Assembly (NCBI GenBank): GCA_024398515.1
Contig: JAKSIZ010000014.1
Location: forward strand, 1-46,721
Reading direction: 5' to 3'
From: Bacteroidaceae bacterium
Lineage (GTDB): Bacteria; Bacteroidota; Bacteroidia; Bacteroidales; Bacteroidaceae
Length of the DNA stretch: 46,721 nucleotides
The translations under genes were made by a program, and so were the position numbers. Below are positions 1 through 46,721 of the stretch, piece after piece. The notes below the pieces were generated by a model. That model was not told where the DNA came from. It saw only the letters and a list, made by a program, of their open reading frames with translations, and did not search any database. Positions within the stretch are counted from its first letter, which is position 1. Each line of letters starts with the position of its first letter.

Positions 1-205
1 AGCATATTTATTTTTTACGAACGAAGTGAGATATTTTTTATGCGAAGCATATTTTTTATATGATGTATGGATGGCCACGATAGTGGTGTCGTTGTGTGGT
101 GTGGTGGTGCAAGAACTTGTTCTTAAGCACCGACACACCACACAACGACATGGGCTTCAGAATGAAGCACACCATACATCATATCATTTTTTTCTTTTAT
201 ATGAT
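1..205 (+). repeat. Cloverleaf-type inverted repeat, copy 1 (may extend past the left edge)
   Basis: The sequence can fold as a four-way junction. The outer stem is 58-70 with 172-184 (13 bp). The left arm is CCAC 75-78 with GTGG 83-86. The long central arm is a perfect 16-bp stem, 88-103 with 134-149, capped by a further hairpin near 106-131. The right arm is GCTTCA 154-159 with TGAAGC 163-168. Upstream, T-runs separate a small hairpin ATGC-GAA-GCAT (40-50). Bases 1-30 are the exact reverse complement of the end of copy 3 (899-928), so the repeat reaches the window edge. An open frame runs through it, but it simply follows the palindrome and is unlikely to be translated. Function unknown. 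Confidence 0.85.
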
Positions 206-222
206 TGATTGATGGGCGAGTT

Positions 223-345
223 AAATGCTTTTGCTCTTACAGAGCGTATGGTTGCGTCGATATACCCAGGGCGTCGCTGCGCTATGCCCTGGGCTGATAG
301 GTGTAAGCCTTTCAGGCTATTACTTAGCGGACGACAATAAACCCT
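223..345 (+). repeat. CCCAGGGC palindromic dispersed repeat, copy 1
   Basis: It contains the stem CCCAGGGC 265-272 with GCCCTGGG 286-293, then a GGTGTAAGCC-TTTCAGGCTAT tract and a right end close to TTAGCGGAC plus CAATAA. The same modules recur as an inverted pair at 23865-24225, and a decayed relic lies near 4450-4495. It looks like a small non-coding dispersed repeat of the REP or MITE kind. No gene is seen in it. Confidence 0.75.
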
Positions 346-346
346 T

Positions 347-550
347 TTCGTGTGTAGTTATAATAGAAAAAAATGATATGATGTATGGTGTGCTTCATAC
401 TGAAGCCCATGTCTTTGTGTGGTGTGTCGGTGCTTAAGAACAAGTTCTTGCACCACCACACCACACAAAGACACCACTATCGTGGCCATCCATACATCAT
501 ATAAAAAATATGCTTCGCATAAAAAATATCTCACTTCGTTCGTAAAAAAT
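347..550 (-). repeat. Cloverleaf-type inverted repeat, copy 2
   Basis: This copy is inverted relative to copy 1. The outer stem is 376-388 with 490-502, the GCTTCA arm is 392-406, the central perfect 16-bp stem is 411-426 with 457-472, and the CCAC/GTGG arm is 474-485. The small hairpin TATGC-TTC-GCATA follows at about 510-522. It shares with copy 3 a start near TTTTCGTGTGTAGT and an end at TCGTTCGTAAAAAAT, which helps define the element edges. The central stem differs from copy 1 by a paired change (T414-A469 in place of G91-C146). Confidence 0.85.
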
Positions 551-553
551 GAA

Positions 554-625
554 GGATCCCCCCTCTGTCGCCCCCCCAAGAGGGGATGTCATCGGCTTGC
601 CGCTTTCTTGCTCTGGCTCATCGAC
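554..625 (-). repeat. G-rich dispersed repeat plus CGGCTTGCCGC module
   Basis: The reverse complement of 554-585 reads CCCCTCTTGGGGGGG, CGACAG, AGGGGGG. It belongs to the same family as 4391-4418 and the copy inside rsmD at 31603-31626. Next to it is ATCGGCTTGCCGCTTTCTTGC, a module that also recurs near 4318-4340 and 23934-23950. The remaining bases up to the next cloverleaf (626-706) show no further feature I can name. Confidence 0.6.
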
Positions 626-706
626 GAAGTCGCTCGGCTTGTCCGAGAACCGACTAAAGTCGATGACACAAAGCTTGCGACTGAAAGAACGGTTCAAGTC
701 ACTCTA

Positions 707-928
707 CCATTTTCGTGTGTAGTAATAAAGAAAAAAATGATATGATGTATGGTGTGCTTCATACTGAAGCCCATGTCTTTGTATGGTGTGCCGGTGCTTA
801 AGAACAAGTTCTTGCACCATCACACCACACAAAGACACCACTATCGTGGCCATCCATACATCATATAAAAAATATATGCTAACGCATAAAAAAATATCTC
901 ACTTCGTTCGTAAAAAATAAATATGCTT
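707..928 (-). repeat. Cloverleaf-type inverted repeat, copy 3
   Basis: Same orientation as copy 2. The outer stem is 740-752 with 854-866, the GCTTCA arm is 756-770, the central stem is 775-790 with 821-836, and the CCAC/GTGG arm is 838-849. The central stem has one mismatch, A783 against C828. Read on the - strand this would be a G-U pair. The following small hairpin has a changed loop (TAAC instead of TTC) with its TATGC/GCATA stem kept. Bases 899-928 mirror 1-30 exactly. Confidence 0.85.
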
Positions 929-929
929 T

Positions 930-975
930 TACGGTTTAAGGTCTGTATAACCGTACAACCATATAACTCATAACC
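930..975 (+). repeat. Degenerate AACCGTATAACC tract, copy 1
   Basis: A short, imperfectly repeated run of TATAACCGTACAACC-like words. Related runs occur at 4633-4663 (reverse complement) and 43405-43455. No coding potential is seen. Confidence 0.45.
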
Positions 976-979
976 ATAT

Positions 980-1175
980 ATTATTTTTTATGGCCAAAGG
1001 CCACATTTTTTACCGTAAGGTATTTTTTCTTTTGATGGTATGGTAGCCCTTCGTAAGAAGGGTGATGGTGTATGACGGAATGTCATCGGCATGCTTGCAT
1101 GACAGGGACATTACGACATACAACATCAATGTATGCACATAGTGCAGACATCATACCATCAAAAGTATTTTGCTC
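980..1175 (+). repeat. Cloverleaf-type element of different sequence (type 2)
   Basis: The layout is that of copy 1 but the sequence is different. Two small hairpins between T-runs come first (TGGCC-AAA-GGCCA 991-1003 and TACC-GTAA-GGTA 1011-1022). A four-way junction follows. The outer stem is 1029-1042 with 1152-1165 (14 bp), and the left arm is CCCTTC 1047-1052 with GAAGGG 1057-1062. The central arm is 1064-1084 with 1107-1127, with three single-base mismatches and an inner CATGC/GCATG cap. The right arm is TGCAC 1134-1138 with GTGCA 1142-1146. I infer that it belongs to the same structural family as the three neighbouring copies. Confidence 0.7.
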
Positions 1176-1241
1176 TATTATAATATACTTGCACATGAAA
1201 ATAGTTTTTGTTTGAGTAATAAAAAAAATCTTATAAAGTGC

Positions 1242-1270
1242 TTGTAGTTAAAAAATTATTTGTACCTTTG
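1242..1270 (+). promoter_or_regulatory. Bacteroidetes-type promoter for the leader RNA / InlB-repeat gene
   Basis: TTG at 1242-1244, 18 bases, then TACCTTTG at 1263-1270, matching the Bacteroidetes TTG / TAnnTTTG consensus. Transcription would start near 1277, about 340 bases before the start codon of the InlB-repeat gene. Confidence 0.75.
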
Positions 1271-1610
1271 TAGTCGCAAAGTGGTACTTGCGCTTTTGGA
1301 AACAGCCTTGATGGCTTGCGACCTGTGTCACTGAACGTGGGCTGTGGCCCACTACATTAGGGTTATAATGGCGTTTGCTGTTATTCGGAACTTTTGAAAC
1401 GTAGGAAATTTCAAGAAATACACCGAAGAATACAATGCAAAGGCTTGCGTTTTGCGCGAGCATTGCTTATTGGTGTATTAGGTTTCCTACGACCTCAAAA
1501 GTGATAAGAATGCCTTGCGCATTCTTTGTATCCGTTTATTTCAGCATAATGTTTTACCAGTCAATCGTTGAGGAGTTATTAACTTTTTTATACAAACAAT
1601 TTAAAATTAA
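1271..1610 (+). ncRNA. Long structured leader or independent small RNA
   Basis: About 340 bases lie between a strong promoter and the next start codon, and they are rich in stems. CGCAA 1275-1279 pairs with TTGCG 1288-1292, AGCC 1304-1307 with GGCT 1313-1316, and GTGGGC 1337-1342 with GCCCAC 1347-1352. A long rod spans 1390-1502. In it 1390-1397 pairs with 1495-1502, 1400-1408 with 1483-1491, AATACACC 1417-1424 with GGTGTATT 1472-1479, and GCTTGCG 1443-1449 with CGCGAGC 1455-1461. A rod with internal loops recalls 6S RNA or the Bacteroidales-1 motif, but I cannot confirm either. No clear terminator precedes the gene, so a 5' untranslated region is equally possible. Confidence 0.5.
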
Positions 1611-1615
1611 ACATT

Positions 1616-3796
1616 ATGATCAAAAAAATTTTTACTTTATTGTGCCTATGCACCCTCTGCATAGGTAGTGCGTGGGGAACAGATTTCACCCTAACTTCAA
1701 AAGATCAAGTAACCAAAGATGGAATTACTATTAGCTTCGCACAAGCTTCAGGTTCATCTGCTCCAGCATGGTATGATGCCGGCCTAAGACTATATACAAA
1801 TAATACAGTCACTATCAGCAGTGAAAAAAATATTACAAATATTACATTCAATTGGGAAAAACAAGGTTCAAAGGCATTTGCTACTGTAACAGCAAGCACA
1901 GGCACTTACAATCACCCATCTGCAGCTGGCAATGGAACTTGGTCTGGAAGTGCCAAATCAGTAACTTTTACAGTTAGCAGCAGTGGACAACTTCAGTTAA
2001 ACACCCTTTCTGTAACATTGGCATCTACCACGGTATGTACGGTTCAATTTGATGGTAATGAACATGGAACTCCATCAAGTGAATCAGTAACAGAAGAATC
2101 AGCAGGTGCAGGTATTACCCTCCCTGGATGTACACCAAAAAGCGGATATGCTTTCAAAGGTTGGGCAACGTCTGCCAATGCAACAACTGCTGATGTGGGA
2201 ACAGAAGGAGTAGTTTATCATCCAATCAGCAACTGTACTCTTTATGCCGTATATAAGGCACTTTACACCGTAACAATTGAAGAGTCACAAAATGGTACAT
2301 TAGCAGTTAAAAACGGAGATGCCACTGTAGAAACAGGCTCTTCCGTTGAAGAAGGTACGACATTGACAATAGAATTAACACCTTCTGCTGGTTACAAATT
2401 CAAAAATTGGCAATATAAGGTAGATGGAGGCAGCTGGGTAACAAAAACAGCGAACTTTGAGCATGAAATAACAAGCGATGTAAGTTTCCGCGCAAATTTT
2501 GAGGAAAAAACTAAGTTCACAATCAATTACATGGTTAATGGTGAAAAAACAGAAATCGAAGCTTATGAAGGAGATGCACTTGTATTCCCAACAGTAAAAG
2601 CCTTCGGAGGTAAGGACTTCGCTGGGTGGAGTAAATCGGAAATTTCTACACCAACAGATGAAAAACCAGATTTTGTTGAAACAACAGGCTTGACTGCGAA
2701 TACAAATATTACCTACTATGCAGTATATGTAAATGAGGATAAAGATGTCAAAGATATGACGAGTACAATGGATTTCTCCGAAACTTCATATCCTGATTGG
2801 ACAATTGATAAAAATATAGAGAGAACAGAAAACCAAGGAACAGGTGAAACTGGTGATTACGCAGGAAAAATCAGCACCAACAATACATACATTACCTTCA
2901 ATAATAAGGTTAAGGTAACATCATTTGGTTTTAGTTTGAAGAGAACTTCTAAAAACGAAAATTATAATGTGTACATAGAAACATCAACAGATAACAAAAA
3001 TTGGGAAGCTCGTCAAACTTATGCAATGAGTGGTTTCGGCAATGGCAGTTATACAAATAAAACAGACGACACATTTGACGGAGAAACAGCTTTGTATGTT
3101 CGGTTCCATTGTTATAACACTACAGCAGTTCGATATGTGGATGACATTGTAATTAAATATAGGGATGAAAATATCACCTACACAGGTTTCTGCACAACAG
3201 TTGCTCCACTGACTCAAGATATATCTATAACTTCTGTAGGCTACGCAACAGCTTACATTCCATTCGCAGCAACAATCTCTAACGAAGCAAATGATGTTAA
3301 AGCATACTATGTAACAGTAAGTGACGATAAGGCTAAACTGAATGAAATTACAGGTACTATCCCTGCAGAGACAGGTGTTGTTCTCAAAGGAACTGGTAAA
3401 GTTACATTTACTGAATCAAAAGAAACTCCTGCAAGCGTTGAAGGCAATCTCTTGATTGGTACGACAAAAGCAGGCGGAGAAAATTTCGAGGAAACAGACT
3501 ACACTTATTACATTCTTTCAAATGGTGAAAACGGAGTTGGATTCTATTGGGACAATAGTACAAAAGACAGTGGAGCGAGTGCATATTGTGGTCAATACAA
3601 GGCCGTTCTTGCAGTTCCTGGTACTACTCCTGCAAAGTGTTTCTTGTTTGACTTTGACGAGCCTAGTGGTATCAATAACGTAAATGCAACAAGCGAAAGT
3701 GGTAGCATCTACAATCTGCAGGGTGTACGCGTTTCAAGCATGACAAGAGGAAATGTTTATATCCAGAATGGTAAGAAGTTTATGTTTAACAAATAA
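1616..3796 (+). CDS. Secreted InlB B-repeat (Listeria-Bacteroides repeat) protein
   Basis: A 726-residue protein with a signal peptide at about residues 1-21 (MIKKIFTLLCLCTLCIGSAWG). Residues 22-135 form a Ser/Thr-rich beta domain. Three InlB-like repeats follow at about 140-215, 217-295 and 298-372, with the typical GYAFKGWAT, GYKFKNWQY and FAGWSKSE cores and the ends TLYAVYK and TYYAVYV. Residues 380-520 look like a beta-sandwich of discoidin type. Residues 530-690 resemble a domain frequent in Prevotella secreted proteins. The C-terminus (IYNLQGVRV ... VYIQNGKKFMF) resembles the terminal modules of such proteins and may be a sorting or anchoring module, which is an inference. Its role is probably surface exposure or adhesion, with no enzyme motif seen. 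It stands behind a long leader and is followed 17 bases later by a peptide gene. Base composition is more AT-rich than the polysaccharide locus. Confidence 0.85.
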   Translation: MIKKIFTLLCLCTLCIGSAWGTDFTLTSKDQVTKDGITISFAQASGSSAPAWYDAGLRLYTNNTVTISSEKNITNITFNWEKQGSKAFATVTASTGTYNHPSAAGNGTWSGSAKSVTFTVSSSGQLQLNTLSVTLASTTVCTVQFDGNEHGTPSSESVTEESAGAGITLPGCTPKSGYAFKGWATSANATTADVGTEGVVYHPISNCTLYAVYKALYTVTIEESQNGTLAVKNGDATVETGSSVEEGTTLTIELTPSAGYKFKNWQYKVDGGSWVTKTANFEHEITSDVSFRANFEEKTKFTINYMVNGEKTEIEAYEGDALVFPTVKAFGGKDFAGWSKSEISTPTDEKPDFVETTGLTANTNITYYAVYVNEDKDVKDMTSTMDFSETSYPDWTIDKNIERTENQGTGETGDYAGKISTNNTYITFNNKVKVTSFGFSLKRTSKNENYNVYIETSTDNKNWEARQTYAMSGFGNGSYTNKTDDTFDGETALYVRFHCYNTTAVRYVDDIVIKYRDENITYTGFCTTVAPLTQDISITSVGYATAYIPFAATISNEANDVKAYYVTVSDDKAKLNEITGTIPAETGVVLKGTGKVTFTESKETPASVEGNLLIGTTKAGGENFEETDYTYYILSNGENGVGFYWDNSTKDSGASAYCGQYKAVLAVPGTTPAKCFLFDFDEPSGINNVNATSESGSIYNLQGVRVSSMTRGNVYIQNGKKFMFNK

Positions 3797-3813
3797 TATA
3801 AGGAGATACAATT

Positions 3814-3963
3814 ATGAAGAAAACATATATTCAGCCTAATGTAAAGGCTATTGCAATGAGACTTGAAGGCATGGTTGCTTTATCTAACGAAGTGGGGATA
3901 AATGATTCTTACGGAACTGATCAACTTGGCAAGGAAGATGACTTTGAAGATATTGAATGGTAA
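3814..3963 (+). CDS. Small 49-residue peptide, unknown function
   Basis: An ATG at 3814 follows TAAGGAGATACAATT, one of the few good Shine-Dalgarno-like sites in the window (AGGAG at 3801-3805). It opens a 49-codon frame beginning MKKTYIQPNVKAIAMRLEG and ending with an acidic tail (KEDDFEDIEW). There is no signal peptide or membrane segment. The N-terminal MKKTYxxPxxxxxxxxLEGMVALS pattern resembles a large group of short, poorly understood Bacteroidales peptides, which I recall rather than can verify. It sits 17 bases after the InlB-repeat gene and just ahead of a hairpin, so it is probably the last gene of that transcript. Function unknown. Confidence 0.7.
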   Translation: MKKTYIQPNVKAIAMRLEGMVALSNEVGINDSYGTDQLGKEDDFEDIEW

Positions 3964-3994
3964 CCGTGTTGTGTAAACATTGAAGAAAAAAGAA

Positions 3995-4022
3995 CTCTGG
4001 CACGGGTTTGTGCCAGTTGTTT
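3995..4022 (+). terminator. Probable intrinsic terminator after the peptide gene
   Basis: The stem CTGGCAC 3997-4003 with GTGCCAG 4010-4016 and a six-base loop is followed by TTGTTTAAT. It lies 33 bases after the stop codon of the peptide gene. The T-tract is weak. Confidence 0.5.
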
Positions 4023-4049
4023 AATGTTAATATATAATAATTTGATGGG

Positions 4050-4086
4050 CAGGGTGGCTTGTGAAAGTCACCCTGTTTTATTTTAT
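4050..4086 (+). terminator. Second, stronger intrinsic terminator
   Basis: The stem CAGGGTGGCTT 4050-4060 with AAAGTCACCCTG 4064-4075, with one unpaired base, is followed at once by TTTTATTTT. It probably ends the InlB-repeat/peptide transcript. Confidence 0.75.
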
Positions 4087-4253
4087 AAACATTCGATAAA
4101 CTACAGGTAGCAATAGAAAAACGCTTTGGGGGATATGTCTGCTCGCTTGTTGCCTCTGACATAAAGGAGATAAACAGAAAAAAACAATTTGTTACACCAT
4201 CTGTATGTTGCTATGGACATAATGTTCTGGGAAAGGTTTATTTCGGTTTTTTG

Positions 4254-4296
4254 CCTTAAAGAGAAGATGGCTTGAAAAGCCATCTTCTCTTTAAGG
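4254..4296. other. Perfect 20-bp stem with 3-base loop
   Basis: 4254-4273 is exactly complementary to 4277-4296 with loop GAA. A T6 run precedes it, but no clear T-tract follows on either strand, so it is not a textbook terminator. It could be a tail-end hairpin of an unrecognised RNA or a mobile-element end. The 4087-4253 stretch before it shows no gene. Confidence 0.6.
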
Positions 4297-4309
4297 GGTT
4301 TCTTGCAGT

Positions 4310-4495
4310 CGCTGCGCTTTGTGCAAGCGGCAAGCCGATGATTGAGGTTTTTGTTGAAAGGATTGCGGCATTGCGTTTTAATGCTGTTAGCCCCCTCCTT
4401 GGGGGGACAGAGGGGGGCTCCATTTTTTCTATTATGATTGCATAGATAACTATACGGGTGAACCTTTCAGGCTATGATTTATCGGATACCAATAA
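4310..4495 (+). repeat. Relics of dispersed repeats
   Basis: It holds a reversed AAGCGGCAAGCCGAT module (about 4323-4338) and a G-rich repeat at 4391-4418 (CCCCCTCC-TTGGGGGG-ACAG-AGGGGGGC). The right end of the CCCAGGGC repeat follows in decayed form (CCTTTCAGGCTAT, then TTATCGGATACCAATAAT). No gene is seen between 3964 and 4800 apart from these repeats, the hairpins and the promoter. Confidence 0.6.
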
Positions 4496-4632
4496 TTCAA
4501 TAACAGTATTGACATGCCTCAATTATTAGGAAAAGTAAACGAAAAAGACATACAAAAGTGAAACTTTTAGATGTTAAAAAACTGATATATTTGCGTACGC
4601 GCCCGCCCGCGCGCGCAATATTAATAAGGTGT

Positions 4633-4663
4633 AGTTTGCGGTTATACGGTTGCACGGTTGTTT
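4633..4663 (-). repeat. Degenerate AACCGTATAACC tract, copy 2
   Basis: The reverse complement reads as repeated AACCG words (GCGGTTATACGG, TTGCACGGTTG on +). It is related to 930-975 and 43405-43455. Just upstream, 4596-4618 is a run of alternating G/C (CGTACGCGCCCGCCCGCGCG). Confidence 0.4.
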
Positions 4664-4696
4664 CAACAAAAATCGAGAATTTATATCCGCGAATAC

Positions 4697-4726
4697 TTGA
4701 ATTTTAGAAAATTTTTAGTATTTTTG
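4697..4726 (+). promoter_or_regulatory. Promoter of the exopolysaccharide operon
   Basis: TTG 4697-4699, 19 bases, TATTTTTG 4719-4726: an excellent Bacteroidetes consensus. The predicted start near 4733 places a small hairpin, CCGTTTT-GCAAT-AAAACGG (4730-4748), at the very 5' end of the transcript. No UpxY/NusG-like antiterminator gene, common in Bacteroides capsule loci, lies at the head of the operon. Confidence 0.8.
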
Positions 4727-4800
4727 CATCCGTTTTGCAATAAAACGGAGAAAATATAGTTGTATATATAAATAATGTACACGCGCGCACGTATAATATA

Positions 4801-5433
4801 ATGACAGATAAAGTTTACCTAACAATATCTAACGACAACATGAATAAGTTTCAGAGAATACTGAAACGTTGTTTTGATGTCATTGCCTCACTGTTGGCAT
4901 TGATAGTGTTGTCGCCAGTGTTACTTGTGTTTGCTATAATACTGAAACTACAAAAAAACGGTTCGGTAATCTATTCGCAGGAGAGAATAGGACTAAAAGG
5001 AAAACCGTTTATAATCTATAAGTTCCGCACACTTAAACCTCATTCAGAACAGGATGGACCGCAGCTTGTGCCTACGTCGGACAGCGTGAACCAGACACCG
5101 TTCATGAAGTTTCTGCGTCATTCACACCTCGATGAACTCCCGCAGTTGTGGAATGTGTTGAAGGGAGATATGAGTATTGTAGGTCCTCGACCAGAGCGTC
5201 AGTACTTCATAGACTTGATAATGAAGGAAGATCCAAACTACGTGTTGATATACCAAATGCGCCCAGGACTAACGTCAGAAGCGACATTGTACAATGGATA
5301 TACCGACACAATGGACAAGATGCTCAAGCGTCTGCGCATGGACATACACTACTTGAGAAACAGAACATTGAACCTCGACTTTCAGATAATGTTTAATACA
5401 CTGCTCGCAATGCTTAGTGGCAGACATTTTTAA
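4801..5433 (+). CDS. Initiating sugar-phosphate transferase (WcaJ/WbaP family)
   Basis: Predicted to move a sugar-1-phosphate from a UDP-sugar onto undecaprenyl phosphate at the inner membrane, the first step of exopolysaccharide repeat-unit assembly. The 210-residue length equals the catalytic half of the family. Seen: a hydrophobic hairpin at about residues 27-48 preceded by KRCFDVIASLLAL, then SQERIGLKGKPFIIYKFRT, LDELPQLWNVLKGDMSIVGP and RPERQYF, all hallmarks of bacterial sugar transferases. The start at 4801 gives 13 extra residues. ATG 4840 (MNKFQRILKRCFD) also fits the family. It is the first gene of the operon, and its end is separated by 13 bases from the export protein start I chose. 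The sugar cannot be deduced. Confidence 0.9.
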   Translation: MTDKVYLTISNDNMNKFQRILKRCFDVIASLLALIVLSPVLLVFAIILKLQKNGSVIYSQERIGLKGKPFIIYKFRTLKPHSEQDGPQLVPTSDSVNQTPFMKFLRHSHLDELPQLWNVLKGDMSIVGPRPERQYFIDLIMKEDPNYVLIYQMRPGLTSEATLYNGYTDTMDKMLKRLRMDIHYLRNRTLNLDFQIMFNTLLAMLSGRHF

Positions 5434-5446
5434 TACAATAGATAAG

Positions 5447-7984
5447 ATGAAACATTTATTCAGAACAATAATCCTTGCGGTTGCAATTATGGCAATACCA
5501 AGCACGGTGTTGGCAGATATGACAGACAAGCAAATCATTGACTTCGTTCAAGAACAGGTGGCAAGTGGCTCGTCAAGACAGCAGATAGTGACAAAACTGA
5601 TGCAGAATGGCGTTGACATACAGCGCATCAGAACCTTGTACAACAAGTATCAAAGGCAGAATGGGGCAGAGTCACTCGATGCTGTTGACGTGACAGGACA
5701 GGGACTTTCGAAGAGTGACAGGCTCCGCAAGGCTAATGGAGAACAACGTCAAGCCAAGGCAAGTGACGAAAACGGGAAGATAAGTGGTCGTCTTATGGAC
5801 GGAACATGGAGAGCAAATAAGGCACATACATACAACCGTACCGATGCAGACTTTGTCGAGATGGACGATGCCATAGGCTTTATGATGCCAGATTCATTGA
5901 AGTACGTTGACGAGTATTATGACAATGATGGGCAAGGCAAGTTTAAGAGAAAGGTTTTTGGCCGCGATATATTCAACAAGAGAAACCTAACTTTTGAACC
6001 CGATATGAACATTGCCACTCCACAGACATATAGGCTTGGACCTGGTGATGTGGTCAATATTGATGTTTACGGCGCATCGTCAAATTCCCTTACAGAAACA
6101 ATTTCGCCTGACGGAACAATAACCGTTGAGGGAGTTGGGCCAATTGGGCTTAGTGGACTCACAGTGTCGCAGGCTAAATCGAAGTTGAAGTCAACGATGG
6201 GACAACGTTACAGAAACAGTAGCATAAGCATGACGGTAGGTCAGACTCGTACCATTACGGTTAATGTGATGGGCGAAGTCGTTGCCCCAGGTACATATAC
6301 TCTGTCGGCATTTGCATCTGTATTCCATGCATTGTACATGGCAGGAGGCCCAAATGATATAGGTACGCTGAGAAACATAAAGGTCTATAGAAACGGAAAA
6401 TTGCTATCTGTTGTTGACGTATATGACTATATACTGAACGGCAAACTTACTGGCGATATTCGACTTCACGAGAATGATGTCATTAGCGTTGGTACGTATG
6501 AAGCTTTGGTAAATGTCACAGGCAAGGTAAAAAGACCAATGTTCTACGAAATGAAGAAGAGCGAAAGTCTTCGCACCTTGTTAAAGTATGCCGGAAACTT
6601 TACTGGCGATGCATTTAAGAAAATGATCAAGGTTACCAGAAAGGCTGAAGGACACTACTCGATATTCGACGTGAATGAATTTGACTTTGCGTCGTTCCAT
6701 CTCGATGATGAAGATTCGGTATATGTAGATTCAATTATCCAGCGTTACAGCAATATGATTGAGGTGAAAGGTGCTGTGTTCCGTCCAGGAAAGTTCCAGT
6801 TGGGAGGAAATGTCAATAGTATCAAGGCCCTCATAACAAGTGCCGGTGGCTGTACGGAGGATGCCTTTACTGGTCGTGCTGTGTTGCACAGAAGAAAAGC
6901 TGACCGTACACTTGAGGCAATATCAGTTGATATCAAGGGAATAATGGATGGCACTGTTGCTGACATGCCTTTGCAAAATGAAGATGTCCTGTTTGTAGCA
7001 AGCATAAAGGATTATACTGAGGAAAAGACAATGACGATTCATGGTGAAGTGTTCTATCCTGGAGTGTATGAGTATGCAGAGAATACTACGATAGAGGACT
7101 TCATTCTCCAAGCAGGTGGTTTGAAATCGTCGGCATCGACAATTAAGGTAGATGTCTCACGCAGAATACAAAACAAAAATGCTTCAGAAAGTTCTTTGAA
7201 AACGGCAGAGACTTATAGTTTCTCTTTGAAAGATGGCTTCATTGTTGATGGCAACGAGTCATTCAAGTTGATGCCTTTCGATGAGGTATATGTAAGAAAA
7301 AGCCCAGGATATGCTGTTCAGCAGAATGTAAGCATTGAAGGCGAAATTCTTTTTGAAGGAACATATACACTTGCAAATAAAAACGAACGACTTAGCGACA
7401 TTATAAAAAGCGCAGGTGGACTTACAACGACAGCATACGCCAAAGGTGCGCGACTTGAAAGAAGGATGACACCTGAGGAGAAACTGCGCATGAACAGCGT
7501 AGTACAAATGGCAAGGCGTCAGAGTGGAAAGGATTCAGTCGATGTAAGCAAACTCGAAATAGGTGATACCTATTATGTAGGTATCGAACTTGATAAGGCT
7601 ATTGCTGAGCCAGGAGGCGATGCTGATATCGTATTGCGTGAAGGTGACCGAATAATTGTCCCTGAATACACCGGAACAGTAAGGGTAGAAGGCGACGTGA
7701 TGTATCCAAATACGGTAGCATATCAAAAGGGCAAGGACATATCATATTATATAAAGCAGGCTGGTGGTTATAGTAATACGGCAAAGAAAAGCCGCACATA
7801 TATAATAAATATGAACGGAACGGTTGAGAAGGTAACAAGAAATACGAAGCCAACACCAGGTTGTGAAATCGTAGTTCCAGCCAAGTCAAAGAACAAGGTG
7901 ACAACGGCAGAGATGCTTGCAATAGGCACATCAACCGCATCGCTCGCTACAATGATAGCATCAATAGCTAACTTAATAAAATAA
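5447..7984 (+). CDS. Wza-like polysaccharide export protein with multiple SLBB domains
   Basis: Outer-membrane/periplasmic export component for the polysaccharide. I choose ATG 5447 because it begins directly with a signal peptide (MKHLFRTIILAVAIMAIPSTVLA). The longer frame from 5417 overlaps the previous gene. The mature protein has an N-terminal helical segment (DKQIIDFVQEQVASGSS). A poly-export domain lies at about residues 195-270 (YRLGPGDVVNIDVYG ... SPDGTITVEGVGPI). Six SLBB-like repeats are then recognisable by V-x-G-x-V-x-x-P-G-x-Y plus AGG cores: about 275-335, 360-420, 450-510, 540-595, 645-695 and 760-810. A hydrophobic C-terminus follows. At 845 residues it is longer than E. coli Wza (about 380) but typical of the Bacteroidetes form. 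Confidence 0.9.
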   Translation: MKHLFRTIILAVAIMAIPSTVLADMTDKQIIDFVQEQVASGSSRQQIVTKLMQNGVDIQRIRTLYNKYQRQNGAESLDAVDVTGQGLSKSDRLRKANGEQRQAKASDENGKISGRLMDGTWRANKAHTYNRTDADFVEMDDAIGFMMPDSLKYVDEYYDNDGQGKFKRKVFGRDIFNKRNLTFEPDMNIATPQTYRLGPGDVVNIDVYGASSNSLTETISPDGTITVEGVGPIGLSGLTVSQAKSKLKSTMGQRYRNSSISMTVGQTRTITVNVMGEVVAPGTYTLSAFASVFHALYMAGGPNDIGTLRNIKVYRNGKLLSVVDVYDYILNGKLTGDIRLHENDVISVGTYEALVNVTGKVKRPMFYEMKKSESLRTLLKYAGNFTGDAFKKMIKVTRKAEGHYSIFDVNEFDFASFHLDDEDSVYVDSIIQRYSNMIEVKGAVFRPGKFQLGGNVNSIKALITSAGGCTEDAFTGRAVLHRRKADRTLEAISVDIKGIMDGTVADMPLQNEDVLFVASIKDYTEEKTMTIHGEVFYPGVYEYAENTTIEDFILQAGGLKSSASTIKVDVSRRIQNKNASESSLKTAETYSFSLKDGFIVDGNESFKLMPFDEVYVRKSPGYAVQQNVSIEGEILFEGTYTLANKNERLSDIIKSAGGLTTTAYAKGARLERRMTPEEKLRMNSVVQMARRQSGKDSVDVSKLEIGDTYYVGIELDKAIAEPGGDADIVLREGDRIIVPEYTGTVRVEGDVMYPNTVAYQKGKDISYYIKQAGGYSNTAKKSRTYIINMNGTVEKVTRNTKPTPGCEIVVPAKSKNKVTTAEMLAIGTSTASLATMIASIANLIK

Positions 7985-8001
7985 TATAACGTATAAGCAT
8001 C

Positions 8002-9063
8002 ATGGAAGAGAAAACTGCAACTGACATAATAGACATAGGTGCAATAATAAAAAGAATAAGGAGCAAAAAGAAACTGTTTATTCGTGTCGTAGCCATCACG
8101 TTTGTCGTTTCGTGTGCATTGATACTGTGTGTGCCGAGGTATTATGAGTGCGAGATAAAACTTGCACCAGAGATGAGCAGTAGTGATTTGGGTTCAATCG
8201 GTTCACTTGCAAGTTCTTTCGGTGTAAACCTCGATGATGCCATGGGTAATTCTGAGGATGCCATTGGACCGGATCTTTATCCAGACTTGTTGCAGACAAA
8301 GGACTTCCAGGTAAAGATGTTCCCGATGAGAGTACGTTCATTGGACGGAAGTATTGACACGGATTACTATACTTATCTGAGTAAGATGCAGAAATCTGCA
8401 TTTTGGATGAAGTGGTTAAACGCAATAAAGAAACTCTTTATATCTCCAGAACCAGAACTACCTTCAAGCAAAAGAAAAGGCAATGAAGTTGATCCGTTCC
8501 GCCTTACGAAACGCCAGTTTGCAGTTGCAAGCAAGATAGGAAACAAGATAAAATGCAGCATTGACAAGAAGACATACGTCATATCTATAATGGTAGAAGA
8601 CCAAGATGCCCTTATTTGTGCAACTGTTGCCGATTCTGTTGCACAGCGTTTACAAGCCTTTATCACAGAATATAGAACAAAAAAAGCCCGCAACGACTTG
8701 GAATATGCCAAGAAACTTAATGCCGAGGCAAAGCGCAGTTACATTAAGGCGCAGAGGGTTTATGCCACATATTGCGATGAAAACATGGATGTTGTGCTTC
8801 AGTCATACAAGTCGCAAATGGAAGCTTTGGAGAATGAACTCCAACTGAAATACAACAACTACAATGCTACGGCAACACAATTGCAGATGGCAATGGCGAA
8901 GGTCCAGGAGAAGACACCTGCGTTCACAATAATGCAAGGTGCATCTGTTCCAATCAAACCTACTGGTCCAAAGCGAATGATTTTTGTGGCAGGTATGATG
9001 CTACTGTCGTTTATCGCAACTGCATTCTGGACAGTTAAGGACTTGCTATTTGCAAAGTTTTGA
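8002..9063 (+). CDS. Wzz-type chain-length determinant / co-polymerase
   Basis: Predicted inner-membrane protein that sets polymer length and couples the polymerase to the export channel. Seen in 353 residues: an N-terminal cytoplasmic segment with IDIGAIIKRIRSKKK, a first membrane helix at about 25-43, and the Wzz-like CVPRYYECEIKLAPE after it. A periplasmic domain with coiled coil follows at about 225-300 (AEAKRSYIKAQRVYATYCDEN), then a proline-containing IKPTGPKRMIF before the second helix at about 325-345. No tyrosine-kinase domain is attached. It lies 17 bases after the export gene. Confidence 0.85.
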   Translation: MEEKTATDIIDIGAIIKRIRSKKKLFIRVVAITFVVSCALILCVPRYYECEIKLAPEMSSSDLGSIGSLASSFGVNLDDAMGNSEDAIGPDLYPDLLQTKDFQVKMFPMRVRSLDGSIDTDYYTYLSKMQKSAFWMKWLNAIKKLFISPEPELPSSKRKGNEVDPFRLTKRQFAVASKIGNKIKCSIDKKTYVISIMVEDQDALICATVADSVAQRLQAFITEYRTKKARNDLEYAKKLNAEAKRSYIKAQRVYATYCDENMDVVLQSYKSQMEALENELQLKYNNYNATATQLQMAMAKVQEKTPAFTIMQGASVPIKPTGPKRMIFVAGMMLLSFIATAFWTVKDLLFAKF

Positions 9064-9079
9064 ATTATAAGTTAGTTGA

Positions 9080-10606
9080 ATGAAGGGTGATTCTGCCAAA
9101 AGGGCGTTAGTAAATACGATTGCTCAATACACAAGAGCAATAATAAATATATTCCTCTCATTTTATTCTACAAGACTCATTCTTGAGGCTTTGGGACAAG
9201 ATGATTACGGAATATATTCCCTTGTTGCAGGCGTTGTCGCCATGTTGGCTTATATCACCAATGCGTTAGTCACCACTACCCAACGCTATCTCTCGTTCTA
9301 TTTTGGCAAAAAGGATTTCGATTACCTGAAGAAGATATTTACTAATAGTATCTTCATACACTTGTGCTTTGCAGTGTTGATATGCGTCATATTGCTTGCA
9401 ATGACCAATTGGTTAATCTATGATTACTTTGTCATTCCTGTCGGACGGGATCGTGCAGCAGAGTTTGTATATGTTATGGCGGTTGCCATGCTCTTCTTCA
9501 CCGTCATGGCGGCACCGTTCAAGGCTCTTTTTATATCCCGTGAAAACATTGTCTATATCTCAATCATCGAGGTTTGTGATGGCATATTGAAGTTTGTGTT
9601 GGCTTTATATCTTCTCCATTCCGACATGGACAAACTCATACTTTATGCCGTCATGATGACTTTCATACAAGTATTTACATTCGTAGCCTTTGCAATCTAC
9701 GGCAAATATAAATACGAAGAATGTCGTCTGCTCATATATTTCAAGGATATAGAACGGTCATGTATCAGACAATTGCTTTCGTTTGCAGGCTGGACTCTTT
9801 ACAGCACAGGTTGTGTTGTAGGGCGTATGCAAGGCTTTGCCATAGTGCTGAACCGTTTCTTTGGAATCATATTCAATGCGGCATACGGCATTGCACAACA
9901 GGTGACAGGTGCAATCCTCTTCTTGTCTTTAGCTATAATAAATGCAATAAGTCCTCAGATTATCAAGGCTGAGGGAAGCAATAACCGCGAAGAAATGTTG
10001 CGTCTTTCCGAGGTGATGAGCAAATACTCTTTCCTCATTCTCTCAATGATAGGCATTCCGCTAATGATAGAAATGCCGGAAATTTTGCGTATTTGGCTTA
10101 AAGACATCCCTGATGCAGCCATCTCTTTCTGCCGTTTCATAGTCCTCGCATCATTATGCGACCAAATTACGATTGGTTTGGGTACTGCAGTTCAGGCAAG
10201 AGGGAAGATAAGAGGTTACTCTTTGGTAGTTTATTCTATAAAATTACTGACCATTCCTGCCATGTGCCTTGCCCTGTATCTTGGCACAGACGTTCACACT
10301 ACATTGTGGCTATATGTGATTTTTGAAGTTATCAGTGCTTTGTGCCGAATGGTATTTGCAAAGTACATTACGGGCTTGAAGATACGGCATTTCGTAAAGA
10401 ATGTCATAATCCCTGCAATTCTGCCGACTTGTGTAATAGCTCTTGTAGGTATTGCTATCGTATATAGCATGGACTTTCCATTCCGTTTCCTCTTGACTTT
10501 ATTCGTATGTGTTGTTATTGATGCACTTGTCATTTGGTTCTTTGCTTTGAATACGAATGAGAAAACAATTGCAATACAGTTGTCCCGAAAGTTCATAAAG
10601 CGATAA
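9080..10606 (+). CDS. Wzx-type oligosaccharide flippase
   Basis: A 508-residue polytopic membrane protein of the MATE/MVF-type polysaccharide transporter superfamily. It is predicted to flip the lipid-linked repeat unit across the inner membrane. The N-terminus KRALVNTIAQYTRAIINIFLS followed by STRLILEALGQDDYGIYSLV is the usual start of this group. About 12-14 hydrophobic segments run to the end. It lies 16 bases after the Wzz gene and 2 bases before the polymerase gene, so it is part of the same operon. Substrate unknown. Confidence 0.9.
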   Translation: MKGDSAKRALVNTIAQYTRAIINIFLSFYSTRLILEALGQDDYGIYSLVAGVVAMLAYITNALVTTTQRYLSFYFGKKDFDYLKKIFTNSIFIHLCFAVLICVILLAMTNWLIYDYFVIPVGRDRAAEFVYVMAVAMLFFTVMAAPFKALFISRENIVYISIIEVCDGILKFVLALYLLHSDMDKLILYAVMMTFIQVFTFVAFAIYGKYKYEECRLLIYFKDIERSCIRQLLSFAGWTLYSTGCVVGRMQGFAIVLNRFFGIIFNAAYGIAQQVTGAILFLSLAIINAISPQIIKAEGSNNREEMLRLSEVMSKYSFLILSMIGIPLMIEMPEILRIWLKDIPDAAISFCRFIVLASLCDQITIGLGTAVQARGKIRGYSLVVYSIKLLTIPAMCLALYLGTDVHTTLWLYVIFEVISALCRMVFAKYITGLKIRHFVKNVIIPAILPTCVIALVGIAIVYSMDFPFRFLLTLFVCVVIDALVIWFFALNTNEKTIAIQLSRKFIKR

Positions 10607-10608
10607 AA

Positions 10609-11778
10609 ATGACGTTGAAGATTGACCTAAAGAAACTGACTTTCCTTCCATTCTGCATGTTGTTCGTGCTGGTTTGCGAGATTTCTTTAGCCTTCGCAGG
10701 CATGGATGGCAAGCAAATGCTTTCCTATGCATTGCTGGCTTTGGTCATTGCAGATTTCTTTGTTATTACGTATTTATATGCGCGGGCACACACTGCAACT
10801 AACTTCTCCATGCTTGTCTTTCTGTTTTTGATACTGCTTCTTGTCTTTACTGTCATTGGTGGTAACGACTTGAAAGGGGCTGTGTTTGTCTTCTTTGAAG
10901 TGACTTCGCTTATTATGATTGTCGATTATTATCGCGACAATATGAAGATGATTGTCATTGCTTGCACGGTTGCGTTCTCGTTTTGCATATATTATAACTT
11001 CTATTATCTCATCACAAACCCTTCCTGGATTGTCGTTGCCGACAAGGACAATGCCGGTTATCCTCTTGGCGGTAACTATAATCAGTTCGGTTGCCGAATG
11101 CTTTGCGCAATGATATCGAACATTATCTGCTTGAAATTCTCCAAGAAATGGCTGCTTAATTTCATTCCGCTTGTGCTGGTTTGTGTTGTTTCTTTGGGCA
11201 TTGTGGCATCAATGACAAGCTTGAGTTGCATTGTATTATTCCTTATTATATATATGATTCCATCGCGATCGATTAAAAAAATCGCCATCATCACCATTAT
11301 TTCTATTACTTTACTTTTCCAATTTACTATTGTTTTCAACGGTAATGGCATTGAAAACAATAAAACTGCACGATATATTGTAGAGGATGTCTTAGGCAAA
11401 GACATCACTTTTACCAAACGAACCGAGAAGTGGGACACGGGTATGAAAGCCTTTTTCCGCTCTCCGTTCATCGGTCATGGGCAAGTTGATACCGATTGGT
11501 ATCAGGCAAATATGGTCGTAAAAGGCATCGGTCCGCACAATTTCTTTGTCAATCTTCTTATCAATGGTGGACTCATTCTTATGGCTGTGTTCATTTTTTT
11601 GACTTATATAGTTCTGCGAAAGATACCTCGACCCACTGACTCAACAATGCAAAACATACTTCTGAGCATCGCCATTCTTTTCACAATGATGCTTATGGAG
11701 GTCTATGCTTACTTCTTTGTGCTCTATCTTTTCATACTTATATACTACTACGGCAACATTAAAAAGTCATTCAAATGA
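10609..11778 (+). CDS. Wzy-like O-antigen / exopolysaccharide polymerase
   Basis: A 389-residue membrane protein with about ten hydrophobic helices. A large soluble loop near residues 245-305 contains RTEKWDTGMKAFFRSPFIGHG and GIGPHNFFVNLLINGGL. The GHG ... HNFFVN pattern is the C-terminal signature of the Wzy/WaaL O-antigen ligase superfamily. With a flippase just upstream and glycosyltransferases downstream, polymerase is the most likely role. A ligase cannot be excluded from sequence. It overlaps the next gene by 4 bases (ATGA). Confidence 0.8.
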   Translation: MTLKIDLKKLTFLPFCMLFVLVCEISLAFAGMDGKQMLSYALLALVIADFFVITYLYARAHTATNFSMLVFLFLILLLVFTVIGGNDLKGAVFVFFEVTSLIMIVDYYRDNMKMIVIACTVAFSFCIYYNFYYLITNPSWIVVADKDNAGYPLGGNYNQFGCRMLCAMISNIICLKFSKKWLLNFIPLVLVCVVSLGIVASMTSLSCIVLFLIIYMIPSRSIKKIAIITIISITLLFQFTIVFNGNGIENNKTARYIVEDVLGKDITFTKRTEKWDTGMKAFFRSPFIGHGQVDTDWYQANMVVKGIGPHNFFVNLLINGGLILMAVFIFLTYIVLRKIPRPTDSTMQNILLSIAILFTMMLMEVYAYFFVLYLFILIYYYGNIKKSFK

Positions 11779-12953
11779 GAGTATTGTATATCCTTAATAG
11801 TACGGATAATCTTGGCGGAGCAACCAAATCTTTCAAGAACATGCTCTATGGACTGCAGGCAAAAGGTGTGGTTCCGACGGTTGTTGTACCCGATATGAAT
11901 GGCGTTGCTGCAGAGCTGAAAGAGAAGGGTATAGACGTTTTTCCTCTTACTTTCCGCCCTCAAACCTATACGTATCTGCGCGTACCGATTGATTATTTGC
12001 TGTTCATCCCCCGCATGATTGCGCGCTTCATTGTCAACCATCGTGCGGTGAAACAACTCGCGGCATACGCTGAACAGCACAAAATCGACCTTGTTCATAC
12101 CAATGTAAGCATCATTGGAATCGGCACGGACCTTGGCAAAAAGGCTGGACTTCCTCATATAATTCACTTCCGTGAATATGCTGATAAGGACTTCGACTTC
12201 CATTATTTCCCGACAAAACGTTCGTTTTATTCGCGTCTCAAGAGGTTAAAAACCTACTCAATCTGCATTACAAAAGACATACAACGATACCACAACTTGA
12301 CGGAAAAGAGCCTTGTCGTCTATAACGGCATCGCTTCCCGACAGGAAAAACTATCGGTTTCATCGAAGGAAAACTATCTTCTCTTTGTCGGACGCATCGA
12401 ACCTGCAAAGGGTTTGCTTGAGGTCTTGCAGGCTTACGCCACCTATCGCAAATGCGTTGTTGACCCTCTGCCGTTGCGCGTAGCAGGCGGTGTGTTGGAC
12501 GAAAACTACAATCGCGAAGTGCAAAACTTCTGCAAAACTAACGGCATTGAAAGTTTTGTCGAATTCCTCGGACAGCGTTCCGATGTGTTCTGTCTCATGC
12601 AAAAGTCACGTGCAATAGTCATTGCATCGCGTTTCGAAGCCTTTGGACGTTGCATGGCTGAGGCTATGTTTGCCGGATGTTTAGTCATTGGACGTGACAC
12701 AGGAGGCACTCATGAACAGTTCGACAACGCACGTGAGATGCTTGGACACGACGTAGGATTGCGTTACAACACCGTTGAACAACTCACTCAACAGTTGCTG
12801 ATTGCGTCGTCGATGCCCCAAGAAGCGTACGGCTCATACGTCAACGATGCCTTCCGCGTGGTAAACGATTTATATACAAACGAGCAAAATATCGAGCGCA
12901 TTTTTGCGTTCTATAATCAAATACTTCACACAGACAGCGATGGAGATAATTAG
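11775..12953 (+). CDS. Glycosyltransferase family 4
   Basis: A GT-B fold enzyme predicted to add a sugar to the lipid-linked repeat unit. The N-terminal acceptor half begins MRVLYILNSTDNLGGATKSF (glycine loop). The C-terminal half shows LLFVGRIEPAKGLLEVLQAY and EAFGRCMAEAMFAGCLVIG followed by DTGGTHEQ, the donor-binding E-x7-E region of family GT4. Length 392 is normal. It starts inside the stop of the polymerase gene (ATGA), so translation is probably coupled. Its 3' end overlaps the acyltransferase start at 12940. Donor and linkage unknown. Confidence 0.88.
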   Translation: MRVLYILNSTDNLGGATKSFKNMLYGLQAKGVVPTVVVPDMNGVAAELKEKGIDVFPLTFRPQTYTYLRVPIDYLLFIPRMIARFIVNHRAVKQLAAYAEQHKIDLVHTNVSIIGIGTDLGKKAGLPHIIHFREYADKDFDFHYFPTKRSFYSRLKRLKTYSICITKDIQRYHNLTEKSLVVYNGIASRQEKLSVSSKENYLLFVGRIEPAKGLLEVLQAYATYRKCVVDPLPLRVAGGVLDENYNREVQNFCKTNGIESFVEFLGQRSDVFCLMQKSRAIVIASRFEAFGRCMAEAMFAGCLVIGRDTGGTHEQFDNAREMLGHDVGLRYNTVEQLTQQLLIASSMPQEAYGSYVNDAFRVVNDLYTNEQNIERIFAFYNQILHTDSDGDN

Positions 12954-13503
12954 AAAAATCATTAACCATGCCTATACGCTCTGCGTAAAAGGTGCTTTCA
13001 ATCGGTTCGGCAAAGGCAGCCTCATCGACTGGCGGCTCGAACGGTTCGTCGGAGCAAAGCATATCAGCATAGGCAATGACACTGTGGTGCACGAATACTC
13101 ACGGCTTATGACTAACTGCCTCATCGAAGGTGTTACGCCGGAACTCGTTATTGGCAGCGACTGCAACATCGGTTCGCGTGCCATGATAACCGCATGTCGG
13201 AGCATCGTCATAGGCGACCATCTGCTGACAGGAAGCAATGTGCTGATAACCGACAATGCCCACGGCGCATCAACCTATGAGCAGATGCAATTGCCGCCAT
13301 TACAGCGGCCAACCACTTCGAAGGGTGGGGTGCGCATCGGCAAAAACGTGTGGATTGGCAATAATGCCTGTATCATGCCTGGCGTGACGATTGGCGACGG
13401 TGTGATTGTTGCAGCAAACAGTGTGGTGACAAAGGATATTCCGCCGTACTCGGTCGCTGCAGGAGTGCCGGCAAAAGTAGTTAAATCATGTAATCAACAA
13501 TAA
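12940..13503 (+). CDS. Hexapeptide-repeat (left-handed beta-helix) acyltransferase
   Basis: Probably O-acetylates the polysaccharide or a precursor. I prefer ATG 12940 (MEIIRKIINHAY) to the longer frame from 12904; it overlaps the previous gene by 14 bases. Hexapeptide turns run through the protein, for example IGSDCNIGSRAMITACRSIV, IGDHLLTGSNVLI and VRIGKNVWIGNNACIMPG followed by VTIGDGVIVAANSVVTKDI and PPYSVAAGVPAKVVK. The catalytic-type His sits in TDNAHGAS. This is the usual layout of CapG/WcaF/LacA-type acetyltransferases. Acetyl-CoA as donor is inferred from the family. Confidence 0.85.
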   Translation: MEIIRKIINHAYTLCVKGAFNRFGKGSLIDWRLERFVGAKHISIGNDTVVHEYSRLMTNCLIEGVTPELVIGSDCNIGSRAMITACRSIVIGDHLLTGSNVLITDNAHGASTYEQMQLPPLQRPTTSKGGVRIGKNVWIGNNACIMPGVTIGDGVIVAANSVVTKDIPPYSVAAGVPAKVVKSCNQQ

Positions 13504-13561
13504 TAATTATGCACATCGAACGATTGCGTTTCCATACGCGAACGTATGCATCTCTGCACAC

Positions 13562-13656
13562 GAACGCTTAAGTCGAAAAAAAGTTGTACAACTTTCATCT
13601 GAAAGTTGTACAACTTTCGCGCGAAAGTTGTACAACTTTTTTTCGACTTAAACGCA
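13562..13656. repeat. Triple-palindrome repeat, copy A (symmetric form)
   Basis: Three perfect AAAGTTGTACAACTTT palindromes lie at 13580-13595, 13602-13617 and 13624-13639. They are spaced by 6-base linkers (CATCTG, CGCGCG), an exact 22-base period. The whole is flanked by inverted arms TTAAGTCGAAAA / TTTTCGACTTAA. Unlike the other four copies it lacks the ACCCCTCTAC...GGGGGT end. It fills the gap between the two acyltransferase genes, and no gene is seen in 13504-13723. Confidence 0.9.
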
Positions 13657-13723
13657 CGCCTTTAGAAACGCATTCGGACAACTGCCCGACAGCATAGCAA
13701 GAGACATAAAAAATATAACAAAG

Positions 13724-14269
13724 ATGAACGATTCAATTATAAGAAAACTCATGCGATACCTTTGCCTCATCCTGTACGTAGGCTTCGCACAGTGGCTGCC
13801 CGTAAGTTACTTCCCAGTACTCGGCCGACCGAGCCGTTGGCTGCGAGGAGTGCTATGCCGGCGCATATTCATGCAGTGCGGATCGCCAATCAACGTTGAG
13901 CGACGAGCAAAATTTGGCAAAGGCTTCCACATCTGCTTGGGCAATCATTCGTGTCTCGGCATCAACTGCTACGTGCCCGAGGACACAGTAATAGGCAACA
14001 ACGTAATGATGGGACCAGACGTCTATATACTTCCGCAAAACCATAATTTCAGCCGCACCGACATACCAATGGGCGCACAAGGCATGGAACCAAGCCGACA
14101 AACCGTCATTGGCAACGATGTGTGGATTGGTCGCGAAGTGACAATGACACCAGGTCGTACCATTCAGGACGGCACCATCATCGGTGCATGTTGCCTCCTC
14201 TGCAAGGACTTTCCGCCGTATTCAATCGTTGGAGGCAACCCGTCGAAACTGATTCGTTCACGTAAATAA
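13724..14269 (+). CDS. Second hexapeptide-repeat acyltransferase
   Basis: A 181-residue protein with a hydrophobic N-terminal segment (about 12-30) followed by a left-handed beta-helix: FGKGFHICLGNHSCLGINCY, IGNNVMMGPDVYILPQNHNF, IGNDVWIGREVTMTPGRTI and PPYSIVGGNPSKLIRS. The His in LPQNHNF is in the position of the catalytic His of WcaB/WcaF-like acetyltransferases. It lies behind repeat copy A and 8 bases before the GH99-like gene. Probably an O-acetyltransferase acting on the exopolysaccharide. Confidence 0.85.
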   Translation: MNDSIIRKLMRYLCLILYVGFAQWLPVSYFPVLGRPSRWLRGVLCRRIFMQCGSPINVERRAKFGKGFHICLGNHSCLGINCYVPEDTVIGNNVMMGPDVYILPQNHNFSRTDIPMGAQGMEPSRQTVIGNDVWIGREVTMTPGRTIQDGTIIGACCLLCKDFPPYSIVGGNPSKLIRSRK

Positions 14270-14277
14270 TACAAGAT

Positions 14278-15423
14278 ATGAAACCAAGAGTAATAGCATT
14301 ATACCTGCCGCAATACCACCCAATACCCGAGAATGACGAATGGTGGGGCAAAGGATTTACCGAGTGGACAAACGTAGCAAAGGCGAAACCGCTGTTTCGT
14401 GGGCATTATCAGCCGAGGATTCCCGCTGATTTGGGCTTCTACGACCTAAGACTTCCCGAGGTCAGAGAGCAGCAGGCAGAGCTTGCACGCGAAGCTGGCA
14501 TAGAAGGATTCTGCTATTATCACTATTGGTTTGGCAATGGTCGGCAACTCTTGCAGCGTCCTTTCGACGAAGTTCTTGCAAGCGGAAAGCCAACACTTCC
14601 TTTCTGTTTGTGCTGGGCTAACCATGACTGGACTAACAAAACATGGAAGAAAGGGGCAAGCATGAAGCGCGATTCCATGATTATGAAGATGGAATACTCG
14701 ATGGACGACCACAAGGCTCACTTCAATCATCTGCTCCCTGCATTCCGCGATGAACGTTACATCAAGGTCGATGGCAAGCCATTGTTTGGCATTTGGGCAC
14801 CCAATGACTTCCCTGAAGTGGATCGTTTCATTGAACTTTGGCAGTCGATGGCACGCGAGAATGGGCTTCCTGGCATCCACTTTGTGGGCTATACGCAGAA
14901 TTGCACAGGGCAGTCGCGCGAAGGAAAACGCATCACTCTCTACGATACTGACCAAGCCGCAAACCTATATAATGCCGTGCTGAACAAAGGTTTTGATGCC
15001 GTAATGTCCGGAGGATTGTCTCGTGCACAGACTTTATGTCATGGAAAATGGCACATGATAAGGTATTATCTCGCTGGCAGAACGTTCCTCCCAGCCTCGA
15101 ATCGCACTGATTACGAGAAGGCAATGCGCTATTATTACGCACCGGAAGACGCGTGGGAGAGGGTTTATCCTACTCTTCTTCCACAGTGGGACCGCACACC
15201 TCGTGCCGGAATAAAGACCGATCCACTGACCAACAGCACTCCCGAGAAGTTCCAGAAAACGGTGGAAGAAGCCATCCGACTGATTGCCGACAAGCAACCA
15301 GAGCATCAGATTTTGTTCCTTAAAGCATGGAATGAATGGGGAGAAGGCAACTATGTGGAGCCTGATTTGAAGTTCGGACACGGATATATCGAAGCAATCC
15401 GCAATGCAATTATGAGATTTTAG
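14278..15423 (+). CDS. WbsX / glycoside-hydrolase-99-like protein
   Basis: 381 residues of the WbsX family, often found in O-antigen and capsule loci and annotated as GH99-like. Seen: RVIALYLPQYHPIPENDEWW, GKGFTEWTNVAKAKPLF, GIEGFCYYHYWFGNGRQLLQ, FCLCWANHDWT and FLKAWNEWGEGNYVEPD, which are the conserved blocks of this family. There is no signal peptide, so it is probably cytoplasmic. Whether it is a hydrolase or a glycosyltransferase is not settled from sequence. Its last 14 bases overlap the tail of the convergent GT4 gene. Confidence 0.85.
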   Translation: MKPRVIALYLPQYHPIPENDEWWGKGFTEWTNVAKAKPLFRGHYQPRIPADLGFYDLRLPEVREQQAELAREAGIEGFCYYHYWFGNGRQLLQRPFDEVLASGKPTLPFCLCWANHDWTNKTWKKGASMKRDSMIMKMEYSMDDHKAHFNHLLPAFRDERYIKVDGKPLFGIWAPNDFPEVDRFIELWQSMARENGLPGIHFVGYTQNCTGQSREGKRITLYDTDQAANLYNAVLNKGFDAVMSGGLSRAQTLCHGKWHMIRYYLAGRTFLPASNRTDYEKAMRYYYAPEDAWERVYPTLLPQWDRTPRAGIKTDPLTNSTPEKFQKTVEEAIRLIADKQPEHQILFLKAWNEWGEGNYVEPDLKFGHGYIEAIRNAIMRF

Positions 15424-16492
15424 GTGCGACAACCTGCCATGCCGACTCAGGACGATACTTGAGACTTTCCTTGTAAGCGTTCTGTTTTAGTTGCAAGAGC
15501 GTTTCCGGCGAGTCGTACAAGCGCTTGACAGCAGTGAAAAGATTGCTCAAAGCATCGTCGTCAAACTCTATTTTTTGGATAGGATGAACGCCTTCCATCA
15601 TCGGCACAAGGTTTCCTCCCTTGAAGATGTAGCCTGTTGTGCCGTCGTCAACAAGCAATTTTGCGTTTTGGAAATCAGACACAATGACTGGTATTCCCGA
15701 AAGATATGCCTCAAGAATACTGCCAGGGAACCCCTCGGTATAGTAATGTGTCGGCAGTAACATAACGTCGTAGTTGTTGAGAACCTCGGTTATATCGTCT
15801 GGCGTAAGCTCACAACAATACTTTGAATTTGGGTGACTGGCAAGGTTTTCAACGAAGTAATCGTGGTCGGCCTCGCCTATCTTTCCATAGAAATCAACGC
15901 TGATATTGAGACCGCTTTCGCTTATTTTGTCGCACAAATCGAAAATAATGTCGATGCCTTTCATCTTGATTACGCGTGCCATAAACACGCATTTCAGCAT
16001 CCCTTCCGTATGATGTGGCGTAGGAATGAAGTCGGTCATGCGGAAATTGCTCAATAGCGTGACGTTCTTGAAGCCATGTTTTTCCTTCAGTTTGCTTTCC
16101 ATCGTCTCGGTTTCAGCGAATACGCAGTTCACTCTGCGCAGCATAAATTCATGGATTGGGTTCTTGTCGAGGAAGTTTGAAAGCCAACCGCCAATCTGAA
16201 TAAAGTTTATTTTCACGCGGAAGATGAGTGACAATATATATATAATAGGAAAGATGTATGCCAAACTATTGCCCGCGGCAGGGTAGAATACGGTTGAAGC
16301 CTTGCAGAAATCACGGAACATTCGGAACATTGCAAGCTTTGACGTGTGCAGTTCTTCCGTGTCAAAATAGGAAACATCAGCGACGTTTTTCTTCAGCAGT
16401 GCATACACGTTGCGTGTCTTCACCGTTTGTCCGTCGAGTTGATTCTTTACAAAACCGAAATATCCAAGCACCAAAACCTTCATATCAATCAT
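15410..16492 (-). CDS. Glycosyltransferase family 4
   Basis: A 360-residue GT-B enzyme. The N-terminus is MKVLVLGYFGFVKNQLDGQ (from residue 4) followed by TVKTRNVYALL. The donor half has FMARVIKMKGIDIIFDL and EGFPGSILEAYLSGIPVIVS with the usual E-x7-E spacing. The start at 16492 overlaps the stop of the GH16 gene by ATGA. ATG 16483 is an alternative. It is the last gene of a three-gene - strand unit and meets the + strand locus tail to tail. Acceptor and donor unknown. Confidence 0.87.
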   Translation of the reverse strand: MIDMKVLVLGYFGFVKNQLDGQTVKTRNVYALLKKNVADVSYFDTEELHTSKLAMFRMFRDFCKASTVFYPAAGNSLAYIFPIIYILSLIFRVKINFIQIGGWLSNFLDKNPIHEFMLRRVNCVFAETETMESKLKEKHGFKNVTLLSNFRMTDFIPTPHHTEGMLKCVFMARVIKMKGIDIIFDLCDKISESGLNISVDFYGKIGEADHDYFVENLASHPNSKYCCELTPDDITEVLNNYDVMLLPTHYYTEGFPGSILEAYLSGIPVIVSDFQNAKLLVDDGTTGYIFKGGNLVPMMEGVHPIQKIEFDDDALSNLFTAVKRLYDSPETLLQLKQNAYKESLKYRPESAWQVVAPKIS

Positions 16493-17325
16493 TCATTTAG
16501 CTTGTAGAACTTCACCCAGTCAATGTCCATGTAGATAGGAAAATTGTCGAAATCCACGTGTTGGAGCCATTTGTTATAGCCTGCCTCGATGTTAAGTTTC
16601 AGAAACATTTCGTCAAGACCAAATGGATATTGCCCTTCTTCGCTTGTCTTTATCTTTGGATAGACGTGTGTCGTCGTGCCATTCATGGTGAAGATTAACT
16701 TGTCGGGAAGTATCTCGATGCCATAGACATTATATCGCGTCACGTCGTATGTTGGGTTTACTTGATGCTTTGGATAGTCCTTCTTGCCGAGTTTGTCAAT
16801 ATAATTTGTGTGAACTGTCTGCGAAATCGTGTTGCTTGTACCAATGTGTTCTACCAAGTCAATCTCTGCATAGTCAGGGTAGGGGAGGTAATGTTCCTGC
16901 GACATCCATATTGCCGGAACGCATCCTTCCACTTTGTTCATGCGAGCTCTTACCTCAACTTTACCATATTTAATATATACTTTATGCTGGGATTCTATTC
17001 CGCTGAGTATGTATCGCGCAGTGTCTGACGGATCAATACCGTCGTTTACCCTTCCGTAAAGCCTCAACCTGCCATTTGACACGTCAAACAGTGACGGATG
17101 AGTTGACTGCCATTTCTTCCAGGCAACGTTATTGTTGCGCGTCATCTTGGTCCAATACCTGCTGTTCAGACTGTCGCCATTGAAGTCGTCTTGCATTATC
17201 AGCGTATATTTTGGCTTACTTGTACGGCGGCTTGGTTGCTTTGCGTTGGCAGTGAGATATATTGTCGCACACGCAATTAAGCATACGATTGTGGCAAAAG
17301 ATGCTATTTTGTTGGCTCTTTTCAT
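16489..17325 (-). CDS. GH16-family beta-glycan hydrolase, probable lipoprotein
   Basis: 278 residues. The N-terminus (MKRANKIASFATIVCLIAC) is a signal sequence with a possible lipobox LIAC, placing Cys19 as lipid anchor. The catalytic motif EIDLVEH at residues 154-160 fits the GH16 pattern E-x-D-x-x-E (Glu154 nucleophile, Asp156, Glu159 acid/base). GKVEVRARM before it and AIWMSQEHY are also family features. GH16 enzymes cut beta-1,3/1,4-glucans or galactans, and the exact substrate is not visible. It lies between two glycosyltransferase genes with ATGA overlaps on both sides. It may therefore trim, release or turn over the polysaccharide made here (inference). Confidence 0.88.
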   Translation of the reverse strand: MKRANKIASFATIVCLIACATIYLTANAKQPSRRTSKPKYTLIMQDDFNGDSLNSRYWTKMTRNNNVAWKKWQSTHPSLFDVSNGRLRLYGRVNDGIDPSDTARYILSGIESQHKVYIKYGKVEVRARMNKVEGCVPAIWMSQEHYLPYPDYAEIDLVEHIGTSNTISQTVHTNYIDKLGKKDYPKHQVNPTYDVTRYNVYGIEILPDKLIFTMNGTTTHVYPKIKTSEEGQYPFGLDEMFLKLNIEAGYNKWLQHVDFDNFPIYMDIDWVKFYKLNE

Positions 17326-18365
17326 CGGTTACATTTTACGTTAAAACTCTTTCCGGTGACGACTTTCCATATTCCTTTCAGGTAGCCTATGCCGTAAGAA
17401 ATGTGCACGGCAAAGAATGTGAATGGCAGTATCAACGTCAACATTGGGCGATGAAGACGTTTGGCGTGCTTGAAACCAATCGCTATTCCTATTGCAAAAT
17501 ACATTAACATTACCATCGCAAAGATGATTGCGATGACGCTAAAGAATAGGAAATGTGTTGCAAAGTATGCTGCTGTGAACGCCAAACCAAGTATTAGTCC
17601 TACTACAAATGCTGCTGGAAAGAACTGTCTTATTGTTGCTGGATATCCGAGTTTCTTGTTGACCAAAGGCTTGTATAGGCCGTACTGATAGTACATCTTG
17701 CACATTTTGCTGATTGAATTACGTGCAGTGTACTCTATCAGCAACGGTATAAGATAGACTGTTCCGCCCGCATGTATCAGTCGCGCATTGAACTCATCAT
17801 CCTGATTTCGTACCAATTCTTCGTCGAAATAACCTATTCTGTCGAATACATCACGGCGGAAACAACCGAAAGGAACTGTGTCAACCTGTTTGTAAAGGTT
17901 TACTCCAATTCTAAAAGCTGAGTTTCCAACGCCGAACCAATGACTCGAACAAATGGCTATGGCATTGCATACATTGTTGTCTTTTGCCGGCATGGTATGC
18001 AAGAAACCACCCACATTGTCGGCATTCAGGCGGTAAAGTTCATGCACAAGTGTCGATATATAGTTCTTTGGATACTTGCAATGGGCGTCTAACCTGACGA
18101 TAACTTCGCCTTTTGATGCCTTTATTCCTGTGTTGAGAGCATAAGGAGCGACGCGCATGGGATTGTCAATAAGGTGCAGGAATGGGTGTTCTTCTGCATA
18201 TTTATCAATCACGTCGCGTGTGCCGTCGTTGCTCATTCCATCAACGAGGAACACTTCAAGTGAGTCTTTTGGATAGTCTTGTTCGAGTATTGAGTTTATA
18301 AAATCCTCTATGAATTTCGCTTCGTTGTAGATTGGTGCAACGATTGAAACGTATTTTTCTGCCAT
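17322..18365 (-). CDS. Membrane glycosyltransferase family 2 (ExoA-like)
   Basis: A 347-residue GT-A enzyme. N-terminal domain: VSIVAPIYNEAKFIEDFINS, LVDGMSNDGTRDVI and VRLDAHCKYPKNYI, where the LDAHC segment takes the place of the DxD metal site as in ExoA-type enzymes. Later come GGFLHTMPA and RNQDDEFNARL. Three to four hydrophobic helices end the protein (about 240-345), suggesting inner-membrane attachment. It is the first gene of the - strand trio and overlaps the GH16 gene by ATGA. A TACCTTTG box (complement of 18469-18476) lies about 105 bases upstream, but its partner TTG is only 14 bases away, so the promoter is uncertain. Confidence 0.87.
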   Translation of the reverse strand: MAEKYVSIVAPIYNEAKFIEDFINSILEQDYPKDSLEVFLVDGMSNDGTRDVIDKYAEEHPFLHLIDNPMRVAPYALNTGIKASKGEVIVRLDAHCKYPKNYISTLVHELYRLNADNVGGFLHTMPAKDNNVCNAIAICSSHWFGVGNSAFRIGVNLYKQVDTVPFGCFRRDVFDRIGYFDEELVRNQDDEFNARLIHAGGTVYLIPLLIEYTARNSISKMCKMYYQYGLYKPLVNKKLGYPATIRQFFPAAFVVGLILGLAFTAAYFATHFLFFSVIAIIFAMVMLMYFAIGIAIGFKHAKRLHRPMLTLILPFTFFAVHISYGIGYLKGIWKVVTGKSFNVKCNR

Positions 18366-18554
18366 AGGTTTCTGTTGTTTCTTATATTTGTTAACGCAAA
18401 AACGTGCCGTTTATTATGTGTTGGGCAACAAACATTACGTTCAATTTCGTTTTTTTTTGTTTCGGGTGCAAAGGTAATAAAAATCCATGACAAATGCGCA
18501 TAATTTTCCGCAATTATATTATATAATATGTACGCGCGTGCGTATGTGTTGGGC

Positions 18555-18680
18555 GACTCGAACGGTACCCCTCTACAATACGTTCTGTTGGGGGTAAAAA
18601 AAGTTGTACAACTTTTGCTCGAAAGTTGTACAACTTTCAGCTGAAAGTCGTACAACTTTTTTCCGAGTTAAGCGTTCGTC
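18555..18680 (+). repeat. Triple-palindrome repeat, copy B
   Basis: Palindromes lie at 18600-18615, 18622-18637 and 18644-18659 (the last has one change, AAAGTCGT), at a 22-base period. The left end ACCCCTCTAC...GTTGGGGGT can pair as a small stem. The right end is CGAGTTAAGCGTTCG. It lies between the divergent GT2 (-) and fusion-protein (+) genes. The rest of 18366-18799 is AT-rich with a GTACGCGCGTGCGTATG run at 18531-18547 and shows no gene. Confidence 0.9.
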
Positions 18681-18784
18681 TTGAATAAGCATTACGTTCA
18701 GGTGCGAGGAATGTATAAGAAGTTTTTTCATGCGAAATGTAAAAATCTTTGCCCGTGATAGTGCGAAAGTGGAAAATTTTGTGT

Positions 18785-18792
18785 AAGTTTGC
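18785..18792 (+). promoter_or_regulatory. Possible -7 box for the fusion-protein gene
   Basis: TAAGTTTG matches TAnnTTTG, but no TTG is found 18-21 bases upstream. If used, transcription would start within a few bases of ATG 18800, giving a nearly leaderless message. Confidence 0.35.
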
Positions 18793-18799
18793 AGAAAAT

Positions 18800-21700
18800 A
18801 TGAAGACTATGCGTGAAATGATTGATTGCTTCCTGCCATGTCAGGATGAAGACACGATAAAAAACACCATTGAAGAACTCAGTGCAAACCGATGCGTGAA
18901 CCGCGTTACGCTGCTCCACTCGCAGCCATGCAGCACCGAAAGCATACGACTGATTGCTGCCTCGGCAACGGCAGAGTATGTGCTCATCAACCTTAAGCCT
19001 ACGCCTGTCACGTTCGGCTATCTTGCCTTGCAGCGAATGATTCGTACCATTGCCGACTCCAATGCGGCTATGCTCTACAGCGACTTCTATTCGAACCTTG
19101 GAGGCAAGCGCAAGGCTCATCCCGTCATCGACTATCAGATGGGTAGCCTGCGCAATGACTTCGACTTTGGCAGCATAGTGCTTCTACGCACGTCGTTAGT
19201 GCAGCAATACGTGGCATCCAATCCGCCGCAGTACGAATATGCCGCCTTTTACGACCTCCGTCTTTTCCTAAGCCGAAAGGGCGAGATAATGCACCTGAAC
19301 GAGTTCCTATACACTGAAATAGAACTCGACTTGCGCACAAGTGGGCAGAAACAATTCGACTATGTGAACCCTGCAAACCGTGAAGTGCAGGTAGAAATGG
19401 AGAAGGCTTGCACCTCGCACCTTGAGAAAATCAATGCTCTTGTCGATACTTCCAAGTATATTGAACCGAACTTTGACGAGCAGATATTCCCCGTTGAGGC
19501 GTCGGTTATCATTCCTGTGCGCAATCGCGAGACCACGATTGCCGATGCAGTACGCAGTGCCCTTGACCAACAGACCGACTTCAAATACAATGTTATAGTG
19601 GTCGATAACCACAGCACAGACCGTACTACGGAGATACTTCATGCGTTGGCAGATGAGGATGAACGCGTCGTTCACATCATTCCTGAACGCGATGACCTCG
19701 GCATTGGCGGCTGTTGGAACCGTGCAATCAACGATGACCGATGCGGTCGTTTCGCTGTCCAACTCGACAGTGACGACTTGTATTCGTCGCCTCAGACGCT
19801 GCAAAAGGTGGTCAATGCCTTTCATAAACAGAAGGCAGCAATGATAATTGGGTCGTACAGAATGTGCGATTTCAACCTCTATACGCTTCCTCCTGGGCTT
19901 ATCGACCATGCAGAATGGACCGACGAAAACGGGCCTAACAATGCTTTGCGCATTAATGGACTCGGTGCACCACGTGCATTTTTCACCCCGATACTGCGCA
20001 TTGTGCAGATGCCAAACACAAGTTATGGCGAAGATTATGCCGTAGGTCTCATCTTTTCACGCCACTTCCGCATCGGGAGAATCTTTTCTGAACTCTATCT
20101 TTGCCGTCGTTGGCAGGGAAACTCAGACGCGGCTTTGAGCATAGAAAAGGTCAATGCAAACAATCTTTACAAAGACCGACTGCGCACAATGGAGATACTT
20201 GCACGCCAGCAAGCGTCGGAGGGAAAGGCTGATTTCGCTCATCAGACCACGCTTCAACGCTTCTTCAACCATCAGTTAGAGAAGTGGGACGAGGTGAGAA
20301 TGCGTTATTCGCAGTTGCGTGATGTGCAGGTTCGTGAACTTCCATGCGACAATCTTATGCTCAAAGTGCAGCATAATCCGTCGCGAATAGGCTCAACCGG
20401 AGCAAGGATTGATGCGAAGTCGATAGGCGAAAGGCCTTGTTTCCTCTGCGACAAGAACCGTCCGGCGGTGCAGATGGCGAAGGTTGTGGATGATAAATTC
20501 AATCTCTTAGTCAATCCATTCCCTATATTGCGCGAACATTATACCATCGTGCAGAACAAGCATAAGCCACAACTGATACTGAATAATTACGCTGAGATAT
20601 ATCGTCTTTTGGGACTTTTTCCTGAGACAATGGTGTTCTACAACGGTCCGAAATGCGGCGCGTCAGCTCCTGACCATGCACATTTTCAGGCAGGCACAAG
20701 CGGCGTTTTGCCTCTGCAAAGCGAATGGCAGAGGCTGAGCCGAGACTTGGAAATGTTGATTTCATTAGACGAAGGCAATTACGTGGCACGTGTCAACGGG
20801 TACATCTGTGCGGCGTTTGTGGTGAGAAGCAACAATGAAGAAAGTGGTACACAGCTTTTCCGCAGCCTGTATAAATCGTTGCCTCAGAAGAAAGATGAGA
20901 CTGAACCGATGATGAATATCGTTGCCTGGAAGGATGGTGATGCCTTTGTCGTGGTAGTCTTGCCGCGTGGAAAACATCGTCCTGACTGTTATTATAAGGA
21001 AGGAGAAGAGAAACTTTTGGTTTCGCCAGGCGCTATCGACATGGGCGGATTGCTTATAACTCCGCGCGAAGAAGATTTCCGTAAGATGACTCCAACGCTT
21101 GCAGCAAGTATATTAAAGGAATGCAGTCTGCCGGATGACAGGTTGGAAAAGGTGGTATTAAAGCTCAAGGCAAAGGGTGAAGCCGTTCAGCAAAGGGAAA
21201 AAAGCCTTGCACATCTGGCTCAGATAACGGAAGAGCCAAACGTAACAATCGGTATCGTCAGCGGAAAGAAGATAACATTTTCGCTGAACGAGACATACGT
21301 GGCGAAGGGAGAAGACATAGAAGGCCTACAGGTAGTAGAGTTCTCTGAAGGCGGAATACTATGGAATGGCAACAATTATCGCAAACTTTCTTTCACACCA
21401 AAGACCTCGTCGGCATCGTTTTCATTGCACGATGTGACGATAGGAAAGCAATTCCACTGGGAACGAAAAGAGACTCAAACGTTCAACGGAACGCTTCATC
21501 TCGTTGTGGAAGCCGACCAAATCACGGCGATAAACGAACTTCCTGTAGAAAAATACCTGACGAGTGTCATATCGAGTGAGATGAAATCGACGGCATCTTC
21601 CGAGTTCCTCAAGGCATCTGCGGTAATATCGCGTAGTTGGCTATTGGCTCAAATCGACAAGCGAAGCCGTAAGCAGGAGTCGGAAAATAACTTCTTCTCC

Positions 21701-22549
21701 TTTATAAAAAAGGACGATGAACTGATTCGTTGGTATGATCGTGAGGACCACACAATCTTTGATGTATGTGCCGATGACCATTGCCAGCGTTATCAAGGAA
21801 TAACAAAAGCAAACAACCAGACGGTAGTCGATGCTATTCGCGACACTCGCGGACAGATACTTATAGGCGAAGAAGGCATTTGCGATACGCGTTTCTCGAA
21901 GTGTTGTGGCGGTATCACTGAGGAGTTTCAGTATTGTTGGGAGGATAAGGAATACAGTTATCTGAAGGCTGTGACCGATACCGAACCGCAAGATAACGCT
22001 TTGCCTGACCTGACAATAGAGGAAGAAGCCGAGAAATGGATACGAAGTAATCCGGCATCTTTCTGCAATACTGACGACAAACAAGTGCTGTCGCAGGTGC
22101 TCAACGACTATGACCAAGAGACGAAAGACTTTTATCGTTGGCGAGTTGAATATACTCAGGAAGAACTTTCAGCGCTCATCAGCACCAAAATGAAGGAATC
22201 TTTCGGTGAAATCATCGACTTGATTCCGTTGGCACGAGGCAAGAGCGGACGAATTTGGAAACTTAAAATCGTCGGAACAGAAAGGTCAATGACGATAGGG
22301 AAAGAACTCGAAATACGTCGCACATTGAGTGAAAGTCATCTTTTCTCGTCGGCATTTGTGGTTGACAAAGAGTTTGCCGAGGGTAACACAACCGTTCCGT
22401 CGAAGTTCATCCTTACTGGAGCAGGGTGGGGGCATGGCGTCGGAATGTGCCAGATAGGTGCTGCCGTCATGGGCGAGAAAGGTTTTAAGTACGACGAGAT
22501 ACTCTTACATTATTATAATAACGCCGAAATAAAAAAGATATACAAATGA
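18800..22549 (+). CDS. Large fusion: GT2 - DUF4922 (GalT/HIT-like) - SpoIID/LytB protein
   Basis: About 1,249 residues from ATG 18800, which I prefer to 18749 because that start lies upstream of the candidate -7 box. Numbering here is from 18800. Residues 1-190 look like a degenerate GT-A domain. Residues 234-460 are a GT2 domain ([18 protein letters not shown]; metal site DSDD near 325). Residues 540-780 fit DUF4922: CFLCDKNRP near 542 and PDHAHFQAG near 625-635, where H-x-H-x-Q recalls GalT/Ap4A phosphorylase of the HIT superfamily. Residues 830-1249 are a SpoIID/LytB domain ([43 protein letters not shown]). SpoIID enzymes cut peptide-free glycan strands. No signal peptide is visible, which is odd for a wall enzyme. 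It overlaps the AmpG-like gene by 4 bases. Confidence 0.82.
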
Positions 22550-23835
22550 TGAAAAAGACAAATCCTTGGGCTTGGATCCCGACACTTTACTTTGCAGAAG
22601 GACTGCCAAATGCAGTCGTGACACTTGTTGCCGTGCTTATGTATAAGCGACTTGGCATGACAAATACCGAAATTGCATTCTATACTTCATGGCTTTATCT
22701 GCCTTGGGTAATCAAGGCAATATGGAGTCCGTTTGTCGATATATTGAAGACAAAACGCTGGTGGACCATTACTATGCAGTTGCTTATAGGCGCAGCATTG
22801 GGCGGAGTGGCGTTTACAATCCCTGGCGATTACTGGATTCAGGGCTCGTTGTTCTGCTTTTGGGTAATGGCATTCAGCAGTGCAACGCACGATATTGCCG
22901 CCGATGGATTCTATATGCTTGGCTTGGACGACCATCAACAGTCGTTCTTCTCGGGCATCCGCAGCACTTTCTTCCGCCTTGCAATGATGTTCGGACAAGG
23001 TGTTTTGGTAATGATTGCCGGCAACCTTGAGGTTGTTACGCGCAACATTCGTTACTCATGGAGCCTCACTTTCTACCTTGCAGCAGGCATAATGATTGCT
23101 ATAGGATTGTTCCATGGATTCATTCTTCCACGTCCGAAAGAGGATAGGGCAGCCGTTGCCGACGGTGCAGAACGCCCGACAGCAGCGAATATAATGAGCA
23201 ACTTTGCCGAAACTTTCGTCTCATTCTTCCGCAAGGATGGCATCATAGTCGCGTTGCTGTTCATCTTTTTCTACCGTGCACCAGAGGGAATGCTGACTAA
23301 AATTGTGCCGCTTTTCCTCAATGACCCGATGCACAAGGGCGGTCTTGGGCTCTCACCACAGGACATAGGTCTCGTGTCGGGAACGGTAGGATTGATTGGA
23401 TTGACCGTCGGAGGCATACTCGGAGGCATTATTGCTTCGCGTTGGGGACTGAAGAAAATGCTGTGGCCGATGGTTTGTGCCATCACACTTCCCGACTTGG
23501 TTTATGTGTATCTTGCCTATTTCCAGCCTGAAAGTTTGCTTCCTATTAATATATGTGTGTTCTTTGAGCAGTTCGGTTATGGCATTGGATTCACTGCCTA
23601 CATGCTTTACCTTATCTATTTCTGCCAAGGAGAACACAAGACAGCACACTATGCAATATGCACAGGTTTCATGGCTGCGTCGCTGATGTTACCAGGAATG
23701 ATTGCCGGATGGCTCGAAGACATGCTCGGTTATTCCACATTCTTCGTGGTTGTGACAGTGCTATGCGTAATAACTTTCATAGTTTCTGCCCTTGTAAAGA
23801 TTGACCCTGAGTTCGGTCGAAAGAAGAAAGAATAG
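22546..23835 (+). CDS. AmpG-like MFS permease
   Basis: A 429-residue major facilitator with about 12 membrane helices. The N-terminal [20 protein letters not shown] followed by [20 protein letters not shown] and [17 protein letters not shown] is characteristic of AmpG, the importer of anhydro-muropeptides released during cell-wall turnover. It starts inside the stop codon of the SpoIID fusion (ATGA), so the two are probably made together. A glycan-cleaving domain next to a muropeptide importer supports a recycling role (inference). Transport of another sugar conjugate cannot be excluded. Confidence 0.82.
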
Positions 23836-23864
23836 TGCTACTTTATGTAAAATAATTATTGGTG

Positions 23865-24225
23865 TCCGCTAAACATCTCTAACAAGCTAAAATATTTCAC
23901 CATATATAAGGATAAGCCCTGCATAAACTTATTGGCTTGCCGCTTGCACAAAAGCGCGAAAGCGCGACTGCAAGAATCTGCGCTCCAAAGGAGCAACAAG
24001 CCATAAGCCCAGGGCATAGCGTAGCGGCGCCCTGGGTATAATGACGCAGACTAATTACGCTCTGTAAGAGCAAAAGCATTAAAACGCAATGCCCCAAGGA
24101 AGCTTTTGCCCTTACAGGGCGTGACATTAGAAACATACGCCTTACCCAGGGCGCCGCTACGCTATGCCCTGGGCTGATAGGTGTAAGCCTTTCAGGCTAT
24201 AATTTAGCGGACACAAATCTAAAAT
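23865..24225. repeat. Composite inverted pair of the CCCAGGGC dispersed repeat
   Basis: Terminal inverted repeats TGTCCGCTAAA 23873-23883 and TTTAGCGGACA 24203-24213 enclose about 320 bases. Inside, 24006-24038 is an exact 33-base inverted match of 24143-24175. Smaller matched parts (CTCTGTAAGAGCAAAAGC and GCTTTTGCCCTTACAGGGC) lie between. The - half carries the CGCTTGCACAAAAGCGCG module. The right half equals the repeat at 223-345. No gene is seen, and there is no transposase. Confidence 0.8.
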
Positions 24226-24237
24226 AATATAGTTTTA

Positions 24238-24405
24238 CATGTGAACGAACAGGTTGTAAACCCGATATGCACATAGTTCATGGCAACGCACTAGGTAAGA
24301 AGTTGAAATAACAACGCCCTACCAGTCTGAGCACTAGCATAAACGTGAGAAACCTGTATAAGAAACTCAATACCGTTCCAACAAAAGATTAGACTTGCTT
24401 AAAAT
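24238..24405 (+). other. Unidentified non-coding tract, possibly intron-derived
   Basis: About 165 bases without a reading frame, containing GTTG-AAATAA-CAAC and a twice-used CACTAG word. The stretch from ACATAGTTCATGGCAACGCA through CCCTACCAGTCTGAGCACTA reminds me of the 5' domain of bacterial group II intron RNA. No maturase gene follows and I could not verify this. It may be a fragment or something else. Confidence 0.25.
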
Positions 24406-24407
24406 CT

Positions 24408-24707
24408 CTATTTTTTTGTTGAGTGCAAGCATTTAAAAATGTATTTGGCTATTGCTGCGTTATAAGGATCAAAACCATTTTTTTGTCCACCTTCCCATAA
24501 CTTGTTCGAATATGCTTCGACAATGCCATTTAAGGGAATTTCATATTTTTTAGTTTGCTTTCCCTTTAGGGTAATATAGTTGTTGTCTATATCAAGTATC
24601 GTATATTCAGTCCTTTTAGTCGAACTGGGAATTACCAAACCTTTATAAACGTATTTGGTAATGTCAAACTTAGAAATAATACGAGTTGTAGTATAATTGT
24701 AGTCCAT
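24408..24707 (-). CDS. Hypothetical protein, 99 residues
   Basis: Not recognised. It is an ATG-started, AT-rich frame beginning MDYNYTTTRIISKFDITKYV. The first half is predicted beta-rich with a YTILDIDNNYITLKGKQTKK strand pair. It ends in an amphipathic helix (NAAIAKYIFKCLHSTKK). There is no signal peptide or membrane segment. Base composition is more AT-rich than the neighbouring genes, suggesting it came from elsewhere. It lies 49 bases downstream of the next - strand gene with an ATTATTAATAAT palindrome between. No good promoter is seen. Confidence 0.55.
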   Translation of the reverse strand: MDYNYTTTRIISKFDITKYVYKGLVIPSSTKRTEYTILDIDNNYITLKGKQTKKYEIPLNGIVEAYSNKLWEGGQKNGFDPYNAAIAKYIFKCLHSTKK

Positions 24708-24756
24708 ATGAAAAAAAAGTTTTGTTAAAAGTTATATTATTATTAATAATGTAGTA

Positions 24757-25191
24757 TTATACAAACGCCAATGTTGCGGCGAGAGAATCTGGGGTGAAAA
24801 CGACGGATTCGAGCGTCAGTTTTGCTAAAATCTGCTGCAATCGTTCTATTTTGTCAAGGTGAAGCACGAGTTGGTTGCCCGAAATCTTCTCTACAAATCC
24901 CTCTGGTATTCCGTTTGCAACACCGCCAACATTGCTTTGAAGTATTGTCATTGCAGGGCCAAGCACCATTTCAATTCCTGGCATTCCACCTATGCTCAGG
25001 TATAAATCCGTGCCTTCAATGCGCTCAACAGTAAGGTTGAGGGTGACTGAAATGGGGCGGTTTATGATAGGCATCGGCATTGTTGTGGCAACGGAACAAG
25101 TGTTGTCGTTGACGAAACCGAGCGTTAAATCCTTATTTGTTCTCTGCTGAATTATCTTCTGAAGTTCGTTGAAAGTGAGTTGTATAATCAT
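24757..25191 (-). CDS. Conserved-looking hypothetical protein, 144 residues
   Basis: Not recognised by family name. A soluble, beta-rich 144-residue protein with hydrophobic strands: DLTLGFVNDNTCSVATTM, ISVTLNLTVERIEGTDLYLS, GGMPGIEMVLGPAMTIL. The pattern suggests a small barrel of lipid- or membrane-related type, but no catalytic motif is apparent. It starts 4 bases after the stop of the EamA transporter gene on the same strand, so the two are almost certainly co-transcribed. Codon use matches the neighbours. Confidence 0.7.
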   Translation of the reverse strand: MIIQLTFNELQKIIQQRTNKDLTLGFVNDNTCSVATTMPMPIINRPISVTLNLTVERIEGTDLYLSIGGMPGIEMVLGPAMTILQSNVGGVANGIPEGFVEKISGNQLVLHLDKIERLQQILAKLTLESVVFTPDSLAATLAFV

Positions 25192-25195
25192 TTTG

Positions 25196-26122
25196 CTATT
25201 CTGTTTTTAGTTCATTACCTTGCTTGTTTACGAGCCATACTCCCACGAATATAAGCAGTGTGGCTATGACATTCTCGTGTGTGATGACCGCAAGTCCAAG
25301 TATTGCGGCATAGATTGCAGCGGTGATAGGCTGTATATAGTTGCACATTGCGATGACAGTCGGCGTTACGTTCTTCTGTGCAAGTGCTATGAGAAGGTAT
25401 CCTACGAACGATCCGAGTATCGAGATATACGCCAATGCGAACCATGCTTTGCCCGTGAGTTCAGCCCAAGGCACTGCTACGAGGTCGCCATACGTGAATG
25501 GAAGTACGCAGATTGTTGACAATGTGTAGAGCCATTTCATCAGTGCGAAGCATGAATACCGGCTTACAAGCCCGATGAAGAAAACGAGATAAATGGCTCC
25601 GCAGACCTGTGAAAGCACGCAAAGTGTGTCGCCAAGCAGAGGGTTTGTTACGTGCATCTCAGGGTTTTCGGCAGTTGCAAATATGAAGATCAGTACGCCG
25701 GCAAGTCCCATCAGCACGCCAAGAATCTTCAGGAATGGCGGGAACTTCTTGTGATAGGAAATTGCTCCGAGTATTAGGGTGAAGATTGGAGTGGTGGAGC
25801 AGCACACTGCCGCATCGACAGGGTATGTATATTCCGCGCCTATATTGGTCAGCGATTGTGTGCCGACAATGAATAACAATGAGCCGACGAGCATCAATGG
25901 CAAGTCCTTTATAACTACTGGTTGGTCGCCGGTGATGCGCTTTGGCAGTATCCATGCAAGCACCCAAAATAGTACGGTACACGAAATCATTCGCACTACA
26001 GACACTGTCATGCCCGACATTACACCCGTGTTGAGCAGCTCCTTGAGCAGAGGAGCCATCACGCCCCAAATGATGTTAGCCACCAGCAGAGCCGATAGCC
26101 CGACGATAATCTTCTTTTTCAT
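25196..26122 (-). CDS. EamA-family (DMT superfamily) transporter
   Basis: About 308 residues with ten membrane helices in two EamA halves: ALLVANIIWGVMAPLLKELL with MTVSVVRMISCTVLFWVLAW in the first, and QPITAAIYAAILGLAVITHE near the end of the second. Such proteins export amino acids or other small metabolites. The substrate is not predictable. I choose ATG 26122 (MKKKIIVGLSA). The in-frame start at 26134 falls inside the -7 box of a strong promoter, so it cannot be used from that promoter. Confidence 0.87.
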   Translation of the reverse strand: MKKKIIVGLSALLVANIIWGVMAPLLKELLNTGVMSGMTVSVVRMISCTVLFWVLAWILPKRITGDQPVVIKDLPLMLVGSLLFIVGTQSLTNIGAEYTYPVDAAVCCSTTPIFTLILGAISYHKKFPPFLKILGVLMGLAGVLIFIFATAENPEMHVTNPLLGDTLCVLSQVCGAIYLVFFIGLVSRYSCFALMKWLYTLSTICVLPFTYGDLVAVPWAELTGKAWFALAYISILGSFVGYLLIALAQKNVTPTVIAMCNYIQPITAAIYAAILGLAVITHENVIATLLIFVGVWLVNKQGNELKTE

Positions 26123-26131
26123 AACGGGGGG

Positions 26132-26161
26132 CAAAGTTAATAAATAATTGATAATTTACAA
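26132..26161 (-). promoter_or_regulatory. Promoter of the EamA transporter gene
   Basis: On the - strand: TTG (26161-26159), 19 bases, TAACTTTG (26139-26132), an ideal match. Transcription should begin only about 3-5 bases before ATG 26122, implying a leaderless or nearly leaderless message. Confidence 0.8.
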
Positions 26162-26221
26162 CTAATAATCGAAAATATTTTGTATTTATTTCGCACGCGG
26201 GCGCATTCATTTTAACATACG

Positions 26222-26343
26222 AGCGATACCCTCTACAATATGCTGTGTTAGGGGTGAAAAAAAGTTGTACAACTTTCGCGCGAAAGTTGTACAACTTTCA
26301 GTCGAAAGTTGTACAACTTTTTTCCGAGTTAAACGCTCGTTCC
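26222..26343 (+). repeat. Triple-palindrome repeat, copy C
   Basis: Three perfect AAAGTTGTACAACTTT units lie at 26261-26276, 26283-26298 and 26305-26320. Linkers are CGCGCG and CAGTCG. The left end is GCGATACCCTCTACAATATG...AGGGGTG and the right end CGAGTTAAACGCTCGTTCC. It lies between the divergent EamA and rsfS promoters, outside both. Confidence 0.92.
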
Positions 26344-26417
26344 AACAAACTTCATCGCACGCGTCGCGAAACGCAACCCTTCGCTCAAGGAAAAAAGCAT
26401 AAAAAATGTTTTTTTTC

Positions 26418-26448
26418 TTTGTATTCTTTGCGATTTGATGTAACTTTG
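26418..26448 (+). promoter_or_regulatory. Promoter of the rsfS-ftsH-cdsA operon
   Basis: TTTG 26418-26421, 19 bases, TAACTTTG 26441-26448. Predicted start near 26455, about 20 bases before the GTG start of rsfS. Confidence 0.85.
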
Positions 26449-26475
26449 TTCGCTCAAACCAATAATAGATAAATA

Positions 26476-26829
26476 GTGGGAAAGAAAAGTTTAGTTTCAA
26501 TCATTACAGAAGGTATTCAGGAGAAGAAAGGTACAGATATTGTAGTAATGGATTTAAGGAAGATTGAAGGTTCAATCTGCAACTATTTCGTAATAGCACA
26601 AGGCGGTTCGCCTTCGCAAGTAGAGGCAATAGTAGAGTCGATAGGCGAGTTTGCAAGCAAGGCAGGCGAGAAACCGACACACGTAGTAGGTTTAGAGAGC
26701 TGCCAGTGGGTAGCAATGGACTATACTGACGTGATGGTCCACGTGTTCCTGCCCGACGTACGCGAGTATTACGACCTCGAACACCTGTGGGAAGATGCGA
26801 AACTGAAGAAGATTGCTAACCTCGATTGA
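26476..26829 (+). CDS. rsfS: Ribosomal silencing factor RsfS
   Basis: 117 residues of the RsfS/Iojap family, which binds large-subunit protein L14 (uL14) and blocks subunit joining when nutrients are short. Family features seen: ITEGIQEKKGTDIVVMDL, SICNYFVIAQGGSPSQVEAI, WVAMDYTDVMVHVFLPDVRE and YYDLEHLWEDAK. The start is GTG at 26476. An in-frame TAA at 26470-26472 leaves no upstream alternative. It is first in an operon with ftsH (gap 24 bases), the usual Bacteroidetes arrangement. Confidence 0.93.
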   Translation: MGKKSLVSIITEGIQEKKGTDIVVMDLRKIEGSICNYFVIAQGGSPSQVEAIVESIGEFASKAGEKPTHVVGLESCQWVAMDYTDVMVHVFLPDVREYYDLEHLWEDAKLKKIANLD

Positions 26830-26853
26830 TACGCACGTAACACAAGAAACAAT

Positions 26854-28818
26854 ATGGACGAACGACAGAATTTCAACCAGAACAACAATAAAAACAACAT
26901 GCCAAAGTTCAATCTGAATTGGATTTACGGCTTGATTTTGGTGGTGCTTATATTCCTTTGGGCAACGAATACACAAGGTTCGTCGTCGGGAATGCAGAAG
27001 AGTGCCGACTATTCAGACTTCAAAACCTTCGTCGCAAAAGGCTATGCATCGAAAGTTGTAATCAACAATGACGAGAAAAAACTTAAGATGTTCGTCAAGG
27101 CAGAGCATGTGCGCGACATATTCAAGCAGAGTGCAAAGCAAGTCGGACCGAACCCTTACGTCAGCGTAGAGTTTGGCAGTGCCGACAAAGTTGAGACGTA
27201 TCTCAACGAAAAGACCGACGAGGGAGTGTTCAGTGGCAAGGTAAACTATGAAAATGCAAAGAGCAATTTCTTATGGGACATCTTTATTAGCATCGGCCCA
27301 TTAATACTGTTCTTCGCCATTTGGATATTCCTCATGCGAAGGTTCAGCGGCGGTGGAGGCGGAATATTCTCCGTAGGTAAAAGCAAAGCAAGGATGTATG
27401 AGAAGGGGAATAGCACTATGAATGTGACTTTCAAAGACGTGGCTGGACAGGAAGAAGCCAAGCAGGAAGTGCAGGAAATAGTTGATTTCCTCAAAAATCC
27501 AAAGAAATATACCGACCTCGGAGGCAAGATTCCAAAGGGTGCATTGCTTGTAGGACCTCCGGGAACAGGCAAGACTCTGCTTGCAAAAGCCGTTGCAGGC
27601 GAGGCAGGAGTACCGTTTTTCTCGATGAGTGGTTCGGACTTTGTAGAGATGTTTGTCGGTGTCGGAGCCTCACGAGTACGCGACCTTTTCCGTCAGGCAA
27701 AGGACAAATCGCCGTGCATTATATTTATTGACGAGATAGATGCAATAGGTCGCGCACGCAGCAAGAACCCTGCAATGGGCGGCAATGACGAGCGTGAGAG
27801 CACTCTCAACCAGTTGCTGACCGAGATGGATGGCTTTGGAACTAACAGCGGAGTGATTATCCTTGCGGCAACAAACCGTGCGGATATGCTCGACAAGGCG
27901 TTGCTCCGTGCCGGTCGTTTCGACCGTCAGATACATGTTGACCTGCCAAATCTCAACGAGAGAAAGGAAGTTTTCATGGTTCATTTGAAACCAATCAAGC
28001 TCGATGAATCGGTAGATGTGGAACTTCTTGCACGCCAGACACCAGGTTTCTCGGGTGCTGACATAGCCAATGTGTGCAATGAAGCAGCACTTATAGCGGC
28101 GCGTCACGGCAAGCCAAAGGTCACCAAACAGGATTTCCTCGATGCAGTTGACCGCATAATAGGCGGATTGGAGAAGAAGACACGCGTGATGACAGCCGAA
28201 GAAAAGCGTTCAATAGCACTTCACGAAGCAGGACATGCAACGCTTTCATGGTTCCTCGAACATGCCGATCCGCTTATAAAAGTGACGATTGTGCCGCGGG
28301 GAAATGCCCTCGGAGCAGCGTGGTATCTGCCTGAAGAGCGACAGATTACGACAAAGGAACAGATGCTTGACGAGATTTGTGCCCTCCTCGGAGGCCGTGC
28401 AGCCGAAGAACTCTTCACCGGACACATATCAACTGGAGCGATGAACGACCTCGAACGTGCCACGAAACAGGTTTATGCCATGGTAGCATACGTGGGAATG
28501 AGCGACAAACTACCTAACCTCTGCTACTACAACAACCAGGAATATTCGTTCCAAAAACCTTATTCCGAGGCAACGGCAGAGCTTATCGACCAAGAGGTGA
28601 AGGCAATGATTGCCGAACAATATGCCCGTGCAAAGCAGATGCTGACGGAGCATAAGGACGGTCACAACCAATTGGCACAGGTATTGATAGAGCGTGAAGT
28701 GATATTCGCAGAGGACGTAGAGCGCATCTTTGGCAAGCGTCCGTTCGTATCACGTTCGGAAGAAATAATGGAAAAAGTAGAAGAACCAAAGGAAAACGAT
28801 GAAGAATCTAATAGTTAG
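26854..28818 (+). CDS. ftsH: ATP-dependent zinc metalloprotease FtsH
   Basis: A 654-residue membrane-bound AAA+ protease that degrades misassembled membrane proteins and some regulators. Seen in order: a short Asn-rich N-terminus and first membrane helix (about 24-40), a periplasmic domain, a second helix (about 147-165), a glycine-rich linker, Walker [10 protein letters not shown] near 233, Walker [12 protein letters not shown], and the second region of homology with [20 protein letters not shown]. The zinc site HEAGH is near 456, with the downstream Asp in [10 protein letters not shown]. The C-terminal tail is acidic. Length and motifs are complete. The final 20 bases overlap cdsA. Confidence 0.97.
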
Positions 28819-29647
28819 AAGCGTAACGGGATTGCTGTTTGTTGCGGCAATCGTGTGCTCTTTTCTCAATGCTGTGGCAATGATAATGCTTTTCGCACTG
28901 GTCACAGGACTGACGATTTGGGAATATACAGGTTTGGTAAACGAGCAGGAGAACGTAAACACAAACCGATTTATCTGCACGGTGGCAGGCGTTTATTTCT
29001 TCTTTGCCGTTGCAGGATTCTGTAGTGAACTCACACCAACTGCAGTGTTTATACCTTACCTGATAACCATCATCTACCTTATGGTGGCTGAACTTTATGC
29101 AAAGAACCCACAGCCGGTCGATACTTGGGCATACACTATGCTCTCTCAAATGTGGATTGCCGTGCCGTTCTCAACGATAAACATCCTGGCTTTTCCTGCC
29201 ACCGATGGCTTTCCAGTGTTCTCTTGTGTGCTGCCATTGAGCGTGTTTGTGTTCCTTTGGCTTAACGACACGGGCGCATATTTGTGTGGTTCGATGCTTG
29301 GACGACACAGACTTTTCCCTCGGATTTCGCCTAAGAAGAGTTGGGAAGGCAGTATCGGCGGTGCAGTATTAGTGTTGATTGCTGCTGCCGTGATAGGCAT
29401 CGTGCTTGGGAAATACGAACAAACCGCAAACATATTAAGCATACCTAAATGGATGGGAATGGGGCTTATAGTTGTCGTATTCGGTACGTTTGGCGACCTT
29501 GTCGAGTCGCTTTTCAAGCGTACATTGGGCATCAAGGATAGCGGAAACATTCTTCCTGGACATGGAGGAATGCTTGACCGCTTCGACTCATCGCTCATGG
29601 CATTCCCTGCCGTGGTAATTTATCTCTACACAATATCTTTAGTCTGA
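28799..29647 (+). CDS. cdsA: Phosphatidate cytidylyltransferase CdsA
   Basis: A 282-residue integral membrane enzyme making CDP-diacylglycerol from phosphatidic acid and CTP, the branch point of phospholipid synthesis. About eight hydrophobic helices are visible. The family signature is complete near the C-terminus: SLFKRTLGIKDSGNILPGHG followed by GMLDRFDS. It starts within the last codons of ftsH (20-base overlap) and ends 1 base before the tRNA nucleotidyltransferase gene, so translation is probably coupled. Confidence 0.95.
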   Translation: MKNLIVRSVTGLLFVAAIVCSFLNAVAMIMLFALVTGLTIWEYTGLVNEQENVNTNRFICTVAGVYFFFAVAGFCSELTPTAVFIPYLITIIYLMVAELYAKNPQPVDTWAYTMLSQMWIAVPFSTINILAFPATDGFPVFSCVLPLSVFVFLWLNDTGAYLCGSMLGRHRLFPRISPKKSWEGSIGGAVLVLIAAAVIGIVLGKYEQTANILSIPKWMGMGLIVVVFGTFGDLVESLFKRTLGIKDSGNILPGHGGMLDRFDSSLMAFPAVVIYLYTISLV

Positions 29648-29648
29648 T

Positions 29649-31103
29649 ATGTTCAAGAACTATTCCGACGACGAATTAGCCGAAATACTTGACGAGAAAA
29701 TGTTTCGCCTCATAGGAGAAACTGCCGATGAACTGGGGCTTGAATGCTACGTCATAGGTGGTTATGTGCGCGATATTTTCCTCGGGCGACCGTCGAACGA
29801 CATTGATGTAGTGTGTATCGGGACTGAACGACCAGGCATACTTCTTGCCGAGACACTGAAGAAGAAAATCGGTAGAAAGGCACATTTGTCGGTGTTCAAG
29901 AACTTTGGTACGGCGCAGTTGAAGGTCAACGGATTTGATGAAGAACTGGAATTTGTCGGAGCACGACGCGAGAGTTATCAGCGCAATTCGCGTAAACCTA
30001 TCGTTGAGGACGGCAGTTTGGAGGATGATCAAAACCGTCGCGACTTCACTATTAACGCCTTGGCTATATGCCTTAACAAGGAAAGATACGGTGAACTTGT
30101 CGATCCTTTCGATGGACTTTACGACATGGAAGACGGAATAATACGTACTCCACTCGACCCTGACATAACATTTTCCGACGATCCACTGCGCATGATGCGA
30201 TGTGTTCGCTTTGCTACACAACTCAGGTTCCGAATAGACGACGAGACCTTTGAGGCACTTTGTCGCAACAGGGAACGCATAAAGATAGTCAGTGGCGAAA
30301 GGATTATGACGGAACTGAACAAGATACTGATGTGCAAGGCACCAAGTATCGGCTTCGTTGAACTGGAGCGTTGCGGACTTCTTGAACTCATTATTCCAGA
30401 GGTAAGCGCACTGATAGGTGTTGAAGTAAAGAATGGCAGGGCACACAAAGATAACTTCTTCCATACGCTTGAGGTTCTTGACAATGTGGCAAAGTCGCCA
30501 GATACACCACTTTATCTACGCTGGAGTGCACTGCTGCACGATATAGGAAAGGCAAAGACAAAGAAGTGGGACAGCAAGTTAGGCTGGACTTTCCATAACC
30601 ATAACCTTGTTGGCGAACGGATGGTGCCCGAGATTTTCCGTCGTCTTAAACTTCCTCTCGACCAGCAGATGAAGTATGTGAAGAAACTTGTTTCGCTCCA
30701 CATGCGACCGATAAACATTGCCGACGACAAGGTCACCGACAGTGCTGTGCGACGTTTGCTCAGTGATGCCGGTGATGATATTGACGACTTGATGACTCTA
30801 TGCGAAGCCGACATAACGAGCAAGAACTCAATGCGAAAGAAAATGTTTCTTGAAAACTTCCGCATTGTGCGCGAAAAACTTGCCGACTTAAAGGAAAAGG
30901 ACTACAAGCGTCTGCTCCAGCCATGCATCGACGGCGACGAGATAATGCAGATGTTTAACCTCACGCCATGCCGTGCAGTGGGCGATTTGAAGAAAGTAAT
31001 GAAGGATGCCATCCTCGACGGCATTGTGCAAAACGAACGTGAACCGTTGATGGAACTGCTGCAGGCAGAAGCAAAGAAGTTGGGATTAACTTTGGACAAA
31101 TGA
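29649..31103 (+). CDS. CCA-adding-type tRNA nucleotidyltransferase with HD domain
   Basis: 484 residues of the class II polymerase-beta-type nucleotidyltransferase family. The catalytic head is near residues 35-60: VIGGYVRDIFLGRPSNDIDV (GG...R, DxD). RRDFTINALAI and DPLRMMRCVRFATQLRF follow, the RNA/NTP-binding blocks. An HD domain lies near 295 (LLHDIGKAKT), with later His residues (HNHNLVG, SLHMRP). It could be a full CCA-adding enzyme, as the HD domain suggests, or a poly(A)-polymerase-like relative. CCA addition is more probable. It overlaps the small downstream frame by ATGA. Confidence 0.9.
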   Translation: MFKNYSDDELAEILDEKMFRLIGETADELGLECYVIGGYVRDIFLGRPSNDIDVVCIGTERPGILLAETLKKKIGRKAHLSVFKNFGTAQLKVNGFDEELEFVGARRESYQRNSRKPIVEDGSLEDDQNRRDFTINALAICLNKERYGELVDPFDGLYDMEDGIIRTPLDPDITFSDDPLRMMRCVRFATQLRFRIDDETFEALCRNRERIKIVSGERIMTELNKILMCKAPSIGFVELERCGLLELIIPEVSALIGVEVKNGRAHKDNFFHTLEVLDNVAKSPDTPLYLRWSALLHDIGKAKTKKWDSKLGWTFHNHNLVGERMVPEIFRRLKLPLDQQMKYVKKLVSLHMRPINIADDKVTDSAVRRLLSDAGDDIDDLMTLCEADITSKNSMRKKMFLENFRIVREKLADLKEKDYKRLLQPCIDGDEIMQMFNLTPCRAVGDLKKVMKDAILDGIVQNEREPLMELLQAEAKKLGLTLDK

Positions 31104-31189
31104 AGAAATGGATTAATATCGTACTCGTAGCAATCATTATCTTGCTGTTGTTCTTGATAGTAAGAAGCATAACCTCTGCCATGTCATGA
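31100..31189 (+). CDS. Tiny single-helix membrane peptide, 29 residues
   Basis: ATG 31100 overlaps the stop of the nucleotidyltransferase gene (ATGA), and its own TGA overlaps the rsmD start at 31186 (again ATGA). The peptide begins MKKWINIVLVAIIILLLFLI and ends VRSITSAMS: two lysines, one hydrophobic helix of about 18-20 residues, then an Arg-containing tail. That is a textbook small membrane protein with Lys outside and inside the helix edge. The exact double coupling argues that it is translated. Alternatively it may merely pass ribosomes from one gene to the next. Function unknown. Confidence 0.65.
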   Translation: MKKWINIVLVAIIILLLFLIVRSITSAMS

Positions 31190-31779
31190 GAGTAATAACA
31201 GGTAAATATAAGGGACGTTCCTTTGACGTGCCGCATTCATTCAAGGCACGGCCAACCACCGACTTTGCAAAGGAAAACATCTTCAATGTCGTTCGCCAGT
31301 ATATAGACTTTGAAGATGCGACGGCACTTGACCTCTTTTCCGGTACGGGCAGCATCTCGCTTGAACTTCTTTCACGTGGATGCAGTAAGGTGATAAGCGT
31401 CGAGATGGCCCGTGATCACCACAGGTTTATCACACAATGTCTGCAAAAACTTGGCGATAGCAACTGCACGCCGATACGTGGCGATGTGTTTCGTTTCGTG
31501 AAGTCATGCAAGTTGCAGTTCGACTTCATCTTTGCCGATCCACCGTACAAACTTGAAAATCTTGCAACACTTCCTAATCTAATCCTCGGCAGTGTCTCAT
31601 CACCCCTTGGGGGGACAGAGGGGGGCTTTGATAATGCAACCCATCAGTTGCTGAAACCAGAGGGCATCTTTGTGCTTGAGCACGGTAAGGACTACGACTT
31701 CAGCGAATCACCTCATTTCATCGACCATAGAAGTTATGGCAGTGTGAACTTCACCCTTTTCAAGAAACAAAGCCTATAA
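31186..31779 (+). CDS. rsmD: 16S rRNA (guanine966-N2)-methyltransferase RsmD
   Basis: 197 residues of the RsmD family, which methylates G966 of 16S rRNA. Seen: MRVITGKYKGRSFDVP and RPTTDFAKENIFNVV, the SAM site LDLFSGTGSISLELLSRG, and the catalytic motif FADPPY. The ending LLKPEGIFVLEHGKDYD is also typical. Between residues about 134 and 153 (GSVSSPLGGTEGGFDNATHQ) lies extra sequence encoded by a copy of the G-rich dispersed repeat. It keeps frame and falls in a loop after the catalytic motif. It is the last gene of the operon, followed by a strong terminator. Confidence 0.93.
   Translation: MRVITGKYKGRSFDVPHSFKARPTTDFAKENIFNVVRQYIDFEDATALDLFSGTGSISLELLSRGCSKVISVEMARDHHRFITQCLQKLGDSNCTPIRGDVFRFVKSCKLQFDFIFADPPYKLENLATLPNLILGSVSSPLGGTEGGFDNATHQLLKPEGIFVLEHGKDYDFSESPHFIDHRSYGSVNFTLFKKQSL
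31603..31626 (+). repeat. G-rich dispersed repeat inserted in rsmD
   Basis: CCCCTTGGGGGG, ACAG, AGGGGGGC matches the intergenic repeats at 4391-4418 and (reversed) 554-585. It is read in frame as PLGGTEGG within rsmD. Confidence 0.85.
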
Positions 31780-31794
31780 TATTAATAAGGAATA

Positions 31795-31834
31795 GAAAAA
31801 TGGGTGCGTCAAAAGATTGGCGCACCCATTTTTT
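31795..31834. terminator. Bidirectional intrinsic terminator
   Basis: GAAAAATGGGTGCG pairs with CGCACCCATTTTTT around a loop of about 12 bases (TCAAAAGATTGG). A-run before and T-run after allow use from both sides. It ends rsmD (+) and the PAP2 gene (-), which converge here. Confidence 0.9.
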
Positions 31835-31852
31835 ATATATAATTATGGAGTG

Positions 31853-33613
31853 TTAGAAGTTTATTTCAAATGCTGCTCCGAGAGTGAAGAAGTTGAAATT
31901 CTTCTTAATGTTGCCTGTTTCTGTGGCATTGACTATATCATACAGGTCAGGATTTGCAGTCTTTATTATAGGCTCGATAATCTTGAGAGCTTCATCCGAT
32001 GTCATCTTGCCAGTGTATTTATATTCGCTCTTGGTCACGTCATAGTCGGCAAAAATCTTCCATGAGAAATTGTTTTTGTAGCGATACGTGAAGCTGAGAC
32101 CGAAGACGGCATTGAACGAGTTGCTGCCTGTAATCTTGATAACGTCGTACTGTGACGATTTGAATTGCTTGTCGTCAAGTGCGTAGTTGTATGTGGTCGA
32201 TACTCCAGGCTGTAACAGTTCGTTGGATGGGAATTCGTTGCCTTCGCCGTCAACGAATACCCACATAGGCATTGCGTTGGTTGAAGACGAACCCATATAG
32301 TATTGGTTGCCCTGTTCGTCGCAGTATGGTTTGCGGAAACCGTTTGTTGCCTGATAGGATATACCGTCGGAAAGGCGTGCACCGCAGAGTGCCTTTGCGC
32401 CGATAGAGAAATGCTTGCTCAGTGGGAGGTTGAAATATACACCAGCATCGAGCGATGCATCAACGAAGTTATTGTCCTCGGTGCTGATGCTGTACATGCC
32501 TGGGAGATTATATCCTTCCAACTCGTTATTCATCACTTGAATTGAGCCCTTCTCTTCTGCGTCGAGTGCCATGTTCTTGACTGGAGTTGTGGTCACACGG
32601 GCAATACCGCCGACTCCGAGGTACTTGTTGAAGAAGTATGCTCCTTCTACACCTACTACAGAACTTGTTCCGAGTTTTATTTCTTCGCCGTCGAAACCGT
32701 CAAAGCTGTCATAATTCACTTCCATAGTCCTTGAGTGCATGGCAATACCCATCTGAATGTCGAAGAACGAAGGTTTGTTGGCATTTATCTCGTCAAATTT
32801 CTCGTAGCGGCATATTCCCTTGTCCTTGTAGATCATGTCGGCAAACCAGTAACCCAGTTCTGTTGAGAGGATACCCAGTCCAGCACCAGCAATAACGTCG
32901 CTTATCCAGTGGCGGTTGTTCAATACTCGCATCACGCCAGTTGCCGTTGCAACACCGTAACCTGCTACTGAGAACCATGGCGAACGTGTCAGACCATATT
33001 CCTTGTGAAGTATCGTTGCGGCTGTGAATGCTGTTGCGGTATGACCTGACGGGAACGAATTCTTCGATGAGTTGTCTGGTCGCATTTCCTTGACAGAGTA
33101 TTTTGTTGCATTGATAGCAAGTGCCATCACTGCATTAGCAGCAAGTGAACTGACCACGAACCTGTCCCAACTTGAACGTCCTTGATAGCCAAAAGCCTTC
33201 ATTCCCACGATTGCGGCGTAAGGGAAGAATTGACTATAGTTATCGATTTCAGACTTGAAAGACTTCTCATAGTGGAATCGAGCCGAACGGAACGCACGTT
33301 TCTGATCCTTAATTATAAATGAAGCGAGGAAGATAGGCACGCCTGCGAATGTGAGGTCGCGCTTCCAGTTGTAGTATGGGTGAGAGCGTGTGTTGCCAGG
33401 TTGTTCGGCAATACATGTTTCGCCTGCCCAGTTCGTGTAGGTCTTCAGGTTGTCTGCCTGTGGTTCAGAGAGTGTACTGGCTTCCAGTAAGTCTGCGTAT
33501 GCGTCGTTAGTTTCTGGTTCCAACTGAGCCAAAAGCAACGAGTCTGCATCTGTATTGGCAAATGATAGAATTGCCAATGTCAAAAAGAACGTAAGTGTAA
33601 GAAATCTTTTCAT
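31853..33613 (-). CDS. PAP2-family phosphatase fused to an outer-membrane beta-barrel
   Basis: 586 residues. The signal peptide is about 1-19. The PAP2 acid-phosphatase motifs are complete: K171xxxxxxR178P179, P188SGH191 and R229xxxxxH235xxxD239 (KYSVKEMRP, SFPSGHTATAF, RVLNNRHWISD). From about 290 to the C-terminal Phe (AAFEINF) the sequence alternates in beta-strand fashion with turns (YFNLPLSKHFSIGAKALCGA, FGLSFTYRYKNNFSWKIFAD), as in an OmpA-like barrel. The enzyme could remove phosphate from lipid A, undecaprenyl pyrophosphate or another lipid at the outer membrane. Which one is not visible. It lies 39 bases downstream of mutS2 and may share its transcript. Confidence 0.85.
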   Translation of the reverse strand: MKRFLTLTFFLTLAILSFANTDADSLLLAQLEPETNDAYADLLEASTLSEPQADNLKTYTNWAGETCIAEQPGNTRSHPYYNWKRDLTFAGVPIFLASFIIKDQKRAFRSARFHYEKSFKSEIDNYSQFFPYAAIVGMKAFGYQGRSSWDRFVVSSLAANAVMALAINATKYSVKEMRPDNSSKNSFPSGHTATAFTAATILHKEYGLTRSPWFSVAGYGVATATGVMRVLNNRHWISDVIAGAGLGILSTELGYWFADMIYKDKGICRYEKFDEINANKPSFFDIQMGIAMHSRTMEVNYDSFDGFDGEEIKLGTSSVVGVEGAYFFNKYLGVGGIARVTTTPVKNMALDAEEKGSIQVMNNELEGYNLPGMYSISTEDNNFVDASLDAGVYFNLPLSKHFSIGAKALCGARLSDGISYQATNGFRKPYCDEQGNQYYMGSSSTNAMPMWVFVDGEGNEFPSNELLQPGVSTTYNYALDDKQFKSSQYDVIKITGSNSFNAVFGLSFTYRYKNNFSWKIFADYDVTKSEYKYTGKMTSDEALKIIEPIIKTANPDLYDIVNATETGNIKKNFNFFTLGAAFEINF

Positions 33614-33652
33614 GCTTGTGCTACAAATTTTATTATTAGTAATATGTTTTCA

Positions 33653-36160
33653 TTATATTTCTACAACCGTAATGCCTGTGCCGCCGAACTGTATGTTCTC
33701 GTCGCGGTACGACTTGATGCTCCTTAACGATGAAAGGTATTGTCGCACGAGGTGTCGAAGTATTCCGTCGCCTTTGCCGTGGAGTATTCTCACTGTCGGC
33801 ATACCTATCATGAGGGCATCATCCATGTAGTGGACAAGAGTATTGAGAGCATCTTCGCCACGCATTCCGCGTATGTCGAGTTCGGGATGGAACATGTTTC
33901 GCTTGTTATCAATCTCTTCGCGCATCCGCCTCATTGCTGGTGTCAGCGCAGCACCACTGAGATTGCTTATTGTCTTCTCCTTTGGTTTTTCTGCCAATTC
34001 AAGCTTTGCCACCTTGACGATAGTACGAATCTGACCAAATATGCACGTCGCATTCTTCCCGCTTATGCTTTCAACCTGCCCGACAGTATCCTGTCCGACA
34101 ATCTTGACGTATGCTCCTTTGGTTATTGCCGAGGCTTTTGCGGAAGTTCCTGATGCTCCTGATTTATTGGAAACGTCGGTGTTTCTTGCCTTTTCTGGTG
34201 CATTTGTTGGTGTGTTTCTTCTCGCATTATGCCTTTCGCCCTTTACTTTTATGTCCGTTGAGGTCTGTTCTACTTGCTCGGCAAATTCGCTCAACTTTTG
34301 TCGGGCCTTCTTTGTTTCTTCCTTTCTTGCCTGCTTTTCCTTTATTTCCTTTATCGTTCTTTCGATGCGGGCATTGCTTTCTTTCAGCAGCCGTGCAGCC
34401 TCATCCTTGGCTGATTCGATTATCTCCTTTCGTTCGGCTTTGAGTCTGGCTATCTGTTCCTCATACTTTGCAATGGCTTGCTCCACCTCTTTTTCCTTCT
34501 GGTGTATGTTTTGCCGTTTGCGTTCCCAATAGCGTTTGTCGCGAACTATGTCCTGTAGGTACTTGTCGCTTTGTATATAGTCTTGTCCGACTTTCTCGGA
34601 TGCTTCCTGAATTACGTTCTCTGGCAGACCGATGTTTCGTGCAATCTCAATGGCAAACGAACTGCCAGGGTTGCCGATTGCGAGTTGGAACAATGGTCGC
34701 ATCTCGCCTCTGTCGTAGAGCATTGCAGCATTGACGATGCCGTCGTTGTCGTCAGCAAAGAGTTTCAGGTTCTGGTAGTGTGTGGTAATCACAGCCCAAG
34801 CTTTCTTCTGGAGGAACGTGTCGAGGAACGATTCTGCCAATGCTCCACCTATCTGAGGTTCGGTTCCACCGCCGAACTCGTCGATAAGAAGCAGCGAACT
34901 TTCATTGCATTGCTTCATCATTGCCTTCATATTGAGCAGGTGCGACGAGTATGTGCTGAGGTCGTTGTCAATGCTTTGCTCGTCGCCGATGTCAATCATG
35001 ATGTCGGTGAAGATGCCTGTCAACGAGTTTTCCCTCACTGGTATTGGCAATCCGCATTGCAGCATATACTGAAGAAGTCCCGTTGTCTTCAGGCAGATTG
35101 ACTTTCCTCCGGCGTTAGGACCAGAGATAATCATGATGTGGTTCTCGCGTGTCAGCTTAATGTCTAACGGCACAATCTTCTTGCCTTGCTTGGTCAGCGA
35201 TCGTTTCAGCAACGGATGTTCTGCCTGAACCCAGTCCATTGTTGGCTCTGGGGCAACGGTCGGTTCGTATGCATTGAACTCTTCAGCCATCTTTGCCTTT
35301 GCCTGAAGGAAGTCAATGCGCACGAGCATCTGGAACGAATCCACTATTTCCTTTATGTATGGACGTATCTCCTTGGTGAACTCGGTGAGTATTCTGATTT
35401 CCTCGCGACGCTCTTCTGATTCCAGTTCACGAATGCGATTGTTCACCTCGACGACCTCTGCCGGTTCGATGAACACCGTTTTTCCCGTGGCACTTTCATC
35501 GTGAACGATGCCCATAATCTTCCTTTTTGCTTGTGGCGACACTGGCAACATAAGTCGTCCGTCGCGCATTGTCGGCGTGGCATCCTTGCTTACGAGCCCT
35601 TCAACCTGTGCCCGATGCAGTATGGTATTCAGTGTTGTTGAGATTTTTCCATTCGTTCGCTTCAGTTCGTCGCGTATGTTTGCAAGGGTAAACGATGCTC
35701 CGTCCTTTATTCTGCCAGCCTTGTCGAGGATTACATTGATGCGTCGGATTATCTGAGGGAACGTCAATACATCGTCGGTAAGGCGCAATAGGGCAGGGTA
35801 GGGCTGCGTTTCGCCCTCTTTGTTGTAGGCTTGAAGTGTGCTGACAATAGCGTCTATCGAACTGAGACTGCGCATCAGGTCGAAGAGTTCCTCCTCTTCC
35901 ATGTGGGTATTTTCAGGCTTTATGCGCATTACAGCCTCGCGTACATCGAAGAAATACGTCAATGGAAAGTCGTCATGTTCAGCTGTCAGACGGCGAAATT
36001 CGTGTGTCTGCTCTTGCCATTCGTTTATTTCGTCGGCATTGACAGACATGCTCATCTCCTCGACTTTCTCCTTTCCGAGCGACGACAAGCAGTATGATGA
36101 CAGTATCTCACGAACCCTGTCAAAGCCTATTTTCTCTTCAAAATTCTGTGGATAGACCAT
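33653..36160 (-). CDS. mutS2: MutS2 family ATPase with Smr domain
   Basis: 835 residues from ATG 36160 (MVYPQNFEEKIGFDRVREIL). The longer frame to 36223 would cross the promoter. Known roles of the family are processing branched DNA or rescuing collided ribosomes. Seen: a core/clamp region with long helices, Walker A ISGPNAGGKSICLKT, Walker B LLLIDEFGGGTEP, then an ATPase tail (VITTHYQNLKLF). A long charged coiled coil follows at about 500-640 (many K/E, for example KEKEVEQAIAKYEEQIARLK). The C-terminal Smr domain has LDIRGMRGEDAL and HGKGDGILR. There is no mismatch-binding domain I, as expected for MutS2. Confidence 0.95.
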   Translation of the reverse strand: MVYPQNFEEKIGFDRVREILSSYCLSSLGKEKVEEMSMSVNADEINEWQEQTHEFRRLTAEHDDFPLTYFFDVREAVMRIKPENTHMEEEELFDLMRSLSSIDAIVSTLQAYNKEGETQPYPALLRLTDDVLTFPQIIRRINVILDKAGRIKDGASFTLANIRDELKRTNGKISTTLNTILHRAQVEGLVSKDATPTMRDGRLMLPVSPQAKRKIMGIVHDESATGKTVFIEPAEVVEVNNRIRELESEERREEIRILTEFTKEIRPYIKEIVDSFQMLVRIDFLQAKAKMAEEFNAYEPTVAPEPTMDWVQAEHPLLKRSLTKQGKKIVPLDIKLTRENHIMIISGPNAGGKSICLKTTGLLQYMLQCGLPIPVRENSLTGIFTDIMIDIGDEQSIDNDLSTYSSHLLNMKAMMKQCNESSLLLIDEFGGGTEPQIGGALAESFLDTFLQKKAWAVITTHYQNLKLFADDNDGIVNAAMLYDRGEMRPLFQLAIGNPGSSFAIEIARNIGLPENVIQEASEKVGQDYIQSDKYLQDIVRDKRYWERKRQNIHQKEKEVEQAIAKYEEQIARLKAERKEIIESAKDEAARLLKESNARIERTIKEIKEKQARKEETKKARQKLSEFAEQVEQTSTDIKVKGERHNARRNTPTNAPEKARNTDVSNKSGASGTSAKASAITKGAYVKIVGQDTVGQVESISGKNATCIFGQIRTIVKVAKLELAEKPKEKTISNLSGAALTPAMRRMREEIDNKRNMFHPELDIRGMRGEDALNTLVHYMDDALMIGMPTVRILHGKGDGILRHLVRQYLSSLRSIKSYRDENIQFGGTGITVVEI

Positions 36161-36169
36161 AATTGCGTG

Positions 36170-36177
36170 CAAAATTA
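36170..36177 (-). promoter_or_regulatory. Possible -7 box of mutS2
   Basis: The complement reads TAATTTTG, a TAnnTTTG match about 10 bases before ATG 36160. No TTG occurs at the right distance, so only half of the promoter is supported. If real, the message would be almost leaderless. Confidence 0.4.
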
Positions 36178-36199
36178 CAAAATAATTTGCAAATAACTC

Positions 36200-36230
36200 T
36201 TTGCATATATAACTTTTTTTCATACTTTTG
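36200..36230 (+). promoter_or_regulatory. Promoter of aroA
   Basis: TTTG 36200-36203, 19 bases, TACTTTTG 36223-36230. The predicted start is near 36237, giving a leader of about 14 bases before ATG 36251. It is divergent from mutS2. Confidence 0.85.
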
Positions 36231-36250
36231 CAAAATCAAAAGCAAATGTT

Positions 36251-37438
36251 ATGGATTTGAAGATTATTGCACCAAAGGCATTGCAGGGAACGGTTACGTT
36301 GCCGGCATCGAAGAGTATCAGCAACCGAGTCCTCGTTATTCGTGAGTTGATGCGTGCGGATTTCGGTATCGACAACCTCGCTGAATGCGACGATACCGAG
36401 GTGTTGCGACGCGCATTTCTCTCGATTAAATCGGCAAAAAACGCGACTATCGACATCAATGGCAGCGGCACTGCCATGCGTTTTCTTACGGCAATGTTTG
36501 CCGTCACCGACGGTGAATTTGTGCTGCGCGGCAATAATCGTATGCATGAACGCCCCATTGCGCCACTCGTCACGGCGCTTAAAACCCTTGGTGCCGACAT
36601 TGATTATCTCGCGGCAGAGGGCTTTCCGCCATTGAAAGTGTGCGGTCATGGGCTTAAAGGCGGTCGCATAGATATGCCTGGACACGTCAGTTCGCAGTTC
36701 GCATCGGCACTTCTGATGGTCGCACCTCTGCTTGATAATGGGCTAGAACTGCACTTCACGACACCCGCAACATCGCTTTCGTACATCCAGATGACCATTG
36801 AAATGATGCGATGTTTCGGTGCTGATGTGGCATGGACAGCCAATGACACTATTCGGGTGATGCCTACACCTTATATATATAACGCGCGTAGTTATTCGGT
36901 TGAAGCCGACTGGACATCTGCATCGTATTGGTTTGCCATGCAACTTCTCTGTCATGACGCCGACAATCGTCTGTCGTTCTCCAATCTTCCGAGCAGTAGT
37001 TTGCAGGGCGATGCCATTGTTCCCGAACTGTTCCGACGCTTGCGCAGCAGTGAACCGTTTGAATGGAACTTCGCCTCGACGCCCGACCTTGTGCAGACTA
37101 TTGCCGTGTGCTGCTATGCGTTGGGCAAACCGTTCCGGTTTACGGGCATCGACACTCTGCGCATCAAGGAGACTGACCGCATCGCGGCACTCGAAGAGGA
37201 ACTCGGCATGAGGATTGTGCCCGATGCCGACGGCACATTTATCACTCCTCCGCCGGTGGATGCGTCGCGCAATGTCTTCCGTACTCACGGCGATCATCGC
37301 ATGGCAATGTCGTTGGTGCCACTGGCGTTCTGCCTTCCGCACATCGTAATCCGCGATGCCGAGGTGGTCAGCAAGTCCTATCCTTCTTTCTGGAAAGACC
37401 TCTCGGCGATAGGTTTCGCCGTCACCCAGGAACGTTGA
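36251..37438 (+). CDS. aroA: 3-phosphoshikimate 1-carboxyvinyltransferase (EPSP synthase)
   Basis: A 395-residue enzyme of the shikimate pathway that joins shikimate-3-phosphate and phosphoenolpyruvate, in the cytoplasm. Seen: PASKSISNRVLVI at the N-terminus, NGSGTAMRFLTAM, LRGNNRMHERPIAPLV (the PEP-binding LRGNxRMxxRP block), DLVQTIAV, GIDTLRIKETDRIAALEEEL and HGDHRMAMSLVPLAF. It is somewhat shorter than the E. coli enzyme (427), as usual in Bacteroidetes. It stands alone between its own promoter and repeat copy D. Confidence 0.95.
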   Translation: MDLKIIAPKALQGTVTLPASKSISNRVLVIRELMRADFGIDNLAECDDTEVLRRAFLSIKSAKNATIDINGSGTAMRFLTAMFAVTDGEFVLRGNNRMHERPIAPLVTALKTLGADIDYLAAEGFPPLKVCGHGLKGGRIDMPGHVSSQFASALLMVAPLLDNGLELHFTTPATSLSYIQMTIEMMRCFGADVAWTANDTIRVMPTPYIYNARSYSVEADWTSASYWFAMQLLCHDADNRLSFSNLPSSSLQGDAIVPELFRRLRSSEPFEWNFASTPDLVQTIAVCCYALGKPFRFTGIDTLRIKETDRIAALEEELGMRIVPDADGTFITPPPVDASRNVFRTHGDHRMAMSLVPLAFCLPHIVIRDAEVVSKSYPSFWKDLSAIGFAVTQER

Positions 37439-37489
37439 AATTTTCACGGTAAACGCTCATAATTTTCATAGTCGAACGTATGATTTTTG

Positions 37490-37619
37490 CGAGTCGTGCG
37501 ATACCCCTCTACAGTATGTTCTGTTGGGGGTGAAAAAAGTTGTACAACTTTCGCGCGAAAGTTGTACAACTTTTGACTGAAAGTTGTACAACTTTTTTTC
37601 GACTTGAACGCTCGTTCCT
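37490..37619 (+). repeat. Triple-palindrome repeat, copy D
   Basis: Three perfect AAAGTTGTACAACTTT units lie at 37536-37551, 37558-37573 and 37580-37595 (linkers CGCGCG, TGACTG). The left end is GCGATACCCCTCTACAGTATG...GGGGGTG and the right end TTCGACTTGAACGCTCGTTCC. It lies between aroA and malQ. The rest of 37439-37683 shows no gene. Confidence 0.92.
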
Positions 37620-37683
37620 GTCAACGTCATCGAACAACAGTCAAAAATCAATTGTAAATTAATTGTAAATACTAAATAGTATA

Positions 37684-37713
37684 TTGTAAATTGATATATT
37701 TTTTATATCTTTG
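37684..37713 (+). promoter_or_regulatory. Promoter of malQ
   Basis: TTG 37684-37686, 19 bases, TATCTTTG 37706-37713. Predicted start near 37720, 19 bases before ATG 37739. Confidence 0.85.
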
Positions 37714-37738
37714 CAAACGAAAAGAAAAACATGACGCT

Positions 37739-39718
37739 ATGAAAGTAAAATTCAAGATAAAATACCAGACTAAATGGGGTGAAAGCGTTGCGGTGAAGAC
37801 CAACGAACGCGAGGAACTGATACGACTTGCCTATAACGTGGGCGACGTATGGCAGGGTGAGACGGAGATTGACGAAGATGCGCAGTATCGCTACTGCATA
37901 GTAGGCGACGATGATACGCCGTTGCGCATCGAGACAGTGTGTATGCCGCACATCGTAAAAGGCTCACCGGCTGCCGGCGGAACGCTGACGTTAGACGACG
38001 AATGGCGCAATCCGCAGCGAATGGCAGGCATAGCTGTGCCAGTGTTTGCGCTCAGGACAAAGGGAAGTCAGGGTGTCGGCGACTTTGGCGACCTGAAGAC
38101 TCTCGTGGATTGGGCTGACACGATGGGCATGAAAGCCATACAGATACTGCCAATCAACGACACGACCAACGACGGAACATACCGCGACTCATACCCTTAC
38201 AACAGTATTTCGACCTACGCCTTGCACCCGATGTACGTAGATTTACGCCAGATTGGCGGCACTACAGACGAACTCTCGCAGTTGAATGAACTGAAGCAAA
38301 TAGACTACGAACGTGTTAATATCGCAAAGCGAAAGGCTATCACGGAGTGTTTCAAGCGTGATTGGACCAAGGTTAAAGCCTCGGACGACTACAGGAAATG
38401 GTACGAAAAGAATGAGCATTGGCTTCGTCCGTACGCAGAATTCCGTGCGCATCAGAACGTTTATGACTTCGAGACAGGCAAGTTTTCGCCAAGTCTTTAC
38501 TGTTTCACACAGTATATCCTGCACATTCAATTGAAGGCAGCAGCCGATTATGCGCGTGAAAAAGGCATAATGTTAAAGGGAGATATACCAATCGGAGTGA
38601 GCCGTGAGAGCGTCGAAGTGAGTTCTTTTCCAGAACTTTTCCACACAGATCAGAGCACCGGAGCGCCGCCTGACTTCTTCTCTGCCGATGGTCAGAACTG
38701 GGGATTTCCTACGTATAACTGGGACGAAATGGCGAAGGACGGCTACAAATGGTGGAAAAACCGTATGCAAAATATGGCACAATACTTCTCGGCATACCGC
38801 ATCGACCACCTGTTGGGCTTCTTCCGTATCTGGGCAATACCGATGTCTGCACGTAGGGTAGGGCAGGAGTTGAAACAGTCTAACGGTGTAGTCTCGGGTT
38901 GCGAAGGGCAGTTCCAGCCAGCAATACCTATGTCGAAGGACGAGATAAGCAGTTACGGCTTGCACATTAACGATGCAATTCTCGATGGTTTGTTCGTCGA
39001 GGACTTCAAGCAAAAGGACCATTTCCACCCACGAATAACGGGGCAGAACACCGAAACATTCCTCAATCTCGACGACGGACAGCGTCAGGCATTCAACAAT
39101 ATACACTATAATTTCTTCTTCAATCGCAACACTCAGTATTGGTATCAAGAGGCTATGAAGAAACTTCCAGCCCTGACTCGGAGCAATCTTATGGTGTGCT
39201 GCGGTGAGGATTTGGGTATGGTGCCGTCGTGTGTGCCGTCGGTCATGGAACAACTAAACATACTTTCGCTTGAGATAGAGAATATGCCGAAGGAGTTTGG
39301 CACAGACTTTGGCAACCCATACGCCTATCCACAGATGTCGGTATGCACCATTTCGTCGCACGATACCCATACGTTGCGCGGATGGTGGGAGGACGATCCG
39401 CAGCGAGCACAGCGTTATTATAATAATGTATTGCACCTGTGGGATGCCGCTCCAAAGGAACTTCCAGGCTGGATGAACGAGATGATTGTGGCACGAAACC
39501 TTGCGTCTTCGTCGTTGCTATGCATACTCACGTTGCAGGATTGGGTTGGAATAGATGAAACGTTGCGTTATCCTGATGCACTTTCAGAGCGCATAAACGA
39601 ACCTGCCAACCCTCGTCATTATTGGCGTTGGCGCATGTCGCAGGACCTTGACGCCCTAATTTCCAACGATTCTTTCAATCGCCACATCCACCAATTATGC
39701 ACCTCGTATGGCAGATAA
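37739..39718 (+). CDS. malQ: 4-alpha-glucanotransferase (GH77)
   Basis: 659 residues from ATG 37739. The longer frame would start with TTG upstream of the transcription start. It moves alpha-1,4-glucan chains in maltodextrin/glycogen use, in the cytoplasm. The N-terminus (about 1-85) looks like a single starch-binding CBM20 (VKFKIKYQTKWGESVAV). The GH77 barrel shows GSQGVGDFGDLKTLVDWA, QILPINDT, DSYPYNSISTYALHPMY, Asp356 in YRIDHLLGFF, Glu490 in CGEDLGMVP and Asp542 in SSHDTHTLRG, matching the catalytic trio. Bacteroides homologues I recall are near 890 residues with two CBM20 domains, so this form is shorter. mnmA follows after 37 bases. Confidence 0.93.
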   Translation: MKVKFKIKYQTKWGESVAVKTNEREELIRLAYNVGDVWQGETEIDEDAQYRYCIVGDDDTPLRIETVCMPHIVKGSPAAGGTLTLDDEWRNPQRMAGIAVPVFALRTKGSQGVGDFGDLKTLVDWADTMGMKAIQILPINDTTNDGTYRDSYPYNSISTYALHPMYVDLRQIGGTTDELSQLNELKQIDYERVNIAKRKAITECFKRDWTKVKASDDYRKWYEKNEHWLRPYAEFRAHQNVYDFETGKFSPSLYCFTQYILHIQLKAAADYAREKGIMLKGDIPIGVSRESVEVSSFPELFHTDQSTGAPPDFFSADGQNWGFPTYNWDEMAKDGYKWWKNRMQNMAQYFSAYRIDHLLGFFRIWAIPMSARRVGQELKQSNGVVSGCEGQFQPAIPMSKDEISSYGLHINDAILDGLFVEDFKQKDHFHPRITGQNTETFLNLDDGQRQAFNNIHYNFFFNRNTQYWYQEAMKKLPALTRSNLMVCCGEDLGMVPSCVPSVMEQLNILSLEIENMPKEFGTDFGNPYAYPQMSVCTISSHDTHTLRGWWEDDPQRAQRYYNNVLHLWDAAPKELPGWMNEMIVARNLASSSLLCILTLQDWVGIDETLRYPDALSERINEPANPRHYWRWRMSQDLDALISNDSFNRHIHQLCTSYGR

Positions 39719-39755
39719 GCGTTGGAAAATGACAAAAATAAATGGTGAGAAAGAT

Positions 39756-40826
39756 ATGATAGATAAGAGAATTGCCGTTTTGTTATCGGGAGGAGTCGAT
39801 AGTAGCGTCGTTGTCTATGAACTTGTGAGGCAAGGACTTCACCCCGACTGCTTTTATATTAAGATAGGACCAGAGGAGGATAAGGAGTGGGATTGCTCAT
39901 CGGAAGAGGATATAGAAATGGCAACGGCGGTGGCACATAAGTATGGGCTGAACCTTGAAATAGTCGATTGTCACGAAGAATACTGGAATCAAGTGACGGC
40001 TTATACTATGAATAAGGTGAAGAATGGCTTTACTCCAAACCCTGACGTAATGTGTAACCGGCTCGTGAAGTTCGGTGCTTTCGACGGGAAAAAAGGGCAT
40101 GAATACGACCTCATAGCCACAGGACATTACGCCCAAACAGAGATTGACGCCGACGGAAGGAAATGGATGACGACAAGTCCTGACCCAGTGAAGGACCAGA
40201 CAGACTTCCTTTGCCAGATAGAACCGTGGCAATTACAGAAGGCAATCTTCCCGATTGGAGGAATGATGAAAGCAGAGATACGCGAGATTGCCGAGCGTGA
40301 ACATCTGGTAAATGCCAAGCGCAAGGACTCGCAAGGCATCTGTTTCCTCGGAAAGATAAACTATAACGATTATATTCGCCGCTATCTTGGAGAAAATCCT
40401 GGCGACGTCATCGAACTCGAAACAGGTCGTAGGCTCGGACAACACAAGGGATTATGGTTCCACACAATAGGTCAGCGCAAAGGTTTGGGCTTTGGCGAAG
40501 GACCGTGGTTTGCCGTGAAGAAGGACATGGAAAGAAACATTCTCTACGTCAGCAAGGGCTATGACCCACAAACTGCATACAAGAACGAATTCCTAATACA
40601 CGACATTCACCTGCTCACACCGTGCGAATTGCCAGAACGAGTGAGCATAAAGATACGCCATACACCAGTGTTTACCGATGCGAAAATCACTAAGGCAGAC
40701 GAAGAAGGACATACGTTCCGTGTAGTCTTAAGCGCACCTATTCATGGCGTTGCCCCTGGACAGTTCTGCGTTCTCTACGATTCTGACCATCACCGTTGCT
40801 TTGGTTCTGGTGAGATAACGATATAA
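39756..40826 (+). CDS. mnmA: tRNA-specific 2-thiouridylase MnmA
   Basis: Thiolates U34 of tRNA-Lys, -Glu and -Gln. Seen: PP-loop LLSGGVDSSVVVYEL, catalytic Cys in NPDVMCNRLVKFG, TGHYAQ, second catalytic Cys in DSQGICFLGK and the C-terminal barrel with GLWFHTIGQRKGLGFG and RHTPVFTDAKI. ATG 39756 (MIDKRIAVLLSGG) gives 357 residues and fits the family. The frame is open from 39708, which would overlap malQ by 11 bases. It is probably transcribed with malQ and possibly with the esterase 22 bases downstream. Confidence 0.93.
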   Translation: MIDKRIAVLLSGGVDSSVVVYELVRQGLHPDCFYIKIGPEEDKEWDCSSEEDIEMATAVAHKYGLNLEIVDCHEEYWNQVTAYTMNKVKNGFTPNPDVMCNRLVKFGAFDGKKGHEYDLIATGHYAQTEIDADGRKWMTTSPDPVKDQTDFLCQIEPWQLQKAIFPIGGMMKAEIREIAEREHLVNAKRKDSQGICFLGKINYNDYIRRYLGENPGDVIELETGRRLGQHKGLWFHTIGQRKGLGFGEGPWFAVKKDMERNILYVSKGYDPQTAYKNEFLIHDIHLLTPCELPERVSIKIRHTPVFTDAKITKADEEGHTFRVVLSAPIHGVAPGQFCVLYDSDHHRCFGSGEITI

Positions 40827-40848
40827 CCAAATAAACAATAAATAAGTA

Positions 40849-42159
40849 ATGAAGAAAGTAATACTGTTATTCGCATTATTGGCAATGGCACTCATCAGTG
40901 TCGAAGCCGAGAACTATCCTTATCGCAGCGATGTGCTGTGGGTGACAAGACCAGACCATTCCGACTGGCTTTACAAGTGTGGCGAAAAGGCAAACGTGGA
41001 GATTGAGTTCTTCAAATACGGCATACCTCGCGACGGAATAATAGAATACGAGATAGCCACAGACATGCTCAAGGCTGACAAAAGTGGCAAGGCGGAACTC
41101 AAAGACGGACGTGCCTCAATAAACATGGGCACAAAGAAGACGCCAGGATTTCGCGATTTGAAACTTAAAGTGAAGGTTGACGGCAAGTCATACAGTCATC
41201 ACGTTAAGGTTGGCTTCTCGGTTGATAAGATTGTGCCTTATACAAAAGAACCGTCAGACTTCCTCGATTATTGGAAAAATGCTGTGGCAGAGATGCGCGA
41301 GATGCCTATGTCATACACAAGAGAACTTGCAAAGGAGTATTGCACCGATAAGGTTGACTGCTATTTAGTGAAGCTTGACATCAACTCACAGCATCAATCT
41401 ATTTACGGTTATCTGTTCTATCCGAAGGATGCAAGTGTCAAGTCGTGCCCTGCAGTGCTTTGTCCTCCAGGTGCTGGCATCAAGACAATAAAGGAACCAC
41501 TGCGCCATAAATACTATGCAGAGAATGGAATGATTCGTTTTGAGGTCGAGATTCATGGACTTGACCCACGCCTTCCGGCAGAAACATTCAGCGACATCAG
41601 CCGTGCATTCAATGGGCGTGAGAATGGTTATTTGCAGAATGGAATCGACAATCGCGATACATATTATATGAAGCGAGTGTATCTTGCATGTGTTCGTGCG
41701 CTCGACTTCTTGCGCCTTTTGCCTGAATGGGATGGCAAGAACCTGATTGTTCAGGGCGGAAGTCAAGGCGGTGCGTTGAGCATTATCACTGCTGCACTCG
41801 ATAACGACCACGTAACTCAATGCGTGGCTAATCACCCTGCACTCAGCGATATGGCTGGTTATGCAGAGGAAGGACACACTGGTGGTTATCCGCATTTCCG
41901 CACTAAGGACATGCTGACAAAGGACAGAATGCAGACGATGGCGTATTATGACGTTGTGAATTTCGCTCCTTATGTTCGTGGTGATGCCTATTTGACGTGG
42001 GGATATAACGACTCAACGTGTCCTCCTACCACAAGTTATGCCGTGTGGAATCGCATGACGTGCAACAAAGAGTCGCTTCTTACGCCAATCAATGAGCATT
42101 GGACCAGCGAAGCAACAGAGTTCGGCCACATGGAATGGATAAAGAAACATTTGAAATAG
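40849..42159 (+). CDS. Secreted acetyl-xylan-esterase-like (AXE1/CE7) protein
   Basis: 436 residues with signal peptide MKKVILLFALLAMALISVEA. An N-terminal beta-sandwich (about 25-130) precedes an alpha/beta-hydrolase domain of the AXE1 type. It has PAVLCPPGAGIKTIKEPLRH, nucleophile Ser305 in QGGSQGGALS, NHPALSDMAGY and a histidine near the end (FGHMEW, about 427). CE7/AXE1 enzymes remove acetyl groups from xylan or related sugars. The partner GH43-like gene next door supports hemicellulose breakdown. Periplasmic or surface location follows from the signal peptide. Exact substrate not visible. Confidence 0.82.
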   Translation: MKKVILLFALLAMALISVEAENYPYRSDVLWVTRPDHSDWLYKCGEKANVEIEFFKYGIPRDGIIEYEIATDMLKADKSGKAELKDGRASINMGTKKTPGFRDLKLKVKVDGKSYSHHVKVGFSVDKIVPYTKEPSDFLDYWKNAVAEMREMPMSYTRELAKEYCTDKVDCYLVKLDINSQHQSIYGYLFYPKDASVKSCPAVLCPPGAGIKTIKEPLRHKYYAENGMIRFEVEIHGLDPRLPAETFSDISRAFNGRENGYLQNGIDNRDTYYMKRVYLACVRALDFLRLLPEWDGKNLIVQGGSQGGALSIITAALDNDHVTQCVANHPALSDMAGYAEEGHTGGYPHFRTKDMLTKDRMQTMAYYDVVNFAPYVRGDAYLTWGYNDSTCPPTTSYAVWNRMTCNKESLLTPINEHWTSEATEFGHMEWIKKHLK

Positions 42160-42167
42160 TTACTGTT

Positions 42168-42187
42168 CCGGCAGATTCATCTGTCGG
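42168..42187 (+). other. Intercistronic hairpin between esterase and GH43-like genes
   Basis: CCGGCAGAT 42168-42176 pairs with ATCTGTCGG 42179-42187, with one G-U. No T-run follows, so it is more likely an RNA stability or processing hairpin than a terminator. Confidence 0.4.
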
Positions 42188-42222
42188 CAAAACGTATAGA
42201 AAATAACAAAAGAATAACGAAT

Positions 42223-43377
42223 ATGAAAAAGATTTTTGCATTGGCAATCGCATTGTGTTGCCAGATTGGAACAGCCTTAACGGCTCAGGAGTATTATGGT
42301 TATCTTTACTGCCACATGGCAGCAAACAGTGAAAACACGCTTTACGCACTCGGCACAAAGGCTGATCGCGGCGAGAAGTTCCACCCACTTCTCAATAATC
42401 AGCCCATCTTCGACGCTGAGGAAGTGGCTCGCATTGAGGGCGGAACACGCGATGCTTTCATCTGTCGAGGCAAGAAGGGCGACTATCTGATGTGTGCCAC
42501 AGACATGTGCAATCGCAAGTCGCGCATCTGGAACAACTATGGCATCGACCTTTTGCACTCAAACGACCTCATACATTGGACATCGGTTACGTTCGATTTC
42601 CGCAAAGGTTCAGAGATTTTCTCCGACCCAGAGAGTCCAAATGTGCTTGCAGATTTCAGCAAGATAAACCGTGTGTGGGCTCCGCAAATCATTTGGGACA
42701 AGGATTACAAGGATGGAAAAGGCGGTTGGTTTGTGTATTATTCCATGCTCAGCACCAATGAAGGCGACCGTTACGACAAGATTTATTACTCGTATGCAAA
42801 CGATGATTTCACAACTTTGACCAAGCCGCAATTGTTCTACGACAAGGGAATTGCCGTGATAGATTGCCATATCGACTGGAACGATTACGATAATCTCTAC
42901 CATGTCTTCTATAAGAAAGAGGGCGCACCAGGCGTTGATCGTGGCGTTTGGTCGGCTACATTTGAGAAACTTCCACAAAGCAATTGGAACGATAAGTTCC
43001 ATATTACGAACGAAGGTAAGGAACAGGTTGAGGGTCCGAGTGCCTTTAAGTTGATTGGCGAAAACGCTTGGAAGGTTGCCTACATACGTTATAGTGGTGG
43101 AAATGCATACAAGATATGCAATGCCGATGCCAATGAAGCTAACGTAGATAAGGGCGTTGTCATTCAGGGTGATGTGCTGCCACAGCATGGATCGTTCATG
43201 CAAGTGACCAAAGACGAGTATGATTTGCTCGAAGCATGGTCGGCACTTACGCTAAAACAGCAGGCAACAACCGATGCCAAAGAGAAGTCACGCCTCGAAA
43301 AAATCCTCAAGAAACAATACAAAAAGAACGCAGTAAAGAAGTTGCTGAAACTGTACAGTAAGGAGTTGAGAGACTAA
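42223..43377 (+). CDS. Secreted GH43-like five-bladed beta-propeller glycosidase
   Basis: 384 residues with signal peptide MKKIFALAIALCCQIGTALTA. Blade-like motifs recur: EYYGYLYCHMAA, GGTRDAFICRGKKGDYLMCA, SNDLIHWTSV, VWAPQIIWDKDYKDGKGGWF, FVYYSMLST and VEGPSAFKLIGENAWKVAYI. SNDLIHW, WAPQIIWD and VEGPSAFK are the usual GH43/GH32-fold landmarks, with the Glu in VEGP a good candidate for the general acid. The family attacks arabinose or xylose side chains, and a non-hydrolytic relative is possible. The C-terminal 50 residues are a lysine-rich helix. It is co-directional with the esterase, 63 bases apart. Confidence 0.78.
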   Translation: MKKIFALAIALCCQIGTALTAQEYYGYLYCHMAANSENTLYALGTKADRGEKFHPLLNNQPIFDAEEVARIEGGTRDAFICRGKKGDYLMCATDMCNRKSRIWNNYGIDLLHSNDLIHWTSVTFDFRKGSEIFSDPESPNVLADFSKINRVWAPQIIWDKDYKDGKGGWFVYYSMLSTNEGDRYDKIYYSYANDDFTTLTKPQLFYDKGIAVIDCHIDWNDYDNLYHVFYKKEGAPGVDRGVWSATFEKLPQSNWNDKFHITNEGKEQVEGPSAFKLIGENAWKVAYIRYSGGNAYKICNADANEANVDKGVVIQGDVLPQHGSFMQVTKDEYDLLEAWSALTLKQQATTDAKEKSRLEKILKKQYKKNAVKKLLKLYSKELRD

Positions 43378-43404
43378 AGAATCGTGGGGTAAAGTAAAAC
43401 GAAT

Positions 43405-43455
43405 AATCGCAAAACCGCAAAACCGTATAACCACAAAACCGTATAACCGTAAAAA
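43405..43455 (+). repeat. Degenerate AACCGTATAACC tract, copy 3
   Basis: Repeated CGCAAAACCG, AAACCGTATAACC words immediately precede the EamA start codon. It is related to 930-975 and 4633-4663. Because it ends 4 bases before ATG 43459, it would form the 5' untranslated region of that gene. Confidence 0.55.
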
Positions 43456-43458
43456 TCT

Positions 43459-44388
43459 ATGTGGCTAATACTTTCATTCCTGTCGGCAACGCTGCTGGGA
43501 CTTTACGATACATGCAAGAAACGGGCACTTTCAGGTAACGGCATCTTCACACTGTTGTTTGTCAATACACTGCTGTGCTCACTCATCTTCTTGCCATTCA
43601 TCGTCATTTCCTACACGTCAAACGCCCTCGACGGAAGCATATTCCACGTAGAACAGGGCGGTTGGGAAACGCATAAATACATCATTCTCAAGAGTCTCAT
43701 AGTGCTCTCGTCGTGGATGTTCGGCTATGCGGGAATGAAAAACCTCCCGCTATCCATCACCGGACCAATCAATGCCACGCGTCCGGTCATGGTACTGATA
43801 GGCGCAATCTTCGTGTTTGGTGAGCGGCTCAACCTTTATCAGTGGATTGGAGTCATGCTTGCCATCACGTCGTTCTATATGCTCAGCCGCAGCGGAAAGC
43901 GCGAAGGCATCGACTTCCGCCACAACAAATGGATACTCTTTGTTGTGCTGCAAAGCATCTTCGGCGCCATCAGCGGACTCTACGACCGATACCTCATGGC
44001 ACCCGTCAGCGAGGGTGGGGTAGGGCTCGACCGCATGATTGTGCAGAGCTGGTACAACATCTATCAATGCCTTTTCATGGCAATCGTACTCCTTATTATA
44101 TATAGGCGTCGCGTAACGCAGCAGTTCAAGTTCCGCCAGGGCAAGAATTACCTGCTTGCAGTCGTACTTGTAAGCGTATTCCTCTCGGCAGCCGACTTTG
44201 CCTACTTCTATGCCCTCACGTTCCCCGACGCCATGATAAGCATCGTAAGCATGATACGACGAGGCAGCGTAATAGTCAGTTTCACCTGTGCAGCCGTCTT
44301 GTTCCACGAGAAAAACCTGCGCAGCAAAGCCCTCGACCTCATGCTCGTTCTCCTGAGCATGTTCTTCCTTTTCCTCGGTAGTCGATAG
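43459..44388 (+). CDS. Second EamA-family (DMT) transporter
   Basis: 309 residues with ten membrane helices. Residues such as LILSFLSATLLGLYDTCKKR at the start, AGMKNLPLSITGPINATRPV in the middle and YALTFPDAMISIVSMIRRGS in the second half fit the EamA pattern of small-molecule exporters. The substrate cannot be predicted. It is not closely similar to the EamA protein at 25196-26122. No Bacteroidetes promoter box is visible just upstream, so it may be read from the sugar-hydrolase genes. Confidence 0.85.
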   Translation: MWLILSFLSATLLGLYDTCKKRALSGNGIFTLLFVNTLLCSLIFLPFIVISYTSNALDGSIFHVEQGGWETHKYIILKSLIVLSSWMFGYAGMKNLPLSITGPINATRPVMVLIGAIFVFGERLNLYQWIGVMLAITSFYMLSRSGKREGIDFRHNKWILFVVLQSIFGAISGLYDRYLMAPVSEGGVGLDRMIVQSWYNIYQCLFMAIVLLIIYRRRVTQQFKFRQGKNYLLAVVLVSVFLSAADFAYFYALTFPDAMISIVSMIRRGSVIVSFTCAAVLFHEKNLRSKALDLMLVLLSMFFLFLGSR

Positions 44389-44425
44389 CATTCGCATCGC
44401 TGCATAAACGTTACCCCTTTTCAAC

Positions 44426-44545
44426 ACGAACGCTTAACTCAAAAAAAAGTTGTACAACTTTCAGTTGAAAGTCGTACAACTTTCGCGTGAAAGTTGTACA
44501 ACTTTTTTCAGCCCCAACAGAACATATTCTAAAGGGGTATCGCAC
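44426..44545 (-). repeat. Triple-palindrome repeat, copy E (inverted orientation)
   Basis: Units lie at 44446-44461, 44468-44483 (one change, AAAGTCGT) and 44490-44505, with linkers CAGTTG and CGCGTG, at a 22-base period. The CGAACGCTTAACTC end is on the left, and the GCCCCAACAGAACATATTCT...GGGGTATCGC end on the right, so this copy is reversed relative to B, C and D. It lies between convergent genes. 44389-44599 holds nothing else I can name. Confidence 0.92.
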
Positions 44546-44599
44546 ACTTTGCCAGAAAGCATAGGTCATGGGCAAAGAGAAAAAAGGCGAAAACCTATT

Positions 44600-45365
44600 T
44601 TATGAGATTTCTATGTCGCTGTCGCTAAGGTTCGTAGTATAGCGACTTTTACCTATTTTCTTAGTACGCAAAGCACAATAATAGTATGCATCCCTATGCG
44701 TATTCTTCAATGCGTTCCATATTATCATGTTCAACTTGTACTTTGCGGTGTTTAATGGCGATTGCGATGTCTGCTTTTTGTACCATTCGTCGAATCCCTT
44801 CGCAAAGGCATATTTACAGAAAACTTCTTTCATTTTATGTAATAACGCTTTAGTCATTTCTCCAAAAAGGAAGTCTTCTCTGGTTAGGAAAGTGCCGTCG
44901 TTTTGCTTTGCGAAAATCAAAGTCATGGCATAGAGCATATTTTCAGTGGTTCCCTTGATATATACAGGCACTTCATCGCCGTCGATTGTAAATATCACTC
45001 CATGCCCTGTCTTTATTCTCCCCTTTTTTGATATGGTTCCCGTCTTTATTTTTCTGCCAAACACCACCTTTACTTTGATGTCTGGCTTGTGTTCAGGTTT
45101 TGTCTCCAAGCATAGCTTTTGCTCAAGCGAGTCTGAAAGTTTGTTGTTTACAGCACTATTCGCAATATACTGCGATTCCGTGTCATTAAAGTGGAAAATA
45201 CCACGACTAACAGTTTGTTTCCCGTAAAGTTTCGGTTCAACATCATCAAAACGTTCCGTCTCTTTCTCGTCGTGGACAAAGGAAATCTCTCTGAAATTTA
45301 AGTGAAAATCACTCGTGTTGGCACAATTTGTTAACAGAATTCGTCAATTTATTATTAATAATCAT
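44600..45365 (-). pseudogene. Frameshifted gene of unknown function
   Basis: The only long ATG-free frame runs from about 45310 to 44600. Its first in-window start codon is a TTG at 45109, leaving about 65 good codons upstream without a start. An ATG at 45365 opens MIINNKLTNSVNKLCQHE and hits TGA at 45311-45309. A +1 shift there continues directly as DFHLNFREISFVHDEKETER in the long frame. The joined product would be about 255 residues. It is soluble, Lys/Asp-rich, with VKVVFGRKIKTGTISKKGRI and a C-terminal YKLNMIIWNALKNTHRDAYY region. Family not recognised. It could be a decayed gene, a sequencing error, or a shorter protein of 169 residues starting at the TTG. Confidence 0.55.
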
Positions 45366-45522
45366 GCTAACAATTTAGCTTTGCAATGCAAAGGAAATAA
45401 AAAAAAATGAGATAGCAAAATAAATATACGTATTTCTGTAAATTATCGACCTTTGGCCGCTTGCTGTTGGACTCTACAACTTGTAGTAAAGCAATTCGTC
45501 GCAGAAAATAGTTTGAAGAATC

Positions 45523-45554
45523 TTTGGTGAATTGTAAAAAATGCTGTAATTTTG
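45523..45554 (+). promoter_or_regulatory. Strong promoter ahead of a short transcript
   Basis: TTTG 45523-45526, 20 bases, TAATTTTG 45547-45554; predicted start near 45561. The 45366-45522 stretch before it is AT-rich and holds no gene I can support. Confidence 0.75.
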
Positions 45555-45588
45555 CAGCCAATTTTCAAAAAGTCATAAAATCACAATA

Positions 45589-45750
45589 ATGCAGCAAGCA
45601 AGAATTCACATTTTATCAGCAGCGTATATTCTGAGCAAAGAATGTTCAGAACGTACTATTGATGTGCTTGCTACAAATGTGGTCACACCTATGTGGCACA
45701 CACCTCCTTTCCAACGAACTTGTAATGACAAATCCAGTATAGCGGCATAA
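45589..45750 (+). CDS. Possible 53-residue small protein or leader peptide
   Basis: ATG 45589 opens MQQARIHILSAAYILSKECS and ends CNDKSSIAA. It follows a good promoter by about 28 bases and ends 22 bases before a strong terminator. No family is recognised and the C-terminal half does not look like a typical folded protein. It may instead be a leader peptide or a chance frame inside a small RNA. Confidence 0.35.
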   Translation: MQQARIHILSAAYILSKECSERTIDVLATNVVTPMWHTPPFQRTCNDKSSIAA

Positions 45751-45771
45751 CAGCCGTATATAGTGACAGAT

Positions 45772-45816
45772 AAAAGTAGTTGGAAAATCCTTACCAAGCT
45801 TTCCAACTACTTTTTT
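45772..45816 (+). terminator. Strong intrinsic terminator / attenuator
   Basis: AAAAGTAGTTGGAAA 45772-45786 pairs with TTTCCAACTACTTTT 45800-45814 and merges into a T6 run. It gives a transcript of about 255 bases from the promoter at 45523-45554. It could act as an attenuator for the phosphoesterase gene 87 bases further on. A weaker TGCCCAT/ATGGGCA pair follows (45820-45866). Confidence 0.8.
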
Positions 45817-45902
45817 CGTGCCCATTTGTGATTTATCCTTCTCCCACAATCCTTGGCATGGGCATTTACAATAATGATTAACCCTCGCACTATGCGAATT
45901 AA

Positions 45903-46499
45903 ATGACAATTAAGATGACAAACAATAAATTTGAAGGAAGCAAGGTGTTCTTTACGTCAGACACTCACTTCTGTCACGCTAATATAATCGGTTTCTGCAA
46001 CCGTCCTTTCAGGAATGTGGAGGAAATGAATGAAACGTTGGTTGCCAACTGGAATAGCGTAGTCGGCACGGACGATACCGTTTTTCACCTCGGTGACTTC
46101 TGCCATGGAGGCGCTGCCGAATGGACAAAGCTGCTTGACCGATTGAATGGAAAGATACACCTGATCGTAGGCAATCATGACTTGAAGAACCTCCGCCAGG
46201 GATTCATCAACCATTTTGAGGAGGTGGTGATGCAACGCCACATCGTGATAGACAAGCACAGCATCTACCTGAATCACTATCCGTTCCTATGTTTCAGCGG
46301 TTCGTACAAAACTGATGTATGGCAGCTCTTTGGACATGTACACACAAGGAAGAACAATACAGGTATAGATGCAGGCCGACTACAGTATCTCTATCCAACC
46401 CAGTATGATGTAGGTGTGGACAATAATAATTTCGCTCCTGTGTCTTATGACCAGGTTAGGAAGATAATCGAAAAACAATTGAACAAGAAAAGAGAATAA
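45903..46499 (+). CDS. Calcineurin-like metallophosphoesterase
   Basis: 198 residues with the full metal-binding series: FTSDTHFCHANII, FHLGDFCHGG, LIVGNHDLKN, LNHYPFLC and LFGHVHTRKN. These match the two-metal phosphoesterase fold, in a short single-domain form that I recall being common in phages and mobile elements. ATG 45903 or ATG 45915 (MTNNKFEGSKVFF) are both possible starts. It is followed 6 bases after the stop by the next frame, so the two form a pair. Substrate unknown; it may be a nucleic-acid or cyclic-nucleotide phosphodiesterase. Confidence 0.85.
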   Translation: MTIKMTNNKFEGSKVFFTSDTHFCHANIIGFCNRPFRNVEEMNETLVANWNSVVGTDDTVFHLGDFCHGGAAEWTKLLDRLNGKIHLIVGNHDLKNLRQGFINHFEEVVMQRHIVIDKHSIYLNHYPFLCFSGSYKTDVWQLFGHVHTRKNNTGIDAGRLQYLYPTQYDVGVDNNNFAPVSYDQVRKIIEKQLNKKRE

Positions 46500-46505
46500 A
46501 CGACA

Positions 46506-46721
46506 ATGAGAATAATACAACCAATAATACATCAGGTGCTCCATAGTGGACACCATGAAGAAACCTATCTTGACGAGAAGTCCCTTGAACTGCTTCTTGA
46601 AATACAGAAGACCCTCTCAGTATTTGAGCCAATAGATGATGACGAAGCCAGAAAGATATGGCTTGAGATTCCACGGGGTACTGCTGAGGAATGGAAAGCT
46701 TTTGATGACGAAAGATGTGGT
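46506..46721 (+). CDS. Hypothetical protein, cut by the window edge
   Basis: ATG 46506 opens MRIIQPIIHQVLHSGHHEET and remains open for 72 codons to the end of the window. It is acidic and mostly helical (LDEKSLELLLEIQKTL, DDDEARKIWLEI). No family is recognised from this part. It probably belongs with the phosphoesterase in one transcript. Confidence 0.65.
   Translation, partial: MRIIQPIIHQVLHSGHHEETYLDEKSLELLLEIQKTLSVFEPIDDDEARKIWLEIPRGTAEEWKAFDDERCG

Follow-up and report, generated by a model that had tools for sequence, protein, structure and literature searches.

BrickBuilt, a MITE of Porphyromonas gingivalis, has been described as short and gene-less, with inverted ends and many intergenic copies, and its ends were compared with those of other MITEs and of insertion sequences of this species (PMC4596501). 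The accessible part of that report names no four-way-junction ends for BrickBuilt (PMC4596501), whereas the elements treated here end in cloverleaves, called leaves in the following, and carry a GxxExxY gene in their long form. In the window, i.e. the whole stretch of 46,721 nucleotides that was analysed, the interval 698-1197 is short, gene-less and bounded by inverted ends like a MITE, and a gene-carrying parent can be named for the derivative L340 in the genome G370. REP/REPIN-RAYT systems likewise have structured palindromes and a small gene in the parent form, but a leaf measures ~130 nt and has three arms as a rule, target duplications occur in G370, and no leaf-flanked Y1 gene was found in the host's own genome (88% complete). 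IS200/IS605 elements resemble leaf elements in their hairpin ends and in the recognition of folded DNA; leaf elements differ by mirrored ends and 8-bp duplications, and no HUH gene was seen. Integron attC sites, folded single strands used in recombination, stand in cassette arrays, whereas leaf elements are dispersed mirrored pairs. Holliday-junction resolvases, whose substrate is the four-way junction, include PD-(D/E)XK members. This superfamily is shared by PF13366, the family of GxxExxY, according to its Pfam name; a cleavage of four-way junctions here would be an idea by analogy. Rpn (transposase_31, PF04754) belongs to the same superfamily as GxxExxY. It is a different family, a nuclease linked to RecA-independent transfer in the accessible part of the literature on it, which names no structured ends.

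Anatomy of the leaves and their copies in the host genome

A first-pass annotation had described three repeats at the beginning of the window as able to fold into a four-way junction. This proved correct for all three copies, and none of 200 shuffles folded as well; the fold z-scores were -9.9 to -12.7 as DNA and -9.2 to -11.6 as RNA. The 13-bp outer stem, the 6-bp GCTTCA/TGAAGC arm (3-nt loop) and the 4-bp CCAC/GTGG arm are present as annotated. The central arm comprises ~17 bp plus a capped inner stem, and the T-flanked mini-hairpin is genuine and lies on the inner side of the leaf. The annotation had missed that copy 1 is inverted, its complement matching copy 2 at 97% over 195 nt, and that a fourth leaf of unrelated sequence and the same plan lies at 1029-1165 (z -12.1 as DNA). 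Together with copy 3, which it faces, this leaf forms one complete gene-less element (window 698-1197), while copies 1 and 2 are half-elements. The general unit consists of an outer motif, a four-way-junction leaf of ~130 nt, a mini-hairpin and a spacer or gene, followed by the mirror image. The features of the window are:

10-57, minus strand: inner mini-hairpin block HA of copy 1, flanked by T/A tracts, 100% identical to the HA module
58-184, minus strand: cloverleaf A of copy 1, an inverted half-element near the contig start (z -12.7 as DNA; scanner)
341-375, plus strand: outer end motif of copy 2, ..TTTTCGTGTGTAGTTATAATAGAAAAAAATG, common to other A copies
376-502, plus strand: cloverleaf A of copy 2 (z -12.2 as DNA; alignment A2)
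503-552, plus strand: HA block of copy 2, ATGC-TTC-GCAT between A-tracts
698-739, plus strand: outer end of copy 3, GTCACTCTACC..TGTGTAGTAATAAAG, by eye like the GGGTCAC tips of other species
740-866, plus strand: cloverleaf A of copy 3, left leaf of the complete gene-less element (z -9.9 as DNA)
867-918, plus strand: HA block of copy 3
919-980, plus strand: short spacer, where full-length relatives carry the GxxExxY gene (comparison with long forms)
981-1028, plus strand: mini-hairpin block HB of the right end, TGGCC-AAA-GGCCA and TACC-GTAA-GGTA between T-tracts
1029-1165, minus strand: cloverleaf B1, right leaf, without sequence similarity to A (z -12.1; model R1)
1166-1197, minus strand: outer edge of the right end, ..CTATTATAAT.., by eye the inverted edge motif of other copies

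BLAST with copy 2 gave at least 58 matches in the host genome, self-complement matches included, among the best 40 of 76 candidates; the HB stretch 981-1028 had 28 further genome matches besides four self-complement ones. The 52 pieces taken around copy-2 matches contain 65 occurrences of the modules A, B1, B2 and B3, of which 47 cover at least 90% of the module length and 18 touch contig ends. Elements with two ends mostly run from the outer edge through an A or A2 leaf, HA, spacer, HB and a B1/B2/B3 leaf to the inverted edge; the spacer is often palindromic itself. Such composite elements recur in the host genome with different flanks each time. A sequence-blind scanner added the leaf types D1, D2 and E1; the partner of E1 is another palindrome, E2. 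The host genome has eight leaf types, none of which retrieved another by BLAST in the runs made. In the window and 20 own-genome stretches, the latter mostly selected around elements, the scanner found 38 strict matches, compared with none in three first-order shuffles; other palindromes account for at least three of these matches (window 13521-13676, L178:61-197 and L176:8307-8427).

In the own genome, certain copies lack an arm or a leaf. Among the elements C81 (L027), C22 (L164) and, in G370, L341 and L342, the loss concerns a single leaf, the two leaves or the central arm alone. The losses look as if the missing parts had been deleted at the base of a hairpin, and derivatives of this kind would be expected if leaves form hairpins during replication.

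Other repeats were observed in the neighbourhood. A second class, adjoining leaf elements, consists of GCCCAGGGC/GCCCTGGG, AGCCTGAAAGGCT and GCTCTGTAAGAGC hairpins, with the end in many cases close to TTAGCGGACACCAATA (window 205-345, L163:1635-1812 and L178:61-197). Near-perfect palindromes of 16-18 bp stand in tandem, about three per site (AAAGTTGTACAACTTT, AACATTGCTGCAATGTT, AAAACTGCTACAGTTTT), at window 13560-13645 and in flanks in L010, L012 and L019; AACATTGCTGCAATGTT and AAAACTGCTACAGTTTT adjoin leaf elements. At C1, a DpnII-type restriction-modification operon (L160:3225-6093) has an A half-element on one side and a D1-D2 element on the other. It was considered as cargo and rejected, the right end of the same element not being seen to close it.

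Conservation of the fold and reach across genomes

Leaves from the own genome and from G296, G325 and G002, thirty in all, follow one plan of 110-137 nt when read from the outside inward. It comprises an outer stem and a long central arm, as a rule with two arms flanking the latter; no more than two branches appear in the fold of B3, A2 and a few further leaves. By eye, most leaf types have at their apex a GARC-AA-GYTC-like cap, which lies on one and the same strand and is inexact in B3, X_G325b and the G002 leaves. In the alignment of family A (19 rows, 18 distinct), 97.8% of the cells are paired; 15 pairs changed on both sides, all of them in the central arm, and 57 double-change cells stand against five one-sided ones; the covariation score was matched by none of 500 shuffles. 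Alignment A4 (33 rows, 30 distinct, fitted to a model and including opposite-strand readings) has changes on both sides in 52 of 56 pairs, and 90.7% of its cells pair. G-T pairs make up 20 of 1567, or about 1%; structured RNAs are usually much richer in G-U pairs. Co-variation with nearly absent G-T pairs is read as the result of selection or repair acting on DNA hairpins, and it could be arm-to-arm repair, rather than selection, that keeps the pairing. An absence of further copies from related genomes, or copies that retain the sequence and lose the paired arms, had been named in the first-pass annotation as evidence against its view; mostly the reverse was found, relatives keeping the pairing and losing the sequence, apart from the own-genome copies without an arm or a leaf.

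Covariance-model searches, a check of the kind proposed there, revealed leaves in other genomes of the genus. Model R1 was built from five D1 leaves of the own genome, G296 and G325. With default filters it found B1, B2 and D2 at E 3e-9 to 3e-14 and missed A and E1; the B1 leaf 1029-1165 of the window was recovered at E 3.8e-12 by this model made of D1 leaves only. With filters off, A, E1 and E2 were found as well (best-strand E 3e-7 to 6e-12). A random 300 kb of four relatives had no match to R1 with default filters, and scanner matches in L239/L240 were discarded, looking like coding noise. Model R2, for which leaves of G296, G325, G379 and the own genome served as the training set, detected leaves in at least 33 of 398 genus genomes, the own and the three training genomes included (best eight candidates per genome). 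Across the order, three of 393 genomes had matches: the own genome, G608, with a facing gene-less leaf pair, and G612. By eye, nine elements of other species repeat the plan of the half-element, with ACAAAAACC-nnn-AAAACC or a close variant, leaf, A-tract, in most cases a mini-hairpin, and A-tract.

Sequence search is a poor tool for leaf elements. BLAST with ten joined modules reached at least six of 398 genus genomes, the own included (best two candidates each). Leaf A was retrieved by BLAST in one of 40 genomes and the HA pattern in one of 60, in both cases the own genome, and the exact HA string had no match in the genome contig collection. Among phages, neither a DNA match to window 1-1250 nor a protein match was obtained, and none of 62 pattern stretches from IMG/VR was related to the GxxExxY profile. 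Plasmids gave five weak GxxExxY matches; two of these loci were scanned and had no leaf, L309 presenting only a 0.006 match far from the gene.

The GxxExxY gene, insertion sites and target duplications

The annotated absence of a nearby transposase holds for the analysed stretch, but genes bearing leaf ends occur elsewhere in the genome. PF13366 has four matches in the host, and the two strong ones, named GxxExxY by NCBIfam, score 135 and 86 bits against a curated cut-off of 35 (TIGR04256/PF13366). Both adjoin leaf ends: at C12 the gene lies between two leaves in the order E1, gene, E2, and at C73 between an HA block at the contig end and a variant mini-hairpin block with leaf B3. In G002 a GxxExxY gene is leaf-flanked, too. 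Twenty loci of other species were fetched for their leaves, the genes not being looked at beforehand; L288-L291 were chosen because their leaf pairs are widely spaced, L292 because its pair is narrow, L293-L295 because several leaves share one contig, and the rest by rank and variety. Nine of them had GxxExxY between leaves, namely the four wide ones and five of the remaining 16 (L293, L295, L299, L301 and L306 among L292-L307), where ~0.04 would be expected by chance, given 39 matches in ~90 Mb.

Leaf pairs were tabulated for 45 non-own loci with 77 typed leaf matches and 29 neighbouring pairs; own-genome and duplicate loci, opposite-strand readings and matches below ~26 bits (L301, L302, L268, L345) are omitted. 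Eleven neighbouring pairs enclose more than 450 nt: nine contain GxxExxY, one an IS110 transposase (L298) and one a KilA-N gene (L291). The other 18, with 58-403 nt inside, are of the gene-less form, and one of them retains a GxxExxY fragment. The order plus then minus was obtained by model score in only 20 of the 29 pairs. Strand calls are weak because the leaves are near-palindromic: in L170 one A leaf scores slightly better on the opposite strand, and the L299 leaves face each other by their tips, though not by model scores. The KilA-N domain gene (L291:3210-4025, G278) is flanked by two leaves pointing the same way. This pair is perhaps not one element, and the gene is possibly a second kind of cargo.

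From the side of the gene family, 27 non-own GxxExxY-family loci were scanned. Only G002, present under two locus ids, was clearly leaf-flanked, and L195, L202, L212 and L222 were borderline. In L261 the gene is accompanied by a leaf on a single side. Among GxxExxY loci to which BLAST with the G370 element led, L312 and L316 present a leaf next to the gene. A tree of 36 proteins places 12 of 13 leaf-flanked ones (one side being enough) in one clade of 14 rows with support of 100/99; the leaf label requires three changes against 10.8 in shuffles, none of 500 being as low. The C12 protein lies outside this clade, and L207 and L222 are members without a clear leaf. By eye, the GxxExxY genes of L222 and L211 (G001) are situated within palindromic tandem repeats and that of L207 (G009) between long inverted repeats; GxxExxY may be tied to palindromes more widely. 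E41, D81, E94 and K96 are invariant in 13 proteins; D81 and E94-x-K96 correspond to the catalytic D and (E)xK of PD-(D/E)XK nucleases, a predicted activity. A profile search of the PDB gave no GxxExxY match at E<=1. In the literature found, mostly outside subscription journals and seen in part, GxxExxY occurs by name only in passing, and no function was found in print.

The C12 element sits between a RapZ-C/phosphotransferase gene and a nucleotidyltransferase gene. These neighbours abut, by eye, in five of 15 fetched loci (L244, L245, L246, L250 and L251), representing the empty site; in the other ten the upstream neighbour is different or was not recognised. In G370, a complete genome of one contig, the shared sequence begins at GGGTCAC or close variants, and three of four copies are bordered by exact 8-bp target duplications: GAATTTTC in L299, which carries GxxExxY, GAAAATTT in L298, which carries an IS110 gene, and GATAATTC in L341, which has lost both leaves and has no model match. 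The fourth copy, L340, has no target duplication. It is an internal-deletion derivative made of positions 1-303 plus 916-1016 of the G370 GxxExxY element and retains the left leaf along with a portion of the right leaf. The remnants L300 and L342 bear a single tip. Three IS110-family genes lie in or beside G370 elements (L298:2840-3919, L341:1333-2409 and L300:2499-3575), those of L298 and L300 directly adjoining a leaf at its inner base.

The tabulation of flanking duplications suggested in the first-pass annotation was thus positive for three of four copies in G370, but not over all 32 composites, where an untargeted 8-mer test gave seven of 32 against 22% in the control and was not above it. 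An 8-bp repeat beside a shared 7-base tip was seen in two of 32 composites and in one of 992 mismatched pairs. In the tip-and-duplication scan L290 scored 16.9, C12 13.0, and L298 and L299 12.9, a value also reached by one random pair in the first control of 60 pairs; the candidate repeats are shorter in L290 (5 bp) and C12 (6 bp). In the untargeted test, the only duplication candidate of the own genome was at C23a, a 9-bp repeat at 41/42 nt.

Mode of movement

A non-autonomous mobile element had been one suggestion for the repeats, and it is borne out by the dispersed copies, the empty site of C12, the 8-bp duplications of G370 and the gene-carrying forms with like ends. It is nearly certain that leaf elements are mobile elements. 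GxxExxY is likely their own enzyme; as the only gene repeatedly found between the ends, it is most simply regarded as such, and a role as sole transposase is plausible. At its start, the window probably contains one complete copy without a gene, and two halves, of a transposable element that has cloverleaf ends and is mobilised by GxxExxY. More tentatively, with slightly less than even confidence, we propose a new class of DNA transposons whose ends would be recognised mainly as a folded junction and whose sole enzyme, the GxxExxY nuclease, would cut and insert with 8-bp duplications. The leaf ends would extrude, or become single-stranded at replication, and form four-way junctions. The PD-(D/E)XK superfamily includes junction nucleases, and GxxExxY as a putative member would recognise the junctions, cut there and mobilise the element. 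Gene-less copies, e.g., window 698-1197, would be moved in trans, and the A-tract mini-hairpins and outer tips may set the points of cutting or insertion. This family of small mobile elements of Bacteroidales bacteria looks new: such elements were not described in the literature found, which lies mostly outside subscription journals.

Leaf elements might instead be MITEs that an ordinary DDE transposase mobilises in trans, with GxxExxY as a frequent passenger or helper and the leaves protecting or regulating the ends. Target duplications of 8 bp are usual for several DDE families, and together with the GGGTCAC-type inverted tips they resemble DDE insertion sequences; many GxxExxY genes exist without leaves, and KilA-N and IS110 genes occur beside leaves as well. 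However, the 11 wide pairs include no recognised DDE gene, IS110 being a DEDD transposase, while nine hold GxxExxY, and 12 of 13 leaf-flanked genes fall in one clade. The ORFs of L298, L341, L342 and L300 revealed no DDE gene by eye; BLAST of the whole G370 element in its own genome placed tips at further sites (best 40 of 49 candidates). We consider a DDE transposase unlikely, though a serious alternative to GxxExxY.

Transcribed leaves acting as terminators, processing signals or regulatory RNAs would agree with the RNA fold, as good as the DNA fold, and with the strong co-variation. The structured RNA of the first-pass annotation is nevertheless disfavoured and has to be seen as highly improbable: the window has no Rfam match above the gathering score, G-U is nearly absent, with G-T at ~1% of pairs, whole leaves or arms are missing from some copies, and the C12 copy is an insertion. 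By eye, the ends also read alike from the outside inward, with the same apical AA loop and mini-hairpin from each end, so that a single transcript would contain one leaf as such and its partner as the complement. In RAYT and REP systems a Y1 (HUH) transposase moves hairpins that are, like the leaves, palindromic, intergenic and numerous, but the sole Y1_Tnp match of the host (assembly 88% complete) is weak, has an internal stop and lies at C18, in a stretch (L179) without scanner match. HUH enzymes are not expected to give target duplications, and we give this mode of transfer hardly any credence.

If leaf elements are indeed mobilised by GxxExxY, a family for which no function was found in print would obtain a role. 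Recognition of the junction would explain why the leaf types share the fold without sharing sequence. The elements would also explain assembly breaks in such genomes, and they would make it possible to study how a junction nuclease may bring about transposition. They would represent a kind of mobile element defined at its ends by the shape of the DNA, and perhaps a mode of DNA movement that is new.
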